Part shown: one piece after another, positions 1 to 64,000 of the stretch
Numbering within the stretch: position 1 is the first letter of the stretch
Layout: each line of letters starts with the position of its first letter
Translations under genes and position numbers: made by a program
The notes under the pieces: model-generated
Databases searched by the model: none
The model's input: the letters and a program-made list of their open reading frames with translations, nothing else
What the model was told of the DNA's origin: nothing
Assembly (NCBI RefSeq): GCF_024158145.1
Contig: NZ_JAMYXM010000003.1
Location: 186,001-250,000 of the forward strand
DNA length: 64,000 nucleotides
Direction of reading: 5' to 3'
DNA from: Notoacmeibacter sp. MSK16QG-6
GTDB lineage: Bacteria; Pseudomonadota; Alphaproteobacteria; Rhizobiales; Rhizobiaceae

Positions 1-115
1 CGGCGAGTTTACTGAGATTTTCCCGCGACCAATCATACCAAATGGGGTCGCCGGACGAGATATCGATCAGTATGTTGCTATCGACGAGAACGGCCCGCTC
101 ATCCACGAGTCGCAT
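1..115 (-). CDS. VapC-type PIN-domain toxin, N-terminal part (runs off the window)
   Basis: The first 38 codons are visible and the gene continues beyond the window edge. They contain V-D-S-N-I-L-I-D-I, the usual first strand of a PIN domain with the first metal-binding aspartate. PIN toxins are Mg-dependent RNases, usually cutting tRNA or rRNA. The start overlaps the end of the upstream AbrB-like gene, the normal arrangement for a translationally coupled toxin-antitoxin pair. An ATG is used here; a GTG three codons further in is also possible. The family call rests on a short stretch plus context. Confidence 0.7.
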   Translation of the reverse strand, partial: MRLVDERAVLVDSNILIDISSGDPIWYDWSRENLSKLA

Positions 116-347
116 CCATCACGTCATCTGTAGAGATGGAGGGATCGCCCGTTCCCGTCAGGGCGTCGAGCGCCTTGTTAAAGCGACGAATTCTCTGTGC
201 AATGGCTTCGCGGTTTGCCTGATCGGTCGGCTCGACGATCAGACGGCCACCTTCAAAGCTGATCCGGACCTCCGAATTGGGCGCAATTCCAGCGGCGTCC
301 CGCAATGCCTTTGGTAACGTAATCTGACCTTTTTCCGACACGCGCAC
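99..347 (-). CDS. AbrB/MazE/SpoVT-family antitoxin
   Basis: An 82-residue protein beginning M-R-V-S-E-K-G-Q-I-T-L-P-K-A-L-R, the swapped-hairpin AbrB DNA-binding signature. Proteins of this size are antitoxins that bind their own promoter through the N-terminus and neutralise the toxin through the C-terminus. The gene overlaps the following PIN-domain gene, so this is most likely a VapBC-like pair in which the antitoxin is of the AbrB/SpoVT type. The start is GTG. The AT-rich stretch just upstream would hold the autoregulated promoter. Confidence 0.85.
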   Translation of the reverse strand: MRVSEKGQITLPKALRDAAGIAPNSEVRISFEGGRLIVEPTDQANREAIAQRIRRFNKALDALTGTGDPSISTDDVMDATRG

Positions 348-417
348 TGCACCGCTCCGACGGAGTAAGAATTATTCTGAAAATATCTTACCTATACGAA
401 CAAGTCAAGAACAAACG

Positions 418-936
418 CTATATCGCCCTCATCAGCGCCCGGCGTGCCACGTCGCCCACGCGATTGTTGGCATGGCAGATCGCGATGGCCAATGCGTCGG
501 CGGCATCGTCGCTGTCATAGCGCGCCTTGGGCATGAGAACCCGCAGCATCATCTGGATCTGCTTTTTGTCGCCATGACCGACGCCAATCACCGCTTTTTT
601 CACGGCGTTGGGCGCATATTCGGCGACCGGCAGCCCGGAACGCGCCGGCACCAACATCGCGATCCCGCGCGCCTGACCGAGCTTCAGCGTGGCGCCCGCA
701 TCCTTGTTCACAAATGTGATTTCGACGCTCGCCTCGTGCGGCTGCCATTTGTGGACGATATCAGCCAGCCCATCGTGCAACTGGCAGAGCCGGCTCGCCA
801 GATCGGCTTTCCCATCGGATGTGATCGTGCCGGCCGCGACGAAGCGCAGCGACGAGCCAAGGCTTTCCACAATACCCCAGCCCATCCGCCGGAGTCCGGG
901 GTCGATGCCGATAATGCGAATCGGTGATTGCGCCAT
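418..936 (-). CDS. ruvC: RuvC, Holliday junction endodeoxyribonuclease
   Basis: RuvC cuts Holliday junctions made by RuvAB during recombinational repair. With this start the protein has 172 residues, the usual family length. The four catalytic acidic residues are visible: Asp in G-I-D-P-G, Glu in V-E-I-T-F-V-N, and both Asp of D-A-A-D-A-L-A. The reading frame stays open for 11 codons upstream, to an ATG at 969, but that extension does not resemble the family and has no better ribosome site. No ruvA or ruvB is present, and yebC, which in many relatives lies next to ruvC, is some 12 kb away. Confidence 0.95.
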
Positions 937-1105
937 TGCGGGACTGTGCTTCATGGCGGGAAGCATCACCAGAGAATGTGAACAAAAAAGAAACAGAATT
1001 CACGAAAATCGTTCAAACCCCGACACAAGTGCCGGATCGACAGCCTGGTTTATCCGCGCTTTCTGACGTTGTTTCGCAAACTACGCTCGCAGAAATTGAC
1101 CGTTC

Positions 1106-1627
1106 CTACCGACCGAACGCGGTGCGTAGCAAATCCATCTGCGCGCCGACCGGGTTTTCGGCGTCGAGATCGGACGCGTCAGCGCCATCGCCATAAATCT
1201 CGGCATCGACACGCTGGACAAGCCGCTGAAGCGAAAGCGAGCGGTCGACAAGGTCGAGAAACTCTTCGCTTAGTCCTTCCCAGCCCGGCGCATTGCGGTC
1301 GGACGTGGCGGCATCGAGATTGACCTTCGTTTTCTCGGCCGCCACCTGCTCGCGCGTCATTTCACCGGCATTGGCGGCACGCTGCAACAGTAGCCACGAG
1401 GCAATCTGCATGAGTCGAGTCGTCAGGCGCATGGATTCCGCCGCATAGAGTGTCGCGGAGACGCGGCTCAGTTGCTTGGCGGCAGCGCGGCCTTCGCCGT
1501 CCAGATAGCCGGCGGCGTCCTCAACGAGCGTCATGCCGGTGGCATAGAGCTCACGAAAAGAATCGGAGAAAATACGCCTCTCGGCCAACCGTACGGTCTC
1601 GCCGCTCTGTCGTTTGCTGTCGTTCAT
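1106..1627 (-). CDS. rcdA: RcdA/DUF1465 family protease-adaptor protein
   Basis: 173 residues, rich in helix. The sequence matches the DUF1465 family as I know it: F-S-D-S-F-R-E-L-Y-A-T-G-M-T-L-V-E near the N-terminus, a central R-L-T-T-R-L-M-Q-I-A-S-W-L-L-L-Q-R helix and a C-terminal S-L-R/S-L-Q-R-L-V-Q-R-V-D segment. The Caulobacter member RcdA is an adaptor that helps ClpXP degrade the master regulator CtrA at the swarmer-to-stalked transition. The internal ATG used here is preceded by an AAGG stretch; an upstream extension of 22 codons is in frame but unlike the family. Function in this organism is inferred from the family. Confidence 0.85.
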   Translation of the reverse strand: MNDSKRQSGETVRLAERRIFSDSFRELYATGMTLVEDAAGYLDGEGRAAAKQLSRVSATLYAAESMRLTTRLMQIASWLLLQRAANAGEMTREQVAAEKTKVNLDAATSDRNAPGWEGLSEEFLDLVDRSLSLQRLVQRVDAEIYGDGADASDLDAENPVGAQMDLLRTAFGR

Positions 1628-2002
1628 CGATGTCGCCTTGTCCCGCCGCTCAATCAGCCCGCCATGCCGTCCCTTCGCAATGCGGTCGAGCAAAATTGAC
1701 CGATGAGGATGGCGTCGGCAAGCATAGCCTTAAAGAACAGTTAACGCCCAGGGAAAACGGGGAGTTCCCTGACAGGGCTATGGACAGCCAAAAAAAAGGC
1801 CGCTCGCAAGGAACGGCCATAGAAATCTTACAGGGAGCGTCAAACGGAAGGAAAGAACCATCCGGATGAAACCGGCGTGAACCGGATATGAAGAACATGC
1901 CGCAAAAAGGTTAACAAAGACCTAACGAGAGTCGATTTATCAACCTTCTCGATTCTCGCCTTGGAAAGGATTGCGACGCCCGCCTTTCGAGAAGACCGCT
2001 TC
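1628..2002. other. Intergenic region between rcdA and the acyl-CoA ligase
   Basis: I see no convincing coding region here. It holds the rcdA upstream region and, on the minus strand, about 180 nt between the ligase stop and a strong intrinsic terminator. That stretch is pyrimidine-rich on the minus strand and could be a long 3' UTR or a small RNA. Confidence 0.5.
1789..1818 (-). terminator. Intrinsic terminator
   Basis: On the minus strand a GC-rich hairpin (ggccg...cggcc with one mismatch) is followed by eight T residues. It would end transcripts coming from the acyl-CoA ligase gene, or a small RNA in the gap. Confidence 0.75.
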
Positions 2003-3634
2003 TTAGTCTCGTCGCCGCAGCATGAATTTCTGGATCTTGCCCGTCGACGTCTTTGGAATTTCCTCGAAGATGAAGTCTTTTGGCACCTTGAAACGTGCCA
2101 GCCGCTCCATGCAGTGCGTCCTCAATGTGTCCGAATCCACCTCATGCCCCGGCTTCAATTCGACATAGGCGATGGGCGTTTCACCCCATTTATCGTCGGG
2201 CCGGGCCACGACCGCGCAGGTCGAGACCGCGGCATGCGTATAGAGCACGTCCTCCACTTCGATGGAGGAGATATTCTCCCCGCCGGAAATGATGATGTCC
2301 TTGGAACGATCTTTCAGTTCAACATAGCCGTCTTCGTGGAGCACGCCGAGATCGCCGGAATGAAACCACCCGCCGGCAAACGCTTCCGCCGTCGCCTCGG
2401 GATTTTTCAAATATCCCTTCATGACGATATTGCCGCGGAACATGACCTCCCCCATCGATTGCCCGTCCGCTGAAACAGGCTTCATGGTTTCCGGGTCGAG
2501 CACAGTCATATCTTCAAGTCCGGCGTAGCGAACGCCTTGCCGCGCCTTCTTGGCCGCACTCTTCTCGCGATCCAGCGCATCCCACTCGGCCTTCCACTCA
2601 TTGACGACGGCAGGTCCGTAAACCTCGGTCAGTCCGTAAAGGTGCACCACATTGAAACCGGCATCGGCCATCGCGGCCAGCACCGCGCCCGGCGGCGGCG
2701 CAGCGGCCGTATTGAATGTGACGTCCTGCGGAAAATCACGCCGTTCGGCTTCGGGCGCGTCGATCAGAAGGCTCATCACCACCGGCGCGCCACATAGATG
2801 CGTCACCCCATGATCGGCGATGGCGTCGTATATCGGTTTGGCCCGGACCCAGCGCAGGCAGACATGGGTCGAGCCTGTCAGCGCCAGCGTCCACGGAAAA
2901 CACCAGCCATTGCAGTGAAACATCGGCAAGGTCCAAAGATAGACCGAGCCGTTACCGACCGCAGCATGGACGGTATTGTTGTACGCCATCAGGCTTGCGC
3001 CGCGATGGTGATAAACCACGCCTTTCGGGTTGCCGGTCGTACCGGACGTGTAATTCAGAGCTATGGCGTCCCATTCATCGTTCGGCAACGACCAGTTGAA
3101 GGCCGCATCGCCCTCGTCTACGAGCGCCTCGTGGTCCAACGTGCCGATCCGCTCGCCCTTGGGGTAAGGCGCGTCATCGCCGTAGTCGGGATCGTCATAG
3201 TCGACGACCAGCGGCGTGACCTTGGCCTGGCCCAGCGCATCTTTCATGACGTTCGAAAATTCGCGGTCGACAATCACGACCTTCGATTCGGCATGATCGA
3301 GCTGAAACGCAATGATCGCCGCATCGAGCCGGGTGTTCAGGCTGTGCAGCACAGCCCCAGCCATCGGCACGGCCATATGGCACTCCAGCATGGGCGGCGT
3401 GTTGGACAGCATCACCGTCACCGTGTCGCCCTTGCCGATGCCGCGCTGTTGTAAGGCGCTGGCGAGCTTGCGGGATCGTTCGTAGAACGTTTTGTAATCG
3501 CGCCGTAGCGAACCGTGAATGATGGCGGTGCGGTCCGGCCAGACCTCCGCCGCGCGCTTCAAAAAGGAGAGCGGACTCATCGGCTGGTAGTTGGCCGCGC
3601 ATTTATCGAGACCGTTTTTGTAAATGTCCGTCAT
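2003..3634 (-). CDS. AMP-dependent acyl-CoA synthetase (medium/long-chain or DmdB-like)
   Basis: A 543-residue member of the ANL adenylate-forming family, which activates a carboxylic acid to acyl-AMP and then to acyl-CoA. Visible motifs are Y-T-S-G-T-T-G-N-P-K-G-V (P-loop), Y-G-L-T-E-V-Y-G-P (A5), G-W-F-H-S-G-D (A7), the hinge and I-S-G-G-E-N-I-S (A8), and the catalytic lysine in T-S-T-G-K-I-Q near the C-terminus. The start was chosen because GGAGG lies six bases upstream. The N-terminal pattern (D-K-x-x-A-N-Y-x-P-M-S-P-L-S-F-L) is typical of the branch that includes fatty-acid and methylmercaptopropionate CoA ligases, so substrate cannot be fixed from sequence alone. Confidence 0.92.
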   Translation of the reverse strand: MTDIYKNGLDKCAANYQPMSPLSFLKRAAEVWPDRTAIIHGSLRRDYKTFYERSRKLASALQQRGIGKGDTVTVMLSNTPPMLECHMAVPMAGAVLHSLNTRLDAAIIAFQLDHAESKVVIVDREFSNVMKDALGQAKVTPLVVDYDDPDYGDDAPYPKGERIGTLDHEALVDEGDAAFNWSLPNDEWDAIALNYTSGTTGNPKGVVYHHRGASLMAYNNTVHAAVGNGSVYLWTLPMFHCNGWCFPWTLALTGSTHVCLRWVRAKPIYDAIADHGVTHLCGAPVVMSLLIDAPEAERRDFPQDVTFNTAAAPPPGAVLAAMADAGFNVVHLYGLTEVYGPAVVNEWKAEWDALDREKSAAKKARQGVRYAGLEDMTVLDPETMKPVSADGQSMGEVMFRGNIVMKGYLKNPEATAEAFAGGWFHSGDLGVLHEDGYVELKDRSKDIIISGGENISSIEVEDVLYTHAAVSTCAVVARPDDKWGETPIAYVELKPGHEVDSDTLRTHCMERLARFKVPKDFIFEEIPKTSTGKIQKFMLRRRD

Positions 3635-3840
3635 AGTTTGCCTCCTCCGGTCCTCACCGGTCATGAGAATAGGCCGGCAGACGACAACCGCAATCGTATA
3701 AGTCCATGAGCAATGGCAAGAATTGGCGGGCCGACAGGAGAGACCAGAGCTCGTCTTCTCTCTTCGTCGAAGGGATATCGCCTTGATAAGGCCATGAAGC
3801 CCGGTCCAAGAGAGGCCAAACCGATCGGCCCGAGGAGATC

Positions 3841-4509
3841 ATGACCGATACGCCATCCGACCGCTGCCGCCTTGTCCTGATGACGCCCCCTATGACGGAC
3901 GACCGCCAATTGATGACCGCGATACGCTCGGCCCTTTCGGGCGGCGATGTGGCGTCGATCATTCTTTCTGCCGGCGAGCGGCAGGAGCAGGCCTTTCAGG
4001 CGCTCGCCGAAGAGGTCATCGGCATCGCCCACGAGCAGAACATCGCCGTGATGGTTGTCGACGATACCCGCATTGCCGGGCGCTGCAACGCCGATGGCGT
4101 GCATCTGGAAGATGCGCGCGCCACAATGGCCGAAACGATGGAGCGGTTCGACGGCAAGCTCATGTTCGGCGCTGGCGGTGCGAAAACGCGACATGACGCA
4201 CTGGAACTCGGAGAAGCGCAGCCGGACTATCTGTTCTTCGGGCGGATCGGCTATGACAACAAGCCGGACCCGCATCCTCGCAATCTTGCGATGGCCGAAT
4301 GGTGGGCGCAGATGGTTGCAATCCCCTGTGTCACGATGGGCGGCTCGATTCCCGAAAGCGCTCTCGCCGTAGCCGAAACCAGATCCGACTTCGTCGCCTT
4401 GTCATCGGCTGTGTTTTCCGGCCCGGAAAGCCCGGCAGAGCGAGTCGCCGCAATTAACGAGATGCTGGATGCCGGAGCGCCCCGCTTCAGCGACGAGGAC
4501 AATGGATGA
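3841..4509 (+). CDS. Thiamine-phosphate-synthase-like (ThiE-like) TIM-barrel protein
   Basis: 222 residues with the ThiE pattern: D-D-T-R-I-A-G-R-C-N-A-D-G-V-H-L in the middle and the terminal T-M-G-G-S-I-P phosphate-binding loop. ThiE joins the pyrimidine and thiazole phosphates to thiamine phosphate. The loop that in classical ThiE reads F-P-T-x-T-K appears here as G-R-I-G-Y-D-N-K-P-D, and the protein starts with an extension, so enzymatic activity should not be taken for granted. It heads a rightward run; its stop overlaps the start of the Sel1-repeat gene by ATGA, implying translational coupling. Confidence 0.82.
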   Translation: MTDTPSDRCRLVLMTPPMTDDRQLMTAIRSALSGGDVASIILSAGERQEQAFQALAEEVIGIAHEQNIAVMVVDDTRIAGRCNADGVHLEDARATMAETMERFDGKLMFGAGGAKTRHDALELGEAQPDYLFFGRIGYDNKPDPHPRNLAMAEWWAQMVAIPCVTMGGSIPESALAVAETRSDFVALSSAVFSGPESPAERVAAINEMLDAGAPRFSDEDNG

Positions 4510-5546
4510 GACGGCTACTCGTCGGACTGCTTTTGATCGTCGCCGCCCAGTCAATCGCTCATGCCGAGACGAACCAGCCTGGTGAAGTGCTCGACAATGC
4601 CGACAGCGAAACCGGCAGCCGTCTGCTGCCGCCAACCGAGAGCCAATCCGATGGCGCGAAGCTTCCCACGGGACAGCAGAAAGGCGATCTGAAAAACGAG
4701 ATCGACGAGCGTCGTTTCGGTGAAAAGCCGGAAGATGTCGCTTTCACCGCTTTTCAACTCGGGCGGTTTCTGACCGCCATACGTCTCGCAACGCCTCTGG
4801 CCGAAAGCGGCAATCCTGCCGCGCAGACACTGCTTGGCGAGATCTATGCTGGCGGACTTGGTGTGCCGACGGATCACGACAAAGCAGCCGAGTGGTACGC
4901 CCGGGCAGCAGAGGCCGGCGTTCCGGCCGCGCAGTTCCAGTATGCGCTGATGCTGCTCGATGGCGAATATGTCGAAAAGAACGAAGCCTTTGCCGAAAGG
5001 CTTTTGAAACAGGCCGCCGAGGGCGGCAATGCCAATGCGCAGTTCAACTATGCGCAACGCCTGCTCGGGACCAATAATGCCAAGAACGTGAGCGAAGCGG
5101 CCCGGTGGTATCAGGCCGCTGCAAGGAAAGGCGTCCCCGACGCGCAATATGCCTATGCCAACTGGCTATCCGGTGAAATCGACGGCGTCACCCGTGATAT
5201 GGCCGAAGCGCGCGAATGGCTCGCCAAGGCGTCAAAGGGAGGCATGGCGGCCGCGCGGGTGGAACTCGCAACATGGCTGTTTTCCGGCAAGGGCGGCGAA
5301 CGCGATTTCGATCAGGGCTTCCGTCTGCTGCGGCAGACAGCGCGCAGCGGCAATGTCGCCGCGCAAAGTCAATTGGCCAAGGCGTATATCTACGGCTATG
5401 GCACCGACCCCGATACGATCGAGGCGGCAAGTTGGTACATCGTCGCTCGGCGCGCCGGATTGCGCGATCCGGAGCTGGACGATCTGATGGACGGGCTTTC
5501 AGGCAAACAGAAGCAGCAAGCTCTCGAGCGCGCCAATCGACGCTGA
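4506..5546 (+). CDS. Secreted Sel1/TPR-like repeat protein
   Basis: 346 residues. An N-terminal signal peptide (M-R-R-L-L-V-G-L-L-L-I-V-A-A followed by A-H-A-E) sends it to the periplasm. From about residue 100 it consists of Sel1-like repeats with the pattern A-x-x-x-L-G-x-x-Y-x-x-G-x-G-V/x-x-D-x-x-x-A-x-x-W-Y-x-x-A-A, about seven copies. Such repeats form solenoids used for protein-protein contact. It is coupled to the ThiE-like gene by a 4-base overlap and precedes efp. The specific partner is unknown. Confidence 0.9.
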   Translation: MRRLLVGLLLIVAAQSIAHAETNQPGEVLDNADSETGSRLLPPTESQSDGAKLPTGQQKGDLKNEIDERRFGEKPEDVAFTAFQLGRFLTAIRLATPLAESGNPAAQTLLGEIYAGGLGVPTDHDKAAEWYARAAEAGVPAAQFQYALMLLDGEYVEKNEAFAERLLKQAAEGGNANAQFNYAQRLLGTNNAKNVSEAARWYQAAARKGVPDAQYAYANWLSGEIDGVTRDMAEAREWLAKASKGGMAAARVELATWLFSGKGGERDFDQGFRLLRQTARSGNVAAQSQLAKAYIYGYGTDPDTIEAASWYIVARRAGLRDPELDDLMDGLSGKQKQQALERANRR

Positions 5547-5640
5547 CATGGCCCGCCAGCGGCCCGGTCTTGTTTCGGCGGACGTTTTGGGCCATTGGAC
5601 GGCCCCGACAGCGTGAAATTCTCCAACAAATGGCTACCCG

Positions 5641-6204
5641 ATGAAGATCAATGGCAACGAAATCCGCCCCGGTAATGTGATCGAGCACAATGGCGGGCTC
5701 TGGGTCGCGGTGAAGACCAATCACGTCAAGCCCGGCAAAGGCGGTGCGTTCAATCAGGTCGAACTGAAGAACGCCATTGACGGCACCAAGCTGAACGAGC
5801 GTTTCCGCGCGTCCGAAACGGTCGAGCGCGTCCGCCTTGAGCAGAAGGACTTCACCTATCTTTATGCCCAGGAAGACATGCTGGTCTTTATGGACAGCGA
5901 AACCTACGACCAGCTCGAGCTATCGCAGGAATTCGTCGGCGACCGCGCGGCGTTCCTGAAAGACGGCATGACGGTAACGGTCGAGCTTTACGAGGAAAAG
6001 CCCATTGGCATCTCCTTACCCGATCAGGTCACTCTGGAGATTGCCGAGGCCGATCCGGTGGTTAAGGGCCAGACGCAGTCTTCCTCTTACAAGCCTGCCG
6101 TTCTCGAAAACGGTATTCGCATTCTGGTCCCGCCTTTCATCGAGGCCGGTGAAAAGATTATCGTCGACACCAACGACATCACTTATGTGAGCCGGGCGAA
6201 CTGA
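5641..6204 (+). CDS. efp: Elongation factor P
   Basis: 187 residues covering the three beta-barrel domains of EF-P, which binds between the P and E sites of the ribosome and relieves stalling at polyproline runs. The tip loop [10 protein letters not shown] carries Lys33, equivalent to Lys34 of E. coli EF-P, the residue that is beta-lysylated by EpmA. No modification gene is visible in the window. The gene sits about 95 bases after the Sel1-repeat gene and before suhB. Confidence 0.97.
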
Positions 6205-6291
6205 TCGCCTCGCCGATTGCGTTTGCCCTGGCAGTGAAAGGCCGCGCTGAAGGGCGCGACTTCCGCTAAAGAAGACCCTCGAAAGGACATC

Positions 6292-7083
6292 ATGGCCCGC
6301 TCAGCATTGATGAATGTGATGGTCGGCGCTGCCGCCAAGGCCGGCCGCCGTCTCGCCAGGGACTTTGGAGAGGTCGAGAATCTCCAGGTTTCGGTCAAGG
6401 GACCCGGTGATTTCGTCACCAAAGCCGATCTCGAAGCCGAAAAGACGATCTTCGACGAACTGTCTCATGCGCGTCCCGATTTCGGCTTTCTGATGGAAGA
6501 GCGCGGTGAAGTAGAAGGCAAGGATTCATCCCACCGCTGGATCGTCGATCCGGTCGACGGAACGACCAATTTCCTGCACGCCATTCCGATCTTCGCCATT
6601 TCCATTGCGCTGGAGCGTGAAGGTCAGATCGTTGCCGCCGTTATCTATAACCCGATTATGGACGAGCTCTATACTGCCGAAAAGGGCAAAGGGGCATTCT
6701 TCAACGACCGTCGGTTGCGGGTCGCCAACCGGCGTCAGATGACCGATGGCCTCGTCTCGCTATCGATTCCCCATCTCGGCCGCCCCGACCATGCCAATGC
6801 TGGCCGGCAATTGCGCAATCTCATGGCCAATTCCGGCGGCATCCGCTCGCTTGGTTCAGCCGCGCTCGATCTTGCATGGGTTGCGTCCGGACGTTTCGAC
6901 GCAATCGTTCAGCAGAATATCAAACCATGGGACATCGCCGCCGGCATGATGCTGGTGCGCGAGGCGGGCGGCTTCGTTTCCGATATTCACGGGCGGGACG
7001 ACATGTTCGGCACCGGCACGATACTGGCCGCAAACGAACGGCTGATTGGTGAGCTTGAGCGGACGGTCAACAAGGGCCTGTAG
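6292..7083 (+). CDS. suhB: Inositol-1-monophosphatase family protein SuhB
   Basis: 263 residues of the Mg-dependent FIG superfamily. Both signature motifs are present: W-I-V-D-P-V-D-G-T-T-N-F-L-H and the C-terminal K-P-W-D-I-A-A-G. The E-E metal ligands occur in L-M-E-E-R-G-E. It hydrolyses inositol phosphates, and in E. coli SuhB also takes part in rRNA antitermination; which role dominates here cannot be told. GAAAGGA lies just upstream of the start. Confidence 0.95.
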   Translation: MARSALMNVMVGAAAKAGRRLARDFGEVENLQVSVKGPGDFVTKADLEAEKTIFDELSHARPDFGFLMEERGEVEGKDSSHRWIVDPVDGTTNFLHAIPIFAISIALEREGQIVAAVIYNPIMDELYTAEKGKGAFFNDRRLRVANRRQMTDGLVSLSIPHLGRPDHANAGRQLRNLMANSGGIRSLGSAALDLAWVASGRFDAIVQQNIKPWDIAAGMMLVREAGGFVSDIHGRDDMFGTGTILAANERLIGELERTVNKGL

Positions 7084-7193
7084 GACCGACGCGGGCGGGC
7101 CGAATTTTTGTTTCCGCTATGCAAGCCCATATAAGCGTGTAAGATTCGCCTTCGACGAGGCGAACGCCACACGGGCGGAAGGAGGAAACCGCG

Positions 7194-8207
7194 ATGGCGG
7201 TGACAGAAGATGATCTGACGGCGGAACGGCCGCCTCGCTCATACGATCCCGGCCGGCTTTCATCGCCACGGGTCTTCCTGCTGTCGATGGTAATCTTCCT
7301 CATCCTGTTCGGCTTCCTTGTCGCCATCCTGTCCAGACAGATCATTTCCGCCTTCATGACCAATCCGGGACTGAACGGCCTGATTCTCGGCGTCCTGATC
7401 GTCGGCATTCTTCTGGCTTTCGGACAGGTGGTCCGACTCTTCCGCGAGGTCGGATGGGTCAACTCTTTCCGCGAAGGCCTGGAATCGAAGCGCGACCCCG
7501 TTCTTCTTGCGCCGATGCGCTCGCTATTGATGCGCTCGACAGCCACGGCGCTCACCCCCGCGGCCATGCGCTCCATCCTCGATTCCATTGCCACGCGGCT
7601 CGATGAAAGCCGCGACGTGATTCGCTATCTTGTCGGCCTTCTCGTCTTTCTCGGCCTACTCGGCACCTTCTGGGGTCTGCTGCGCACCATCGGTTCCATC
7701 GGCGATACGATCCAGTCGCTCAACCCGGCGGCGACGGCTGGACCGGATATTCTCGATTCGCTGAAGACGGGTCTATCGGAACCCCTGTCGGGCATGGGCA
7801 CCGCGTTTTCTTCCTCACTCTTCGGTCTCGCCGGTTCGCTCGTTCTCGGCTTTATGGAATTGCAGGCGGGTCGCGCCCAGACGCGTTTCTACACGGAACT
7901 GGAGAACTGGCTTTCCTCTGTCACCGCGCTCGATTCCGACCTCGTGCCGGAAAGCACCAGTTCCGACGAGATGCGGGCCATGGCGGAAAGCCTGAAGGGC
8001 CTGCAGGAGGGCGGGGCCAGTCCCCGCATGACCAATGCGATGGGCTCGCTTGCCGAAGGTATTTCCGGCCTCGTGCGCAACATGCGCGGCGAGCAGCAGA
8101 TGCTGCGTGAGTGGATGAACGCTCAGGCGCAGGAGCAACAGAAAATGCGCCAGACCCTCGACCGGCTGACCGCCGCGCTGGAAGAGCGCGAGCGGCAGGA
8201 CGGCTGA
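7194..8207 (+). CDS. MotA/TolQ/ExbB-type proton-channel protein
   Basis: 337 residues with a hydrophobic segment at about 28-50, a second at about 60-82, and a TolQ-like pair around V-G-L-L-V-F-L-G-L-L-G-T-F-W-G-L and the G-M-G-T-A-F-S-S-S-L-F-G-L-A-G segment. These are the features of the inner-membrane stator family that uses the proton gradient to drive a periplasmic partner. The next gene encodes an OmpA/MotB-like protein four bases downstream, so the two form one complex. The C-terminus is a coiled-coil rich in Glu and Gln. No flagellar genes are nearby, so a general envelope role is more likely than motility. Confidence 0.88.
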   Translation: MAVTEDDLTAERPPRSYDPGRLSSPRVFLLSMVIFLILFGFLVAILSRQIISAFMTNPGLNGLILGVLIVGILLAFGQVVRLFREVGWVNSFREGLESKRDPVLLAPMRSLLMRSTATALTPAAMRSILDSIATRLDESRDVIRYLVGLLVFLGLLGTFWGLLRTIGSIGDTIQSLNPAATAGPDILDSLKTGLSEPLSGMGTAFSSSLFGLAGSLVLGFMELQAGRAQTRFYTELENWLSSVTALDSDLVPESTSSDEMRAMAESLKGLQEGGASPRMTNAMGSLAEGISGLVRNMRGEQQMLREWMNAQAQEQQKMRQTLDRLTAALEERERQDG

Positions 8208-8211
8208 GCCC

Positions 8212-9237
8212 ATGGCTCTACGGCGGCGCGCGCGCTCCAGTGTCGACTACTGGCCCGGTTTCGTCGACGCCATGGCCACGCTCCTGCTTGTCTTTACGTT
8301 TCTTCTGTCGATCTACGCCGTGGCGCAATTCATCCTCACACAGCAGATCCGGGGTCAGGACGATGTGCTGGTTCGGCTCAACAGCCAGATCAGCGAATTG
8401 ACCCGCCTTCTGGCGCTGGAACGGGCATCGAGTTCCGACAGTGACCAGGAACTGGCGGCTCTTCGCGCAAGCCTGGCGAGTGCGGAGTCCGATAGAAGCC
8501 GCTTGCAGGCCTTGTTGAACGAAGGCGCCGGCAACGATGAGAAAGCGGCCGTGAGAATCGATGACCTCTCGAGCGATCTAAACGAACAACAGGCCATCTC
8601 GGAGCGGGCGCTCAGCCAGGTCGAAATCCTCAACCAGCAGATTTTCGCTCTGCGCCGACAGATCGCAGCGCTAGAGGATGCGCTGGAAGCTTCGGAAGCC
8701 AAGGAGCGCGAGTCCAGTACGCGGATTGCCGATCTTGGCCAGCGGCTGAACGTGGCGCTCGCCCGCCGCGTTCAGGAACTGAACCGTTACCGGTCCGACT
8801 TCTTCGGACGACTGCGCGAAATTCTGGAAAACCGGGAGGGCATTTCCGTTGTTGGAGACCGTTTCGTCTTTCAGTCCGAAGTGCTGTTTTCATCCGGCTC
8901 CGAAGACCTGAACCCGGCCGGGCAGGACGAGATGAACAAGCTGGCGCAGGCGGTGAACGAACTACGTCAGGAAATCCCGGACGAGCTGGACTGGATTCTT
9001 CGTGTCGACGGGCACACCGACAATGTTCCTCTTTCCGGCACCGGCCGCATCCGGGACAATTGGGAGCTTTCTGCACAGCGCGCCATTGCAGTCGTCAAAT
9101 ACCTGGTCGATCAGGGTGTCCCAGCCGATCGCCTTGCCGCAACCGGCTTTGCCGACAATCAGCCTCTGGCGGATGGCGACGATGACGAGTCGCGGCGTCG
9201 AAACCGCCGTATCGAACTGAAGCTCACCACCCGCTGA
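8212..9237 (+). CDS. MotB/OmpA-like peptidoglycan-binding membrane protein
   Basis: 341 residues. One transmembrane helix near residues 22-43 (D-A-M-A-T-L-L-L-V-F-T-F-L-L), a long coiled-coil from about 50 to 190, and a C-terminal OmpA domain with V-D-G-H-T-D-N-V-P, N-W-E-L-S-A-Q-R-A and R-R-I-E-L-K-L. The OmpA domain grips peptidoglycan. The aspartate in the membrane helix start (F-V-D-A-M-A-T) is placed where MotB has its proton-binding aspartate. It follows the TolQ-like gene closely and is its partner. Confidence 0.9.
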   Translation: MALRRRARSSVDYWPGFVDAMATLLLVFTFLLSIYAVAQFILTQQIRGQDDVLVRLNSQISELTRLLALERASSSDSDQELAALRASLASAESDRSRLQALLNEGAGNDEKAAVRIDDLSSDLNEQQAISERALSQVEILNQQIFALRRQIAALEDALEASEAKERESSTRIADLGQRLNVALARRVQELNRYRSDFFGRLREILENREGISVVGDRFVFQSEVLFSSGSEDLNPAGQDEMNKLAQAVNELRQEIPDELDWILRVDGHTDNVPLSGTGRIRDNWELSAQRAIAVVKYLVDQGVPADRLAATGFADNQPLADGDDDESRRRNRRIELKLTTR

Positions 9238-9244
9238 CGGCGGA

Positions 9245-11047
9245 TCAAACTCCAACGACACGAGTCGGGGTCTGCGCGGTATCGAACTGAAGGGCCGCCA
9301 GTCGCGAATAGAGACCGTCGCGCTTGGTAAGCGTGCCGTGGGTGCCCTCTTCCACCACGCGTCCGTCTTCCATCACCAGAATACGGTCTGCTTTCAGGAT
9401 TGTCGCGAGGCGATGGGCGATCACGATGGTGGTCCGCCCTTCCATCAGGGTTTCCAAGGCCGCCTGCACAGCGTTTTCGCTTTCCGCGTCCAGAGCGCTG
9501 GTCGCCTCGTCCAGCAGGAGAACCGGCGCATCACGCAGAATCGCACGCGCGATCGCGATCCTTTGCTTTTGACCGCCGGACAGGGTCACACCGCGCTCGC
9601 CTACCGGCGTATCGAGACCTTCCGGCATTGCAGCGATAAAGTCCGTCGCATTGGCGGCCTCCGCCGCGGCGGCGATAGCGGCATCGTCCGCATCTGGCCG
9701 TCCAAAGCGGATATTGTCGGCGACAGAGGCTGCGAAGATGGTCGGGTCTTGGGGCACCACGGCCAGAGCGCCGCGCAGATCGGAAGGTTCAACGGTTTCG
9801 ATTGGCACGCCATCCAGTTTCACGTGACCCGACTGCGGATCGTAATAGCGCAGAAGCAGGCCGAAGATCGTGCTTTTACCGGCTCCGCTCGGACCCACAA
9901 TGGCAACGGTTTCACCCGGCTCAACCGTGAAGTTCATACTATGCAGCGCCGGTAGGTCGGGCCGCGCCGGATAAGAAAAGGACACGTCTTCGAAAACGAT
10001 GCGGCCATCGATCGTCGCGGGAAGCTTCGATGGCTTTTCCGGCGCGACGATGCCGGGCGTCTCGTCCAGAAGTTCGACCAGCCGCTCCGCCGCCCCGGCG
10101 GCCTGCGACAATTCTCCCCACACCTCTGAAAGAGAGCCGAGCGCGCCCGCAGCGAACACGGAGTAGAGCAGAAACTGGCTGAGCGTGCCGGGACTCATCT
10201 GCCCGTTCATCACATCGCGCGCACCGAACCAGAGCACCGCAACGATAGACGTGAAAATCACGAAAATCGCTACGAATGTCAGAAGCGCTCTCGCCTTGAT
10301 CGATGCGCGCGCTGCCTGGAATGCGGTTTCCACTGCGCCGGCGAAATAGCGGCGCACGGCAGGTTCCCCATTATAGGCCTGCAGCGTCCGGATGGCGCCA
10401 ATCTGCTCGGCCGCAAAGGCAGTGGCCTCCGCGAGCGTATCCTGTGCCGCACGGCTGCGCCTACGCACACTGCGGCCGAAACCGACGAGGGTAAGCACGA
10501 TGATCGGTATGACCGCCAGAACCATCGCAGAGAGTTTGGGGCTGGTGACCACCATCATGGCGATCGCGCCGATCACCAGAAGGCTGTTCCGCAAGGCGAC
10601 GGATGTGGTTGCCCCGACCGCGCTCTTGATCTGCGTCGTATCGGCTGTCAGCCGCGAAACGATCTCGCCGCTCTGATTGAGGTCGAAAAATCCCGGAGAC
10701 AACCGCGTGACGTGGGAAAAAACAGCCTCGCGCAGATCGGCAACCACCCGCTCGCCCAAAGTGATAACGAAATAGTATCGGCCCGCCGACGCGACCGCCA
10801 AAAGCCCGGCCATCACGATCAGCATGCCGAAATAGGCGCCGATCAGGCCACTATTGGCGTCGTCGAACCCGTGATCGATCATGCGTCGAACAGCGACGGG
10901 AATGGCGAGCGTCGTCAGTGCAGCCAGCGACAGAAAGATCAGCGCGCCGACGACCTTTCCGGGATAGCGCTTGACAAAAGGCAGCAGCGCCTTCAGCGGC
11001 GCCAGATTACGGCGGCGCTTTTCTTCCGTTAAAGTTGCCTGCGCCAT
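9245..11047 (-). CDS. ABC exporter (fused permease and ATPase, MsbA-like)
   Basis: A 600-residue half-transporter. Six membrane helices span about residues 30-320; the ATPase follows with Walker A G-P-S-G-A-G-K-S-T, signature L-S-G-G-Q-K-Q-R, Walker B L-L-L-D-E-A-T-S-A-L-D and the H-loop I-A-H-R-L-A-T. It would work as a homodimer in the inner membrane. The substrate cannot be named: the family includes lipid flippases and drug exporters. It converges with the OmpA-like gene. Confidence 0.93.
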   Translation of the reverse strand: MAQATLTEEKRRRNLAPLKALLPFVKRYPGKVVGALIFLSLAALTTLAIPVAVRRMIDHGFDDANSGLIGAYFGMLIVMAGLLAVASAGRYYFVITLGERVVADLREAVFSHVTRLSPGFFDLNQSGEIVSRLTADTTQIKSAVGATTSVALRNSLLVIGAIAMMVVTSPKLSAMVLAVIPIIVLTLVGFGRSVRRRSRAAQDTLAEATAFAAEQIGAIRTLQAYNGEPAVRRYFAGAVETAFQAARASIKARALLTFVAIFVIFTSIVAVLWFGARDVMNGQMSPGTLSQFLLYSVFAAGALGSLSEVWGELSQAAGAAERLVELLDETPGIVAPEKPSKLPATIDGRIVFEDVSFSYPARPDLPALHSMNFTVEPGETVAIVGPSGAGKSTIFGLLLRYYDPQSGHVKLDGVPIETVEPSDLRGALAVVPQDPTIFAASVADNIRFGRPDADDAAIAAAAEAANATDFIAAMPEGLDTPVGERGVTLSGGQKQRIAIARAILRDAPVLLLDEATSALDAESENAVQAALETLMEGRTTIVIAHRLATILKADRILVMEDGRVVEEGTHGTLTKRDGLYSRLAALQFDTAQTPTRVVGV

Positions 11048-11247
11048 GATCGTTCCCTTTCGAGCCGCAAGCTGCCGCTACGGCCTTGCCCCAAAATCCC
11101 GGCTCCTGTATAGGCACGCGAAACGCGCGGGCCAAGGGCGACCAATAGCCAGCCCGCCTTTAGCGGAACAATTTATGGCAGGGCCGTTCCGGAGTATCGT
11201 CGAGGCGGCTCCGATCCTGTCGAAACGTAGGAATGAAGAGCGCGACA

Positions 11248-11469
11248 ATGAAGGCCGATATCCATCCCGATTACCACACCATTACCGTGAACCTCACCGA
11301 CGGATCGAGCTATCAGACCCGTTCGACCTGGGGTAGTGAAGGTGACACGTTGAATCTCGACATCGATCCTCGCACGCATCCGGCCTGGACGGGCGGTCAG
11401 CAGAACCTCGTCGACCGTGGCGGCCGCGTATCACGCTTCAAGAACAGATTCGGCAATCTGGGCATCTGA
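11248..11469 (+). CDS. rpmE: Ribosomal protein L31 (cysteine-free type)
   Basis: 73 residues beginning [10 protein letters not shown], with the terminal S-R-F-K-N-R-F-G of alphaproteobacterial L31. There is no cysteine, so this is a zinc-independent form. The start inside the longer frame matches the family; AAGAGCGACA lies just before it. A strong terminator follows. Confidence 0.95.
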
Positions 11470-11510
11470 TTGCCGATTGCTTCTCTGCCACTGGGCAGGA
11501 TCGGAATGCA

Positions 11511-11549
11511 AAAACCCCCGCCGCGACGTTCGCGGCGGGGGTTTCGTTT
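11511..11549. terminator. Bidirectional intrinsic terminator
   Basis: A perfect 12-bp GC-rich stem with a 3-base loop, A-rich on the left and T-rich on the right. It lies between the convergent rpmE and secreted-protein genes and can end transcription from both. Confidence 0.9.
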
Positions 11550-11576
11550 ATCCTGTCATCAGCATAGCTGGCTGGT

Positions 11577-12305
11577 TCAGATTTTTCGCTCGAACGTGAT
11601 ATCGCTCGTCACACGTTCCTTGCCGTTCTGCTTGTCGGAAACGATCTGGCGGAAGCTGTCAGGACCGGTGCGGATGAGTTTCATAGTGGCAATGCGGTCG
11701 CCCATCACGACTTTCGGCCAGTGCATCGTCAGCGACATGGTGTCCGGTGCAGTCAATTGACCTTCGAGACGGGTAGGCCCTTCCTTCAAGGCCAGATAAG
11801 TACCATCGATCTTACCGCCGTCTTTCGGATTGAGCTGAATGCCGATGGCGCGTTTGAGAAAGAGCGCCCCGCACTCACCTTCAAGCGAGACGTCCGTCTG
11901 CTTCCGATCGATCGAGAAATCGCAAGAGACCGAAAGTTCCTTGCCGAGACGATCGAGATAGGTATCGCCCTTACCTGACCACTTGCCTTCCAGACGCGAG
12001 AAAAGATCGGTCGGGCCACTCCCCTGCGGCTCGTCAGCAGATTGGGCGGCTTTGAGATGTTTCGCTACGGCATTGGACGACGTTGTCTTTCCCGTAAAGG
12101 ACGACAGCATCAGTTCCTTACCGCGCTCCGACCCGGCGGCAGCCAGCCGCTCGCGCTCGTCCTGCTGCGCTTCCTGCACCGCAATGTAATTATCCGGCGG
12201 ACGGTCGATCATCTTTTCCTCGAGCCCGTCCAGCGCAAATGCGGGCGTCGCAAGTGGCGCGGAAAGCAATGCCGCGCAGACAGTCAGGCGGGTTAAGGTG
12301 AGCAT
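11577..12305 (-). CDS. Secreted conserved protein of unknown function
   Basis: 242 residues with a clear signal peptide (hydrophobic stretch followed by A-T-P-A-F-A-L-D). The mature part has a polar helical first third and then a region predicted to be beta-rich, with W-S-G-K-G-D-T-Y-L-D, C-D-F-S-I-D and G-E-C-G-A. The two cysteines could form a disulfide in the periplasm. I do not recognise the family with confidence. It is transcribed alone and shares the terminator with rpmE. Confidence 0.8.
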   Translation of the reverse strand: MLTLTRLTVCAALLSAPLATPAFALDGLEEKMIDRPPDNYIAVQEAQQDERERLAAAGSERGKELMLSSFTGKTTSSNAVAKHLKAAQSADEPQGSGPTDLFSRLEGKWSGKGDTYLDRLGKELSVSCDFSIDRKQTDVSLEGECGALFLKRAIGIQLNPKDGGKIDGTYLALKEGPTRLEGQLTAPDTMSLTMHWPKVVMGDRIATMKLIRTGPDSFRQIVSDKQNGKERVTSDITFERKI

Positions 12306-12461
12306 TGTTGAAGAACTCGGGTTGAATTATCAGGATGATTTTGAAGACTATTGCAGAGTTTCAAGCCGAAATTATGACAGCCACAGGAAAGCTTCGCTAG
12401 AAGCGGCGGCAAATTGGTGCTAACTGTCGGAAATCACTCTATTCATAGCCAACCGAGCGTC

Positions 12462-12893
12462 ATGAGCGAACAGGCCCAACGCATTATCGAACGCTTCCAA
12501 TTGCTGCCTCATCCCGAAGGTGGGTGGTACCGCGAGACCTGGCGCGGACCAGATGGCGCGGAGGGACGGTCCGTAGGTACCGCCATCCTCTTTCTGCTCG
12601 AATCGGACCAGAAGAGCCACTGGCACAGAGTGGATGCCGCTGAACTTTGGCTCTGGCATGCGGGCGGGCCGCTGGAACTGCGTGTCCTTGCCGAAGGCGA
12701 AGATACGCCGGCAGCGTTTCGGCTAGGCCCTGAATTGCTCGATGGCGACCTGCCCCATGCCCTGGTCCCCGCCAATGCCTGGCAGGCTGCCCGACCACTA
12801 GGCGGATGGGTCCTCGTAAGTTGCACGGTTTCGCCAGGCTTCGACTTTTCCGGCTTCGAACTGGCCGAACCCGGTTGGGAACCGGTCGCGTAA
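12462..12893 (+). CDS. Cupin_5 (DUF985) family protein
   Basis: 143 residues. The N-terminal I-I-E-R-F-Q-L-L-P-H-P-E-G-G-W-Y-R-E-T and the later S-H-W-H-R-V-D-A-A-E-L-W-L-W-H-A-G are the hallmarks of the DUF985 cupin fold, with His and Glu residues placed as metal ligands. The biochemical role of the family is not settled. The start was chosen at the internal ATG since the upstream 16 codons are unlike the family. Confidence 0.88.
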   Translation: MSEQAQRIIERFQLLPHPEGGWYRETWRGPDGAEGRSVGTAILFLLESDQKSHWHRVDAAELWLWHAGGPLELRVLAEGEDTPAAFRLGPELLDGDLPHALVPANAWQAARPLGGWVLVSCTVSPGFDFSGFELAEPGWEPVA

Positions 12894-12906
12894 GCTCCAA
12901 ACGGCG

Positions 12907-13251
12907 TCAGTCGCGATCAGCGTGACCGAGATCGCGGTCGGGATCGATGATATCCCGCACACGCTGCTTCAATTCCTTGGCTTCCGGGAACCGCTCTTCG
13001 GCAGCACGGTCCCATACGCGCCGATTATCGACATCGACGGTAAAGACGCCGCCGGTCGCATCCGGGATCAGCGCGATTTCGCCGATTTCCGTCGCGAAGG
13101 TCGACAACAATTCGCTGCCGAGCCAACCGGCGCGCAGCAGCCAGTTACATCGCGTGCAATAGGTGATTGCGATCCGCGGCCCGCGACCGGCCTGCCTATC
13201 GGCCGATGCGTCAAGGTCCTGTCCTACAGGGGCGTCGGGTGTCGCGATCAT
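12907..13251 (-). CDS. SelT/SelW/SelH (Rdx) family thioredoxin-like protein
   Basis: 114 residues with I-T-Y-C-T-R-C-N-W-L-L-R-A, the CxxC(U) redox motif of the selenoprotein W family, here with Cys in both positions, and the typical G-V-F-T-V-D-V-D and K-E-L-K-Q-R-V-R-D-I-I segments. Members are thought to act in thiol redox control. The frame is open much further upstream but that part is antisense or out-of-frame to yebC, so the ATG in M-I-A-T-P-D is used. Confidence 0.85.
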   Translation of the reverse strand: MIATPDAPVGQDLDASADRQAGRGPRIAITYCTRCNWLLRAGWLGSELLSTFATEIGEIALIPDATGGVFTVDVDNRRVWDRAAEERFPEAKELKQRVRDIIDPDRDLGHADRD

Positions 13252-13309
13252 GATGCCGTGTCCTCGTTCGGATAGGGATTTACGGGCACGATAAACTGCC
13301 CGTAAGCGA

Positions 13310-14056
13310 TCAGGCGGAAAGCTTTGCCAGCGTCTCGTCGTCCACTTCGAAATTGGCGTAGACATTCTGCACATCGTCGTCCTCATCGAGGCGATCGACC
13401 ATTTTGAGAACGCTTTCGGCCTTTTCCTCGTCCACCGGCGTGGTCGTTTGCGGCTTCCAGATAGCCTTGACGCTCTCAGCCTCGCCGAGATTGCCCTCGA
13501 GCGCTCCGGACACATCGCCGATATCCTCGAAAGCGCAGTAGATCGTGTGGCCATTCTCGTCGGACTGAACATCTTCGGCGCCGGCTTCGATAGCGGCTTC
13601 CATCACCGCCTCGGCATCGCCTGCTTCCGGCTTGTATACGATCTCGCCCACACGCTCGAACATGAAAGCGACCGATCCGGTCTCGCCCATCGCGCCACCG
13701 CTCTTGGTGAAAGCGGTGCGCACATTAGAAGCCGTCCGGTTACGATTGTCGGTCAGCGCTTCGACGATGAAGGCGACGCCGCCAGGGCCGTAGCCCTCAT
13801 AGCGCACTTCTTCATAATTCTCGCTATCGCCACCCGACGCCTTGTTGATCGCGCGCTGGATATTGTCTTTCGGCATCGACTGCGCCTTGGCGTTGTTCAC
13901 GGCCAGGCGAAGGCGTGGATTCATATCGGGGTCGGGTGTGCCCATCTTGGCGGCGACGGTAATTTCACGCGCCAGCTTGGAAAACATCTTGGAACGCGCA
14001 GCATCCTGCCGGCCCTTGCGATGCATGATGTTCTTGAATTGCGAATGACCTGCCAT
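13310..14056 (-). CDS. yebC: YebC/PmpR family protein
   Basis: 248 residues starting [14 protein letters not shown], the classic YebC N-terminus, with [11 protein letters not shown] and F-M-F-E-R-V-G further on. Members have been described as transcriptional regulators and as factors that help ribosomes translate proline-rich stretches. In many rhizobia it lies immediately upstream of ruvCAB; here it is far from ruvC. Confidence 0.95.
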
Positions 14057-14206
14057 CGCGTGTCTCCCGTCTCTGCTCTGGGGACGTTTCAGCACCACAT
14101 TCATTCGGCGCGTCTGGCTGCCGGTGGTCGTCCCGCGAAAATCTCTGGATCGGGCGCGCTTATAGTGCATTTGCTTCGGAGACGAAACCATGGAATTGAT
14201 ACCGAA

Positions 14207-14719
14207 ATGACCGATGACCACGTGACGTTGCCGCCCCTCCCGCTCCACGGGAGCTGCCAGTGCGGGCAAATTCGCTACGCTATCAGCGAAACGCCCCTCA
14301 CCTTCTATCTGTGCCATTGCACCAACTGCCAGCACCAATCCTCTTCGATCGCCGGCGCATCTCTTTTGATCCGGCGCGCAGCCCTGACTGTCAAGGGCGA
14401 GCCCGCAATCGCGAGGTGGCGCGCCGATAGCGGAGCCGAAAAATCCGGCGCTTTCTGTCCATCCTGTGGTGTCCGGCTGTTTCACGGCAGCCTCGACAGC
14501 GAACCGGACGGACGCATCACGATTAAGGCCGGAACACTGGACGACACGTCATGGCTACGTCCCGCCGGCCATATCTGGATGTCGAGCGCCATCCGCGGCC
14601 TGCGTTTTCCGGAAGACGATCTTGTCTATGAGGGTCAGCCGCCGGACTACGAAAAGCTGAAGGCGCGATGGGCTCGAATGCTGGACCTCGAAAGCGCCGG
14701 GAACGGACAGCGAAGATGA
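14207..14719 (+). CDS. GFA/CENP-V family zinc protein
   Basis: 170 residues with the zinc-binding cysteine pattern G-S-C-Q-C-G, C-H-C-T-N-C and C-P-S-C-G of the glutathione-dependent formaldehyde-activating family. The best-known member binds S-hydroxymethyl-glutathione, but most members have no proven activity. The start follows the length of the family; an upstream frame extension lies over the yebC antisense strand. Confidence 0.9.
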
Positions 14720-14803
14720 CAATTCGGAAAGGTTGAACGCCGAGCGTTGCGCCTTACCCGGCGGTATGGTGGTCTTGCCCATCGGCACATGGAAGGACGC
14801 ACG

Positions 14804-15688
14804 ATGCTGAAAGTCCTTATACCACCCGCTCTCGTCCTGTTCGCAAGCATTTGTCTCACGTCAGGGTCGGCCCGCGCGGCCTCACCGCTCCAACCGATGG
14901 ACCCCGCGGCGCAGAACCAGGCGGCGAGCCGCTGTATGCTCATCGCACAGGATTTGCAGAAAGAGGCGCTTCCGGTCCGGCTGGCGCGTGCGATAACCAA
15001 CATTGTAGATGCCGAGCGCCATTGGATCACCTATGAGCCGCCAACAGTGCGCATTCGCTATGCCGGCCATTCCACCTTCGTCATCGAAACACCGCAGGGG
15101 CTGCGGATCGCGACCGATTTTTCCGGATCGTTCGGCTCACGTCCTCTCCCTGACATTGTCACGATGAACCATGCGCACATAACACATTGGACGCCCGTTC
15201 CGGATCCGGAAATCGCTCACGTTCTTCGCGGCTGGTCGGATGGGAGCGGCGAGCCGGCCCGGCATTGGCTTGCAACCGGCGATGCGCTCATCCGCAATGT
15301 GCCGACGGACATTCGCCGGGGCGACGGCATGGAAGTCGCCGGCAATTCCATCTTCATTTTCGAGGTGGCCGATCTGTGCATCGGACACCTGGGCCATCTT
15401 CATCATCCGCTGACCGATGCACATCACGCCGCAATCGGACGCCTCGACATCGTGATGGTGCCGGTCGACGGTGGCTTGACGCTTTCCACAGGCGCCATGG
15501 CTGAACTGGTTGAACGACTGCAGGCGCGGATCGTTTTGCCGATGCATCGCCGCTTCTCGCCCATCGAGGACTTTTTGACGCGCGTGCGCGGCAATTTCGA
15601 CGTGCGTTTCGAAACTGAAGACAGCATCGACGTGTCCATCAGAACGCTGCCGAAAACCCCGACAATTATCGTTCTCAAAGGCGTCTGA
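14804..15688 (+). CDS. Secreted metallo-beta-lactamase-fold hydrolase (UlaG-like)
   Basis: 294 residues with a signal peptide (L-I-P-P-A-L-V-L-F-A-S-I-C-L ... A-R-A-A). The mature domain shows R-Y-A-G-H-S-T-F-V-I-E-T, M-N-H-A-H-I-T-H-W (a variant of the HxHxDH motif in which the last His is Trp), and L-G-H-L-H-H-P-L-T, which together suggest a metal site of the MBL fold. GGAAGGA seven bases ahead supports this start. The variation in the metal motif means substrate and even activity are open. Confidence 0.85.
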   Translation: MLKVLIPPALVLFASICLTSGSARAASPLQPMDPAAQNQAASRCMLIAQDLQKEALPVRLARAITNIVDAERHWITYEPPTVRIRYAGHSTFVIETPQGLRIATDFSGSFGSRPLPDIVTMNHAHITHWTPVPDPEIAHVLRGWSDGSGEPARHWLATGDALIRNVPTDIRRGDGMEVAGNSIFIFEVADLCIGHLGHLHHPLTDAHHAAIGRLDIVMVPVDGGLTLSTGAMAELVERLQARIVLPMHRRFSPIEDFLTRVRGNFDVRFETEDSIDVSIRTLPKTPTIIVLKGV

Positions 15689-15717
15689 CGAGACAAGCCC
15701 TTCGGAAGCTGTCGCCT

Positions 15718-16500
15718 TTAGTGGATCGAAGCACCCGGACTATTCGCTTCGCTCGCCGCTTTGTCCTTCATCCGCTTGCGCCGCGCCAGCATGTTGAGGC
15801 CTTCGACCAGCGCCGAGAAGCCCATCGCCGCGTAAATGTAGCCTTTCGGCACATGAAAGCCGAAACCGTCGGCAATCAGCGTCATGCCGATCATCAGCAG
15901 GAAGCCGAGAGCCAGCATGACGACCGTCGGGTTGGCCGCGATGAAGCGCGACAGCGGATCGGCTGCGATCAGCATCACAGCCACCGCAACGATCACGGCA
16001 ATGAACATGATGGCCAGAACATCCGTCATGCCGACGGCGGTAATGATGGAGTCGATGGAGAAAACGAGGTCGAGCACCAGAATCTGGGCGATCGCGCTGC
16101 CGACCGTCAGCGTTCCGACCTTGCCCATATTCTCTTTCGGATCGTCTGGATCGACGGTGTGATGAATTTCCTTCGTCGCTTTCCAGACCAGGAACAGACC
16201 ACCCGCAATAAGAATGAGGTCGCGCCATGAGAAGCCGTGACCGAAAAGTGTGAAAAGCGGTTCGGTCAATTGCACGATGAACGAGATCGTCGCCAATAGG
16301 GCCAACCGAAGAATGAGCGCTGCGCCGATGCCGATGCGCCTTGCATTGGTCTGCTTATCGGCGGGCAGCTTGTTGGTCAGGATCGAGATGAAGATCAGAT
16401 TGTCAATGCCGAGAACGATCTCCAGCACGACCAGCGTAACGAGCGCGGCAATCCCTTCCGGCGTACCGATATAGGCGAAGGATTCGATGATGGCGTCCAT
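15718..16500 (-). CDS. TerC family integral membrane protein
   Basis: 260 residues with about seven transmembrane helices. The conserved [12 protein letters not shown] and [14 protein letters not shown] segments, which carry membrane-embedded acidic residues, are the TerC signature. Family members have been linked to tellurite resistance and to manganese export during protein secretion. It follows the YmdB-like gene on the same strand after a 72-base gap, too short for a manganese riboswitch. Confidence 0.92.
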
Positions 16501-16572
16501 AATGCTTCCATTGGTCGTGAGCGATCGGCAAATGCGCTATCTAAGCCAACATCTTGCCGGCTCAAGCGTTTC

Positions 16573-17394
16573 TCACCAGAAATCCGGAACCGCCTCACCC
16601 AGTAGCGGGCCAAGTCGCAACGGCGCGACCTTCTCGGCAAGCCCCGTCCGGTCGGAAATTTCGACACAGAGCCCGCAGACCGTGGCCGGACCGCTGGCAG
16701 CCTCCATCCGTCTCTTTGGCACTTTGGAAAGAAAGCGGTTAAGCGGCTCTTCCTTGTCCATGCCTAGCGAGGAATCGTAATCGCCGCACATCCCGGCATC
16801 GGTTTGGTAGGCCGTGCCGCCCGGCAGGATCATATGATCGGCTGTCGGGCAATGCGTGTGCGTACCGACCACGACGGAAGCCTTGCCATCCAGAAAATGG
16901 CCGAAACAGACCTTCTCACTCGTCGCTTCGGCGTGAAAATCGAAGATCGCGGCGTCGCAGACATCGCCAAGCGGAGCATCGGCGAGAATGGACTCGGTCG
17001 CATGAAACGGATCGTCCAGTTCGGGGTGCATGAACACCCGGCCCATCAGATTGGCAACCAGAACGCGCGCGCCATTCTTGGCTTCATAGAGGCCACTGCC
17101 GCGCCCGGCTGTTCCCTTGGGATAGTTGGCAGGGCGCAGAAACCGGTCTTCGCGCGGCGCAAAACTCAGCGCCTCACGCTGATCGAAAACATGATTGCCC
17201 GTGGTCATTACATCGGCGCCGGCGGCCAGCGTGTCGTGAAGGATTGCTTCGGTGACGCCGAATCCTCCCGCAGCGTTCTCGCCATTCACGACGACGAAAT
17301 CGAGCGCATAGTCGGAGATCAGTCCCGGCAACCGTTCGAAGACCGCCGTCCGGCCCGTTCGGCCCACCATGTCGCCAAGAAAGAGAAAACGCAT
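16573..17394 (-). CDS. YmdB-type metallophosphoesterase (TIGR00282 family)
   Basis: 273 residues with M-R-F-L-F-L-G-D-M-V-G-R-T-G, V-V-N-G-E-N-A-A-G-G-F-G and T-G-N-H-V-F-D, and late G-T-H-T-H, all metal-binding motifs of this small family. Bacillus YmdB hydrolyses 2',3' and 3',5' cyclic nucleotides and influences biofilm and sporulation. The gene is close behind 5-formyl-THF cyclo-ligase, a neighbourhood that is common in alphaproteobacteria. Confidence 0.92.
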   Translation of the reverse strand: MRFLFLGDMVGRTGRTAVFERLPGLISDYALDFVVVNGENAAGGFGVTEAILHDTLAAGADVMTTGNHVFDQREALSFAPREDRFLRPANYPKGTAGRGSGLYEAKNGARVLVANLMGRVFMHPELDDPFHATESILADAPLGDVCDAAIFDFHAEATSEKVCFGHFLDGKASVVVGTHTHCPTADHMILPGGTAYQTDAGMCGDYDSSLGMDKEEPLNRFLSKVPKRRMEAASGPATVCGLCVEISDRTGLAEKVAPLRLGPLLGEAVPDFW

Positions 17395-17402
17395 AAACCC
17401 TT

Positions 17403-18017
17403 CTAAGCGTGCGAATCGAAGCCGCGCAAGCCGTTTTCCGTTACAACCAGATCAAGCGGCACGTCGTGTCCTTCGGCCTCTATGGCGCCGCACTCCTGCC
17501 CAGCGAACGCCAGACCGATCAGCCGCGGGCTCAGACCCGCTTTGCGAAGACGGGCGATCGCACGATCGTAATGGCCGGCGCCATAACCCAGACGATTGCC
17601 GGCGGCATCGAAACCCGCCAACGGCATAAGTATGGTATCCGGCTTCAGTTCAGAAGCATCCGGCCCCGGCCCCACCGTTCCGAAACCGGTCTCGATGAGC
17701 GGTTCTCCCTTGATCATTTCACGAAAGACGATGGTCGTCCGGTCGATTACCGCCGGCAGGCAAAGCCGCGCGCCGCGCGCCATGAGTGCATGCATCAGCG
17801 GTCGAGGGTCGATCTCGGAACGGATCGGCATGTAACCGGCAACGATTTCGCCGTGATTTAAGTCGATCCCGCCGGCATGGGCGGCGATCGCGCTGGCGCA
17901 TTCGATCCGGAATACCGGATCGAGACCGTCGCGCTTTTCCAGAGCTTCGGCTCGCAGCTGCGATTTATCGGATTGCTTCAAACGCCCGATCCAGTTGCCC
18001 TGCACGCTCGGCGACAC
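17403..18017 (-). CDS. 5-formyltetrahydrofolate cyclo-ligase
   Basis: 204 residues. The family motif P-L-A-G-F-D-A-A-G-N-R-L-G-Y-G-A-G-H-Y-D-R is complete, as is the N-terminal K-S-Q-L-R-A-E-A-L. It converts 5-formyl-THF to 5,10-methenyl-THF with ATP. In many bacteria this gene (fau/ygfA) follows the 6S RNA gene, as it seems to do here. Confidence 0.95.
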   Translation of the reverse strand: MSPSVQGNWIGRLKQSDKSQLRAEALEKRDGLDPVFRIECASAIAAHAGGIDLNHGEIVAGYMPIRSEIDPRPLMHALMARGARLCLPAVIDRTTIVFREMIKGEPLIETGFGTVGPGPDASELKPDTILMPLAGFDAAGNRLGYGAGHYDRAIARLRKAGLSPRLIGLAFAGQECGAIEAEGHDVPLDLVVTENGLRGFDSHA

Positions 18018-18044
18018 GCAGCATGTTTCAGAAAAAGTGAGCGG

Positions 18045-18198
18045 ACCACGGCGACCGGTGGCACGATCGATCCCGGGAACCTACAATGTAGGTGGGCGCC
18101 GTATATCCAAGCCCACGGGCCTGGTCAGGGACAGCTCCCTATGAGATCAATAAGGCCCCGGAAATGTGTTGGCCTGCCGAGAAGCGCAGTCCACTCAT
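18045..18198 (-). ncRNA. ssrS: Probable 6S RNA
   Basis: The 323-base gap in front of the cyclo-ligase gene has no coding region. Its minus strand carries a -10-like CTATAT about 7 bases before the proposed 5' end, then a series of complementary GC-rich segments: the AGGGAGCTGTCCCT hairpin, GGCC/GGCC pairs and a final ACCTACATTGTAGGT hairpin, as I recall from alphaproteobacterial 6S RNAs. 6S RNA binds housekeeping RNA polymerase by imitating an open promoter. Location next to 5-formyl-THF cyclo-ligase supports the call. The ends are approximate. Confidence 0.7.
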
Positions 18199-18340
18199 CC
18201 CCCTATATAGGCCTCTACCGATCCGACGAAAAGCCTGCCGAAAGGGCCAAATGACAGGTGCCAACGCTCCGTCCTTGTGAGAAAGGCTAGCGCCCCCTAA
18301 TGTCCGCGCCGCCGAACTGCAGCAAAGGATATGCAAGTCA

Positions 18341-19183
18341 ATGCGTTTCGAGGGAACCGAAAGCTACGTCGCCGATAAGGATCTGATGGTCGCCGTCAAT
18401 GCCGCCATCGCGCTGGAGCGCCCGCTTCTCGTCAAGGGCGAGCCGGGCACCGGCAAGACGGAGCTGGCGCGGCAGGTTGCCGAGGCGCTGAATGTCCCCA
18501 TGATCGAATGGAACGTCAAATCCACCACGCGCGCCCAACAGGGCCTTTACGAATACGATGCCGTTTCGCGCCTGCGCGACAGTCAGCTTGGCGATCCGCG
18601 TTTCGAAGACATTCGCAATTACATCAAAAAGGGCAAGCTCTGGCAGGCCTTTACCGCCGATCGGCGCGTGGTGCTTCTGATCGACGAGATCGACAAGGCC
18701 GACATCGAATTCCCGAACGATCTGTTGCAGGAACTCGATCGGATGGAGTTCTACGTCTACGAACTGGACGAGACGGTCCGTGCCAAGCATCGCCCGATCG
18801 TCATCATCACGTCCAACAATGAGAAGGAGTTGCCTGACGCATTCTTGCGCCGGTGCTTCTTCCACTACATCCGCTTTCCCGATCTCGATACGCTAACGAA
18901 GATCGTGGACGTACATTATCCCGGCATCAAACAGCGCCTCGTCGCTTCCGCCCTCACCCAGTTTTACGAACTGCGCGAGACGCCCGGCTTGAAAAAGAAG
19001 CCTTCCACGTCGGAAGCGCTGGACTGGATCCGGCTTCTCGTCGCCGACGACATATCGCCCGAGGATTTGCGCGGCGACGCCAAGAACGCTTTGCCGCGGC
19101 TTCACGGCGCGCTTCTGAAGAACGAACAGGACGTGCATCTTCTGGAGCGCATGGCCTTTCTGGCGCGTCAACAGGCGCGATGA
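18341..19183 (+). CDS. MoxR family AAA+ ATPase
   Basis: 280 residues with Walker A G-E-P-G-T-G-K-T, Walker B V-V-L-L-I-D-E-I-D-K-A, sensor 1 I-I-T-S-N-N-E and the arginine finger R-R-C-F-F-H-Y. MoxR ATPases act as chaperones together with a VWA protein, often to insert metals or assemble complexes. The VWA partner (CoxE-like) lies 2.3 kb downstream on the same strand instead of directly behind, with metA and a GGDEF gene between. Confidence 0.93.
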   Translation: MRFEGTESYVADKDLMVAVNAAIALERPLLVKGEPGTGKTELARQVAEALNVPMIEWNVKSTTRAQQGLYEYDAVSRLRDSQLGDPRFEDIRNYIKKGKLWQAFTADRRVVLLIDEIDKADIEFPNDLLQELDRMEFYVYELDETVRAKHRPIVIITSNNEKELPDAFLRRCFFHYIRFPDLDTLTKIVDVHYPGIKQRLVASALTQFYELRETPGLKKKPSTSEALDWIRLLVADDISPEDLRGDAKNALPRLHGALLKNEQDVHLLERMAFLARQQAR

Positions 19184-19279
19184 CATATCCAACCGGCGAT
19201 TAGGACGCCTGCCGCATAAACGCCGCAGCCCTGCGCTGCCCAGTATTGACGCTGTCGGTAAGGGTGCCTATTCTTTCGC

Positions 19280-19333
19280 CCGTGGTGATTTGGCCGGCCG
19301 GCTTGCAGCCACGTTAAACAACTCGCTAAAATG
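19280..19333 (+). ncRNA. SAM-II riboswitch
   Basis: The sequence contains the two conserved SAM-II blocks, GTGGTGATTTG and GCAGCCACGTTAAACAA, followed by GCTAAAA, in the right order and spacing for the H-type pseudoknot. The element lies about 85 bases ahead of metA, the classical position in Rhizobiales. SAM binding closes the pseudoknot and turns down metA expression. Confidence 0.93.
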
Positions 19334-19418
19334 GCCGTTACGGATATTCCATAAAACGGTCATCGATGGATAGCGGGTTGGCGATCCAACCGGCCCGGCC
19401 TGTTTTGGAGTATACGCC

Positions 19419-20363
19419 ATGCCGATCCGAATCCCCGATGCGCTGCCCGCCCGTGAAGTCCTCGTCAAAGAGGGCGTACAGATCATGGACGAGAGCGTTG
19501 CGGTCCGACAGGATATTCGCCCCCTACAGATCGGCCTTCTCAATCTCATGCCCAACAAGATCGAGACGGAAACGCAAATCGCCCGGCTGATCGGCTCTAC
19601 ACCGCTACAGATCGAGCTGAGCCTCGTGCGGGTCGGCAGTCATCAGGCGCGCAACACGGCCGAAGACCATCTCATCTCCTTCTATTCGACATGGGAGGAA
19701 GTCAAAGACCGCAAATTCGACGGCTTCATCATCACCGGAGCGCCGATTGAAACGCTTCCCTTCGAGGACGTGACTTACTGGCCGGAGCTTGAGCAGATTC
19801 TCGACTGGACGACAACGAACGTCCACTCTTCCTTTTTCATCTGCTGGGGAGCGATGGCCGCGGTTCAGCACTTTCACGGCGTCCCGAAACATGAATTGGC
19901 GGAGAAAGCTTTCGGCGTTTACCGCCATCGCAATCTTCAACCCTCGTCACCCTACCTCGCGGGATTTTCCGACGATTTTTCCATTTCGGTCTCCCGTTGG
20001 ACCGAGGTGCGGCGCGACGATATCGACACGGCAAGCGGCCTGAAAATACTGATGGAGAGCGACGAGACGGGTCTCTGCCTATTGGCGGAGGATTTCGCCA
20101 ACCGCCTCTACATCTTCAATCACATCGAATATGATCACGGCACGCTGGCGGCTGAGTATTTCCGTGACCGGGCAGCGGGCAAATCCATACAAATCCCCGC
20201 CAATTATTTTCCGAATGACGATCCTGAACGAAAGCCGATCAACCGCTGGCGGTCTCACGCTTTCCTGCTGTTTAATAACTGGATCAATCAGATGTATCAG
20301 ACGACCGCATACGATCTGACGGAGATTGGCGAGGGGCGGCGCGACAGAAACCGTGCCGCCTAA
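19419..20363 (+). CDS. metA: Homoserine O-acyltransferase MetA, predicted acetyl-CoA type
   Basis: 314 residues. Catalytic Cys142 is in F-F-I-C-W-G-A, and His235 and Glu237 are in N-H-I-E-Y-D-H, at exactly the family positions. Residue 111 is Glu (G-A-P-I-E-T); in this family Glu111 has been linked to acetyl-CoA use and Gly111 to succinyl-CoA, so the product is probably O-acetylhomoserine despite the historical name. This is the first committed step of methionine synthesis. A SAM-II element upstream controls it. GGAG precedes the start. Confidence 0.95.
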
Positions 20364-20378
20364 CGCATCGACAAGACG

Positions 20379-21320
20379 CTACGATATGGCGACCTTGTTT
20401 CTCCCTGACGATTTTGCGGCGTAAAGGGCGTCGTCGGCGCGATTGAGAATTGTATCGAAACTATCGTCATCAGGCCGGCGCTCGGCAACACCGATTGATG
20501 CTGTGATCTGCAAAGGGCCTTTCGCCGTCTTGATGGGTGAGGCAGCCAGTTTGCTGCGGAAGTTTTCGGCGATCCTGGCCGCAGCGTCGACATCGCATCC
20601 GGGCGCCAGAATAAGAAACTCCTCCCCGCCGATCCGCGCAAAAATTGCCGAATCCATGTTGGAAGTCGCCAGAAAACGGTGCCCACGCCCGGTGAAGCTT
20701 TTCAACACCTCGTCGCCCACCGCATGACCGTAGTCATCGTTCACGCCCTTGAAGTGGTCGATATCGATAAGCGCGATGGAAAAGGGTGAAGCTTCCCTGT
20801 CCGTTCGCTCCATATATAGACCCGCTTCGTAGAAGGCGTGGCGGCGATTATAAGCCCCGGTCAGTTCGTCGGTAATGGAGAGTTTGCGAAGCGAATTTTC
20901 CGCGCGCTTCTGGTCGGTGATGTCCTGCAGAAGAACCTGAACAACCGCCAGCCCCTTCCATGGCAACCGGCCCGTGATGACCCGCATGAGCCGTTCGCAT
21001 CCATTCTTTGAGCGGACGATCACGGTCTCCTGCTCGATCGTTCGGCCAAGCGTTGCGAAAGCTTCGTCGAAAGCCAGCGAGTCGGTGTCCGGCGCCTGAA
21101 AATCCAGGAAGTGCTTTCCTATAAGGCTGCCGCGCTCTTCTCCGAGAAGATCGCACGCTCCGGCATTGGCGTAGAGTATCGCATGCTTTGAATGGATGAG
21201 CACGCCCAGCGGCATCGCATCGAGCATGATGCCGAGGCGATCTTCCGTATCGACCAGCGACGCACGCGTGATGTCCGCCGTCGCCGAGCCTTGCTCGTCA
21301 CAATCAAAAAGTTCAAACAT
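20379..21320 (-). CDS. PAS-GGDEF diguanylate cyclase
   Basis: 313 residues: a PAS sensor domain at about 30-140 (M-P-L-G-V-L-I-H-S and V-L-L-Q-D-I-T-D-Q-K-R-A at its end) and a GGDEF domain from about 150 with A-R-I-G-G-E-E-F, an active-site variant that is normally functional. It should make cyclic di-GMP. I do not see an RxxD inhibitory site at the usual distance before the motif, so product inhibition may be absent. No membrane helices; a cytoplasmic sensor. It converges with metA. Confidence 0.92.
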   Translation of the reverse strand: MFELFDCDEQGSATADITRASLVDTEDRLGIMLDAMPLGVLIHSKHAILYANAGACDLLGEERGSLIGKHFLDFQAPDTDSLAFDEAFATLGRTIEQETVIVRSKNGCERLMRVITGRLPWKGLAVVQVLLQDITDQKRAENSLRKLSITDELTGAYNRRHAFYEAGLYMERTDREASPFSIALIDIDHFKGVNDDYGHAVGDEVLKSFTGRGHRFLATSNMDSAIFARIGGEEFLILAPGCDVDAAARIAENFRSKLAASPIKTAKGPLQITASIGVAERRPDDDSFDTILNRADDALYAAKSSGRNKVAIS

Positions 21321-21447
21321 ATCGTCACTGCCCTCTGGCGTTGACCTTAGGTCACGACTCTTACGATTCGATTACCCGTAATTGAATTTACCCATTTGAA
21401 ACGACGGGAATTTCCCCCGTCCATAAAATGAAGAACCGCCCTATCAG

Positions 21448-22644
21448 ATGTTCATTCCGTTTTTTCTCGAATTGAAGGCAGCTGCAATTCCGGTTTCGCT
21501 ACGCGAATATCTGACCTTGCTGGAAAGCTTGGACGCCGACTTGGTTCCCTATGACATCGAAGGTTTCTATTATCTCGCGCGGGCCGTTCTGGTGAAGGAT
21601 GAACGCCATATCGATCGTTTCGACCGGGTATTCGGCCATTATTTCCGGGGCGTCGAGGCTGTCTCCGGCCAAACTGCCGATGATGCCTCTCCTGTCGACC
21701 TGCCAGAAGAATGGCTGCGCCGTCTGGCCGAAAAACACCTGACGGATGAAGAAAAGCAGCTTGTCGAGCGCCTCGGCGGTTTCGACAAATTGATGGAAAC
21801 TCTGAAGCAGCGGCTCGAAGAGCAGAAGGGCCGCCATCAGGGCGGCAGCAAATGGATCGGCACCGCCGGCACATCGCCTTTCGGCGCTTATGGATACAAT
21901 CCGGAAGGCGTCAGGATCGGTCAGAACGAGAGCCGCCACCGAAAGGCGGTTAAAGTCTGGGACAAGCGGGAATTTCGCGATCTCGATGGCGATGTCGAAA
22001 TCGGAACGCGCAACATCAAAGTGGCGCTGAAACGTTTGCGCCGCTGGGTCCGGGAGGGCGCCGACGAGGAATTCGACCTGGACGGCACCGTTCGCTCGAC
22101 CGCCGAGCACGGCTATCTCGATGTGAAGACCCGACCCGAAAGACGAAATGCGGTCAAGCTACTGATGTTCTTCGATGCCGGCGGTTCGATGGACGATCAC
22201 GTCCGGGTGGTGGAAGAGCTTTTTTCGGCAGCGAAATCGGAGTTTCGTCAGCTCGAATATTTCTACTTTCATAACTGCCTCTATGAGCGCGTCTGGCAGG
22301 AGAACCGTCGCCGTCACGACCGGACGATCCCGACCCACGATGTTCTTCATAAATACGGGCCGGATTATAAGGTCGTATTTGTCGGGGATGCTGCCATGAG
22401 CCCCTATGAGATCGCCTATCCGGGCGGGTCCGTGGAGCACTGGAATGCCGAGCCCGGCGCGCTCTGGATGCAGCGCGTCACCGCCAAATGGAAGAACGCC
22501 ATCTGGATCAATCCGGTCGAACCGGCGCAGTGGAAGTGGACGCAGTCGACCGCGATGATCCGCGATTTGATGGAGGGGCGGATGTATCCGCTGACCCTGA
22601 AGGGGCTGGAAGATGCGACGAAGGAACTGTCTCGCCGTCACTAG
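21448..22644 (+). CDS. VWA-domain CoxE-like protein, partner of MoxR
   Basis: 398 residues with a CoxE-type VWA domain in the C-terminal half. The metal-ion adhesion motif is D-A-G-G-S-M in L-M-F-F-D-A-G-G-S-M-D, close to the DxSxS standard but with G in one position. The N-terminal half is helical and polar, common in this family. It would work with the MoxR ATPase upstream. No sign of a frameshift. Confidence 0.9.
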   Translation: MFIPFFLELKAAAIPVSLREYLTLLESLDADLVPYDIEGFYYLARAVLVKDERHIDRFDRVFGHYFRGVEAVSGQTADDASPVDLPEEWLRRLAEKHLTDEEKQLVERLGGFDKLMETLKQRLEEQKGRHQGGSKWIGTAGTSPFGAYGYNPEGVRIGQNESRHRKAVKVWDKREFRDLDGDVEIGTRNIKVALKRLRRWVREGADEEFDLDGTVRSTAEHGYLDVKTRPERRNAVKLLMFFDAGGSMDDHVRVVEELFSAAKSEFRQLEYFYFHNCLYERVWQENRRRHDRTIPTHDVLHKYGPDYKVVFVGDAAMSPYEIAYPGGSVEHWNAEPGALWMQRVTAKWKNAIWINPVEPAQWKWTQSTAMIRDLMEGRMYPLTLKGLEDATKELSRRH

Positions 22645-22737
22645 GCGGGAAGTATTCGCCTTGACGCGGGGTTAGCCGACTCCAGATCTTCGTTCAGAAC
22701 CGCCGCGTGGCGCGGCGGTGAAACGAGGAGATCGGTC

Positions 22738-22920
22738 ATGGCAACCAATACGGGCGAAGGCCATCGCATCGGCACGGTCAAAGACCGCACGCAGATTAAG
22801 GATGCGGGCGGCCACTGGAACAAGCGCGACCGGACGAGCGGCGAATTCATGGACAGAAAGGCGGACGACGAGCCCTTCAAAGGCGTCGCCAAAGAGCCTG
22901 ACGGTCGCCAGGACGACTAG
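22738..22920 (+). CDS. Small conserved hydrophilic protein
   Basis: 60 residues, no hydrophobic stretch, rich in Lys, Asp, Gly and Arg. GAGGAGAT lies seven bases before the ATG, a strong ribosome site. The central T-V-K-D-R-T-Q and W-N-K-R-D-x-x-S-G-E-F-M-D segments look like a small conserved family of alphaproteobacteria, but no function is known to me. Confidence 0.7.
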   Translation: MATNTGEGHRIGTVKDRTQIKDAGGHWNKRDRTSGEFMDRKADDEPFKGVAKEPDGRQDD

Positions 22921-22981
22921 GCGTCGATCGATCTGAGCTGGAGCCGGCAGGATCGCTTCAGCTCCAGTCCAGCCTCAAATA

Positions 22982-23314
22982 TCACGCAGCCATGCGCCGG
23001 CATTCCTCCATGCATTCGGCGCAGGCTTCGACGCATTGTCGGCAGTGGTCGAGATCGTGCCGGCGGCACTCTTCCATGCAGGCTTCGCAGATCGCGGCGC
23101 AGGATGCGCAAAGAGCAATACCGCTTCGCGAATCGGTGGCGCACGCCCGCGCGCAGTCGGCGCATATCAGCATGCAGTCGCGGCAGGCGCGTATACAGGC
23201 CTCCATACCCGGCTTTGCAATAGATTGGTCAAGACAATAAGCGCAGGCCATCATGCAACGGGTGCAGGCGCTTGCGCGGTTAATATGGTCAAACGTCAAA
23301 TCAATAGCGTTCAC
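22982..23314 (-). CDS. Cysteine-rich four-helix copper-storage protein (Csp/DUF326 type)
   Basis: 110 residues with 20 cysteines, nearly all as CxxC or CxxxC pairs in four helices (for example C-M-M-A-C-A-Y-C and C-E-A-C-M-E-E-C). This is the layout of the DUF326 copper storage proteins, in which cysteines inside a helical bundle bind many Cu(I) ions. There is no signal peptide, so it should be a cytosolic, Csp3-like form. No copper regulator or exporter gene is adjacent. Confidence 0.88.
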   Translation of the reverse strand: MNAIDLTFDHINRASACTRCMMACAYCLDQSIAKPGMEACIRACRDCMLICADCARACATDSRSGIALCASCAAICEACMEECRRHDLDHCRQCVEACAECMEECRRMAA

Positions 23315-23427
23315 AAGGGCCTCCTCGTTGGCTCAAGAACGCGCTCCTGCTACGCCACGACCGTGACAGGAGATTGACATTAGTTTGTCCTAAAAAATAT
23401 TGTTTATTAACAGGATGCGCGCCGCAG

Positions 23428-23691
23428 TCAGCGCATGCCGAGAGCTTCCTTATAAAGATCTATCATCGCCTCGGCCTCCTGCCGTTCCGCCTCCTCCTGC
23501 TTGCGGAGGCGAATAATGGTTCGCATGGCCTTCGTGTCGAATCCGCTACCCTTGGCCTCGGCGAAAACATCCTTGATATCGTCTGCGATCGTCTTTTTCT
23601 CTTCCTCAAGACGCTCGATACGCTCGATAAAGGCCCGGAGCTGGCCTGAGGCCACGGTTTCGCTGGTCGGCGAATCGCTATGTTCTGCCAA
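23428..23691 (-). CDS. gapR: GapR family nucleoid-associated protein (DUF2312)
   Basis: 87 residues with the family core [18 protein letters not shown] and [18 protein letters not shown]. GapR is a small tetrameric coiled-coil protein that binds overtwisted DNA and supports replication and topoisomerase action in alphaproteobacteria. It lies downstream of DUF1244. Confidence 0.94.
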
Positions 23692-23707
23692 GAGTGTTTC
23701 TCCGTCG

Positions 23708-23833
23708 CTACGAAATGATCCCGCGTCGCTCGTGCCAGAGCACGGACGGCCCGGTCAACAGGAAAGGTCCGTCAGGATAGGTCGAAATGCGAGGATCGGG
23801 GATAAACAGCTTCGGTCGGTCAGTCAGCCCCAT
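23708..23833 (-). CDS. Possible 41-residue protein overlapping the DUF1244 gene
   Basis: A short frame starts 14 bases inside the end of the DUF1244 gene and stops 17 bases before gapR. It reads as a compact, proline-rich peptide with [15 protein letters not shown] and an L-W-H-E-R-R tail. The overlap would allow coupled translation. It is a plausible small gene but has no recognised family, and I rate it low. Confidence 0.35.
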
Positions 23834-24134
23834 GCGAATGGCTTGTCCTGAAAGCGTCACGCTGCTCCGCGGTCGCTTCAGTCTGATGTTTCTCTTTCCA
23901 TTCATCATAAGGGATGCCGTAAATGCGCTCGCGGCTTTCTTCCTTCGAAAGATCGATATTCCGTTCCTCCGCCGCTTCGCGATACCAGTTCGACAGGCAA
24001 TTGCGGCAGAAACCCGCCAGATTCATCATATCGATGTTCTGCACATCGGTACGCTGCTGCAAATGCGAGACGAGGCGACGAAATGCGGCAGCCTCCAGGT
24101 TTCGCTGCTGCTCTTCGTTAAGTTCGTGATCCAT
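23820..24134 (-). CDS. DUF1244 family protein
   Basis: 104 residues with the conserved A-A-A-F-R-R-L-V-S-H-L and M-N-L-A-G-F-C-R-N-C-L-S-N-W-Y segments and Y-G-I-P-Y-D-E-W-K. It is a small helical family of alphaproteobacteria with no known biochemical role; the C-R-N-C pair could bind metal. GGAGG sits directly upstream of the chosen ATG. The neighbour order DUF1244-gapR is common in relatives. Confidence 0.92.
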   Translation of the reverse strand: MDHELNEEQQRNLEAAAFRRLVSHLQQRTDVQNIDMMNLAGFCRNCLSNWYREAAEERNIDLSKEESRERIYGIPYDEWKEKHQTEATAEQRDAFRTSHSHGAD

Positions 24135-24301
24135 ATGCGCCTCCAAGCGACGGCAGGCGGAACATTGAAGACCGGGCTGCCCACATGCCAGACCATATCG
24201 CCACGACCCCGGCAGCCGTCAAGGAACGGTGAGCGCCACCTTGGCAATCAGGCGATGCCATCCGATAAGATTGGACGCCACCCCATCCGGAATGAATTGC
24301 A

Positions 24302-25117
24302 ATGACTATCCCCTTCGCTGATATCGCCATCGATGCCGACGTCGCCACACAAGAAGAAGCTCACGAAATTCGTATGCGCCGGCTCGCTTTCGCGCTTGCC
24401 TATCCCTTCTCTCATCCGGATCGAAGCTACATCTATCTCGGCGACTATGGCGCCGCGCCCCTGCCGGATCGAACTGAAGAGTGGCTGAAAGCAAAAGGCG
24501 CTCCCGCCCGAATGCGCCGGGCGATCGAGGCCCTGTCGGCCTTCGATTTTTCAAGCGCGACAGCCGTGCTGGCCGCCGGCTCCAACGCCGCGCCTCTGCA
24601 ACTGACCCGTAAATACATGATCCATGAAGATCATTTGAGTTCGATCGTCATCCCCTGCCTGCGTGTACGGGTTTCCGATCATATCGCCTGCTACACCCGG
24701 CAGATGGCGCCTTATGGCTCGATCCCGACCATGATCGTGCGCCATGAGGGAGCGGCATCGCTGTTCTACGTCAACATCCTCGATCCCCATATGCTCGACC
24801 GTCTCAACCACACCGAAGGGCTCGGCACGCATTACGGGCTGACTGAACTCGGCCACATCGAGGCAAGCGGATTTGCACCGATAGAAGGCATGCCGGTCTA
24901 CGGCTATCAGGGCCTGTCTGGACCATTCCCCTACAGGCTCGACACCACTCCTGCCTTCGATTGCGATATGCCGGCGATCGGCCAGCGGGGGATACAGGAA
25001 AGAATCATCGACGGGCTCGGTCTCGATGTCAGTGTGGAAAGGTTCGTTCTTCGCAATATTTACGAGCCGGACCACCGAGCGGAAATCGTCGAGCGCCTCC
25101 GCGATCTGGAAATTTGA
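24302..25117 (+). CDS. Conserved protein of unknown function, distantly gamma-glutamylcyclotransferase-like
   Basis: 271 residues, soluble. The segment V-L-A-A-G-S-N-A-A-P-L-Q-L-T-R-K resembles the Y-G-S-N loop of gamma-glutamylcyclotransferase-like proteins, but the first residue of the motif is changed and I cannot confirm the fold. A later V-Y-G-Y-Q-G-L-S-G-P and two His-rich stretches are other features. It starts a rightward run ahead of DUF1036 and pyk. I treat the function as unknown. Confidence 0.8.
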   Translation: MTIPFADIAIDADVATQEEAHEIRMRRLAFALAYPFSHPDRSYIYLGDYGAAPLPDRTEEWLKAKGAPARMRRAIEALSAFDFSSATAVLAAGSNAAPLQLTRKYMIHEDHLSSIVIPCLRVRVSDHIACYTRQMAPYGSIPTMIVRHEGAASLFYVNILDPHMLDRLNHTEGLGTHYGLTELGHIEASGFAPIEGMPVYGYQGLSGPFPYRLDTTPAFDCDMPAIGQRGIQERIIDGLGLDVSVERFVLRNIYEPDHRAEIVERLRDLEI

Positions 25118-25236
25118 TGGAACAGGCGAACCATGGGTCTTAAGCGCATAAGCCGCGTTGACAGATGCGCGGCGATTGCGGAAAAACAGCCGGGTTTGGT
25201 TCGTAAAGCCGCGATGCTCGCGGCTTGGGGGTTGGT

Positions 25237-25986
25237 TTGAAGCGCATCGCAGGTACGGTCTCCGCCGCTCTCTTCCTTGCGCTCGCCGCCATGTTTGCCG
25301 GCACGATCTCCGCCAAAGCGGACTTCCGGGTCTGCAACGCCACCCAGAGCCTGGTTGGCGTCTCCATCGGCCTGCGCGGCTCGTCTGGCTGGATCACGGA
25401 AGGCTGGTATCACATTGAACCGGCCAACTGCAAAACGCTGATTGACGGCCCGCTAACCTCCCGATTTTATTATCTTTACGCTGAAGACGCGCAGCGCGGC
25501 GGCCGTTGGGACGGTCCGATCAATATGTGCGTCGCCGACCGCGAGTTCAAAATCGTCGGAATCAATGACTGCTATGCAAGGGGCTATCAGCGCGTAGGAT
25601 TTCAGGAGCACGACACCGGCGAGCAGATAAACTGGATGGTGCAGTTAACCGACGAGCCGCAACCAGAAGCTCCCGCCGCCACGCCGCCGCAAACGGAATC
25701 GGGGAGCGCTGTCGAAGACGGCGTTGAAACGACCCCGGCAGCGCCGATCCAGACACCCGAATCGCCTGAGACAAACGCTTCGCCCGTTGACGACCAAACA
25801 TCGGACGACGCACGCTCTTCTCCCGATCAGGAAAATTCTGGCACTGCCGGTGACACCGGCTCCGAGAGCACGGATTCTGCAACCGATGCATCCGATCCAG
25901 CCGTCGATGATTCGACCGGTACGGATAACCTGGAAGAAGCAGACGGAGTCGGTAGCTCCGACAGCCCCGATAGCGCCGCGCAGTAA
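25237..25986 (+). CDS. Secreted DUF1036 family protein
   Basis: 249 residues. A signal peptide (V-S-A-A-L-F-L-A-L-A-A-M-F-A ... K-A) leads into the DUF1036 domain at about 28-140, with F-R-V-C-N-A-T-Q and Y-L-Y-A-E-D and conserved cysteines that probably pair in the periplasm. The last 110 residues are a low-complexity tail rich in Pro, Thr, Ser, Asp and Glu, likely disordered. The start codon is a TTG, since no ATG fits the frame; a second TTG four codons upstream is also possible. Confidence 0.85.
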   Translation: MKRIAGTVSAALFLALAAMFAGTISAKADFRVCNATQSLVGVSIGLRGSSGWITEGWYHIEPANCKTLIDGPLTSRFYYLYAEDAQRGGRWDGPINMCVADREFKIVGINDCYARGYQRVGFQEHDTGEQINWMVQLTDEPQPEAPAATPPQTESGSAVEDGVETTPAAPIQTPESPETNASPVDDQTSDDARSSPDQENSGTAGDTGSESTDSATDASDPAVDDSTGTDNLEEADGVGSSDSPDSAAQ

Positions 25987-26088
25987 CACACGCCGGCATC
26001 TTTCCGTCCTGTCGCGCTTGCAGTGTTACAAACTTCGTCTTACGCAGGGTAGCACCATAAACCGATTTAGGCATTGGAAATCCCGAAT

Positions 26089-27540
26089 ATGAGACGCAGC
26101 CGCAAGGTCAAGATTCTCGCCACGCTTGGCCCATCTTCGAACACGGAAGAAACCATCCTCCAACTCTTCGAGGCAGGTGCGGATGTCTTCCGCATCAATA
26201 TGAGCCATGCCAGCCATGACATGATGCGCCGGCAGGTCGAGAGGATTCGTTCGGTTGAGAGGAGCGTCGGGCGTCCCATAGGCATCCTGGCCGACCTGCA
26301 GGGCCCAAAGCTGCGCGTCGGCACTTTTGCCGAAGGCAAGGTTGAACTGGAAGAGGGCCAGATCTTTACGCTGGACGACGATCCGACCCCCGGCGACGCC
26401 AACCGCGTCTATCTGCCGCATCCGGAAATTCTGGAAGCCGTGGAGGCCGGCCATCGCCTGCTGATCAACGATGGCAAACTGCAGTTGATCGCCGAGAAAA
26501 GCGACAAGAGGTCGATCACCTGCAAGGTCGTGGCCGGCACTTTGATCTCCGACAAAAAAGGTGTCTCGCTACCCGACACGGAACTGGCGGTCGGCGCGTT
26601 GACCGATAAGGACAGGGCCGATCTGAAAGCCGCTATTGCCGCCGAGGTCGACTGGATCGCCATGTCTTTCGTCCAGCGGCCGGAGGACCTCATCGAATGC
26701 CGCGAATTGTCGGAAGGCAAAGCTTACATTCTCTCGAAGATCGAAAAACCGCAGGCGCTCAACCGCATTGACGAGATTATCGAACTGTCCGACGCGATTA
26801 TGGTGGCGCGCGGCGATCTTGGCGTCGAAATGCCCATTCAGTCGGTGCCCGGCATCCAGAAACGCCTGACCCGCCTTTGCCGCGCCGCAGGCAAACCGGT
26901 GGTCGTCGCAACGCAGATGCTTGAAAGCATGATCTCCGATCCGATGCCGACGCGCGCTGAGGTGTCGGATGTGGCTCATGCTGTTTTCGAAGGGGCCGAT
27001 GCCGTCATGCTGTCGGCGGAAAGCGCGGCCGGCGATTACCCGGTCGAAGCAGTAACGATGATGAACGATATTGCCGAGACGGTCGAGCGCGAGCCGACTT
27101 ATGCCGGCATCATTACCGGTCAGCGCGCCGAACCGAAACAGACCACCGCAGATGCCGTATCTCTGGCCGCGCGGCAGATGGCCGAAACGCTCGACGTCGC
27201 ATCCATCGTGACCTACACCGACTCCGGCGCGACAGGCATGCGCACGGCGCGAGAACGGCCACTGGTGCCGATTATCAGCCTTTCGCCGAGGATCGAGACC
27301 GCTCGGCGGCTTTCTCTCGTCTGGGGCTGCCACTGCGTCGTCACCGAAGATGCGAACGATCTGGACGATATGGTGCTGCGCGCCAGCCGGATTGCCGAGG
27401 CTGAAGAATTCGCCAAGCCGGGCGATCGCATCATCATCGTCGCGGGTGTGCCGCTGCGCACACGCGGCAGCACCAATATGCTCCGTGTCGCCCGGATTGG
27501 CGGTGAACGCTACCGCGACCTGCCGGAATCGGACGATTGA
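26089..27540 (+). CDS. pyk: Pyruvate kinase
   Basis: 483 residues. N-terminal K-I-L-A-T-L-G-P-S-S, active-site I-L-S-K-I-E-K-P-Q-A and the M-V-A-R-G-D-L-G-V-E segment, plus the C-terminal allosteric domain, are complete. It makes pyruvate and ATP from phosphoenolpyruvate and ADP. The ATG chosen has GGAA upstream and matches the family N-terminus M-R-R-x-R-K-V-K. Confidence 0.97.
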   Translation: MRRSRKVKILATLGPSSNTEETILQLFEAGADVFRINMSHASHDMMRRQVERIRSVERSVGRPIGILADLQGPKLRVGTFAEGKVELEEGQIFTLDDDPTPGDANRVYLPHPEILEAVEAGHRLLINDGKLQLIAEKSDKRSITCKVVAGTLISDKKGVSLPDTELAVGALTDKDRADLKAAIAAEVDWIAMSFVQRPEDLIECRELSEGKAYILSKIEKPQALNRIDEIIELSDAIMVARGDLGVEMPIQSVPGIQKRLTRLCRAAGKPVVVATQMLESMISDPMPTRAEVSDVAHAVFEGADAVMLSAESAAGDYPVEAVTMMNDIAETVEREPTYAGIITGQRAEPKQTTADAVSLAARQMAETLDVASIVTYTDSGATGMRTARERPLVPIISLSPRIETARRLSLVWGCHCVVTEDANDLDDMVLRASRIAEAEEFAKPGDRIIIVAGVPLRTRGSTNMLRVARIGGERYRDLPESDD

Positions 27541-27602
27541 CAGATTACGACGCGCCGGTCTTTGCTTTGCGCTGAACAGCGCAAGGAAGGGCCGGACGCG
27601 TC

Positions 27603-28229
27603 ATGATCGACCTATCCAACTATCTCGCATTCGTTGCGGCGAGTTGCCTCATTCTTATCATTCCGGGGCCGACGATAACCTTGATCGTCGCGCGCGCGGC
27701 CTCTCACGGGCGCATGACGCTGGCCCCGGCTGTCGCCGGCGTCGCGCTGGGTGATCTGCTCGCGGCATCCATTTCGCTTGCCGGCGTCGGTGTTTTACTG
27801 GCAGCATCCGCCACGCTGTTTGAGATCGTTCGCTATGCGGGCGCGGCCTGGCTGATCGTGCTATCGATTCGTCTATGGCGGTCGGGATCGTCCAATTCTG
27901 GTCCGGCGGCGCATCCAAAAGCGTTATCGCCCCGCCGTCTCTTTACCGAAACGTTCTTTGTCACCCTCCTCAACCCGAAGGGCATTCTTTTCTTTGTGGC
28001 GTTTGTTCCGCTGTTCATCTCGGAAAATCTGCCGTTCCTGCCACAGGCTGTGGTGCTTGTGCTGACCTTCGTTCTGCTTGGCATCGTCAACGCCGCGCTT
28101 TACGGCATGTTGGCGGGATGGGCGCATGAAGCGGTCCGCAGCCCGGCCTTCAAGCGGGGTCTGAACCGTTTCGGCGCAGTGGCGCTCGCCGGCTCGGCTG
28201 CGATGGCGATAGCCACCCGTAGACCCTAA
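27603..28229 (+). CDS. LysE/RhtB family exporter
   Basis: 208 residues with six predicted membrane helices. I-I-P-G-P-T-I-T near residue 20 and the later T-L-L-N-P-K-G-I-L-F-F are LysE-family signatures. Members export amino acids or related small molecules. It follows pyk after about 60 bases and is probably read from its own promoter. Confidence 0.9.
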   Translation: MIDLSNYLAFVAASCLILIIPGPTITLIVARAASHGRMTLAPAVAGVALGDLLAASISLAGVGVLLAASATLFEIVRYAGAAWLIVLSIRLWRSGSSNSGPAAHPKALSPRRLFTETFFVTLLNPKGILFFVAFVPLFISENLPFLPQAVVLVLTFVLLGIVNAALYGMLAGWAHEAVRSPAFKRGLNRFGAVALAGSAAMAIATRRP

Positions 28230-28237
28230 TCAGGAGG

Positions 28238-29347
28238 CTATGTGAGGGTCGGGCGAGCAGCTTCGGCGGCAGCCAGAAGATCGCCAGCATCTCCCGGTTT
28301 TTCCAAGACGCATTCCGCGCCGTGCCGGTCGCCAGCAATCGCAGCCTCTATTCGCGCAACCTCTCGGCCCAGGGGTCCAACTCCTTTGACGGACTGGCCG
28401 CTCACATGCGCGATTGCGGCCACAACCGCGTGCGTCGCGACGTAATCGGTCTTGTGGCCGCAATTGCGAATGACCGATAGCGTGGCATTGGGTAGGTCAT
28501 GTGCACAGCCTACCGAGTGGATATGCTCATAGACGACTGTATCGCTGTCGCCCGTCAGGATCACAGTCGGACAACCGACCGACGGATATCGGTCCCGCGT
28601 TGCCGTGACATGGTCGAAAAGCCCTTCGACATCGATGGCATTGGCGCGAAAATGGCGCGGACGAAACGCCAGCACCGTAGCTGCTTTTTTCGCGTAATTT
28701 TTCGGCGGTCTGTTCGGCGCGAAAACGCAGGCAATACCACCGCGGAGCCGAAGCAGCCCGCCGGGCATCGCAAGTGTCCACGCGAACAGGCGGCCGAGCA
28801 GCGGCCGTGCGGCAAGACGATAATACCAGCTGGTTGCAGCACCCGGCCAGGGATGGGTCGCCGGAGACAGCAGCACGAGGCCTTGAACACGCTCTGGATG
28901 GTACATGGCGAGGTTAAGCGCCACGGCGCCACCGAAGGAATGGCCGACTACGATGACGCCGTTCGGCGAGATTCGCGCAATCAGTGCGGCAATGGCGCGC
29001 GCCTGCCCATCGGGGCGGTCATGCCCGTGTCCACGTCCGCTATACCCATGCCCCGGCCGGTCGATGAAAATCATTGGAAAATGGCCGCGAAAGGACTCCA
29101 TCGCGCTCATCTGATCGAGCAAATTGCCGGTCGCGCCATGAATGAAAAGAGCTGTTGCCCTGTCCGCGCCGTCTCCTTCGCCGGGCCAGAAAACATAATG
29201 CAGATCGATGCCATCGAGTGTCTCAACCGTGCCGGCGGGCGGATGCATCCGCTCGATCATCATCGATCCGGCGAGCGAGGTCGCGGCGAGCAGAAGAGGC
29301 AAACCAACTACGAATCCCGTCAGGATCAACAAGAAGAAACCCATCAA
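28238..29347 (-). CDS. Membrane-anchored alpha/beta hydrolase
   Basis: 369 residues. An N-terminal membrane helix (F-F-L-L-I-L-T-G-F-V-V-G-L-P-L-L-L) is followed by an alpha/beta-hydrolase domain with the nucleophile elbow G-H-S-F-G-G, oxyanion segment F-I-H-G-A-T-G, and late G-D-S-D-T-V and C-G-H-K for Asp and His. It converges with the LysE gene. The substrate is unknown. It may lie in one transcript with the TPR gene upstream. Confidence 0.9.
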   Translation of the reverse strand: MMGFFLLILTGFVVGLPLLLAATSLAGSMMIERMHPPAGTVETLDGIDLHYVFWPGEGDGADRATALFIHGATGNLLDQMSAMESFRGHFPMIFIDRPGHGYSGRGHGHDRPDGQARAIAALIARISPNGVIVVGHSFGGAVALNLAMYHPERVQGLVLLSPATHPWPGAATSWYYRLAARPLLGRLFAWTLAMPGGLLRLRGGIACVFAPNRPPKNYAKKAATVLAFRPRHFRANAIDVEGLFDHVTATRDRYPSVGCPTVILTGDSDTVVYEHIHSVGCAHDLPNATLSVIRNCGHKTDYVATHAVVAAIAHVSGQSVKGVGPLGREVARIEAAIAGDRHGAECVLEKPGDAGDLLAAAEAARPTLT

Positions 29348-29362
29348 GACTGCCCGGCTACC

Positions 29363-30061
29363 TTAAAGCGTCTGGTTTTCGACGGACTTTCGCAGCCGCT
29401 CGGTCTGTTTCTTTGCTGCTTCCAAAGTGGGGAATATTTCGAGAGCCCTTTCGTAGATCGCCAGTGCGGCGCTGTCCCGACCGGCCTGTTGCAGTATGGC
29501 CGCCATGCCGGTCAGCGCACCGAAATGGCGCGGCTCCAGCGCGAGAACCCTCTCAATATCGACCATGGATTTTTCCATATTGCCTTGCAGGAAGTGCACC
29601 GTCGCCCGCAGATTCCATGCTTCCGGATAATCGGGAGCGAGCACAATGCTTTCGCCGATCAGGTCGAACGCGACGTCGTTGCGATTGGCGCGCATTGCCT
29701 TTCGGGCTTCTTCCATAAGTCGGTCGACCGTGGCGCTGCCGGATTCATTCCATTTCATCTGGATCGCATTGGCGACGCGCTTGCCGATAACCGCGTTAGG
29801 GGCTTTGGCCAATGTCTCGAACAGATCGTTCAGTTCCTTCTGCCGCCGCTCTTCGCCGTAAAGAAGGGGCGGTAGGAGATCATCGTCCTCCGCACCCGTA
29901 TCCGCATCCGGAGGGATTGAGTCGGATCCCTCATCGAAAGCATCGCCGAATGGATCGCGCTGTTCTTCCGCTTCGTAGAACTGCACCGTCCGGGCATACG
30001 TATCACTGGCCGCTGCGCTAGCGGGCATAAGGACCAGTCCGAGGAAAAACAAAAACCGCAT
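29363..30061 (-). CDS. Secreted TPR protein
   Basis: 232 residues with a signal peptide (M-R-F-L-F-F-L-G-L-V-L-M-P-A-S-A-A-A). TPR repeats follow from about residue 130 (A-F-D-L-I-G-E-S-I-V-L-A-P-D-Y-P and D-I-E-R-V-L-A-L-E-P). The family is used for protein contacts in the envelope. The start codon lies inside the hairpin of the rpmJ terminator and the T-run of that terminator encodes F-L-F-F; this unusual overlap is treated as a finding. A longer in-frame start 21 codons upstream is possible. Confidence 0.82.
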   Translation of the reverse strand: MRFLFFLGLVLMPASAAASDTYARTVQFYEAEEQRDPFGDAFDEGSDSIPPDADTGAEDDDLLPPLLYGEERRQKELNDLFETLAKAPNAVIGKRVANAIQMKWNESGSATVDRLMEEARKAMRANRNDVAFDLIGESIVLAPDYPEAWNLRATVHFLQGNMEKSMVDIERVLALEPRHFGALTGMAAILQQAGRDSAALAIYERALEIFPTLEAAKKQTERLRKSVENQTL

Positions 30062-30088
30062 GAGAGCCAGATTAGGGCTCTCATGCGG
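30043..30088 (-). terminator. Intrinsic terminator of rpmJ, overlapping the start of the next gene
   Basis: A perfect 13-bp stem with a 7-base loop on the minus strand, followed by TTTTTGTTTTT. It lies directly after rpmJ. The 3' arm contains the ATG of the TPR gene. Confidence 0.85.
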
Positions 30089-30135
30089 TTTCGACAATCT
30101 CATCCGCAAAAGGAGGGCGGCCAAGCGCCCGAACG

Positions 30136-30261
30136 TCAGCCCTGACGGGCCTTGAAGCGGGGATTGGACTTGTTGATGATGTAGACACGGCCTTTGCGAC
30201 GCACGAGACGATTCTCGCGATGCCGGGTTTTCAGGCTCTTCAGCGAATTCTTGATCTTCAT
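30136..30261 (-). CDS. rpmJ: Ribosomal protein L36 (cysteine-free type)
   Basis: 41 residues beginning [11 protein letters not shown], with [20 protein letters not shown] at the end. It is the zinc-independent (ykgO-like) form with no cysteine. The frame extends upstream but the family start is used. Confidence 0.95.
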
Positions 30262-30523
30262 GGGTTCGATCCCGGTTCGTCTGTCGAGGCAGCGGCCTTG
30301 GCCAGCGCCTCTCTCGTCAAAGGAAACGGCGCGCCCAGCGGGCACGCCGAAAAAGATGTGGCTCCATAGGCTGTAAAAGCAGTCTCTGTCAAGGATCGTG
30401 GATGCAGTTGCAAGTCGCGTTGCATAGCACGCCTCGCCGCGTTATATGCGAGCCATTCCCATTCACCGGTGGCATCGACCACCGCCCGCGCTTCGGGACG
30501 CGGGCGAAGGAAGGATTATTCTC

Positions 30524-31243
30524 ATGGCTCAACAGCTTCTTATGCCGAAAGCGACGGCTGTCTGGCTGGTCGACAACACGGCGCTGTCCTTCGATCAGAT
30601 CGCTCATTTCTGCAAGCTGCACCCACTCGAGGTCAAGGCAATCGCGGACGGCGAGTCGGCGCAGGGCATCAAGGGTCTCGATCCTGTCAGCAACGGCCAG
30701 CTCTCTCGTGAGGAGATCGAGAAAGCCGAGGGCGACAAGAACCATCGCATGAAGCTGTCCGATCCGAAGGTCCGGGTGCCTGAAGCCAAACGCAAGGGGC
30801 CGCGCTATACGCCCGTCTCGCGTCGCCAGGACCGGCCGAATGCCATCCTCTGGATGGTGAAGAATCATCCGGAACTGAAGGACGGGCAGATTTGCCGGCT
30901 CGTCGGCACGACCAAGAGCACGATCGAAACAATTCGTAACCGCGAACACTGGAATCAGGCCAATCTGGTGCCGATGGACCCTGTTACGCTCGGCATGTGC
31001 TCCCAGATCGATCTCGATTTCGAAGTATCCAAGGCATCCAAGGACAAGCCGGTGGTCGAGGAATCGAACGACACCACGCTTCTTCCGGCTTCCGCGACTG
31101 AAAATCTGACCGAAAACACAGCCGTCTTCGGTTCTCAAAAAGCAGCAGAGAACGAGGGCGACGAAGAGGAACTCGACGCCGACAAGGTCTTCGCCAAGTT
31201 GTCCTCGCTGAAAAGCAGCAAATCGGACGAGCAGGACAACTAA
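30524..31243 (+). CDS. trcR: TrcR/DUF1013 cell-cycle transcriptional regulator
   Basis: 239 residues. The DUF1013 core is clear: M-P-K-A-T-A-V-W-L-V-D-N-T-A-L-S-F near the start and W-M-V-K-N-H-P-E-L-K-D, I-C-R-L-V-G-T-T-K in the middle, the last resembling a helix-turn-helix. Members are called TrcR in annotation and were linked to cell-cycle control in alphaproteobacteria. The final 70 residues are acidic and low complexity. GAAGGAAGGA lies upstream of the ATG. Confidence 0.9.
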   Translation: MAQQLLMPKATAVWLVDNTALSFDQIAHFCKLHPLEVKAIADGESAQGIKGLDPVSNGQLSREEIEKAEGDKNHRMKLSDPKVRVPEAKRKGPRYTPVSRRQDRPNAILWMVKNHPELKDGQICRLVGTTKSTIETIRNREHWNQANLVPMDPVTLGMCSQIDLDFEVSKASKDKPVVEESNDTTLLPASATENLTENTAVFGSQKAAENEGDEEELDADKVFAKLSSLKSSKSDEQDN

Positions 31244-31245
31244 TC

Positions 31246-31977
31246 CTAGTGCGATTTATGCGCTTCTCGGGCCATGTCGGCCGATAATGGAGCGCAAGCC
31301 TCCTGCTCCAGAAGCCGATAATATTCGGCCAGCGATTGTTCCGGAATCGGCCGTTCGATACGGCCGGTTTCGCTGAGCCGGTCGATCCGGTCGACACGGA
31401 ACATGCGAAAGTCATTGCGCAGTTCGCACCAGCCTATCAGCGTCCATGCTTTTCCCCAGAATACCAGCGCCAGGGGCCGGACGCACCGTTTCGTGCGAGC
31501 CTTGGCTTCGTCTGCGTAATCGAGTTCGATGACCTCATTGCGCTCCACTGCGCCATTGATCCGGTCGATCAGCGCGCGATGCGGCGGATCGATGAGGAAC
31601 GGCGGGACGAAGAGACGCAGCCCATCGGCCGCCCGCGCCCGATCTTCGGGAAGGACCGTCTCGATCTTGTCGAGCGCTCCGCGCGCTGCGCTGCTCATCA
31701 CGTCACCGCCAAACGCCATGATCATGCGAACGCCCGCAGCGAGCGCTGACACTTCCTCGATGGTGAACATTAGCGGCGGCAGGTCGAAACCGGGCCGCAT
31801 GACATAACCCACGCCAGCCTCGCCATCGATGGGCACGCCCGCGCCCTGCAAATCGGCAATATCACGATAAATCGTGCGCTCGGAGACTTCCAGTTCTGTC
31901 GCCAGAGCCTTCGCCGTGAGAACGCGGCCGCGGCGAAGGGCCTGAACGATCATGAAAAGACGGTCGGCGCGTCGCAT
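31246..31977 (-). CDS. HTH-WYL (YafY-type) transcriptional regulator
   Basis: 243 residues. N-terminal winged helix (L-A-T-E-L-E-V-S-E-R-T-I-Y-R-D-I) and a WYL domain from about 140 with L-V-F-W-G-K-A-W-T-L-I-G-W-C, where the tyrosine of the family motif is replaced. WYL regulators often bind nucleic acid or small ligands. The gene lies head-to-tail with a VOC-family gene, a recurrent pairing. Confidence 0.9.
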   Translation of the reverse strand: MRRADRLFMIVQALRRGRVLTAKALATELEVSERTIYRDIADLQGAGVPIDGEAGVGYVMRPGFDLPPLMFTIEEVSALAAGVRMIMAFGGDVMSSAARGALDKIETVLPEDRARAADGLRLFVPPFLIDPPHRALIDRINGAVERNEVIELDYADEAKARTKRCVRPLALVFWGKAWTLIGWCELRNDFRMFRVDRIDRLSETGRIERPIPEQSLAEYYRLLEQEACAPLSADMAREAHKSH

Positions 31978-32017
31978 ATCCGTTCTCCGATATCAGCACC
32001 GACCATCGCGCATTTCT

Positions 32018-32383
32018 TCAAGAGGTAAAGAGGCCGATCGAGTTACCATCCAGATCGTTGCAATAAACGAAGCGCCCGGCCGGAATTTCAATGACCGGCG
32101 ATACGATTGTGCCGCCAGCGTCCTTGGCTCTCTGCGTCGCCTCTTCCGCCGTACCATCCACCGCCAGATGGATGGTCGGACCTTCGCCATTCGCCGCCGA
32201 TTTCCCTTCATAGAGATGGCCGGCAACCACTGCTTTATCTTTTCCTTCGAAGACCAGCATCGCCTTGCCGTCCGCCTGCTCCTCCCTGAAGGAATGCCCG
32301 GTGGCCTTTTCGTAAAATGCCCGGCTGGCGCTGAGGTCGCTGACCGGCAGCTCAAACCAGACGCAAATATTTTCTTTCGTCAT
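32018..32383 (-). CDS. VOC (glyoxalase/bleomycin-resistance) family protein
   Basis: 121 residues starting M-T-K-E-N-I-C-V-W-F-E-L-P-V-S-D-L, one pair of beta-alpha-beta-beta-beta modules, ending F-V-Y-C-N-D-L-D-G-N-S-I-G-L-F. Metal-ligand positions are not complete, so enzyme function is uncertain. Likely transcribed with the WYL regulator downstream. Confidence 0.9.
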   Translation of the reverse strand: MTKENICVWFELPVSDLSASRAFYEKATGHSFREEQADGKAMLVFEGKDKAVVAGHLYEGKSAANGEGPTIHLAVDGTAEEATQRAKDAGGTIVSPVIEIPAGRFVYCNDLDGNSIGLFTS

Positions 32384-32526
32384 GTTCGTTTCTTTCACTG
32401 CGTTGACAATGACCGAACATGTCACACCGCTACTGACAGCCTCATGTCAGGAATAAAACACTGTGATCCACCTCAACCTTTCGGACAATCGCGCGTTCTT
32501 GAACCATCAACCGACGGAGACTTGAG

Positions 32527-32625
32527 ATGTTCAAACGGATTGTCAAAACGCTGATTATCGGCTGGATCATGAAACGCGTGCTCGGCACGTCCGAGCGTAA
32601 GCCGGAACGCCGCCGCGTTGCCTGA
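32527..32625 (+). CDS. Small basic membrane-associated protein (32 residues)
   Basis: An ATG with GGAGA just ahead opens a 32-codon frame. The first half has a short hydrophobic stretch, L-I-I-G-W-I-M, and the tail is strongly basic (E-R-K-P-E-R-R-R-V-A). It stops directly against the convergent SDR gene. It could be a small membrane-anchored protein; no family is known to me. Confidence 0.5.
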   Translation: MFKRIVKTLIIGWIMKRVLGTSERKPERRRVA

Positions 32626-33417
32626 TCATTCCTTGTCGGCAGGCGGAAGCGGAACGTTCAGCGCCCGTCTTCCGCCGTCGACGAGAATTGTTTCGCCCGT
32701 CATGTAAGCTGCACGGCCGGACACCAGAAACTTTACCAGTTCGGCCACTTCGTCGGGTTCGCCCAGCCTGCCGAGAGGCGTTCGGCTCAAAATCTGATCG
32801 CGTATACCGGGGTTGTCCGTCAGATTGGCGACCATATCGGTCGCGATGGTGCCGGGCGCGACGCCATTCACCCGAATACCCCAAGGCGCAAGCTCCACGG
32901 CGGCGCTTCGCGTCAGTTGGTCCATCGCCCCTTTGGACACGCAGTATGCAAGTTGGCCATTCATCGCCACCCTGCCATTCAGTGACGAGATGTTGACGAT
33001 AATGCCCGGCGAGCGGCCATCTTCGGCCTGCGACACCATAAGCCGCGCCGCGGCCTGAATTGTTAGAAATGAGCCCGTTACGTTGATGTCGAGGACGTGG
33101 CGGAAGGCATCTTCGTGAAGATCGAGAAGTGGGCAGCGCTCCAGAATCGCGGCATTGTTGACGAGAATATCGATCGTTTCGAAATGGTCCACGGCCAGCG
33201 CCATGAGATTGTGAACATCGAGCCGTTTCGACACATCGGTACGGATAAACTGCACGGAGCCATGCGCCGACAAACGCTCTTCCGCCGCCTCCCCCATATT
33301 CTGATCCATATCGGCGATGACGACTTTTGCGCCTTCTCTGACGAGTTCATTGGCGACGGCGAGACCGATCCCACTGGCGCCTCCGGTCACGATGGCCGTC
33401 CTGCCGTCTATGCTCAT
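32626..33417 (-). CDS. SDR family oxidoreductase
   Basis: 263 residues of the classical short-chain dehydrogenase type. T-G-G-A-S-G-I-G binds NAD(P), N-N-A-A is present, and the catalytic residues lie in I-S-S-L and Y-C-V-S-K. The family reduces or oxidises alcohols or carbonyls; the substrate is unknown. GAGGGA is upstream of the chosen ATG. It is convergent with the small gene next door. Confidence 0.92.
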   Translation of the reverse strand: MSIDGRTAIVTGGASGIGLAVANELVREGAKVVIADMDQNMGEAAEERLSAHGSVQFIRTDVSKRLDVHNLMALAVDHFETIDILVNNAAILERCPLLDLHEDAFRHVLDINVTGSFLTIQAAARLMVSQAEDGRSPGIIVNISSLNGRVAMNGQLAYCVSKGAMDQLTRSAAVELAPWGIRVNGVAPGTIATDMVANLTDNPGIRDQILSRTPLGRLGEPDEVAELVKFLVSGRAAYMTGETILVDGGRRALNVPLPPADKE

Positions 33418-33604
33418 GGCGAATTTCCCTCTGCTTAGGGCTAAGGATGGCCCTGTTCCGCCATCCGTCAATTGCCTCCACGCAATCGGCTGTGTCGGCT
33501 ACCGGATTAAACTGCATCAATTTGCAGCGGCAGGGGGAACCTTCGCCCTTATCGGCGCTTTGTTTCAGGTAAGTTTCTGAAAAATGGGAGGCATAAGGCA
33601 TCCA

Positions 33605-33679
33605 ATGAACAGTATTATCTATCTCGTCGGCTTAGTCGTGGTCGTCATCTTCATCCTTTCTTTACTCGGACTCACCTGA
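33605..33679 (+). CDS. 24-residue single-pass membrane peptide
   Basis: A short frame with AAGG at good distance. The peptide is almost entirely hydrophobic, with the segment I-I-Y-L-V-G-L-V-V-V-I-F-I-L. Its position 10 bases in front of the nutrient-deprivation-induced-like gene suggests it is the first cistron of that operon. I recall similar tiny membrane peptides in rhizobia but cannot name a family. Confidence 0.6.
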   Translation: MNSIIYLVGLVVVVIFILSLLGLT

Positions 33680-33689
33680 GGGAATTTTC

Positions 33690-34403
33690 ATGCCCCATGA
33701 TCCCAAATCCAGCGCGGCCGCCGATAAGGCGAAGGCCGATGCCGCTGGCGTAAAACAGGCAGCTCAGCGCGAAGCTGACGCAGCCTCTCATCAAGCTTCA
33801 AGAGCCGCATCCGACATGAAGGCGGAAGCGTCGAATATGGCGGAGAAGGCAAAACAGGAAGGCCTGCACCAGGCAGAACGCGGCAAGGATGCTGCGGCTT
33901 CGACCGTCGGAGATTTCGCCGCATCCGTTCGCGCCGCAGCCGACAAACTTGGCGAACGCGACCAGTCCATGTCCGCCAGCCTCGTGCGCGAAGCTGCCCG
34001 CGGTCTGGAAGACGTGAGCGGCGCGATTTCCGGCCGCTCCGTCGGCGAGATCGTCAACAGCGTATCCGGCTTTGCACGCAGCCAGCCGACCGCCTTCCTC
34101 GTCGGCGCTGCTCTGACTGGTGTGGCGCTTGGTCGTTTTGCCCGGTCATCGACCGCACATACGCCTCGTGATTATGGCGAGACGCCCCCGCCGCCTGCAC
34201 CTTACACGGGCTCCGCGGCTGTCACACCGACACCAGATCCAGTGTCGCCCTCCTCGCCGGTTGCACCGTCTCCCTCACCATCCACGACAGCTGCGAAACC
34301 GAGCCCTTCGGCAACGGTGACCAGTAGCCGGACGCCAAGCGCCGGCGGCACGATCAGTGGCGGAACGAGCGGGCCGATTGGCCAGCCAAAGAAGGGACAA
34401 TAA
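33690..34403 (+). CDS. Stress-related protein, nutrient-deprivation-induced-like
   Basis: 237 residues. The first 100 are Ala/Lys/Glu helical, with many Q-A-E and A-A-D units. A segment with R-S-V-G-E-I-V-N-S-V-S-G-F-A and Q-P-T-A-F-L-V-G-A-A-L is the conserved core of a rhizobial protein annotated as nutrient-deprivation-induced. One hydrophobic segment follows. The C-terminus is Pro/Ser/Thr-rich and probably disordered. Part of a four-gene rightward operon. Confidence 0.8.
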   Translation: MPHDPKSSAAADKAKADAAGVKQAAQREADAASHQASRAASDMKAEASNMAEKAKQEGLHQAERGKDAAASTVGDFAASVRAAADKLGERDQSMSASLVREAARGLEDVSGAISGRSVGEIVNSVSGFARSQPTAFLVGAALTGVALGRFARSSTAHTPRDYGETPPPPAPYTGSAAVTPTPDPVSPSSPVAPSPSPSTTAAKPSPSATVTSSRTPSAGGTISGGTSGPIGQPKKGQ

Positions 34404-34405
34404 TT

Positions 34406-34867
34406 ATGAGTCAGCCAACAGACCATTCAAACGATGCCCGTTCGCTACCCGACCTGGTTCGCACACTCGTTGACGAGGTCCGCGCGCTCTTCCAGACAGA
34501 AGGCAGGCTGATCCGTTCGGAGATCAATGACAAAGTCACTCAGGTTCAGGTTGGCGGCGGCGAGATCGCAGCCGGCGCCATGTGTCTTCTTGTTGCTCTC
34601 TTCGTCCTGAGCCAGGCGCTCGTCGCGGCCATCACCAAATTGCTGGCGGTGTTGTTCGACAGCGAAGCGGCAACGTCGGCAGAAGCCGCCGCTGGCAGCG
34701 GCTGGGCCGCTTGGGCTGCATTGATCGTCGGCGTTCTCTTTGCCGTGATCGGTGTCGTCCTCCTCAATCGTGGACGCACCAATCTGCAAGCAAAAAATCT
34801 CGTACCGGAGCGGACTGCTGATCAGGTCTCGCGCGATGCGAAACTCGTTAAGGAGCAAACACGATGA
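34406..34867 (+). CDS. Phage-holin superfamily III-type membrane protein
   Basis: 153 residues. N-terminal polar helix (L-P-D-L-V-R-T-L-V-D-E-V-R-A-L-F) followed by two transmembrane helices around 55-80 and 95-120. The pattern matches the putative actinobacterial holin-X family, which in rhizobia sits in stress operons rather than phages. Its stop overlaps the start of the next gene by four bases. No lysis genes are near, so a holin function is doubtful. Confidence 0.85.
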   Translation: MSQPTDHSNDARSLPDLVRTLVDEVRALFQTEGRLIRSEINDKVTQVQVGGGEIAAGAMCLLVALFVLSQALVAAITKLLAVLFDSEAATSAEAAAGSGWAAWAALIVGVLFAVIGVVLLNRGRTNLQAKNLVPERTADQVSRDAKLVKEQTR

Positions 34868-36045
34868 GCGACAAGACCGACCGCCTCGAGGCGGAAGCGG
34901 AACGTCATCGTTCCAATATCGATAGCACCATCGACGCGCTGAAGGATCGTATGAGCCCCGGCCAGATGATGGATGAGGCGCTTGGCTTCTTTAAAGAAGG
35001 CCAGGTTGCCGATGCCGGACGCAATTTCGGTCAGCAGGTGCGGGACAATCCTCTCGCACTCGGTCTGATCGGAGCCGGCGTGGCCTGGCTTGCCTTTGGC
35101 AGCGGCGTACGCTCCACCGGCCGCGACCTCTATGACCGATACGGACCGGACCACAGCGATCATGACGTGGACGAATATGGCCGGTTTCGCGCGGTCGGTG
35201 GACGCCATCTCGACCCGGACCGGTTTCCCGACAGCGGCGAATATCACGATCCGTATCGCTCACCGTCGGATGCCGATCCGCGAACGGGCGGCGCAACCTA
35301 TGTCAGTGGCAGCGCAGGCGGTTCGACCGGCTCTTCGCTGAAAGACAAGGCTGCAAGCGCCGGGTCATCTGTGTCCGGTGCGGCATCCAGCACAGGCTCG
35401 GCGGTCGGTAGCGCGGCGTCGAAGACTGGTTCAGCCATATCGAGCGGCGCCTCCAAAACAGGCTCCGCAATATCCGGCGCAGCCTCTTCCGTTGGCGAAG
35501 GTGCTCGCTCGGCAGGCTCGGCGATTGGCGGGGCGGCATCCAGTGCGGCATCCGGCATTGCGTCTGGCGCTTCGGCGACCGGGCAGGCTGCCAGCGATGC
35601 AGCGTCGAGCACCGGTCAGGCCTTTGCCGATGGTGGTCGGGCGATCGGCCGTGGCGCTTCGCAGGCTGGCCGTTCGGCGGCGCGGGGCTATCGTAGCGTG
35701 CAGTCGGAACTGATCAGCGCATTTCGCGATGAACCTCTCGTCTTCGGTGCCATTGCCGTTGCCGTCGGGGCGGCTATCGGCGCTGCATTGCCGCCGACGC
35801 GCCGTGAAGATGAGTGGATGGGCCAGACGCGTGACGATCTGCGCGATCAAGCCTATCAGCGAGGCCGCGAAGCTGTAGCCGATGCTCAGGACGTCGCGGA
35901 GAAAACCTACGCCGCTGCGTCGGAGAAAGCGGAAGAGAAGGGTCTCAAGCCGAAAGGCGAAGGTGAGACATTCGCCGACAAGGCGGCAGATGTGGCTCGG
36001 ACCGCAGCGAAAACCGCTAAGGACGAGGCTGCGAAAAAGACCTGA
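34864..36045 (+). CDS. DUF3618 protein with a long Ser/Ala/Gly repeat region
   Basis: 393 residues. The N-terminal 60 residues fit the DUF3618 family (R-L-E-A-E-A-E-R-H-R and I-D-A-L-K-D-R-M). A central part, about residues 145-280, is a low-complexity tract of Ser, Ala, Gly and Thr with degenerate 11-residue repeats (A-S-K-T-G-S-A-I-S). Two short hydrophobic segments lie at about 66-76 and 295-312. The C-terminus is helical and basic. It ends the operon; a strong terminator follows. Confidence 0.82.
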   Translation: MSDKTDRLEAEAERHRSNIDSTIDALKDRMSPGQMMDEALGFFKEGQVADAGRNFGQQVRDNPLALGLIGAGVAWLAFGSGVRSTGRDLYDRYGPDHSDHDVDEYGRFRAVGGRHLDPDRFPDSGEYHDPYRSPSDADPRTGGATYVSGSAGGSTGSSLKDKAASAGSSVSGAASSTGSAVGSAASKTGSAISSGASKTGSAISGAASSVGEGARSAGSAIGGAASSAASGIASGASATGQAASDAASSTGQAFADGGRAIGRGASQAGRSAARGYRSVQSELISAFRDEPLVFGAIAVAVGAAIGAALPPTRREDEWMGQTRDDLRDQAYQRGREAVADAQDVAEKTYAAASEKAEEKGLKPKGEGETFADKAADVARTAAKTAKDEAAKKT

Positions 36046-36073
36046 TCGAATAGATGATGGTTAGAGAGATTAA

Positions 36074-36101
36074 GGGGCGCGTTTTCGACGCGCCCTTTTT
36101 T
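36074..36101 (+). terminator. Intrinsic terminator
   Basis: A 7-bp GC stem with a 7-base loop and TTTTTT on the + strand ends the stress operon, just before the convergent prpE. Confidence 0.9.
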
Positions 36102-36118
36102 CATTCTGCCGGTCTCGC

Positions 36119-38047
36119 TTAGCCCTGGTTGCCTTCATCCAGAGGACGGGTCAGCAAGCCGCGTCGGTCCAATACCGCCGAAACCTCGTCCAAAATGGCC
36201 GGATCGTCGATGGTGGCGGGCACTGGCGCTTCTTCCCTGTCGGCGATCTTCTGCATGGTGGCCCGAAGGATCTTGCCGGAGCGCGTCTTCGGCAACCGCT
36301 TGACGCAGACGAGTTGGCGGAAGGCAGCGACCGCGCCGATTCGGTCGCGCACCATCGCGACGACTTCTCTTTCCAGTTCGGATTCAGGACGATCCACGCC
36401 ATTGGATAGGACCACAAAGCCGAGCGGCACCTGCCCCTTCATCGGATCGGCGATGCCGATGACAGCCGCTTCGGCGACATCGGGATGTTCTGCAAGAACC
36501 TCTTCCATCGCACCGGTCGAAAGGCGGTGCCCGGCAACATTGATGATATCGTCCGTTCGCGACATAATGAACAGATAGCCATCCTCGTCGATTTTGCCGG
36601 CATCCGCTGTTTTGTAATAGCCGGGATACTCGGTGAGATAGGCGTCGCGGAACCGCTGATCGGCGTTCCAGAGCGTCGGCAGGGCGCCCGGCGGAAGCGG
36701 TAATTTGACCACGACATTGCCCAGCGTATCCGGCTCGGTAACGGGCGCGCCCTCATCGTCGAGGATCTGGATATCGTAGCCCGGCATCGGCTTGGTGGGC
36801 GAGCCGTATTTGACGGGAAGGAGGCCAAGACCGGCAGGGTTGCCGCACATGACCCAGCCCGTTTCCGTCTGCCACCAATGGTCGATAACCGGCACTTTCA
36901 GTTGCCGCTCCGCCCATTTGATCGTCTCGGGATCGGCCCTCTCGCCGGCAAGAAACAGGGTCTCGAAGGATGAGAGGTCGTATTTGTCAATGAACGCGCC
37001 TTCGGGATCCTGCTGCCGAATGGCGCGGAAAGCGGTGGGCGCGGTGAAAATGGCCTTGACCCCATACTCCTCGACGATGCGCCAGAAGACGCCTGGATCG
37101 GGCGTGCCGACCGGCTTGCCTTCGAAAATGATGGACGTCGCCCCACGCAGCAGCGGGCCATAGACGATGTAGGAATGACCGACCACCCAGCCGAAATCGG
37201 ATGCGGTGAAGAGAACGTCACCCGGATCGATTCCGTAGAAGTTCTTCATCGTCCACTCAAGCGCGACCATATGGCCGCCATTGTCGCGAACGACGCCTTT
37301 CGGCTGGCCGGTCGTGCCGGACGTGTAGAGAACGTAGAGCGGATCGGTCGCCGCCACCGGGGTCGGCTCAACCGTACGTCCTTCGGCAGCGGAAACGGCG
37401 TCCATCCAGTCGACATCTCGACCTTCGACCATGGAGGCCTCCGCCTGCGGCCGCTGGAAGATGATGCACTTTTCGGGCGGTAACGCGGCCATCTCGATGG
37501 CTTTGTCCAGCAGGGGCTTATATTCGACGATCCGCGATGGCTCCAGCCCGCAGGAGGCCGCAATCACCATCTTCGGCTTGGCATCGTCGATGCGTGTCGT
37601 CAGTTCTTTCGCGGCAAATCCGCCGAAAACCACCGAGTGAATAGCGCCGAGACGCGCGCATGCGAGCATCGCCACGGCTGTTTGCGGGATCATCGGCATG
37701 TAGAGAACGACACGGTCGCCCTTGCTGACGCCGTGGTCGGAAAGGACCGCGGCCATGGCGTTGATCTGGTTCAGAAGCTCTGAATAGGTGATCTTGCTCT
37801 TCTGCCCCGTGATCGGGCTGTCGTAGATAATGGCGACCCGGTCGCCATTGCCGGCCTCGACATGACGGTCGACCGCATTGGCGCAGGTGTTGCACTCGGC
37901 TCCGGTAAACCAGCGCCCGTAAACGCCCGCTTCGCTGTCGAAAATCTTTTCCGCCGGCTTTATCCAGTCGATCGCCTCGGCCTGCTCGGCCCAATAGGCT
38001 TGCGGATCCGCCTTCCACTGCGCATAGGCGGTTTCATAGTCGCTCAT
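36119..38047 (-). CDS. prpE: Propionyl-CoA synthetase
   Basis: 642 residues, acetyl-CoA-synthetase family. The PrpE-specific stretch S-G-T-T-G-Q-P-K-G-V-V-R-D-N-G-G-H is present, as are W-W-Q-T-E-T-G-W and the C-terminal catalytic lysine in T-R-S-G-K-I-L-R. It activates propionate (and to some degree acetate) for entry into the methylcitrate or methylmalonyl route. GGGAGGA upstream supports this start. Confidence 0.94.
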   Translation of the reverse strand: MSDYETAYAQWKADPQAYWAEQAEAIDWIKPAEKIFDSEAGVYGRWFTGAECNTCANAVDRHVEAGNGDRVAIIYDSPITGQKSKITYSELLNQINAMAAVLSDHGVSKGDRVVLYMPMIPQTAVAMLACARLGAIHSVVFGGFAAKELTTRIDDAKPKMVIAASCGLEPSRIVEYKPLLDKAIEMAALPPEKCIIFQRPQAEASMVEGRDVDWMDAVSAAEGRTVEPTPVAATDPLYVLYTSGTTGQPKGVVRDNGGHMVALEWTMKNFYGIDPGDVLFTASDFGWVVGHSYIVYGPLLRGATSIIFEGKPVGTPDPGVFWRIVEEYGVKAIFTAPTAFRAIRQQDPEGAFIDKYDLSSFETLFLAGERADPETIKWAERQLKVPVIDHWWQTETGWVMCGNPAGLGLLPVKYGSPTKPMPGYDIQILDDEGAPVTEPDTLGNVVVKLPLPPGALPTLWNADQRFRDAYLTEYPGYYKTADAGKIDEDGYLFIMSRTDDIINVAGHRLSTGAMEEVLAEHPDVAEAAVIGIADPMKGQVPLGFVVLSNGVDRPESELEREVVAMVRDRIGAVAAFRQLVCVKRLPKTRSGKILRATMQKIADREEAPVPATIDDPAILDEVSAVLDRRGLLTRPLDEGNQG

Positions 38048-38150
38048 CGTGTCCTCCCGACATAAAGCCTGCCACCGGTTCTTTGCCAAACTGCGCGACA
38101 ATGAACCATTTGACTATGGACGTATATGATCTGGGACAGATCAAACGCCG

Positions 38151-38177
38151 AACGGCCCCGCCAATGGAGGGGCCGTT
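38151..38177 (-). terminator. Hairpin, probable weak terminator of the repeat protein
   Basis: A perfect 9-bp GC-rich stem with a 9-base loop between the repeat-protein gene and prpE. On the minus strand no good T-run follows, so it may only be a 3'-end-stabilising structure. Confidence 0.5.
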
Positions 38178-38206
38178 GCAAGCACTTCTTTAGACGAAAG
38201 TGATCG

Positions 38207-38830
38207 TTACTGGCTGTCTCGCTGAACACAGACGGCGATAATCTCGCTCGAATAGGCGCCGCGATTTTCCGCGACCTTCTCGCAAAGTTTCTGGAGGTCG
38301 TCATCGGACAGGCCCGTCGCACTCGTTATCGTGCCATCGACGCCGGTAATGACGGAACTGGCAGCCTCGTTGCCCGGAATAAGCGAACCAGGCGTTACGC
38401 CAGCATTGACGCTTGCATTGGTATCGCCGCTATTGATGTCGACCGACGCAGCAGTGCCCGATCCTCCAAGATTGACGTCTGCATCGGCATTTGTGCCGCC
38501 CAGCGCTCCGCTACCGACATTGACGTTGGCGGTCGTACCGTTGGTCCCGCCGAGATTGACGTCAGCATCGGCCGTCGTGCCACCCGCAACGCCGCTTCCG
38601 GCATCGACACTGGCGCTGGTCCCGCCACTGCCGCCAAGGCTGGCATCGGCCGACGCGCTCGTACCGCCGGCAGCGCCGGAGCTTGCATCAGCGCTGGCTC
38701 CGCCACCACCGACGCTCGCATCGGCAGAAACGCCGCCAACGTCCGCATCGGCGCTGACCTGGGCGAAGGATGGGGTCATGGGCGCAAGAGCGAAAGCGGA
38801 TGCAAGCAGTGAGACTTTAAGAATATTCAT
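38207..38830 (-). CDS. Secreted low-complexity repeat protein
   Basis: 207 residues. A signal peptide (L-L-A-S-A-F-A-L-A-P ... S-F-A-Q) is followed by about 110 residues of Gly/Ala/Ser/Asp/Asn repeats, roughly 12-16 residues long, of the type S-A-D-A-S-x-G-G-x-G-G-T, in alternating Ala-rich and Asn/Val-rich forms. The last 50 residues are a non-repeated domain with two cysteines, K-L-C-E-K-V and A-V-C-V-Q. An AAGGAGAT site precedes the start. The repeats suggest an extended surface or periplasmic filament; function unknown. Confidence 0.8.
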   Translation of the reverse strand: MNILKVSLLASAFALAPMTPSFAQVSADADVGGVSADASVGGGGASADASSGAAGGTSASADASLGGSGGTSASVDAGSGVAGGTTADADVNLGGTNGTTANVNVGSGALGGTNADADVNLGGSGTAASVDINSGDTNASVNAGVTPGSLIPGNEAASSVITGVDGTITSATGLSDDDLQKLCEKVAENRGAYSSEIIAVCVQRDSQ

Positions 38831-39036
38831 GGCAATCTCCTTTTCGGTTGCTACTCACAACAATCGAAAAAGGGCTCAAAGGATGCGATTCCTAAGATAG
38901 ACTCGAATATGAAGGCTAACCGTAAGTTAATATGGCGAAATAAGCCAATTTTAACGAACGACTATTTCTTCTTTTCTTTCAAGATCATTCATGTCAGAAG
39001 GCTGACTATCCTCCAACGGATTCGCAAAAGGCGCTC

Positions 39037-39192
39037 GTGTCGAAAGCCTTCTCCCTCCTCATCATTCTGATCATGGTCGTACAGATCATATACCCGCTTG
39101 GCCTGCCCGGCCTGAAGCGGCGGCGTGATTTCTGGAAACTGGCGCTTGTCGCTCTGGCGATCATCGCGCTTACCGTCATGATCCGCCCATAG
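39037..39192 (+). CDS. Small two-helix membrane protein (51 residues)
   Basis: A GTG start opens a frame of 51 codons with two hydrophobic helices (S-L-L-I-I-L-I-M-V-V-Q-I-I and L-A-L-V-A-L-A-I-I-A-L-T-V-M-I) separated by a basic loop, G-L-K-R-R-R-D-F-W-K. The highly structured pattern and a Shine-Dalgarno-like AAAGG argue that it is real. It resembles a small conserved alphaproteobacterial membrane protein; no function is known. It is convergent with the first SGNH hydrolase. Confidence 0.65.
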   Translation: MSKAFSLLIILIMVVQIIYPLGLPGLKRRRDFWKLALVALAIIALTVMIRP

Positions 39193-39201
39193 CGGCATCG
39201 G

Positions 39202-40071
39202 TTACGTTAAAGACGCAGGGTCCAGCGAAGCGTCCGTACCCGAACCATTGGCGTGATGTTGCGATGGCGGCGCAAACTCCGAACGTGCAATATGTTCGGC
39301 GATATGCCGCGCCCAGACATTGTAGCCGACGGGACCGGCGTGAAATCCATCGCGAGAGAAATGATCCGGCAGAACCAGATCGATCGCCGGCAGCACGGTA
39401 ACGCCCTGTTCGCGGCAGACACTCCACCCAACGCGGGAAAGCGTATCGGCGCGTAGATCGATGATCGTGGCGAGCGGTTCCGGCAGATTGGGCATCTTGC
39501 GGAAATCCAGTAGCGATCCCCAGTAGAGCTTTGCATCGGGGAAGCGCGCTTTCACGGCGAAAATCAGGCGGGTCAGGTCACGCACAAACCGGCGGCGCGT
39601 ATGAAAATTCTTCGCGTCGTTGTGGCCGACTGACAGGATGATATGCGACCAGCCGCCATGCGGCAGGTTGGGCACAACGCATTCTGTGACTTCTCGAACG
39701 ATAGAACCATTGAAACCATATGCTCGCCAGCGAATCGGACGGCTGGTCATTTCCTGCAAGCGCCGTGCGATGGATGGCGTGAGCGTATCGTCCTGCCGCT
39801 CCGTCCCGACGCCATGAACCGTGCTATCGCCGATCACCAAAAGCGAGATTTCGGCTCCGCGGCCGGTCAGTCGACCACCGGTTCGCCCGGGTGGCGGCGC
39901 AAGGCGCGGTGTTCGGATACGGGTCCAGAGTCCTTGAAGAAGATAGATTGGAACGGCCAGATCGGAGAGCAGCCAGGCAAGGCGCGAATGCCGGCTGACC
40001 GGCTCTACCGACGGCAGCAGTCCCGCTTCACTGATAATTCGGTATTGATAATGTCGTCGATGGCGACGCAT
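39202..40071 (-). CDS. SGNH/GDSL hydrolase, copy 1
   Basis: 289 residues with the start used here. SGNH blocks: G-D-S-T-V-H near residue 75, G-F-N-G-S, S-V-G-H-N-D-A-K (block III) and D-G-F-H-A-G (block V), so the Ser-His-Asp triad is intact. It lies 93 bases from a second gene of the same family, and the sequences align along the whole length, so they are a tandem duplication. A TTG 20 codons upstream would give a longer form; the ATG gives a length matching copy 2. Substrate unknown. Confidence 0.88.
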   Translation of the reverse strand: MRRHRRHYQYRIISEAGLLPSVEPVSRHSRLAWLLSDLAVPIYLLQGLWTRIRTPRLAPPPGRTGGRLTGRGAEISLLVIGDSTVHGVGTERQDDTLTPSIARRLQEMTSRPIRWRAYGFNGSIVREVTECVVPNLPHGGWSHIILSVGHNDAKNFHTRRRFVRDLTRLIFAVKARFPDAKLYWGSLLDFRKMPNLPEPLATIIDLRADTLSRVGWSVCREQGVTVLPAIDLVLPDHFSRDGFHAGPVGYNVWARHIAEHIARSEFAPPSQHHANGSGTDASLDPASLT

Positions 40072-40164
40072 TCGACTTCGAACCCGTATGGCCTCATTGC
40101 GGCTCTTCTCAAGATAAAGGTGCGGCAGCAAAAATAAACAGCCCAGCCTTGGGCAGCACGATCA

Positions 40165-40971
40165 CTATTCGTCTCCGCTGTTTCCAAGCATGTGATCGGC
40201 CAGATGAGCGCCGAGCGCCGCATAGCCCATGGAGCCGGCGTGAAATCCGTCGCGGGCAAAGCCCTTGGCCTCGGCAGCGGTCATCTCCGGCAGGGCAATC
40301 ATGCCTCGTTCCCGGCAGAGCTGTCGGGCGCGGCGGCTCAGAAGTTCGGCACGCATATCGAGCACTGTTGCAAGTTGTCGTGGCAGGCCTGGCACCAGAC
40401 GCAGGTTGAAAATCGGATTCCAGAACAGTATCGCTCCGGGAAACCGGGCTCGAAGCCCGTAGATCAGATGGCCGAAATCACGATTGAAGCGCCGTGCGCT
40501 ATGCCAATTCTTCGCATCGTTGATGCCCGCCGACACGACGATATGGGTGAAGTCGCGCGGCTCAAGATGCGGAAGAACATGGGAGGTCAATTGAGGCACA
40601 GTCGCCGAGTTGAAGCCGGCAGCCCGCCAGCGGATGGCCCGGCCGGACATCGCCGATAAAGACCGGGCGATGCAGTTGGCCAGCCCCTCTTCCTGCCGGT
40701 TCACGCCGACGGCTTGCACCGAACTGTCGCCGATGACGAGAAGCCTTATCTCCTGCGCCGCGCCGTCGATACGGCCCTCGATCGGCCCTGGTGGCGGCGA
40801 CAGACGCAAGCTGCGACGGCGCATACCGACACCCTGCCAAACATAGATCGGCAGGCCGAGCAGTGAGAGTGGCCCGGTGAAACGCCCATACCGCCCATGC
40901 TCTATAGCGGCGGACGGTTCTATACCGTCCTCGCTAATCGACCCGGAGAACGGCTCACCTCGTTTCAGCAC
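40165..40971 (-). CDS. SGNH/GDSL hydrolase, copy 2
   Basis: 268 residues, GTG start. G-D-S-S-V-Q, G-F-N-S-A, S-A-G-I-N-D-A-K and D-G-F-H-A-G-S-M-G-Y give a complete SGNH site. It is paralogous to the following gene. The start is only nine bases after pgk, so both hydrolases could be transcribed with pgk. Members of the family act on esters of lipids or polysaccharides. Confidence 0.9.
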   Translation of the reverse strand: MLKRGEPFSGSISEDGIEPSAAIEHGRYGRFTGPLSLLGLPIYVWQGVGMRRRSLRLSPPPGPIEGRIDGAAQEIRLLVIGDSSVQAVGVNRQEEGLANCIARSLSAMSGRAIRWRAAGFNSATVPQLTSHVLPHLEPRDFTHIVVSAGINDAKNWHSARRFNRDFGHLIYGLRARFPGAILFWNPIFNLRLVPGLPRQLATVLDMRAELLSRRARQLCRERGMIALPEMTAAEAKGFARDGFHAGSMGYAALGAHLADHMLGNSGDE

Positions 40972-40980
40972 GCGATTTTC

Positions 40981-42177
40981 TCAGCCTTTCCCGCCATCTT
41001 CCAGAGCTTTGACACCCGGCAGGGTCTTGCCTTCCATCCATTCCAGAAAAGCGCCGCCGGCTGTCGAAACATAAGTGAAATCGCCCGCAACGCCAGCATG
41101 ATTGAGGGCCGCCACGGTATCGCCGCCACCGGCGACCGAAATCAATTCACCGGCCCGGGTTCTCTCGGCCGCATAGCGGGCTGCCGCGACCGTCGCCGCA
41201 TCGAAGGGCTCTATTTCGAACGCGCCAAGCGGGCCGTTCCAGATCAGCGTGTTGGCCTGTTCGATCCAGCTTTTTACTTTCTCGACGCTTTGCGGCCCGG
41301 CATCGAGAATCATCTGACCTTCCGGCACGGCGTCGACCGCGACGGTGTCACTCGGCGCACCCGCCTTGAATTCGCCAGCGACCACAGCATCGACCGGTAG
41401 AACGACAGAGCAGCCGGCCTTCTCGGCTTCCGCCTCGATCTCGCGGGCGGTCTGCCCAAGTTCGGCTTCGCACAGAGACGCCTGAACATCGGTGCCGTTG
41501 GCCGCCAGAAAGGTATTCGCCATGCCGCCGCCGACGACGACTGCGTCCACCTTCTTCACAAGATTCGTCAGCAGGTCGATTTTGGTGGAGACCTTCGCGC
41601 CACCAACGATCGCGACAACCGGGCGTTTCGGATCGCCAAGCCCTTTCTGCAGCGCTTCCAGCTCGGTCTGCATCGTTCGCCCGGCATAGGCAGGCAATTT
41701 GTGCGCCAGACCTTCGGTTGAGGCGTGGGCGCGGTGGGCAGCCGAGAATGCGTCATTGACGTAGAGATCGCCTAGGCTCGCATAGCGGCTGGCGAGGTCC
41801 GAATCGTTCTTTTCTTCGCCAGGCTCGAATCGAGTATTTTCCAGGAGCAGCACATCGCCGTCGGCCATTTTCGAGATAGCGGCTTCGGCTTCGTCGAGCG
41901 TCGCGAAATGCACACGATGGTCGAGCACCTCCTCTACGGCGGCGGCGACCGGCTTGAGGCTCATTTCGGCAACGACCTTTCCCTTGGGACGACCGAAATG
42001 GGCGAGCAGGATCACCTTGGCGCCCTTGCCGGACAACTCCTCAATGGTCGGCGCGACGCGTTCGATGCGTGTAGCGTCGGTCACCCGTCCATCCTGCATC
42101 GGCACATTAATATCGACGCGCACAAGCGCGCGTTTGCCAGCCAGTTCGGTCAGGTCGTCAAGCGTCTTGAAGCTCAT
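40981..42177 (-). CDS. pgk: Phosphoglycerate kinase
   Basis: 398 residues starting M-S-F-K-T-L-D-D-L, with R-V-D-I-N-V-P, H-F-G-R-P-K-G and the nucleotide-binding G-G-G-D-T-V-A-A-L. It makes ATP from 1,3-bisphosphoglycerate. AGAGGTG precedes the chosen start. It is downstream of gap and a LysE gene on the same strand. Confidence 0.97.
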
Positions 42178-42268
42178 TTTGGCAACACCTCTGGTTCGTT
42201 TCCGGCTTTCGCATAAAGGGCCGCAGCGGCAACGTCCAGATGAGGGAGCGGGCGAACAGCCTGTCGCC

Positions 42269-42898
42269 TCAACCCGGCTGGCGGGCAAAGGCGAGCGTCA
42301 CGCCAAAGCCGGCGATAACGACGCCGAACACCCGCTCCATCCAAACGCGAAGCGCCAGGAAGGCACGGCGCACCGAAGGGCGAGCGAAAAAGAGGGAGAC
42401 GACGGTGAACCAGAGGAACGCCGTGATTGCTGTCGTCGCACCGAAAGCCAATTGCAGCCCCAGCGGCGTTTCCGGCGTTGCCACCTGCGTATAGATGGAA
42501 AGGGTAAAGAAGGTCGCCTTTACATTTGTGACATTGGTCAGAAAGCCCCATCGCAGCGCCTTCCATGGCGCCATTGGCTCAAGTCCGGCATCCGCGTCGA
42601 CCAATGTTCCGCGGGCCACGCTTGCGTTACGGATCATGGAAAGGCCGAGAAAGACCAGATATGCCGCGCCGATCCATTTCAGAACATTGAAAAGGACGAT
42701 CGACTGGCTGACGGCGACGCCCACGCCTGCAATGGCGTAGCCGGCATGAATGAGAAGCGCCAGCCCGATCCCTGCTGCCGTCATGATACCGGCGCGACGC
42801 CCGCTCATCAGCGCATTGCGTGAGACGACCGCGAAATCCGGCCCCGGCAATATGGCCGCCAGCAGCGTTAGAAGAAAAACAGTAAGGATGCCGGTCAT
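42269..42898 (-). CDS. LysE family exporter (second copy in the window)
   Basis: 209 residues, six predicted membrane helices, L-P-G-P-D-F-A-V-V near the start and [15 protein letters not shown] in the middle. It sits between pgk and gap. An ATG 10 codons upstream lies in a palindromic repeat, so the internal ATG is preferred. Confidence 0.88.
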
Positions 42899-42923
42899 GA
42901 TGATTCTCGCTGATCGGGGCATC

Positions 42924-43002
42924 GTCATACCGGGACTTGTTCCCGGTATCCAGAAACTTTTCCCCCGACAGGCTGGATTCCGGGGACGAGCCCCGGAATG
43001 AC
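42924..43002. repeat. Palindromic intergenic repeat (REP-like)
   Basis: Two inverted half-elements, GTCATACCGGGACTTGT... and its mirror ...GACGAGCCCCGGAATGAC, each itself a small palindrome, flank a 19-base spacer. This is the arrangement of the dispersed repeats common between genes in many alphaproteobacteria. Only this copy was noticed in the window. Confidence 0.75.
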
Positions 43003-43020
43003 GTTTTGCTGACTATTGTC

Positions 43021-44031
43021 TCAGATCAGCTTGCCCATTGCGACGGCTGTATCGGCCATGCGGTTGGAGAAGCCCCATTCATTGTCGTACCAGGAAAGGA
43101 TCGAGCAGAACGTACCGTCCATCACCTTGGTCTGGTCCATATGGAAGATCGACGAATGCGGATTGTGGTTGAAGTCGATGGAGACATTCGGCGCATCGGT
43201 GAACGACAGAACGCCCTTCAGATCGCCATTGGCCGCATTGCGGATCGCATCGTTGATCTCATCGACGCTGGTCGATTTGCCGGCGATGAACTTCAGGTCC
43301 ACCACCGAGACATTCGGCGTCGGCACCCGCATGGCAAAGCCGTCGAGCTTGCCGTTCAGTTCCGGCAGAACCAGGCCGACCGCCTTGGCCGCGCCGGTCG
43401 AGGTCGGGATCATGCTCATCGCCGCGGCGCGGGCGCGGTAGAGATCCTTGTGCATCGTGTCCAGCGTCGGCTGGTCGCCCGTATAGGAGTGGATCGTCGT
43501 CATCATGCCCTTTTCGATGCCGATGACATCGTTCAGCACCTTGGCGACCGGCGACAGGCAGTTGGTCGTGCAGGACGCGTTGGAGACGACCAGATCGTCC
43601 TTGGTCAGCGTGTCGTGGTTGACGCCGTAGACGATGGTCTTGTCGGCGCCCGAGGCCGGTGCGGAGACCAGCACGCGCTTGGCGCCGGCATCCAGATGCA
43701 TGGACGCCTTCTCCTTGGCGGTGAAGATGCCCGTGCATTCCATCACCACATCGATGTCCAACTCGCCCCAAGGGAGCGCCTTCGGGTCGCGCTCGGAAAG
43801 CACCTTGAAGCTGTCGCCGCCTTCGATCTTGATCGTGTCGCCATCGACCTCGACCGCCTTCGGAAACGCGCCATGCACGCTGTCGAACCGCATCAGATGG
43901 GCATTGGTCTCGACCGGGCCGAGATCGTTGATGGCCACTATATCCACATCGGTGCGGCCGCTCTCATAAATGGCGCGAACCACATTGCGGCCGATGCGGC
44001 CGAAGCCATTGATGGCGATACGAAGCGTCAT
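43021..44031 (-). CDS. gap: Glyceraldehyde-3-phosphate dehydrogenase (type I)
   Basis: 336 residues, with N-G-F-G-R-I-G-R for NAD, catalytic Cys154 in S-N-A-S-C-T-T-N-C, and W-Y-D-N-E-W-G near the end. AGGAGAAATC precedes the start. In relatives tkt, gap and pgk form a tight block; here it is interrupted by the short AT-rich gene upstream. Confidence 0.96.
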
Positions 44032-44209
44032 AAGCGATTTCTCCTGCGGAAGGCGGGCCGCGAGCCGCCGTATATATAGCAGCGCGCGCCCCTGAATTCG
44101 GTTCGCCCCGCTCATAATCCTGCCGCGAGGAAGAATCCACCCCGCGCATTATCGCAGAGACAAACCTTCTCCGCTAACCTAGCGGTCAAGGTAGAAGGAT
44201 GAGGCGAAA

Positions 44210-44695
44210 ATGAGCTATCTAGAGATCATAAATGCGTTCGCTACTATTGTGATCGCGGTTTTCGCCATCGTGGCAGTGTGCGTCCAGTGGAAGCAAAATT
44301 CAAATGCTCAAAAAATTGCAAATGCGAATTATATTCTAGCGCTACATGACAGAAGATTAGAATTTCTGATAGCGGTCGAAAAATGCATCGCTGAAATCGC
44401 GACGAAGGACCAACCGGGATTCGATATAGCGGCAAAACTCTATCATCAACCCAAAAATCACCGATATATTCTACCGGGAAAAGCGCAGAAACATGTGAAA
44501 GAAATTATGAACAGAGCCTTTGAGTATGATCAGGCACGGCGTGAACTCGAAAACACCGGCCGAGATGATCCGAGCCGACAACAGCGGCAAATTGAAGTCA
44601 CCGAAAAGCTGAAATGGTTTGCAGATGAGCTCGATAAAGAGAGACTTCGAACAGAACTCTCCCCCTATCTCACTCTACCGCCATCAATCGAATAG
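44210..44695 (+). CDS. AT-rich orphan, single-helix membrane protein
   Basis: 161 residues. One membrane helix at about 7-27 (F-A-T-I-V-I-A-V-F-A-I-V-A-V), then polar, helical sequence with no recognised motif. The DNA is visibly more AT-rich than the surroundings, codon use differs, and it is on the opposite strand to tkt and gap between which it lies. Together this suggests a recently inserted gene. Function unknown. Confidence 0.75.
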   Translation: MSYLEIINAFATIVIAVFAIVAVCVQWKQNSNAQKIANANYILALHDRRLEFLIAVEKCIAEIATKDQPGFDIAAKLYHQPKNHRYILPGKAQKHVKEIMNRAFEYDQARRELENTGRDDPSRQQRQIEVTEKLKWFADELDKERLRTELSPYLTLPPSIE

Positions 44696-44699
44696 CCCT

Positions 44700-46706
44700 C
44701 TACCCGCGATCTAGCGCCGCCAGACGTTTTTCGGCCGCACTGACAATCGCTTCTGCCGTGATACCGAAATGCTCGAACAATTCATCGGCCGGAGCCGAGG
44801 CGCCGAACCCCTTCATACCGACGAACGGATCGTCGCGGTCGAGAAACAGATCCCAGCCTTGTCGAAGCGCCGCTTCGACACCGACGCGGACCTTCGAATT
44901 GCCACGAATGGCGGCCTTATAGGCTTCACTCTGTTGCTCGAAAAGTTCGAAGCAGGGCACGGAAACGACACGCGTCGGGTGGCCCTTGGCTTCAAGAGTT
45001 TCCCGAGCTTCCAGCGCCAGCTCCACTTCGGAGCCCGTGGCGAAGATGGTCACATCCGGCTGGGCGGAAGCGGTTTCCAGCTCATAAGCGCCGTAGCGGC
45101 ACATATTCTCTTCTTCGAATTCGTGACGCACGGTCGGCAGACCCTGCCGCGTCAAGGCCAGCGTCGAAGGGGTATCGCGGCTTTCCAATGCCAGTTGCCA
45201 GCATTCCATCGTTTCGCAGGCATCCGCCGGACGGAAGATGTAGTGGTTCGGAATGGCCCTCAGGGCCGCCAGATGTTCGACTGGCTGATGGGTCGGACCG
45301 TCCTCGCCGAGACCGATGGAATCGTGGGTCATGACATAAATGACGCGCAGGCCCATCAGGGACGACAGGCGCATCGCCGGGCGGCAATAATCGGTAAAGA
45401 CCATGAAGGTCGCGCCATAGGGAATGAGGCCGCCATGAAGGGCGATGCCATTCATGGCGGCGGCCATGCCGTGTTCGCGAATGCCGTAGTAGATATAGCG
45501 GCCGGAGAAGTCCTCCGCCGAAACCGGCTTTGTCTGGCTGGTCTTGGTATTGTTCGAGCCGGTCAGATCGGCGGATCCACCGATGGTCTCCGGCACAGCA
45601 CCGTTGATGACTTCCAGCGCCATCTCGGAAGCCTTGCGTGTCGCGACCTTCGGTTTGTCCTGCGTCAGCGTCTTTTTATAGTCGGCAATCGCCGTCTCCA
45701 GCGCGCCGGGCAGATCGCCTCGCATGGCCCTTTCGAAAGCAGCCTTCAACTCCGGATCGGCATTCTGCAGCCGGTCTTCCCAGGCCGTTCTCGCCTTGGT
45801 GGAACGAAGGCCCGCGAGCCGCCAATCGTCGAGAATTTCGCTCGGTATATCGAAGCTCTCATGCGGCCAGTCCAACGCCTTGCGCGTCGCGGTGATCTCA
45901 TCCGCGCCGAGCGGGCTGCCATGGACCTTATTCGTGCCGACCTTGGTCGGCGCGCCGCGACCGATTTCGGTCTTGCAGGCAATCATGGTCGGCTTGTCGT
46001 TTCCGCGCGCTTTTTCGATGGCTTCGGCGATGGCTTCGGCATCGTGTCCGTCCACTTCCAGCGTCGCCCAGCCGGATGCTTCGAACCGCGCCCGCTGATC
46101 GGTGGAATCGGACAGATCGACCGATCCATCGATGGTGATGCCGTTATTGTCCCAGAAAACGATCAGCTTGTTGAGCTGAAGATGACCGGCAAAGGCGATT
46201 GCTTCCTGGCTGATGCCTTCCATCAGGCAGCCATCGCCGGCAATCGTATAGGTGTAATGGTCGACCAGTTCGTCGCCATAGCGGGCATTCAGAAGCCGTT
46301 CGGCCAGCGCCATGCCGACCGCGTTGGTGATGCCCTGCCCGAGCGGGCCGGTGGTAGTCTCGATCCCGGCGGCGTGGCCGTATTCCGGATGGCCGGCGGT
46401 CTTGCTGCCGAACTGGCGAAAGTTCTTGATCTCGTCCAGCGTGATATCTTCGTAACCGGTCAGGTAGAGCAGCGAATAAAGCAGCATCGAGCCATGGCCA
46501 GCGGACAATACGAAACGGTCTCGGTCGGGCCAGTCCGGGTTTTTCGGATCGTGTTTCAGAAAGCGTGAAAACAGGACGGTCGCAATGTCCGCCGCGCCCA
46601 TCGGTAAACCGGGATGGCCGGAATTGGCCTGTTCTACCGCATCCATGGAAAGGAAGCGGATCGCATTGGCCATCCGTTCGTGTTTTTCCGACTGGGTCAT
46701 GTTCAA
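44700..46706 (-). CDS. tkt: Transketolase
   Basis: 668 residues. Thiamine-diphosphate and sugar motifs are visible: S-G-H-P-G-L-P, S-A-G-H-G-S-M, G-P-L-G-Q-G and G-D-G-C-L-M-E-G for the cofactor, and G-I-R-E-H-G-M in the second domain. It moves two-carbon units between sugar phosphates. Normally grouped with gap and pgk; here followed by the orphan gene and preceded by the ATP-grasp gene on the same strand. Confidence 0.97.
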
Positions 46707-46853
46707 CTTCCATATTTGGGAGCGGCAACTGGTAACAATCTTGCCACTCGGGAAAGGCCGTTATTGAAGGGTGCTCCACATAACAGGTGACTACCGGGAG
46801 TCAATAAAACCCTGCTGTCGGCCGTTCAGGCCGCGTGATCGTGGCGATAAAGG

Positions 46854-47792
46854 TCATCTATTCGCAAGGTCTGTTTCGTCGACTGCCGCTTTGCGCAGAA
46901 CCTTCAATTCGCTGAGAATCGCCCTGTTCAATGCGCCGCCGGATGCTTTGTCGTAAGCGGCGAACATCGGCATGCTGTTGATCTCCAGGAACTCGATCTG
47001 CCCGGTCTGTGGATTGGTCTTCAGGTCGGATGCGGAAAAGGCCAGACCGAATTCATCTGCAACGCGTCGCAATTTGGGAATGATCGTCGGGTCCGGCGGG
47101 CCGTCGGGTACGTGCCGTAAGGTGTAATTCGGCCGCTGACGGTAGTCCAGATCGGTCGATCGGACCTCGAATGTGCAGGATTGCTCGCCGATTACATAGA
47201 TGCGGTATTCCGGATAGACCAGACGCTGTTGAACGATGGCCGGCTGAGGCGCTTTGCCCTTCCGCCACGATGTCGCGGAGGCGGCCTTCTCGCCCTTGAG
47301 GACATAGTCGCCGCCGTTGACGGGCTTTGCGATACCCGCATCGGGCTGAAGCAAAGAACTCAAAGCCTCCGCCTCATTGGAAATGACGGTCCTTGGAATC
47401 GTCAGGCCGTGTTTCTTGGCCAATGTCAGGCCGAGCGGCTTGTTAAGCGCGCAGAGACGGGTCTGACCCTTGGCAAAGCTTCGGATATGCGGGTTGGCGA
47501 TGGTCCAGCCTTCCACCACCGAATAGAAAGCGTGAGACATCTCCAGAAACTCCCGGCTGCGGGAGCGGCCATGCTGGAAATATTCCATGCGGAAAAAGAC
47601 GGCCGACGCATTGACCGTCCGACCGTCTACGACCAGACGCGCCGTTGAGGGGTCGTATGTGACGCCTATGCCAGGCTGGGTGTAATCCAGATAGGCAACG
47701 TCGACGCCAGCCGATCTGGCCTCTTCGTAGAGGCGGATCAGGCTGACATCGTTGCGGCCGCCGGCAATCAGAAGCAAATTACGGTCTTCCAA
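46854..47792 (-). CDS. ATP-grasp peptide ligase, MdnC/MvdD-like (candidate graspetide macrocyclase)
   Basis: 312 residues. The N-terminal part (residues 1-60), the N-K-P-L-G-L-T-L-A-K-K-H-G-L-T-I-P-R-T-V-I-S-N stretch near 117-139, the ATP lysine region D-A-G-I-A-K-P-V-N-G-G, the Q-Q-R-L-x-x-P-E-Y-R-I-Y-V segment and the metal-binding E-F-L-E-I-N-S correspond to the microviridin ligases MdnC and MvdD from memory. Those enzymes form ester or amide rings between Ser/Thr/Lys and Asp/Glu side chains of a precursor. The start is TTG, three bases after the stop of the repeat-protein gene, so the two are surely in one operon. Alternatives are a RimK-like glutamate ligase or another ATP-grasp amide ligase. 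Confidence 0.8.
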   Translation of the reverse strand: MEDRNLLLIAGGRNDVSLIRLYEEARSAGVDVAYLDYTQPGIGVTYDPSTARLVVDGRTVNASAVFFRMEYFQHGRSRSREFLEMSHAFYSVVEGWTIANPHIRSFAKGQTRLCALNKPLGLTLAKKHGLTIPRTVISNEAEALSSLLQPDAGIAKPVNGGDYVLKGEKAASATSWRKGKAPQPAIVQQRLVYPEYRIYVIGEQSCTFEVRSTDLDYRQRPNYTLRHVPDGPPDPTIIPKLRRVADEFGLAFSASDLKTNPQTGQIEFLEINSMPMFAAYDKASGGALNRAILSELKVLRKAAVDETDLANR

Positions 47793-47795
47793 GGC

Positions 47796-48710
47796 TTAGC
47801 GTCTGCCAAACGGCGTTTTTCCCTTTTGGGCCGTCGCGACCCAGTACCAGCGGCCGTTCCGGTAAACCCATCGGCCCTTCGCATTCTGCGGATTGGTCGG
47901 CTCGAACGGCCCCGGATTGAAGGGCCCAGGCCAGGGATAGGGCGGCTGGGGATGCGTTTCCCAATATGTCGTGGTGGGCGGCAGCGGTCCCGGCGGGTTG
48001 TCGGTGATCCAGTGCTTGTCGGTTTCACCCGGAAAAATCGTCGGCAGGTTTTCCCATTGGGTGGGGTCCTGCTCCCTGAATGTCGGCGCTTCCTCACCGA
48101 ATGTCGGCGGATCCTCGAAAAAGGTCGGGCCGTCTTCAGAGGCTGTGGGAATTTCCTCGATGCCGTAGCTCGGCCCTTCCTCGCGAAAGGTCGGCTGATC
48201 TTCTCCAAATGTGGGCGGCTCCTCGCCCTCGTCCAGCGTCGGAAGGTCTTCTTTGGGGTCGGTTGGGTAGTCTTCGCCGAGGGTCGGTGCTTCCTCGCCT
48301 TCCTCGAACGTGATCGGCGGAAGCGTATCAGCATCGCCGGCGCCGCCGGGCTGTGGCATGACCGACATCCGTGCTGAGCGCTGGAGGGGGCGCATTAGGC
48401 GCGTAAGCTCGTTGCTGCGCGAAACAATCCGCACACCGACGAGCTTGCCGTCCGCACCATCCCACTGAAAGGTCGCAGAAACAGGAAATTGCGGGATCAC
48501 CTGTAATGCCGGATCGTCTGGCGGCGTGCCGACAAACTCCAGATCGAGAATGCTGTCCGCACTCAATTCATCTTCGAGCGGCCGTAATTTGATATCGCGC
48601 CAGCCGGAGGTCGCGGGAAACCCGGATGCCTGAATGATCGTGTGGTCGGTCTTTTCGGAAGGCGTCGAGATAGCGACGTCGACGACTTTGTAGATTCGAG
48701 CCTTGGCCAT
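47796..48710 (-). CDS. Candidate multi-core graspetide precursor with Pro-Thr/acidic repeats
   Basis: 304 residues; GGGGAG five bases ahead of ATG. Residues 1 to about 118 look like a folded leader-like domain (M-A-K-A-R-I-Y-K-V-V-D-V-A-I). Residues 131-231 hold about twelve units beginning P-T (once P-S) and containing E or D, for example P-T-F-G-E-D-Q, P-T-F-R-E-E-G, P-T-F-F-E-D-P and P-T-F-G-E-E-A. Thr/Ser positions are 143, 150, 158, 167, 174, 181, 189, 196, 203, 210, 217 and 224, a period of 7 to 9. After that come a Pro-rich stretch and a terminal G-R-W-V-Y-R-N-G-R-W-Y-W-V motif. Paired with the ATP-grasp gene. If not a precursor it would be an unusual acidic, disordered adaptor protein. 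Confidence 0.75.
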   Translation of the reverse strand: MAKARIYKVVDVAISTPSEKTDHTIIQASGFPATSGWRDIKLRPLEDELSADSILDLEFVGTPPDDPALQVIPQFPVSATFQWDGADGKLVGVRIVSRSNELTRLMRPLQRSARMSVMPQPGGAGDADTLPPITFEEGEEAPTLGEDYPTDPKEDLPTLDEGEEPPTFGEDQPTFREEGPSYGIEEIPTASEDGPTFFEDPPTFGEEAPTFREQDPTQWENLPTIFPGETDKHWITDNPPGPLPPTTTYWETHPQPPYPWPGPFNPGPFEPTNPQNAKGRWVYRNGRWYWVATAQKGKTPFGRR

Positions 48711-48754
48711 GAAAACTCCCCTAGCGTCACCCCCGGCAGTCAAACTAACCGAAT

Positions 48755-48770
48755 GGACCGGTCGGTCAAT
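48755..48770. promoter_or_regulatory. Palindrome, possible operator between the graspetide and zapA transcripts
   Basis: The core GACCGGTC is a perfect 8-base palindrome, extended to a GACCGGTCGGTC pattern reminiscent of TetR-type operators. It lies in the divergent region between the two transcription units. No regulator gene is adjacent, so the call is tentative. Confidence 0.3.
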
Positions 48771-48824
48771 GGCCGGCAGCGCCGGCAATGCTGCGATCAC
48801 CGGTGGATGGCGTGGCGTGGCGCG

Positions 48825-48853
48825 TTGACCCGTCCTTAAAGCGGCCCATAAGC
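48825..48853 (+). promoter_or_regulatory. Candidate promoter of the DUF4164-zapA unit
   Basis: TTGACC and ATAAGC are separated by 17 bases and lie about 70 bases before the DUF4164 start. The match to a housekeeping promoter is moderate. Confidence 0.4.
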
Positions 48854-48920
48854 TGCGCTTTCTAATAGGCGGAAAAGCCCCGTTGATTCGTGGGCAGTCT
48901 TGTTCGTTCGGTGGGACATA

Positions 48921-49193
48921 ATGACGCAGGAGAGCGATTTTCGCCAGGCGATCAAGCATCTGGCCGAGGCCATCGGCACGCTGGAAAACGCGGTCGATGC
49001 CCGGCTTGAACATGAGCAGGATTTCGTCGGCGCTCAGGAGGAAGTGCAGCGACTGAACACAGACCGCTCCCGCCTCGCCAGCCTTTTGGACGAAAGCGAA
49101 GGCCGGGCCGAACGGCTGGCGGACGCCAATCGAGAAGTCTCCAACCGTCTCGTCGCCGCCATGGAGACGATCCGCGCCGTTGTCGACCGCTAG
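48921..49193 (+). CDS. DUF4164 coiled-coil protein
   Basis: 90 residues, all helix and strongly heptad patterned (L-A-E-A-I-G-T-L-E-N-A-V-D-A-R-L). The DUF4164 family lies next to zapA in Rhizobiales, and a joint division-related role is possible. GGTGGGA precedes the chosen ATG; it ends 11 bases ahead of zapA. Confidence 0.88.
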   Translation: MTQESDFRQAIKHLAEAIGTLENAVDARLEHEQDFVGAQEEVQRLNTDRSRLASLLDESEGRAERLADANREVSNRLVAAMETIRAVVDR

Positions 49194-49204
49194 GACAGGA
49201 ATGA

Positions 49205-49561
49205 ATGGCGCAAGTCTCCGTCACCATCGATGAAAAGACCTATCGCATGGCCTGCGATGAGGGACAGGAAAAACACCTTCTGGGCCTCGCAGAACAGCTC
49301 GACGGTTATATCCGGCATCTGAAGGGCAGTTTTGGCGAGATCGGCGATCACCGTCTGTCGGTCATGGCCGGCATCATGGTTATGGACGAACTGTCCGACA
49401 CCAAAGCCCGGCTCGACAAGCTGGAAGCCGAGATCGAAACCTTGAAGGACCAGCGCGACAGCGCCGAAAAGAAGGCGCGAGAAGCGGGCGGCGTCATTGC
49501 CGGCGACATTACGAAGCTGGCCGAACGCGTGCAGACGATCGCCAAAAAGCTGGATGGCTGA
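49205..49561 (+). CDS. zapA: Cell-division protein ZapA
   Basis: 118 residues with the ZapA N-terminal domain, V-S-V-T-I-D-E-K-T-Y-R-M-A-C and L-A-E-Q-L-D-G-Y-I, and a long C-terminal coiled-coil. ZapA bundles FtsZ filaments. In many relatives it is followed by 6S RNA and the cyclo-ligase gene; here these are about 31 kb away. Confidence 0.93.
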   Translation: MAQVSVTIDEKTYRMACDEGQEKHLLGLAEQLDGYIRHLKGSFGEIGDHRLSVMAGIMVMDELSDTKARLDKLEAEIETLKDQRDSAEKKAREAGGVIAGDITKLAERVQTIAKKLDG

Positions 49562-51379
49562 CTAACCCTCCAGTTCCTCCTTCAGCATTTCCAGCTCCAG
49601 CCATTCCTCCTCGGCAGCGGTGAGCTTGCCCTTCGCGGCTTCGATCTCCTTTGCGAGCGCATTGAAGCCCTGCGGGTCGCGGCTGAAGAAGTCAGGCTCG
49701 GCCAGTTTCGCTTCGCCCTTTTCGATCTCGGCGTTCAGCGCTTCCATCTCGCCGGGCAGCTTTTCCAAGCGGAATTGCTGTTTGTAGGAGAGCTTGGCGG
49801 CTTTCTTTTTCGTCTCGGATTTCGGAGGAGTCGGAACCGGGCGGGAAACGGATTTGCTTTCGGCGGCCTCGCCAATCGCCCTGAAGGGCCGGCTGCCGCG
49901 CTGCGCCAGCATGTCCGAATAGCCGCCCGCATAATTGGTCCAGCGCCCGTCGCCTTCCGGCACCAGCGTGCTTGTCACCGTGCGGTCGAGAAAGTCGCGG
50001 TCATGGCTGACCAGTATGACCGTACCTGCAAAGTTCGCCACCAGTTCCTGCAGCAGATCCAGCGTTTCCATATCGAGATCGTTGGTCGGCTCGTCGAGCA
50101 CCAGCAGATTGGCCGGCTGCGCCAGCGTTCGCGCCAGAAGCAGCCGGGCCTTCTCGCCGCCCGATAATTCGCGAATAGGCGTCCGCGCCTGCTCGGGCGA
50201 AAACAGAAAGTCCTTCATATAGGAGATGACGTGTCGCGGCTGATCGTTGATAACGAGTTGGTCCCCTCTCCCGCCGGTCAGCCAGTCGGCAAGACCCATA
50301 TCGGGATCGAGCGCGGCGCGGCGCTGATCCAGCGTCGCGACCTCCAGATTGGTGCCGTGTCGTAGCGTTCCCTCATCGGCGGCGAGGTCGCCAATCAGCA
50401 ATTTCAGAAGCGTCGTCTTGCCGGCGCCATTCGGTCCGACAAGGCCAATCCGGTCGCCGCGCAGAACGCGGATCGAAAAATCACGGACGATTGGCCGCCC
50501 GCCATAACTCTTCGCGAGCCCCTTTGCCTCGATAATGAGCTTGCCGCTCGCGTCGGCCTCGCTGGCAACAATCGTGGCATTGCCCTGCGGGCCGCGCCGC
50601 TCGCGATATTGGCGGCGCAGTTCGGCCAGTTCGTCGACACGACGCATATTACGCTTGCGCCGACCCGATACGCCATGGACGATCCAGTGTTGCTCGCGCT
50701 CGATCTTGCGACCGAGCTTGTGATGGGCGAGTTCCTCTTCTTCCAGCAGCTTGTCGCGCCAGTCTTCGAATTTGGCAAAGCCCTCTTCGAGCCGACGGGT
50801 CTTGCCGCGGTCGAGCCAGATCACTTTATCGGTCACATTTTCCAGAAAGCGCCGGTCATGGCTGATGGTGACGAGGGCCGAGCGGCTGCGCGCCAACTCT
50901 TCTTCCAGCCATTCGATCGTCGCCAGATCGAGATGGTTGGTCGGCTCGTCCAGCAGCAGAATATCCGGCTCCGGCGCCATCAATCGCGCCAGCGCCGCGC
51001 GGCGCGCCTCGCCACCGGAAAGTGTGGTGGGGGCCGCTGAGGGCTTCAGACCGAGATGTTCGATGAGATAGAGAACCCGCCAATGATCGTCTGCCGGGCC
51101 GAGCCCGGCCTCAACATAAGCTTCAACTGTTTCAAATCCCTCGAAATCCGGGACCTGCGGCAGATAGCGCAGCGTCGCGCCGGGCTGGCGAAAAATCTCG
51201 CCGTCCATCGGCTCCGTCTGACCGGCAGCGATTTTAAGGAGTGTGGATTTGCCCGATCCATTCCGGCCGATGAGCGCGATCTTTTCGCCCTGACCGATGG
51301 AAAGCGAAGCGCCCTCGAACAGCGGCGCACCGCCGAACGTCAGGAAAATATCGTCGAGCGTCAGAAGAGGTGGCGCCAT
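49562..51379 (-). CDS. ABC-F ATPase (Uup/EttA-like)
   Basis: 605 residues with two ATPase cassettes and no membrane helices. Walker A: G-R-N-G-S-G-K-S-T and G-P-N-G-A-G-K-T-T. Signatures: L-S-G-G-E-A and L-S-G-G-E-K. Walker B: L-L-L-D-E-P-T-N-H-L and L-V-L-D-E-P-T-N-D-L. The C-terminal domain is a basic coiled-coil as in Uup. ABC-F proteins act on the ribosome or on DNA structures. Its 3' end abuts zapA. Confidence 0.93.
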   Translation of the reverse strand: MAPPLLTLDDIFLTFGGAPLFEGASLSIGQGEKIALIGRNGSGKSTLLKIAAGQTEPMDGEIFRQPGATLRYLPQVPDFEGFETVEAYVEAGLGPADDHWRVLYLIEHLGLKPSAAPTTLSGGEARRAALARLMAPEPDILLLDEPTNHLDLATIEWLEEELARSRSALVTISHDRRFLENVTDKVIWLDRGKTRRLEEGFAKFEDWRDKLLEEEELAHHKLGRKIEREQHWIVHGVSGRRKRNMRRVDELAELRRQYRERRGPQGNATIVASEADASGKLIIEAKGLAKSYGGRPIVRDFSIRVLRGDRIGLVGPNGAGKTTLLKLLIGDLAADEGTLRHGTNLEVATLDQRRAALDPDMGLADWLTGGRGDQLVINDQPRHVISYMKDFLFSPEQARTPIRELSGGEKARLLLARTLAQPANLLVLDEPTNDLDMETLDLLQELVANFAGTVILVSHDRDFLDRTVTSTLVPEGDGRWTNYAGGYSDMLAQRGSRPFRAIGEAAESKSVSRPVPTPPKSETKKKAAKLSYKQQFRLEKLPGEMEALNAEIEKGEAKLAEPDFFSRDPQGFNALAKEIEAAKGKLTAAEEEWLELEMLKEELEG

Positions 51380-51382
51380 CGA

Positions 51383-52093
51383 TCAGTCCGCGTCCTCATC
51401 GGATTCCACGGCATCGGCGATCATTCCGGCTACCGCACGGTCCGTCATGGCTGGCTCGAATACATCCTGCGTCACCAGCAGCAGTCCACGCCCGGCAGAC
51501 AGCGTGATCGTAAGCGGCCCTTCCGCGACATTTGAGAGTGTTCGAGATGAGCCAAACGGAATCGTTTCTTCGGCCAGCGGCCAGCGCGCACCACTCACCG
51601 ATAGATCCTTCAGATCGGAAAAGACGAGGATCGAAAAGAGCGTGCCCTCCGAAAACTCGAAACGGTTCTCTTCGCCGATGCGAAGGGGATATCCTTCCTG
51701 CCGACCATCGGTCAGCACCGTATCGATCCCGGCTTCATGAAGTCCGATGGCGGCCATAGTGATCTGCATGGCATGGTCGAGACGCGGCCCGCCGAACGCG
51801 CCTACCACCAGAAGGGAGCGTGCGCCGCGCCGAATCGCTTCGCGAAAGGCCAGATCGCCGTCGGTCATGTCCTTGTCGACTGGGTGACGTTGTATTTCGA
51901 CCTCGCCGAACCGCTCGATATCGCCGGGCGACACGCTGTCGAAATCGCCGACCCACAGTTCGGGCGTAACGCCAAGCCTTTCGGCGTGCGCCATTCCGCT
52001 ATCGGCGGCAATGACGGACAGGCCCGCGATCTGGCTCATCAGACGGGGCGTCGCGTCCATGTCACCCCCCAGAAATAGCGCGTAGCGGGTCAT
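51383..52093 (-). CDS. thiN: Thiamine diphosphokinase
   Basis: 236 residues. G-G-D-M-D and A-D-S-G-M at the start, W-V-G-D-F-D-S, K-D-M-T-D-G-D-L-A and G-G-P-R-L-D-H are the catalytic motifs. It makes thiamine diphosphate, the cofactor of transketolase a few kb away. It precedes the ABC-F gene by three bases, so they are likely co-transcribed. Confidence 0.93.
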   Translation of the reverse strand: MTRYALFLGGDMDATPRLMSQIAGLSVIAADSGMAHAERLGVTPELWVGDFDSVSPGDIERFGEVEIQRHPVDKDMTDGDLAFREAIRRGARSLLVVGAFGGPRLDHAMQITMAAIGLHEAGIDTVLTDGRQEGYPLRIGEENRFEFSEGTLFSILVFSDLKDLSVSGARWPLAEETIPFGSSRTLSNVAEGPLTITLSAGRGLLLVTQDVFEPAMTDRAVAGMIADAVESDEDAD

Positions 52094-52278
52094 GGTGTGT
52101 CCTTCTTATCCGTCATCGACCTGAATTCCAGCGGCCCGCTCTAACCATTTCCTTCATCTTTCGCCAGCCATAGTCATGTGGCGGGCGGCGTCATGCCGTC
52201 GCCCGGAAGGAGCCATAATCCTGAATTACGCCAACACGCAGCCGGCCTTGCTTTCGCAGCCGGCCAAGGGCAGGGATC

Positions 52279-53841
52279 ATGCAAACGATCGGGATCAGAC
52301 CAGGTATTCCACTCTTGATACGCCGCCCGAATTTCACCACACCCCGCAAGAGCGGGATAACTCGCCTCCGCTCGCTGGGTTTTGCTGCTTTAGCCGGGTT
52401 CGCCCTGTCAGGTTGCGCCGCAGTGACGGACAGTATCGTCGACACGTCCAGCCAGACACGCGGCGAAGCCATCCTGGGCCCGTCCTCCAAGCCCGTTACG
52501 GTCGACAACGTCGCCGGGAACGATCGATTGCGGCGCCTTGCCGCCGAACAGCATCCGAAGATCGTTGCCTCCTATGGCGGCGAGTATAACGACCCGAAAC
52601 TTGAGCGTACCGTTGCCCGGATCGTCGGCGAATTGACCACCGCTGGCGACAACAACACGCAGATCTACAATATTGCGGTTCTGGATTCGCCCTCGATCAA
52701 CGCCTTCGCGCTACCCGGCGGATATCTCTACATCACACGGGGACTGCTGGCCCTTGCCAGCGATTCGGCGGAGCTGGCGACGGTCATCGCCCATGAGATG
52801 GCGCATGTGACGGCCAATCACGGTATCGAACGGCAGAAGATGGAGCGTGCGGAAACAGTTGCGACAAAAGTGGCCGAAGACCTGCTCGGCAGCTCCAACG
52901 CCGCCCGCGCTGCTGCAATCAGGGGCCAGTTACGGCTGGCGCAGTTCTCACGCGGTCAGGAACTGGCGGCCGACGCAATCGGCATCCGCGCCACCGCAGC
53001 CGCAGGTTTCGACCCCTACGCAGCCGTTCGGTTCTTAAGAGCGCTCAGCGCCTATACGCGCTTCCGTTCGGTCACCGGTGCAAAGCCGGAGCTGGATTTT
53101 CTGGCAAGCCACCCGACCAGCGAACGCCGCATGGAGATCGCCCAGCGTCTGGCCCGGCAACAGGGCGGACCTGGTGTCGGCACCCGCGCACGCGACGCCT
53201 ATCTCGCCGGCATCGATGGCATGGTTTATGGCGACACAGCCGCCGAAGGCTTTATTCGCGGGCGCGACTTCCTGCATCCTCGGGTCGGCATCGGCTTCCG
53301 GGTTCCAAAGGACTTTGTGATCGACAATTCGGCAGAGGCGGTGACGGCGGCCGGACCGAACGATATGGCCATCCGGTTCGACGGTGTGCGCGTGGCGCGC
53401 AGTATCCCCCTGACCGATTATCTGGCAAGCGGCTGGATCGGCGGTCTAGACCCCAATTCAGTCGAGGCCGGTAGCGTCAACGGTTTGCCCTATGCGCGCG
53501 CCAAGGCCGCGGCCGATGGCTGGCAGTTTGCCATCTCGGTCTATCGGGTCGGCGACAATGTCTATCGCCTGCTCACCGCTGCGCCTCTTGGCACGGAAGA
53601 ACTTCCATCGCTGGCCGAAGAGACGGCGCGGTCATTCCGCGTTCTGTCTAAATCGGAGCGCGCCGGGCTGAAGCCCTTACGAATCAAGATCGTCACCGCC
53701 GGGTCTGGCGATACCGTGAAAAGCCTTGCCGCTCAGATGGCGCCGATCGAGCGCAAGGAACAACTCTTTCTCGTACTGAACGGACTCGATGCCAGGGATG
53801 CAATCAAAGCCGGGCAGAAATTCAAACTGGTTGTCGAATAA
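52279..53841 (+). CDS. M48 family zinc metalloprotease lipoprotein (BepA-like)
   Basis: 520 residues. A signal peptide ending in the lipobox L-S-G-C directs it to the outer-membrane side of the periplasm. The protease domain has H-E-M-A-H with the third ligand in E-L-A-A-D-A. The C-terminal 60 residues (I-V-T-A-G-S-G-D-T-V-K-S-L-A) look like a LysM-type cell-wall binding module. BepA-type enzymes handle outer-membrane protein assembly defects. Confidence 0.92.
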   Translation: MQTIGIRPGIPLLIRRPNFTTPRKSGITRLRSLGFAALAGFALSGCAAVTDSIVDTSSQTRGEAILGPSSKPVTVDNVAGNDRLRRLAAEQHPKIVASYGGEYNDPKLERTVARIVGELTTAGDNNTQIYNIAVLDSPSINAFALPGGYLYITRGLLALASDSAELATVIAHEMAHVTANHGIERQKMERAETVATKVAEDLLGSSNAARAAAIRGQLRLAQFSRGQELAADAIGIRATAAAGFDPYAAVRFLRALSAYTRFRSVTGAKPELDFLASHPTSERRMEIAQRLARQQGGPGVGTRARDAYLAGIDGMVYGDTAAEGFIRGRDFLHPRVGIGFRVPKDFVIDNSAEAVTAAGPNDMAIRFDGVRVARSIPLTDYLASGWIGGLDPNSVEAGSVNGLPYARAKAAADGWQFAISVYRVGDNVYRLLTAAPLGTEELPSLAEETARSFRVLSKSERAGLKPLRIKIVTAGSGDTVKSLAAQMAPIERKEQLFLVLNGLDARDAIKAGQKFKLVVE

Positions 53842-53865
53842 AAAAACCCGGCCTCTACGGCCGGG
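53839..53865 (-). terminator. Intrinsic terminator of rpoH
   Basis: A 7-bp CCCGGCC/GGCCGGG stem with a 5-base loop; on the minus strand it is followed by a T-run that partly overlaps the stop codon of the M48 gene. Confidence 0.85.
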
Positions 53866-53907
53866 CAAACTGTGCCACTGGCGAAGCCAGGCGAATCCGA
53901 AGATCGA

Positions 53908-54777
53908 TCAGGCCGTGGCGTGATCGACGATTTCGGGATGATCTTTCATAAGCGCGCCGCGCAGCTTTTCCATGGCGCGACTTTCGATCTGGCGAACACG
54001 CTCCTTGGAAATGCCGAGCTTATCGCCGAGCGCTTCGAGCGTCGCGCCATCGTCGCAGAGGCGGCGCTCATTGATGATCCGCAATTCGCGTTCGTTCAGA
54101 ACCGATAGAGCAGTGCGGAGCCAGTCGGTGCGGCGGCTCTCGTCAATACTGGTTCCGACCACCTCGTCGGGAAGAGGATCGTCGCTGACGAGAAAGTCCT
54201 GACGATCAGCGCTGCCGTCGCTATCGGCGACCATCGGCGCGTTGAGAGAAGAATCCGGACCCGAGAGCCGGCTATCCATAAGGGCGACGTCGGATTCGGA
54301 AACACCGAGAGCCGAGGAGATTTCCTTGTACATCACGGCGGAAGAAAGCATTTCGCCGCCCTGGCTCAATTTGGCGCGGAGGCGGCGAAGATTGAAGAAC
54401 AGTGATTTCTGTGCCGAAGAGGTTCCACCTCGAACGATGGACCAGTTGCGCAGGATGTAATCCTGTATAGAAGCGCGGATCCACCATGTGGCGTAGGTCG
54501 AGAAGCGAACTTCGCGCTCCGGCTCGAACCGGGCTGCCGCTTCCAGAAGCCCGACATGGCCCTCTTGGATGAGATCGCTCATGGGAAGTCCGAAATTCCG
54601 AAACTTGGATGCCATGGAGATTACGAGGCGCATATGGGCCGTCGTGATCTTGTGCAGGGCAACCTGATCCTGGTCATCCTTCCATCGTACCGCGAGCTCG
54701 TGTTCTTCCTCCCGTTCGAGATAGGGCGCTTTCATTGCTGCCCGGATCATGGAGGAGCGGCCGCTATCGGTACGCAT
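53908..54777 (-). CDS. rpoH: RNA polymerase heat-shock sigma factor RpoH
   Basis: 289 residues. Regions 2 (L-I-Q-E-G-H-V-G-L-L-E-A-A-A-R-F and R-F-S-T-Y-A-T-W-W-I-R), and 4.2 (L-G-I-S-K-E-R-V-R-Q-I-E) are complete, and the RpoH box Q-K-S-L-F-F-N-L-R-R identifies the sigma-32 type. Rhizobia often have two RpoH proteins; which one this is cannot be settled here. GGGA lies upstream of the chosen ATG. Confidence 0.95.
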   Translation of the reverse strand: MRTDSGRSSMIRAAMKAPYLEREEEHELAVRWKDDQDQVALHKITTAHMRLVISMASKFRNFGLPMSDLIQEGHVGLLEAAARFEPEREVRFSTYATWWIRASIQDYILRNWSIVRGGTSSAQKSLFFNLRRLRAKLSQGGEMLSSAVMYKEISSALGVSESDVALMDSRLSGPDSSLNAPMVADSDGSADRQDFLVSDDPLPDEVVGTSIDESRRTDWLRTALSVLNERELRIINERRLCDDGATLEALGDKLGISKERVRQIESRAMEKLRGALMKDHPEIVDHATA

Positions 54778-55085
54778 GGCAATCCCTTTCGTCATCAAAT
54801 ACGGCCTTGAGGCAAGGCCGCCTCACGAACCAGACGAAGAGGAGAATTCACGCCGCCACATCCAGCCTCACGAGACCAAATGCCGTTCGGCAGGCAAAAG
54901 TTCCGGGCTAACGAAATTTTTTTAGACCGGAACCCACGGAATTTCTTAGGTTTTTAGACTTGACAAGAAGGCGTTGAAGTTGCAGCGGCGGTCAAGGTCT
55001 TGCCAAATCGTATTTATGACAGGGCAATAAAAAACCCGGCCCAGGCCGGGTTTTCCATACAATTGCGATACTGATCGCTATCGAC
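54778..55085. other. Intergenic region between rpoH and carD
   Basis: No gene. It contains the rpoH upstream region, an AT-rich stretch and the carD terminator. Confidence 0.6.
55026..55058 (-). terminator. Intrinsic terminator of carD
   Basis: A stem of about 10 bp around AACCCGGCC/GGCCGGGTT with T-runs on both sides. The minus strand T-run follows the carD gene. Confidence 0.85.
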
Positions 55086-55655
55086 TCAGGCAGCTTCTTC
55101 CTTGGAATCGGCTTCGCTGTCATTGGCCTTGGCGCCGCGCTTCGGTCCCTTGGCCAGATTTTGCTCGATGAGATGAACCGCCTCGGTTTCGCTCATCTTG
55201 TTCACGGCAGCGATTTCGCGGGCCATACGATCCAACGCAGCTTCGTAAAGCTGGCGTTCCGAATAGGACTGCTCAGGCTGGTTTTCAGCGCGGTAAAGAT
55301 CGCGAACCACTTCGGCAATCGAAATCAGGTCGCCCGAATTGATCTTCGCATCGTATTCCTGAGCGCGGCGCGACCACATGGTCCGCTTGACGCGCGCCTT
55401 GCCCTGAACGACCTTCAGGGCGCGCTCGACATAGTCGCCCTCGGACAGACGGCGCATTCCGACCGCTTCCGCTTTCGCGACCGGTACTTTCAGCCGCATC
55501 TTGTCTTTCTGAAAATCGATCACGAACAATTCCAGCTTGATGCCGGCCACTTCCTGTTCCTCGATCGCGGTGATCTGCCCTACACCATGCGCGGGATAAA
55601 CAATGAACTGTCCCGTCTTGTAACCCTGACGCTGTGCTGGTTTTTTACTGGCCAT
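55086..55655 (-). CDS. CarD family transcription factor
   Basis: 189 residues. The N-terminal RNA-polymerase-interacting domain (V-Y-P-A-H-G-V-G-Q-I) and the helical DNA-binding C-terminus (R-A-Q-E-Y-D-A-K-I-N-S-G-D) are those of CarD/CdnL, which stabilises open promoter complexes. The start at the internal ATG is preferred to a TTG three codons earlier. Confidence 0.94.
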   Translation of the reverse strand: MASKKPAQRQGYKTGQFIVYPAHGVGQITAIEEQEVAGIKLELFVIDFQKDKMRLKVPVAKAEAVGMRRLSEGDYVERALKVVQGKARVKRTMWSRRAQEYDAKINSGDLISIAEVVRDLYRAENQPEQSYSERQLYEAALDRMAREIAAVNKMSETEAVHLIEQNLAKGPKRGAKANDSEADSKEEAA

Positions 55656-56006
55656 ACTCGGCAAACTCCCTATTCGCCCCGCGGCGCGGGGACTCGAAGT
55701 CGCAAACCGACATCAGCCTGACGATTAACATATCTTTAACCGGTTTCCGCAGCGAAGCGATTATCCCGACCGTACAGTGCTTTATCGGCGAGCACGGTCA
55801 GGACTGCGAAACTCAGCAAATGGTCAAAGAAGGCGCCTGAAAACTGCTTGATGTTGCGGCATGCATCAAAAACGTAACACAAAAAGCGCCGCAAAGCAAA
55901 CAAATGCTGCGTGCGCGAATACCGCAAGATATCGGAATCTTCGGACATGGTTTACGCTGCCGGCGCACCGCTGTCCAGTTCCCGAAAAAGGATTATCGCC
56001 TGGCAA
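55656..56006. other. Intergenic region between carD and fdxA
   Basis: No convincing gene. Short frames on both strands lack a ribosome site and recognisable sequence. It must hold the carD promoter. Confidence 0.5.
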
Positions 56007-56345
56007 TCAATCCCCCTCGCCGGGTTCCGGCGAGAAATACTTATCGAGTTTGCCACCTTCGCCGTCGAATTTTTCCGCATCGGCAGGCGGGTCTTTCTTC
56101 ACCGTGATATTCGGCCACTTTTCCGCATATTCGGTGTTGATCTCGAGCCATTTGTCCAGGCCAGGCTCGGTATCGGGCTTGATCGCGTCGGCTGGGCATT
56201 CCGGCTCGCACACACCGCAGTCGATGCATTCATCCGGGTGAATGACCAGCATGTTCTCGCCCTCGTAGAAGCAGTCCACCGGGCACACTTCCACACAATC
56301 GGTATATTTGCATTTGATGCAGTTATCCGTGACGAGATAGGTCAT
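56007..56345 (-). CDS. fdxA: 7Fe ferredoxin FdxA
   Basis: 112 residues with [14 protein letters not shown] near the start and [12 protein letters not shown], which together hold one [3Fe-4S] and one [4Fe-4S] cluster in FdxA-type proteins. GGAATG lies just upstream of the chosen ATG. Confidence 0.95.
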
Positions 56346-56465
56346 TACATTCCACTTTCGGGATACGCGGCGGGCAAGCCTCGGCAGGCTCGGCCCGGAC
56401 CTATAATGTCCCGTGCGCCCTTTCAAGACACAGATGTCTCTGCGAAACGGTTGAGAAGCGAAACA

Positions 56466-56831
56466 TTATTTCGCCGGTGGCTCCAAATCGCTATCGGACG
56501 GCGGCGATGCCGCAAGAACGTCCTCATAAAGCGTCCGCGCTTCACTCGCCGGCCCGCGCCGATCGCCGATTGCGACGATTTTCAACACCGTGACACGCGA
56601 TGGCAACGAGACGGTCAGAACGTCGCCCGGACGGACCGTCTTCGCCCCACTCTGCGCCTTATTGCGATTGACCCGGACATGACCGGCCTGGCAGAGCTTT
56701 TGCGCCAAGGTACGGCTTTTGCTGATACGTGCGAAAAACAGCCAGCGATCCAGTCGCTGTTCCTGACCGGCGCTCCGCTCATTGAGGAGCGAATCTCTGC
56801 CGGTCCGCAGTCCGGATCGTTCAGTCCCCAA
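56466..56831 (-). CDS. S4-domain RNA-binding protein (Hsp15-like)
   Basis: 121 residues; the S4 fold is seen in R-L-D-R-W-L-F-F-A-R-I-S-K-S-R and A-G-H-V-R-V-N-R-N-K-A. Hsp15 in E. coli binds stalled 50S subunits carrying peptidyl-tRNA. It overlaps the end of the helicase gene by 11 bases, so translation is coupled. The first 25 residues are atypical. Confidence 0.9.
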   Translation of the reverse strand: MGTERSGLRTGRDSLLNERSAGQEQRLDRWLFFARISKSRTLAQKLCQAGHVRVNRNKAQSGAKTVRPGDVLTVSLPSRVTVLKIVAIGDRRGPASEARTLYEDVLAASPPSDSDLEPPAK

Positions 56832-59800
56832 ACTTGTCCTTCAGTGACTGAAGCTTGGCGAACGGGGAATCGGGATCGACCTTTTGCGGACGCGATTCGT
56901 AGCGTTTCGGCTCGCTGCCCCCGCCTTTCTTCGACGCATGTTGCTCCTTACCGGCAGGTCGTCCATTGGGCTGCCCCTTGCGTTTGGGACCGCCCCGCCC
57001 GCCGCCGCCATTGCGCGCATTCTTTCCGCCACCGCGCGGGCCACGTTCGGTTCGGCCTTGCCGCCAGATGGTGATCGTCTTTTCCTCGGCTTCCGCATCT
57101 GGCGTCTCGGACGGTGCGGATACTGCCTTCTCACCCAACTCATCGCTGGTGATGCCCGCCGTGACGCCCGGACCATGCGTTGCTGCCATCACCGCATGCG
57201 GATCGCTTTTCTGCGCAACCGGCTTTGCGTGTTTCGACATATGCGCGGCGGCATGAGCGCTACAGAGCGTCTCGTTCAATTCGCCGACATGCTCCTCTTC
57301 ATCCCGCTGCGCCCTATCGCCTTCCATATCCGCGACGGCGGCTGGCGAGATCGGCTTCTTTTCAGCGTGACGATCCGCTTCGGCGAGGCCCGATCCCGGA
57401 ACATCGCCCATGATCTGACCGAGCACGGCGTGCGGATCGTGCGGTTTCTTCTGCTGCTTCTTGCGATGAGCGAGATTGACCTGCGCTGCGGCGTGGGCGT
57501 GTGACAATGTCTCGTTCACCTCGCCCGCGTGCTTCGCTTCTTCTTCACGCGCATTGTCCGTGTCGGCGACGGAAGGCGACGTCGCTTTCGCCATCCAGGC
57601 CTTGGCTTCGGCGGCGGGATCAGGCTTAGGGGCCTCATTGGCAACCTCCGGGGAAGGCACCACAACATCGCCGGCGGACTTGATCCTTTCGGCCATGACA
57701 TCGGCCTCGCGCTTGGTTTCCCCGCGATAGCCGAGCCCCTTTAGGATTTCCTCCATATCGTCAGAGGTCGCACCGAGAATGCTCATCATGGCAGGTGTGA
57801 CGAAGAAGGCCCGGCCCTCAACCGCGCCGTCTGGTGGCGATCCGTCGGCAGGCTTCCATGACAGGGCCGGTCGGATGAGATCGGCAAGCCGTTCCAGAAT
57901 GTCGACACGCACCGCACGCTGGCCCAGCACGCGAAACCCGCCGAGACGGTAAAACTCTTCACGCCATGACGGATCGAGTGGAAAGGAGGTACGCCCCTGC
58001 ATCAGCGCGGCGACGACATCGCCCTCACCCGGCTCGCCACGCGCATCGTTCGCCACCTGCCAAAGCGTTGTTAAAAGGCCCGCCGGCGCCGGCTTCAGAA
58101 GCGCCGGCACAAAAATATGATAGGCCCCGAAGCGCACGCCGAGCTTGCGAAGACCCGCCCGCGCGTCCTGATCGAGGCCGCGAACCTCGTTGGCGATCTT
58201 ACGGCGGTCGATTACGCCGAGCGCCTCGAAAAGCTGATAGGCCAGTCCCTTGGCCATGCCGTCCAGCCCTTCCCCGGCCTTCAGGTCGAGCAGAGGCTTT
58301 AACTGAACGTCGACGAGATGACGTAAATAACGCTCGGCGCGCGTCTGCACTTTGTCGCGCATCGGCCCGGTCAACTGCTCATCCGCCAGAAGCACAATCC
58401 GCGGCGTCAGCACGTCCTCGCCCGATGTAAGCGATGCCACCGGGTCGCCGACCCATCGCAGAACACCATCGGAGCCGATGGCCAGATCGTTATTGGGCGC
58501 GGTCGAGAAATGTTCGGCCCGCTTCTCGAACTCGTCGGCAAGCGCTTTTTCCGCCGCACTGCGGATAGCCTTGGCCTCCTCGCCCTCCGCCGTACGGTCG
58601 GCCGAGAACCGAAACCCGTTCAGGGTTCCGATCGTGTGGCCCTCTACCGTTACCTCCCCGGCAGAACCAATTTCCGCTTCCAGCATGGCATTCTCTCTCA
58701 GCCGCCTCATCAGAACACTTGTCCTGCGATCAACGAAGCGTTTCGTCAACCGCTCATGCAGCGCATCGCTTAACCGATCCTCGATACGCCGAGTTTCATT
58801 CTGCCAGTGAACCGGGTCGCGAAGCCAGCCCATTCTATGCGAAACATAGGTCCAGGTCCTAATCTGCGCGATCCGCGCCGAAAGCGTGTCGATATCGCCA
58901 TCGGTCCGGTCCGCCCTGCGCACCTGTCCAGCCATGTAATCTTCGTCGACATGACCGTTCCTGGCCAGATCGTTAAAAAGCTGGCCGATAATGTCGGCAT
59001 GCTGTGCCGGCGCGATACGCCGATAATCGGGCAGCGCGCAACAATCCCATAGGAGCGATACACGGTTGCGGCCCTGCGCCAGCCCTCGCACCTCTTCGTC
59101 TTTCGCCAGAAAGGCAAGCGCCTGCGCATCGGTCGCCGGAAGCGCGCGGGTCAGCCCATCGACCGATGGCGAAATGTCAAGCGAAGCCATCAACCCCTTG
59201 ATCGAGGAGAAATCGAAAGTGCGGCTGCGCCACTGCATTGTTCTGACCGGCGCAAACTCATGGCGCTCGATGCGCTGAACGATCTCTTCATCGAAGGCGT
59301 CTTGCAACCCTGTAACGCCGAAGGTGCCGTCATTCTGGTAGCGCCCCGCACGACCGGCGATCTGCGCCAGTTCCGCCGGATTGAGTGCGCGGTGCTGAAA
59401 ACCATCGAATTTCCAGCTCTGCGCGAAGGCCACATGATCGACATCGAGATTGAGCCCCATGCCGATCGCATCGGTCGCCACCAGATAGTCGACATCGCCG
59501 TTCTGGTAGAGCGCGACCTGGGCGTTTCTGGTGCGAGGCGACAGCGCGCCGAGGACGACAGCCGCGCCGCCGCGCTGGCGGCGGATCAGTTCGGCGACCG
59601 AATAGACCTGATCGGCGGAAAAGGCGACGATGGCCGTCCGCCGCGGCAGGCGTGTGATCTTCTTGGAACCGGCATAGTAGAGCTGGGAAAGGCGTGGCCG
59701 CGTGTTGATCGTCAGCCCCGGCAGAAGGCGGGACAGAATGCCCGACATGGTCGCCGCGCCAAGTAGAAGCGTTTCGTCCCGGCCCCGCAAGTGAAGGATG

Positions 59801-60231
59801 CGGTCGGCGAAGACATGACCGCGTTCCAGATCGCCGGCGAGTTGCACTTCATCGATTGCGACAAACGAAACATCCGTCTGGCGCGGCAGGGCCTCCACCG
59901 TGCAAACGCTGTATCGAGCGCCGGGCGGAGCGATCTTCTCCTCACCCGTGATCAGCGCCACATTGGCGGTGCCGACCCGTTCGCAGACGCGGCCATAGAC
60001 TTCTCTCGCCAGAAGCCGCAGCGGCAGACCGATCATGCCCGACGGGTGGGAGACAAGGCGATCGATGGCCAGATGGGTCTTGCCTGTGTTGGTCGGTCCG
60101 AGAATCGCCGTGACGCCCGCGCCGGAGAAGGGCGAGTTCGGCTTTTGCTTTTTCTGCGTGATCCGCATTGCCTCTTTCGATTGCATACGAGCCCGATATG
60201 CGCCCGTTGCCCCTTCTCCATCTCGACTCAT
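56821..60231 (-). CDS. Suv3-like superfamily 2 RNA helicase with a repeated tail
   Basis: 1136 residues. Walker A G-P-T-N-T-G-K-T is at about 45-52, motif II D-E-V-Q, and motif VI A-G-R-A-G-R-Y-Q-N-D-G, as in the mitochondrial RNA helicase Suv3. A long middle region follows. From about residue 890 the tail holds two imperfect copies of about 80 residues (E-V-N-E-T-L-S-H-A-H-A-A and E-L-N-E-T-L-C-S-A-H-A-A with D-P-H-A-V) and ends in an Arg/Gly/Lys-rich RNA-binding tail. Suv3-like enzymes unwind RNA for degradation. The S4 gene overlaps its end. Confidence 0.9.
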   Translation of the reverse strand: MSRDGEGATGAYRARMQSKEAMRITQKKQKPNSPFSGAGVTAILGPTNTGKTHLAIDRLVSHPSGMIGLPLRLLAREVYGRVCERVGTANVALITGEEKIAPPGARYSVCTVEALPRQTDVSFVAIDEVQLAGDLERGHVFADRILHLRGRDETLLLGAATMSGILSRLLPGLTINTRPRLSQLYYAGSKKITRLPRRTAIVAFSADQVYSVAELIRRQRGGAAVVLGALSPRTRNAQVALYQNGDVDYLVATDAIGMGLNLDVDHVAFAQSWKFDGFQHRALNPAELAQIAGRAGRYQNDGTFGVTGLQDAFDEEIVQRIERHEFAPVRTMQWRSRTFDFSSIKGLMASLDISPSVDGLTRALPATDAQALAFLAKDEEVRGLAQGRNRVSLLWDCCALPDYRRIAPAQHADIIGQLFNDLARNGHVDEDYMAGQVRRADRTDGDIDTLSARIAQIRTWTYVSHRMGWLRDPVHWQNETRRIEDRLSDALHERLTKRFVDRRTSVLMRRLRENAMLEAEIGSAGEVTVEGHTIGTLNGFRFSADRTAEGEEAKAIRSAAEKALADEFEKRAEHFSTAPNNDLAIGSDGVLRWVGDPVASLTSGEDVLTPRIVLLADEQLTGPMRDKVQTRAERYLRHLVDVQLKPLLDLKAGEGLDGMAKGLAYQLFEALGVIDRRKIANEVRGLDQDARAGLRKLGVRFGAYHIFVPALLKPAPAGLLTTLWQVANDARGEPGEGDVVAALMQGRTSFPLDPSWREEFYRLGGFRVLGQRAVRVDILERLADLIRPALSWKPADGSPPDGAVEGRAFFVTPAMMSILGATSDDMEEILKGLGYRGETKREADVMAERIKSAGDVVVPSPEVANEAPKPDPAAEAKAWMAKATSPSVADTDNAREEEAKHAGEVNETLSHAHAAAQVNLAHRKKQQKKPHDPHAVLGQIMGDVPGSGLAEADRHAEKKPISPAAVADMEGDRAQRDEEEHVGELNETLCSAHAAAHMSKHAKPVAQKSDPHAVMAATHGPGVTAGITSDELGEKAVSAPSETPDAEAEEKTITIWRQGRTERGPRGGGKNARNGGGGRGGPKRKGQPNGRPAGKEQHASKKGGGSEPKRYESRPQKVDPDSPFAKLQSLKDKFGD

Positions 60232-60686
60232 ACATAGAAACGGACGCTGGCACGTTAAGGGTTGGAACGGGAAAGGAACGGACCGTGCCCGAATCGCGGG
60301 AATCGTCGGATTGCCAGTTTGTTCACCGCTAGATCGTGCGTTCGAGACCGCCTCAGCAGCTAGATGCTGACTGATCGGAACGCGATTTGTGTTCCAAATT
60401 GCTCGAAGGGTTAACAGAGCGGCGTGGAGGATGAGGACGATAAACGATTTCGAAGGAAGCCCTAACGACTTCCAAAGCTAAGATTATGTTTTTCTTTGTA
60501 AATAGAACAGCGCTGGAACGAAGCGGGGCCGAATCGGAACACACTGATTCGCCGAATCGGCGGGTCAAAAATCCTAACGATTGCTTAACAACAAATTTTT
60601 TCTGCCACGGGCCGACATTCGGCTTTCGTCACAAAAATGGCGCGCCCGTCGCCGGACGCGCCAATAAATCACTGGGAGTTCAACAA
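60232..60686. other. Intergenic region between helicase and phbB
   Basis: No gene seen. It includes the helicase upstream region, an AT-rich stretch at about 60480-60600 and the phbB terminator. Confidence 0.55.
60633..60662 (-). terminator. Intrinsic terminator of phbB
   Basis: A 10-bp GC-rich stem with a GCGA tetraloop and ATTTTTG after it on the minus strand. Confidence 0.8.
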
Positions 60687-61415
60687 TCAGGCCATGTACT
60701 GTCCGCCATTGGCGGAAATGGTCGAACCGGTAATGAAGGCCGCTTCGTCAGAGGACAGGAAAACGACGCAACGCGCGATTTCCTCAGGTTCGCCAAGCCG
60801 CCCGACCGGGATCTGCGGCAGGATCACTTCGTTCATCACCTTGTCGGGAATCGTACTCATCATATCGGTATTGATGTAGCCGGGACAGACAACATTGACG
60901 GTAACGTTCTTGCGAGCGCCTTCCTGGGCGAGGGCCTTGGTAAACCCAATATCGCCGGCTTTTGCCGCGGCGTAATTAGCCTGGGCGAACTGCCCTTTCT
61001 GACCGTTGATCGACGAAATGCTGACGATCCGTCCAAAGCCGCGCTCACGCATGCCGTCCCAGACATTGCGCGTCATATTGAAAAGGCCGGTCAGATTCGT
61101 GCCTATGACGTCGTTCCAGTGCTCCGGGCTCATCTTGTGAAAGGGGGCATCGCGAGTAATACCCGCATTGTTGACGAGAATTTCGACCGGCCCGCCAAGT
61201 TCATCCTCCACCTTGGCGATCCCGTCCTTGCAGGCATCGAACGATCCGACATCCCATTTGAAGGTCTTGATTCCGGTCTCGTCAGTAAAAGCGGCCGCCT
61301 TCTCGTCATTGCCAGCATAGGTGGCGGCGACTGTATGGCCAGCCTCTTTCAGCGCCTTTGAGATCGCCGCGCCGATGCCGCGGCTGCCACCCGTCACGAT
61401 TGCTACTCGTCCCAT
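60687..61415 (-). CDS. phbB: Acetoacetyl-CoA reductase
   Basis: 242 residues, SDR family. T-G-G-S-R-G-I-G for NADPH, N-N-A-G-I-T, S-S-I-N-G-Q-K-G-Q-F and Y-A-A-A-K are exactly as in PhaB/PhbB enzymes. It reduces acetoacetyl-CoA to 3-hydroxybutyryl-CoA for polyhydroxybutyrate. GGGAGGACTTT precedes the ATG chosen. It is separated from phbA by an orphan membrane gene. Confidence 0.95.
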   Translation of the reverse strand: MGRVAIVTGGSRGIGAAISKALKEAGHTVAATYAGNDEKAAAFTDETGIKTFKWDVGSFDACKDGIAKVEDELGGPVEILVNNAGITRDAPFHKMSPEHWNDVIGTNLTGLFNMTRNVWDGMRERGFGRIVSISSINGQKGQFAQANYAAAKAGDIGFTKALAQEGARKNVTVNVVCPGYINTDMMSTIPDKVMNEVILPQIPVGRLGEPEEIARCVVFLSSDEAAFITGSTISANGGQYMA

Positions 61416-61539
61416 AAAGTCCTCCCGATTGGCTGGGCGACGTTTCGCCGTCACCTCTTCCCTATTTTTGTAGGACAGGGGGACTTCAACGCAAGTCCTT
61501 AATTCAACTTAGTTTTTGCCGCAGTGCAGCACGGTTGAA

Positions 61540-62310
61540 TCAGGACTGTGCTCGCACTGGGACCGTCATGATTGTTTGGGCGAAGGAGAGAACCAGCGCC
61601 ACAATTCCAAAACTGGCGACAAGAATGAGCCAACTGGCGGAGGATAATCGGAATGTGAATTGCTCGACGACAACGTAGCTAATTATTGGCAACGCAAAGA
61701 CAAAGCCCACCAAAGCGCGCCACCAATTCGTTTCTGCGATAGGGAAATAGACCGGTTTTCGACCGCGGTTGGTCAAATGGAATATCAAAGTGACGATGCT
61801 AAGCGATACAAAAATAAACCAGCCGACCGATATCGCCCCAATAATTGGAAAAATGAGTGTATCGGCAGATCCATTTAGTCGACTGCGTTGCGATTCGAGA
61901 ATGGCGTTAGCCATAGTGTATCCAACGAGGCTTATTGAAATCGCTATAATAAGAACGATTTCCCTGCCAAGCCTGGCGGCTCGTTTCGTCCGTGCGAAGG
62001 CGGGACCAAAGGATACGGCCACAACAAGAAGCAACCCCAGCGTCAAATCGAATAGGCCCGCATCCAAGCGTTCGTATCGACCGCCTTCCATAGCCTCCCG
62101 CCGCTCATACCAACTTTCGAAAAAGACCTTTCGTTCTGGACCGGACCTCGGCGGGGCCTCCCTGGCAAGAGCTTTCAGATCGCTCGTAGAGAGCCCTGGC
62201 GCCATTTCCGGCAATGTCGTGGAATAAACAATCTCCGTAATGCCGACCAATACGAGAAGAACGCTCGCGATCCAGATGAAGAAGCGCAACGGTCTAGCCT
62301 TTCCGGCCAT
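61540..62310 (-). CDS. Orphan multi-pass membrane protein between phbA and phbB
   Basis: 256 residues with about six hydrophobic segments and a short periplasmic loop after the first (E-M-A-P-G-L-S-T-S-D-L). No family is recognised. It is visibly more AT-rich than its neighbours and breaks the usual phbA-phbB order, so it is probably an insertion. The start is a guess among several possible codons. Confidence 0.7.
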   Translation of the reverse strand: MAGKARPLRFFIWIASVLLVLVGITEIVYSTTLPEMAPGLSTSDLKALAREAPPRSGPERKVFFESWYERREAMEGGRYERLDAGLFDLTLGLLLVVAVSFGPAFARTKRAARLGREIVLIIAISISLVGYTMANAILESQRSRLNGSADTLIFPIIGAISVGWFIFVSLSIVTLIFHLTNRGRKPVYFPIAETNWWRALVGFVFALPIISYVVVEQFTFRLSSASWLILVASFGIVALVLSFAQTIMTVPVRAQS

Positions 62311-62393
62311 CTTGCCAAGCGACACGGACAGTTGATCGACGCGACAAGCCCGACCATCCCAAGATTGGATAGACGGGCTTGCCGAAAGGTGGA

Positions 62394-63575
62394 TCAGTTC
62401 ATGTTTTCGACGCACATGGCGACGCCCATGCCCCCACCGATGCAAAGCGTGGCGAGACCTTTTTTTGCACCGCCGCGCTTCATCTCGAAGAGAAGCGTGT
62501 TGAAGATGCGCGCGCCCGATGCGCCGACCGGGTGGCCGATGGCGATCGCACCGCCATTGACGTTCACGATGTCGGGACTCCAGCCCATATCCTTGTTCAC
62601 GGCGCAGGCCTGAGCGGCGAAGGCCTCATTGGCCTCCACGATATCCAGATCGTCGACCTTCCAACCCGCCTTTTCCAGCGCCTTTCTCGACGCGGGAATC
62701 GGGCCTGTGCCCATGATCTGCGGATCGACACCGGCCGTTGCCCATGAGACGATCCGCGCCATCGGTGTAATACCGCGCTTGGAGGCTTCTTCCTCGCTCA
62801 TCAGCACCACCGCGGCTGCGCCATCATTGATGCCGGACGCATTGGCAGCCGTAACGGACCCTTCCTTGTTGAAGGCCGGACGCAGCTTGCCGACGCCCTC
62901 CTTGGTGACGCCGTGCTTGATATACTCATCTTCCTCGACCACCGTATCGCCCTTGCGGCCCTTCACCGTGAAGGGGGTGATCTCGTCCTTGAACTTGCCG
63001 GCCTTCTGAGCCGCTTCCGCCTTGTTCTGCGAGGCAACGGCGAACTCGTCCTGCGTATCGCGCGAAAGCTGCCATTTCTCCGCGACGTTCTCGGCCGTGT
63101 TGCCCATATGATAGCCGTAGAATGCATCCATCAGGCCGTCTTTCAGCATGGTGTCCTGCATTTTCAGATCGCCCATCTTCACGCCGCCGCGCAGATGCGC
63201 CGCGTGTGGAGCCATGCTCATACTCTCCTGGCCGCCCGCCACGATGATGGATGCATCGCCCATGGCGATCTGCTGCATGCCGATGGCGATGGTGCGAAGG
63301 CCCGAACCGCAAAGCTGATTGAGCCCCCAGGCGGTCGTTTCCTGCGGACAGCCGGCGGCCATCGCAGCCTGGCGAGCGGGATTCTGGCCCTGCGCCGCAG
63401 TCAGAATCTGACCCAGAATGACCTCATCGACTTCCTTGGCATCGACGCCCGCGCGTTCGAGCGCGGCTTTGATGGCGGCAGCGCCAAGCTCGTGGGCCGG
63501 AACATTGGCGAAGGCGCCGTTAAACGACCCCACCGGGGTGCGCGCTGCGCTGGCGATGACGATGGATTGGCTCAT
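62394..63575 (-). CDS. phbA: Acetyl-CoA acetyltransferase
   Basis: 393 residues. Cys89 in [10 protein letters not shown] is the acyl-accepting residue, and G-H-P-V-G-A-S-G and L-C-I-G-G-G-M-G carry the other catalytic residues. It condenses two acetyl-CoA to acetoacetyl-CoA, the first step of PHB formation. Confidence 0.96.
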
Positions 63576-63855
63576 CGGTAATTAACCTTCCTTGCAAAGA
63601 CATATCTATTGAACGGCCTATATGAGACCCTCGGCGAAGGCCAGTCCGGGCCCGACAACCTCCCTTGGGGTGCGCCTGCACCAGTCCTCATCCAAAGAAT
63701 TGCTTTCGCATGGCGCTTTGACAAGGGTCACGATTCTTCTACGCATCTGCACAATACGGCTTGGCATCGCACAATTCCCATGCCTATTGTCGAAGCACAA
63801 TGCGAACTGATGCAGCAAAGCCGCATGTTCGACCCGTCAGGCAGGGAGATATCGA
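63576..63855. promoter_or_regulatory. Divergent phbA/phaR regulatory region
   Basis: No gene. The heptamer GCACAAT is found three times (63749, 63769 and 63795), the last part of an ATTGT-N6-ACAAT inverted pair, and other TGC/GCA-rich bits are near. PhaR-type regulators bind TGC-rich DNA, so this may be the PhaR operator. Confidence 0.4.
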
Positions 63856-64000
63856 ATGGCAGATAAGGGCGGCACGATCGTCATAAAGAAATACGCTAAC
63901 CGCCGGCTCTATAACACCGGAACGAGCACCTACGTCACGCTCGAGGACCTGTCCAACATGGTCAAGCGGGACGAGGATTTTGTCGTGCAGGACGCCAAAA
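63856..64000 (+). CDS. phaR: Polyhydroxyalkanoate synthesis regulator PhaR (5' part)
   Basis: The first 48 codons are visible and the gene continues past the window. I-V-I-K-K-Y-A-N-R-R-L-Y-N-T-G-T-S-T-Y-V and L-E-D-L are the conserved PhaR DNA-binding domain. GGGAGATATCGA precedes the ATG. PhaR represses PHB-related genes until granules or the polymer bind it. Confidence 0.92.
   Translation, partial: MADKGGTIVIKKYANRRLYNTGTSTYVTLEDLSNMVKRDEDFVVQDAK

Follow-up and report, generated by a model that had tools for sequence, protein, structure and literature searches.

The locus described here raises the question whether two adjacent genes of Notoacmeibacter sp. MSK16QG-6, one encoding an ATP-grasp ligase and the other a protein with many short acidic repeats, form a graspetide (omega-ester peptide) system, in which the enzyme joins side chains of the neighbouring protein. 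Both lie within a stretch of 64,000 nucleotides (hereafter the window), and reading of the open reading frames confirmed the pair as originally predicted, at 46854-48710 on the minus strand with a gap of three bases. The elements of the locus are as follows.

46854-47792, minus strand: ATP-grasp ligase of the plesiocin type, 312 aa, TTG start (identified by NCBIfam, PDB, tree, AF2/Foldseek and a group profile)
47796-48710, minus strand: precursor-like repeat protein, 304 aa (open reading frame with ATG start; homologues adjoin the ligase in L017, L002, L021, L022 and L023)
48716-48722, minus strand: Shine-Dalgarno-like AGGGGAG, read from the sequence, five bases ahead of the precursor ATG
46702-48801, no strand assigned: inserted cassette, delimited by long flank alignments with the same-genus genome G002, which stop at 46701 and restart at 48802

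The TTG of the ligase follows the TAA of the precursor after three bases, the two genes share one reading frame, and translation of the ligase is probably coupled to that of its substrate. Flank alignments with a further genome of the genus (G001) likewise stop at 46701 and restart at 48823. The cassette is missing from both other genomes of the genus, where tkt is separated by about 0.3 kb from DUF4164-zapA; the ~2.1 kb stretch specific to the window contains no genes besides precursor and ligase, and in G+C content (0.58-0.61) it does not stand out from the window (0.595). The pair is an accessory insertion between tkt and DUF4164-zapA, in agreement with the position between tkt and zapA given in the original prediction. 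In a Nitratireductor MAG (L017) the corresponding pair occupies another site, with a creatinase/M24-like gene on one side and a ferredoxin-reductase-like gene on the other (judged by eye). No transporter or protease gene adjoins the pair in the window, as had been claimed, but a gene for a LysE-type translocator (42269-42928) and one for an M48 peptidase (52279-53841) are found within about 4 kb of it; any export of the product is a matter of inference.

The window ligase matched no Pfam family at E<=1. In NCBIfam its best match was TIGR04187 (ATP-grasp ribosomal peptide maturase, 3.6e-15), followed by MvdD (5.8e-8), MvdC (8.8e-8), grasp-with-SPASM and RimK (0.0035), all far below the curated cut-offs. 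Among PDB sequences it matched 7drm (PsnB) at 2.7e-10 and then 5ig9 (MdnC) at 9e-4; a profile of the ligase group (A6) retrieved PsnB at 6.7e-32 and the next graspetide ligase at 6.2e-16, and its six matches at E<=0.001 are all graspetide ligases. When an AF2 model (mean pLDDT 77.9, alignment of six sequences) was searched with Foldseek, rows 1-13 were all PsnB chains (E 1.9e-19 to 2.9e-17), followed by AMdnB, PruB, MdnC, CdnC and MdnB, and later by ArgX and RimK (RimK from 1.8e-12). A tree of 25 sequences, with long outgroup branches and four of the phage relatives from the 20 loci found (see below), places the window ligase with those of L017, L002, L021, L022 and L023 (support 86/92). Together with two ligases of the TTLAVGEE type and the four phage relatives this clade makes up a group of 12 members (99/99), outside of which fall RimK and GshB as well as a separate group (95/94) of TgmB, MvdC/D, the ligases associated with T-K-T...DD repeats, L004, L005, L010 and L011. 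The enzyme is a graspetide ligase from the peptide-macrocyclase branch of the ATP-grasp enzymes, nearest to PsnB. Its earlier description as MdnC/MvdD-like needs correcting: PsnB is nearer than MdnC or MvdD by PDB, profile and Foldseek comparison. A grouping with RimK or glutathione synthase, which would have refuted the prediction, appeared neither in the NCBIfam scans nor in the tree or the fold search, and a function of the RimK/GshB type is rejected on the NCBIfam ranking, the tree and Foldseek.

The presumed substrate can be divided along its length as follows.

48372-48710, minus strand: N-terminal domain of ~110 residues, taken as leader or carrier (conserved in six precursors)
48021-48314, minus strand: core array, residues 133-230 (from shuffle tests; conserved in L017)
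47799-48020, minus strand: Pro/Trp-rich C-terminal tail ending in PFGRR (tail common to window and L017)

The core array is made up of three units of the form T-x-x-x-G-E and nine of the form P-T/S-x-x-E, for the most part at intervals of seven residues, and a PFG-x-R motif stands at the C-terminal end, or no more than two residues from it, in all six precursors that carry the N-terminal domain. The nine P-T/S-x-x-E units compare with 0.5 expected in the window protein (0 of 10,000 composition-preserving shuffles) and with 0.6 expected for the nine of the L017 protein (again 0 of 10,000), and an origin of the repeats by chance is ruled out by these shuffle tests. The repeat had been regarded as lying outside the known core types. 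This holds for the unfamiliar P-T-x-x-E heptad, of which a close form is known from two independent sequences only, those of the window and L017 (the G635 pair is identical to the latter). It does not hold for three units with plesiocin-like spacing (TFEEGEE, TLDEGEE and TIFPGET), in which the first Thr of TTxxxxEE is missing.

All eight bacterial members found of the window ligase group, the window included, have an adjacent precursor gene. The two frames overlap or nearly touch in the window, L017, L002 and L021, and the pair has more than one genomic location. With this pairing and the grouping of the ligase in its support, the two genes very probably constitute a graspetide system. The precursors of the group differ considerably in size and architecture. 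Those of L024 and L025 are small (83 and 70 aa as delimited for the analysis), with a short leader and TTLAVGEEDGG-type repeats, the core being preceded by Ser-Gly-Ala in L024 and by Gly-Gly-Gly in L025; an ORF for an ABC-transporter ATPase is located near L025. Precursors of 194-207 aa in L021, L022 and L023 combine the N-terminal domain with one or two cores such as TTLALGEE, the L002 precursor has the domain and six (K/T)T(F/L)xxGEE units, and in L017 and the window the domain is followed by P-T-x-x-E-x-x heptads. Core repeats of the form TTxxxxEE are present in L002, L023, L024 and L025. The more general unit TxxxGE[EDQTG] occurs in all 11 partner proteins tested (eight bacterial, three phage). 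For nine of them no more than 6 of 2000 shuffles equalled the count; the single unit of L022 was equalled in 37 of 2000 and that of L023 in 61 of 2000, which taken alone is not far beyond chance. As background, one other ORF among 55 long window ORFs contains the motif, once. A fragment of the plesiocin precursor in a solved structure reads TTLAIGEE at the aligned place, in a weak alignment (E 0.75, second of three rows).

A scan of the order for the ligase gave matches in 15 of 397 genomes, i.e. the window and 14 weak matches (7.8e-11 or weaker), whose neighbours, except those of L007-L009, were read from plus-strand ORFs only. Other graspetide-like pairs of the same order were noted in L003 (1039-2436), L012 (769-2097) and L015 (749-2118), where T-K-T...DD-like repeats adjoin a ligase. 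In L004 (553-2115), L005 (652-2136), L010 (679-2187) and L006 the ligase adjoins a short protein that begins in a twin-arginine-like manner and ends in DSHPDGFKPGE, possibly a different type of precursor. A gene of 236-239 aa touches or overlaps the 5' side of a ligase-like gene in L013 (452-2070) and L027 (3134-1483), the latter with an additional Lys/Glu-rich ORF of 135 aa. The ligase matches of L014 and L016 have internal stops and look like chance. On plasmids, ligase relatives were found in 5 of 72,556 records (25-30% identical, three annotated as TgmB or MvdC/MvdD-like), and no relatives of the precursor were found in the plasmid records.

The N-terminal domain of the precursor matched nothing in Pfam, NCBIfam or the PDB sequences (the profile against the PDB at E<=1). 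Its profile was found in 13 of 394 genomes of the family, six with strong matches (E<=1.6e-48) and seven with weak ones (4.1e-22 to 5.6e-6); the ligase was likewise sought in 394 genomes with the same handles, and the two scans are treated as one sample. The six strong genomes all hold the ligase, domain and ligase thus being found together in 6 of 394, and they are those of the eight ligase genomes that do not have the small type of precursor. Weaker relatives of the domain occur without a ligase: no ligase match at 1e-10 was obtained in the seven weak genomes. At the level of the class, the profile matched the window and eight more among 337 genomes, several of these homologues having a signal-peptide- or lipoprotein-like start. 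No core array was seen by eye behind the domain in the 15 weaker homologues (seven from the family, eight from the class), and no viral copies of the domain were found. Since the AF2 model of the domain is poor (pLDDT 44, built from two sequences), its role as a leader is inferred from co-occurrence.

What these domains are attached to elsewhere was read from a Pfam scan of 15 proteins, comprising 13 of the 15 weaker homologues (without L058 and L065) and two plasmid homologues. Four matched the I78 peptidase inhibitor family in their C-terminal part (L059 4.2e-5, L057 1.5e-4, L069 0.0019, L055 0.029), L059 alone above the Pfam cut-off. These proteins resemble the window precursor in the N-terminal domain and carry I78, weakly in three of the four, as their C-terminal part; no ligase match at E<=1e-10 was found in the three family genomes among them, and the class genome of L069 was outside the ligase search. 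Genes for M4 or S8 peptidases are located near the domain homologue in two of the five plasmid regions opened. On a Mesorhizobium plasmid (L070, 2989-5010) the protein with the domain lies next to an M4 metallopeptidase and to an emfourin gene, annotated as a protealysin inhibitor. Both microviridins and plesiocin inhibit serine proteases (PMC13097080; PMC8939145). An inhibitor role is favoured because of this activity together with the occurrence of the domain with I78, and because of the M4/S8 peptidase genes and the one emfourin gene near the plasmid homologues. By this analogy, the most likely role of the window product would be that of a multi-headed protease inhibitor, a role that is inferred and not demonstrated.

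Relatives of the ligase are not confined to bacteria. A search of IMG/VR with the ligase profile gave 20 loci, whose relatives show 30-44% identity across the matched stretch. Four of these loci were read completely; their ligase ORF has 257-279 aa and adjoins a DNA polymerase gene. L037 (4878-5657), L042, L030 and L028 are among the IMG/VR loci and represent an uncultured lineage with a stand-alone ligase of the plesiocin type. The phage polymerase is up to 57.6% identical to that of deposited phages, Pelagibacter phages among them. The phage ligase had no match at 1e-5 in 50,697 phage records, and three phage ligases had none in PHROGs. The window ligase itself matched one unverified faecal phage scaffold (24.6% identical). 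In L110 (2230-2340) all that is left of a phage ligase is an in-frame join of the 17 N-terminal and about 9 C-terminal residues, through deletion or as an assembly artefact.

Ligase homologues without a repeat protein had been named as grounds for refutation. Ligases with no adjacent precursor do exist in these phages, but in three contig types (G1104/G1109, G1105 and G1106), which are those with contigs readable far enough, a separate gene elsewhere on the contig has two or three cores, for example ATTQAMGEDGGGG. The phage cores are TTxAxGEDGGG-like and stand in or beside a lytic-transglycosylase protein; core-bearing genes were located at L075 (14266-15915), L078 (9632-11665) and L079 (14350-15039). 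The core protein has a transglycosylase SLT domain in G1104 (3.3e-22) and G1105 (5.1e-23); in G1106 the cores belong to a 229-aa ORF that is related to this region and shows no match to SLT. The SLT part matches PHROGs families of lytic tail proteins, internal virion proteins and endolysins, which suggests that the core protein is perhaps located in the virion.

Eleven of the 13 loci with the lytic-transglycosylase protein have the cores; the two without (L095 and L096) are apparently one virus, of which the ligase slot is visible in G1118 only. There the slot holds no ligase, its place being taken by an ORF of ~140 aa that is unrelated by eye. As G1118 is without both core and ligase and is similar elsewhere to the ligase-bearing G1105 (polymerase 95.6% identical, a 209-aa gene 99.0%), core and ligase have come or gone together at least once, in this single case. 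Among 12 records with the core protein, three have the ligase, G1118 does not (slot read), and eight have no ligase in the record; in the four of these eight that were checked the contig ends before the slot. Of the best 80 polymerase loci, 61 were readable 900 bases past the polymerase gene, and two have a ligase. The only core-protein match in the 80 stretches is in L119, which is ligase-positive and has cores, and polymerase loci without a ligase consequently provide no control.

Taken as a whole, the locus is in our opinion best explained, with good though not full confidence, as an accessory pair of genes for a graspetide of the plesiocin (PsnB) type, whose ligase would form an array of esters on a large protein with a probable inhibitor role. 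The chemistry is inferred. The ligase would recognise the N-terminal domain and use ATP to phosphorylate Glu/Asp side chains, which neighbouring Thr/Ser hydroxyls would attack to give side-chain esters. The ring connectivity is likewise inferred: the three TxxxGE units would carry plesiocin-like esters, the P-T-x-x-E heptads would probably give small Thr(i)-Glu(i+3) ester rings, and up to about a dozen esters or rings might form per precursor molecule. The end product would be a large, multiply cross-linked protein and not a small peptide.

The plesiocin system (PsnA2/PsnB) belongs to omega-ester peptide group 2. The window system shares with it the ligase family and the multiple repeats. As to the core, the solved plesiocin precursor fragment has TTLAIGEE, the close relatives have TTLALGEE or TTLAVGEE, and the window protein has TxxxGE units. 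It differs in its 304-residue substrate, in a domain of ~110 residues that replaces the short leader, in the single-Thr P-T-x-x-E heptads and in the absence of a neighbouring transporter or peptidase. Ester chemistry is established for the microviridin ligases MdnB/MdnC and MvdC/MvdD, which resemble the window enzyme in their ATP-grasp fold and, by inference, in that chemistry; they match it less well than PsnB in sequence and fold, and their core and leader are different. Large repeat graspetides have already been published, namely corallotide and groups 34 and 35 (PMC13097080). In the same source, corallotide is graspetide group 15 and is confined to Corallococcus. It is similar in that its precursor is large (~22 kDa) and repeats a motif of one donor and one acceptor; it differs in its lactams (K-x-x-x-D), on which a partner oxygenase acts by hydroxylation, and in a cluster of precursor, synthetase, oxygenase and a beta-lactamase-like gene. 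Groups 34 and 35 often have long precursors with repeating motifs, and group 35 consists of synthetase and precursor only (PMC13097080); the window system could belong to one of these groups or to neither. PMC8939145 compiles 174 graspetide families, and the window system may already be included in the published lists of groups or families. In the literature searched, we found no paper joining graspetides with alphaproteobacteria or with I78, and a limited check gave no description of a phage-encoded graspetide ligase.

Could the cross-linked product serve instead as a structural or surface protein, such as a stiffened, protease-resistant stalk, without inhibiting any protease? Its size, its abundant repeats and a tail rich in Pro would suit this role, as would the place of the phage cores, within or next to a lytic-transglycosylase protein; the sharing of the N-terminal domain with I78-bearing proteins and the peptidase genes in the two plasmid regions speak against it, and we consider it rather unlikely while keeping it in view.

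A slightly weaker case can be made for esters in the three TxxxGE units alone, formed by the same chemistry, with the heptads as an acidic linker or an eroded, unused array. Plesiocin-like relatives space Thr to Glu at +5/+6 (TTLALGEE), the three TxxxGE units are retained in both the window and the L017 protein, and the heptads have a single Thr per unit as against the double Thr of the plesiocin core, so that they might be linkers, a possibility that counts against an ester array along the whole repeat. Yet +3 is the sole clearly enriched spacing from Thr/Ser to Glu among eight tested, in the window protein (10 observed, 3.2 expected) and in that of L017 (12 observed, 4.6 expected) alike, with 0 of 2000 shuffles in each case, and the heptad register is kept between the two proteins, which are 54% identical. 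We regard the linker reading as unlikely.

That the ligase might be RimK-like, adding amino acids to the acidic tail without cross-linking, draws on the weak detectability of the RimK family and is very improbable, given that graspetide ligases rank higher by many orders and that the tree, its long outgroup branches notwithstanding, separates RimK and GshB. That the two genes merely happen to adjoin, with some other function for the repeats, is barely tenable, for although a direct biochemical link is absent, the pairing is complete in the bacterial loci, recurs at more than one site and involves overlapping or near-touching frames in four of them.

Returning to the plesiocin-type ester array, a broader proposal can be made only tentatively, and with less than even confidence: plesiocin-like ligases may be general protein cross-linkers. 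In the family they would act on arrays borne by a carrier shared with I78 proteins (one carrier, two unrelated inhibitor heads), and in phages a copy would modify lytic-transglycosylase cores of the virion in trans, without an adjacent precursor gene. If true, a structural protein of phages would be a target of graspetide chemistry. The phage relatives offer a direct test of side-chain ester cross-links on phage proteins, for which one natural relative, without both ligase and core, can serve as control. In the bacteria, TTLAVGEE with a short leader, TTLALGEE with the N-terminal domain and the heptads form a series that can be tested stepwise, and the association of the domain with protease inhibition is a hint only. 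With the window system, graspetides would extend from small secreted peptides to a protein of 304 residues, with a leader of domain size and possibly a new ring spacing.
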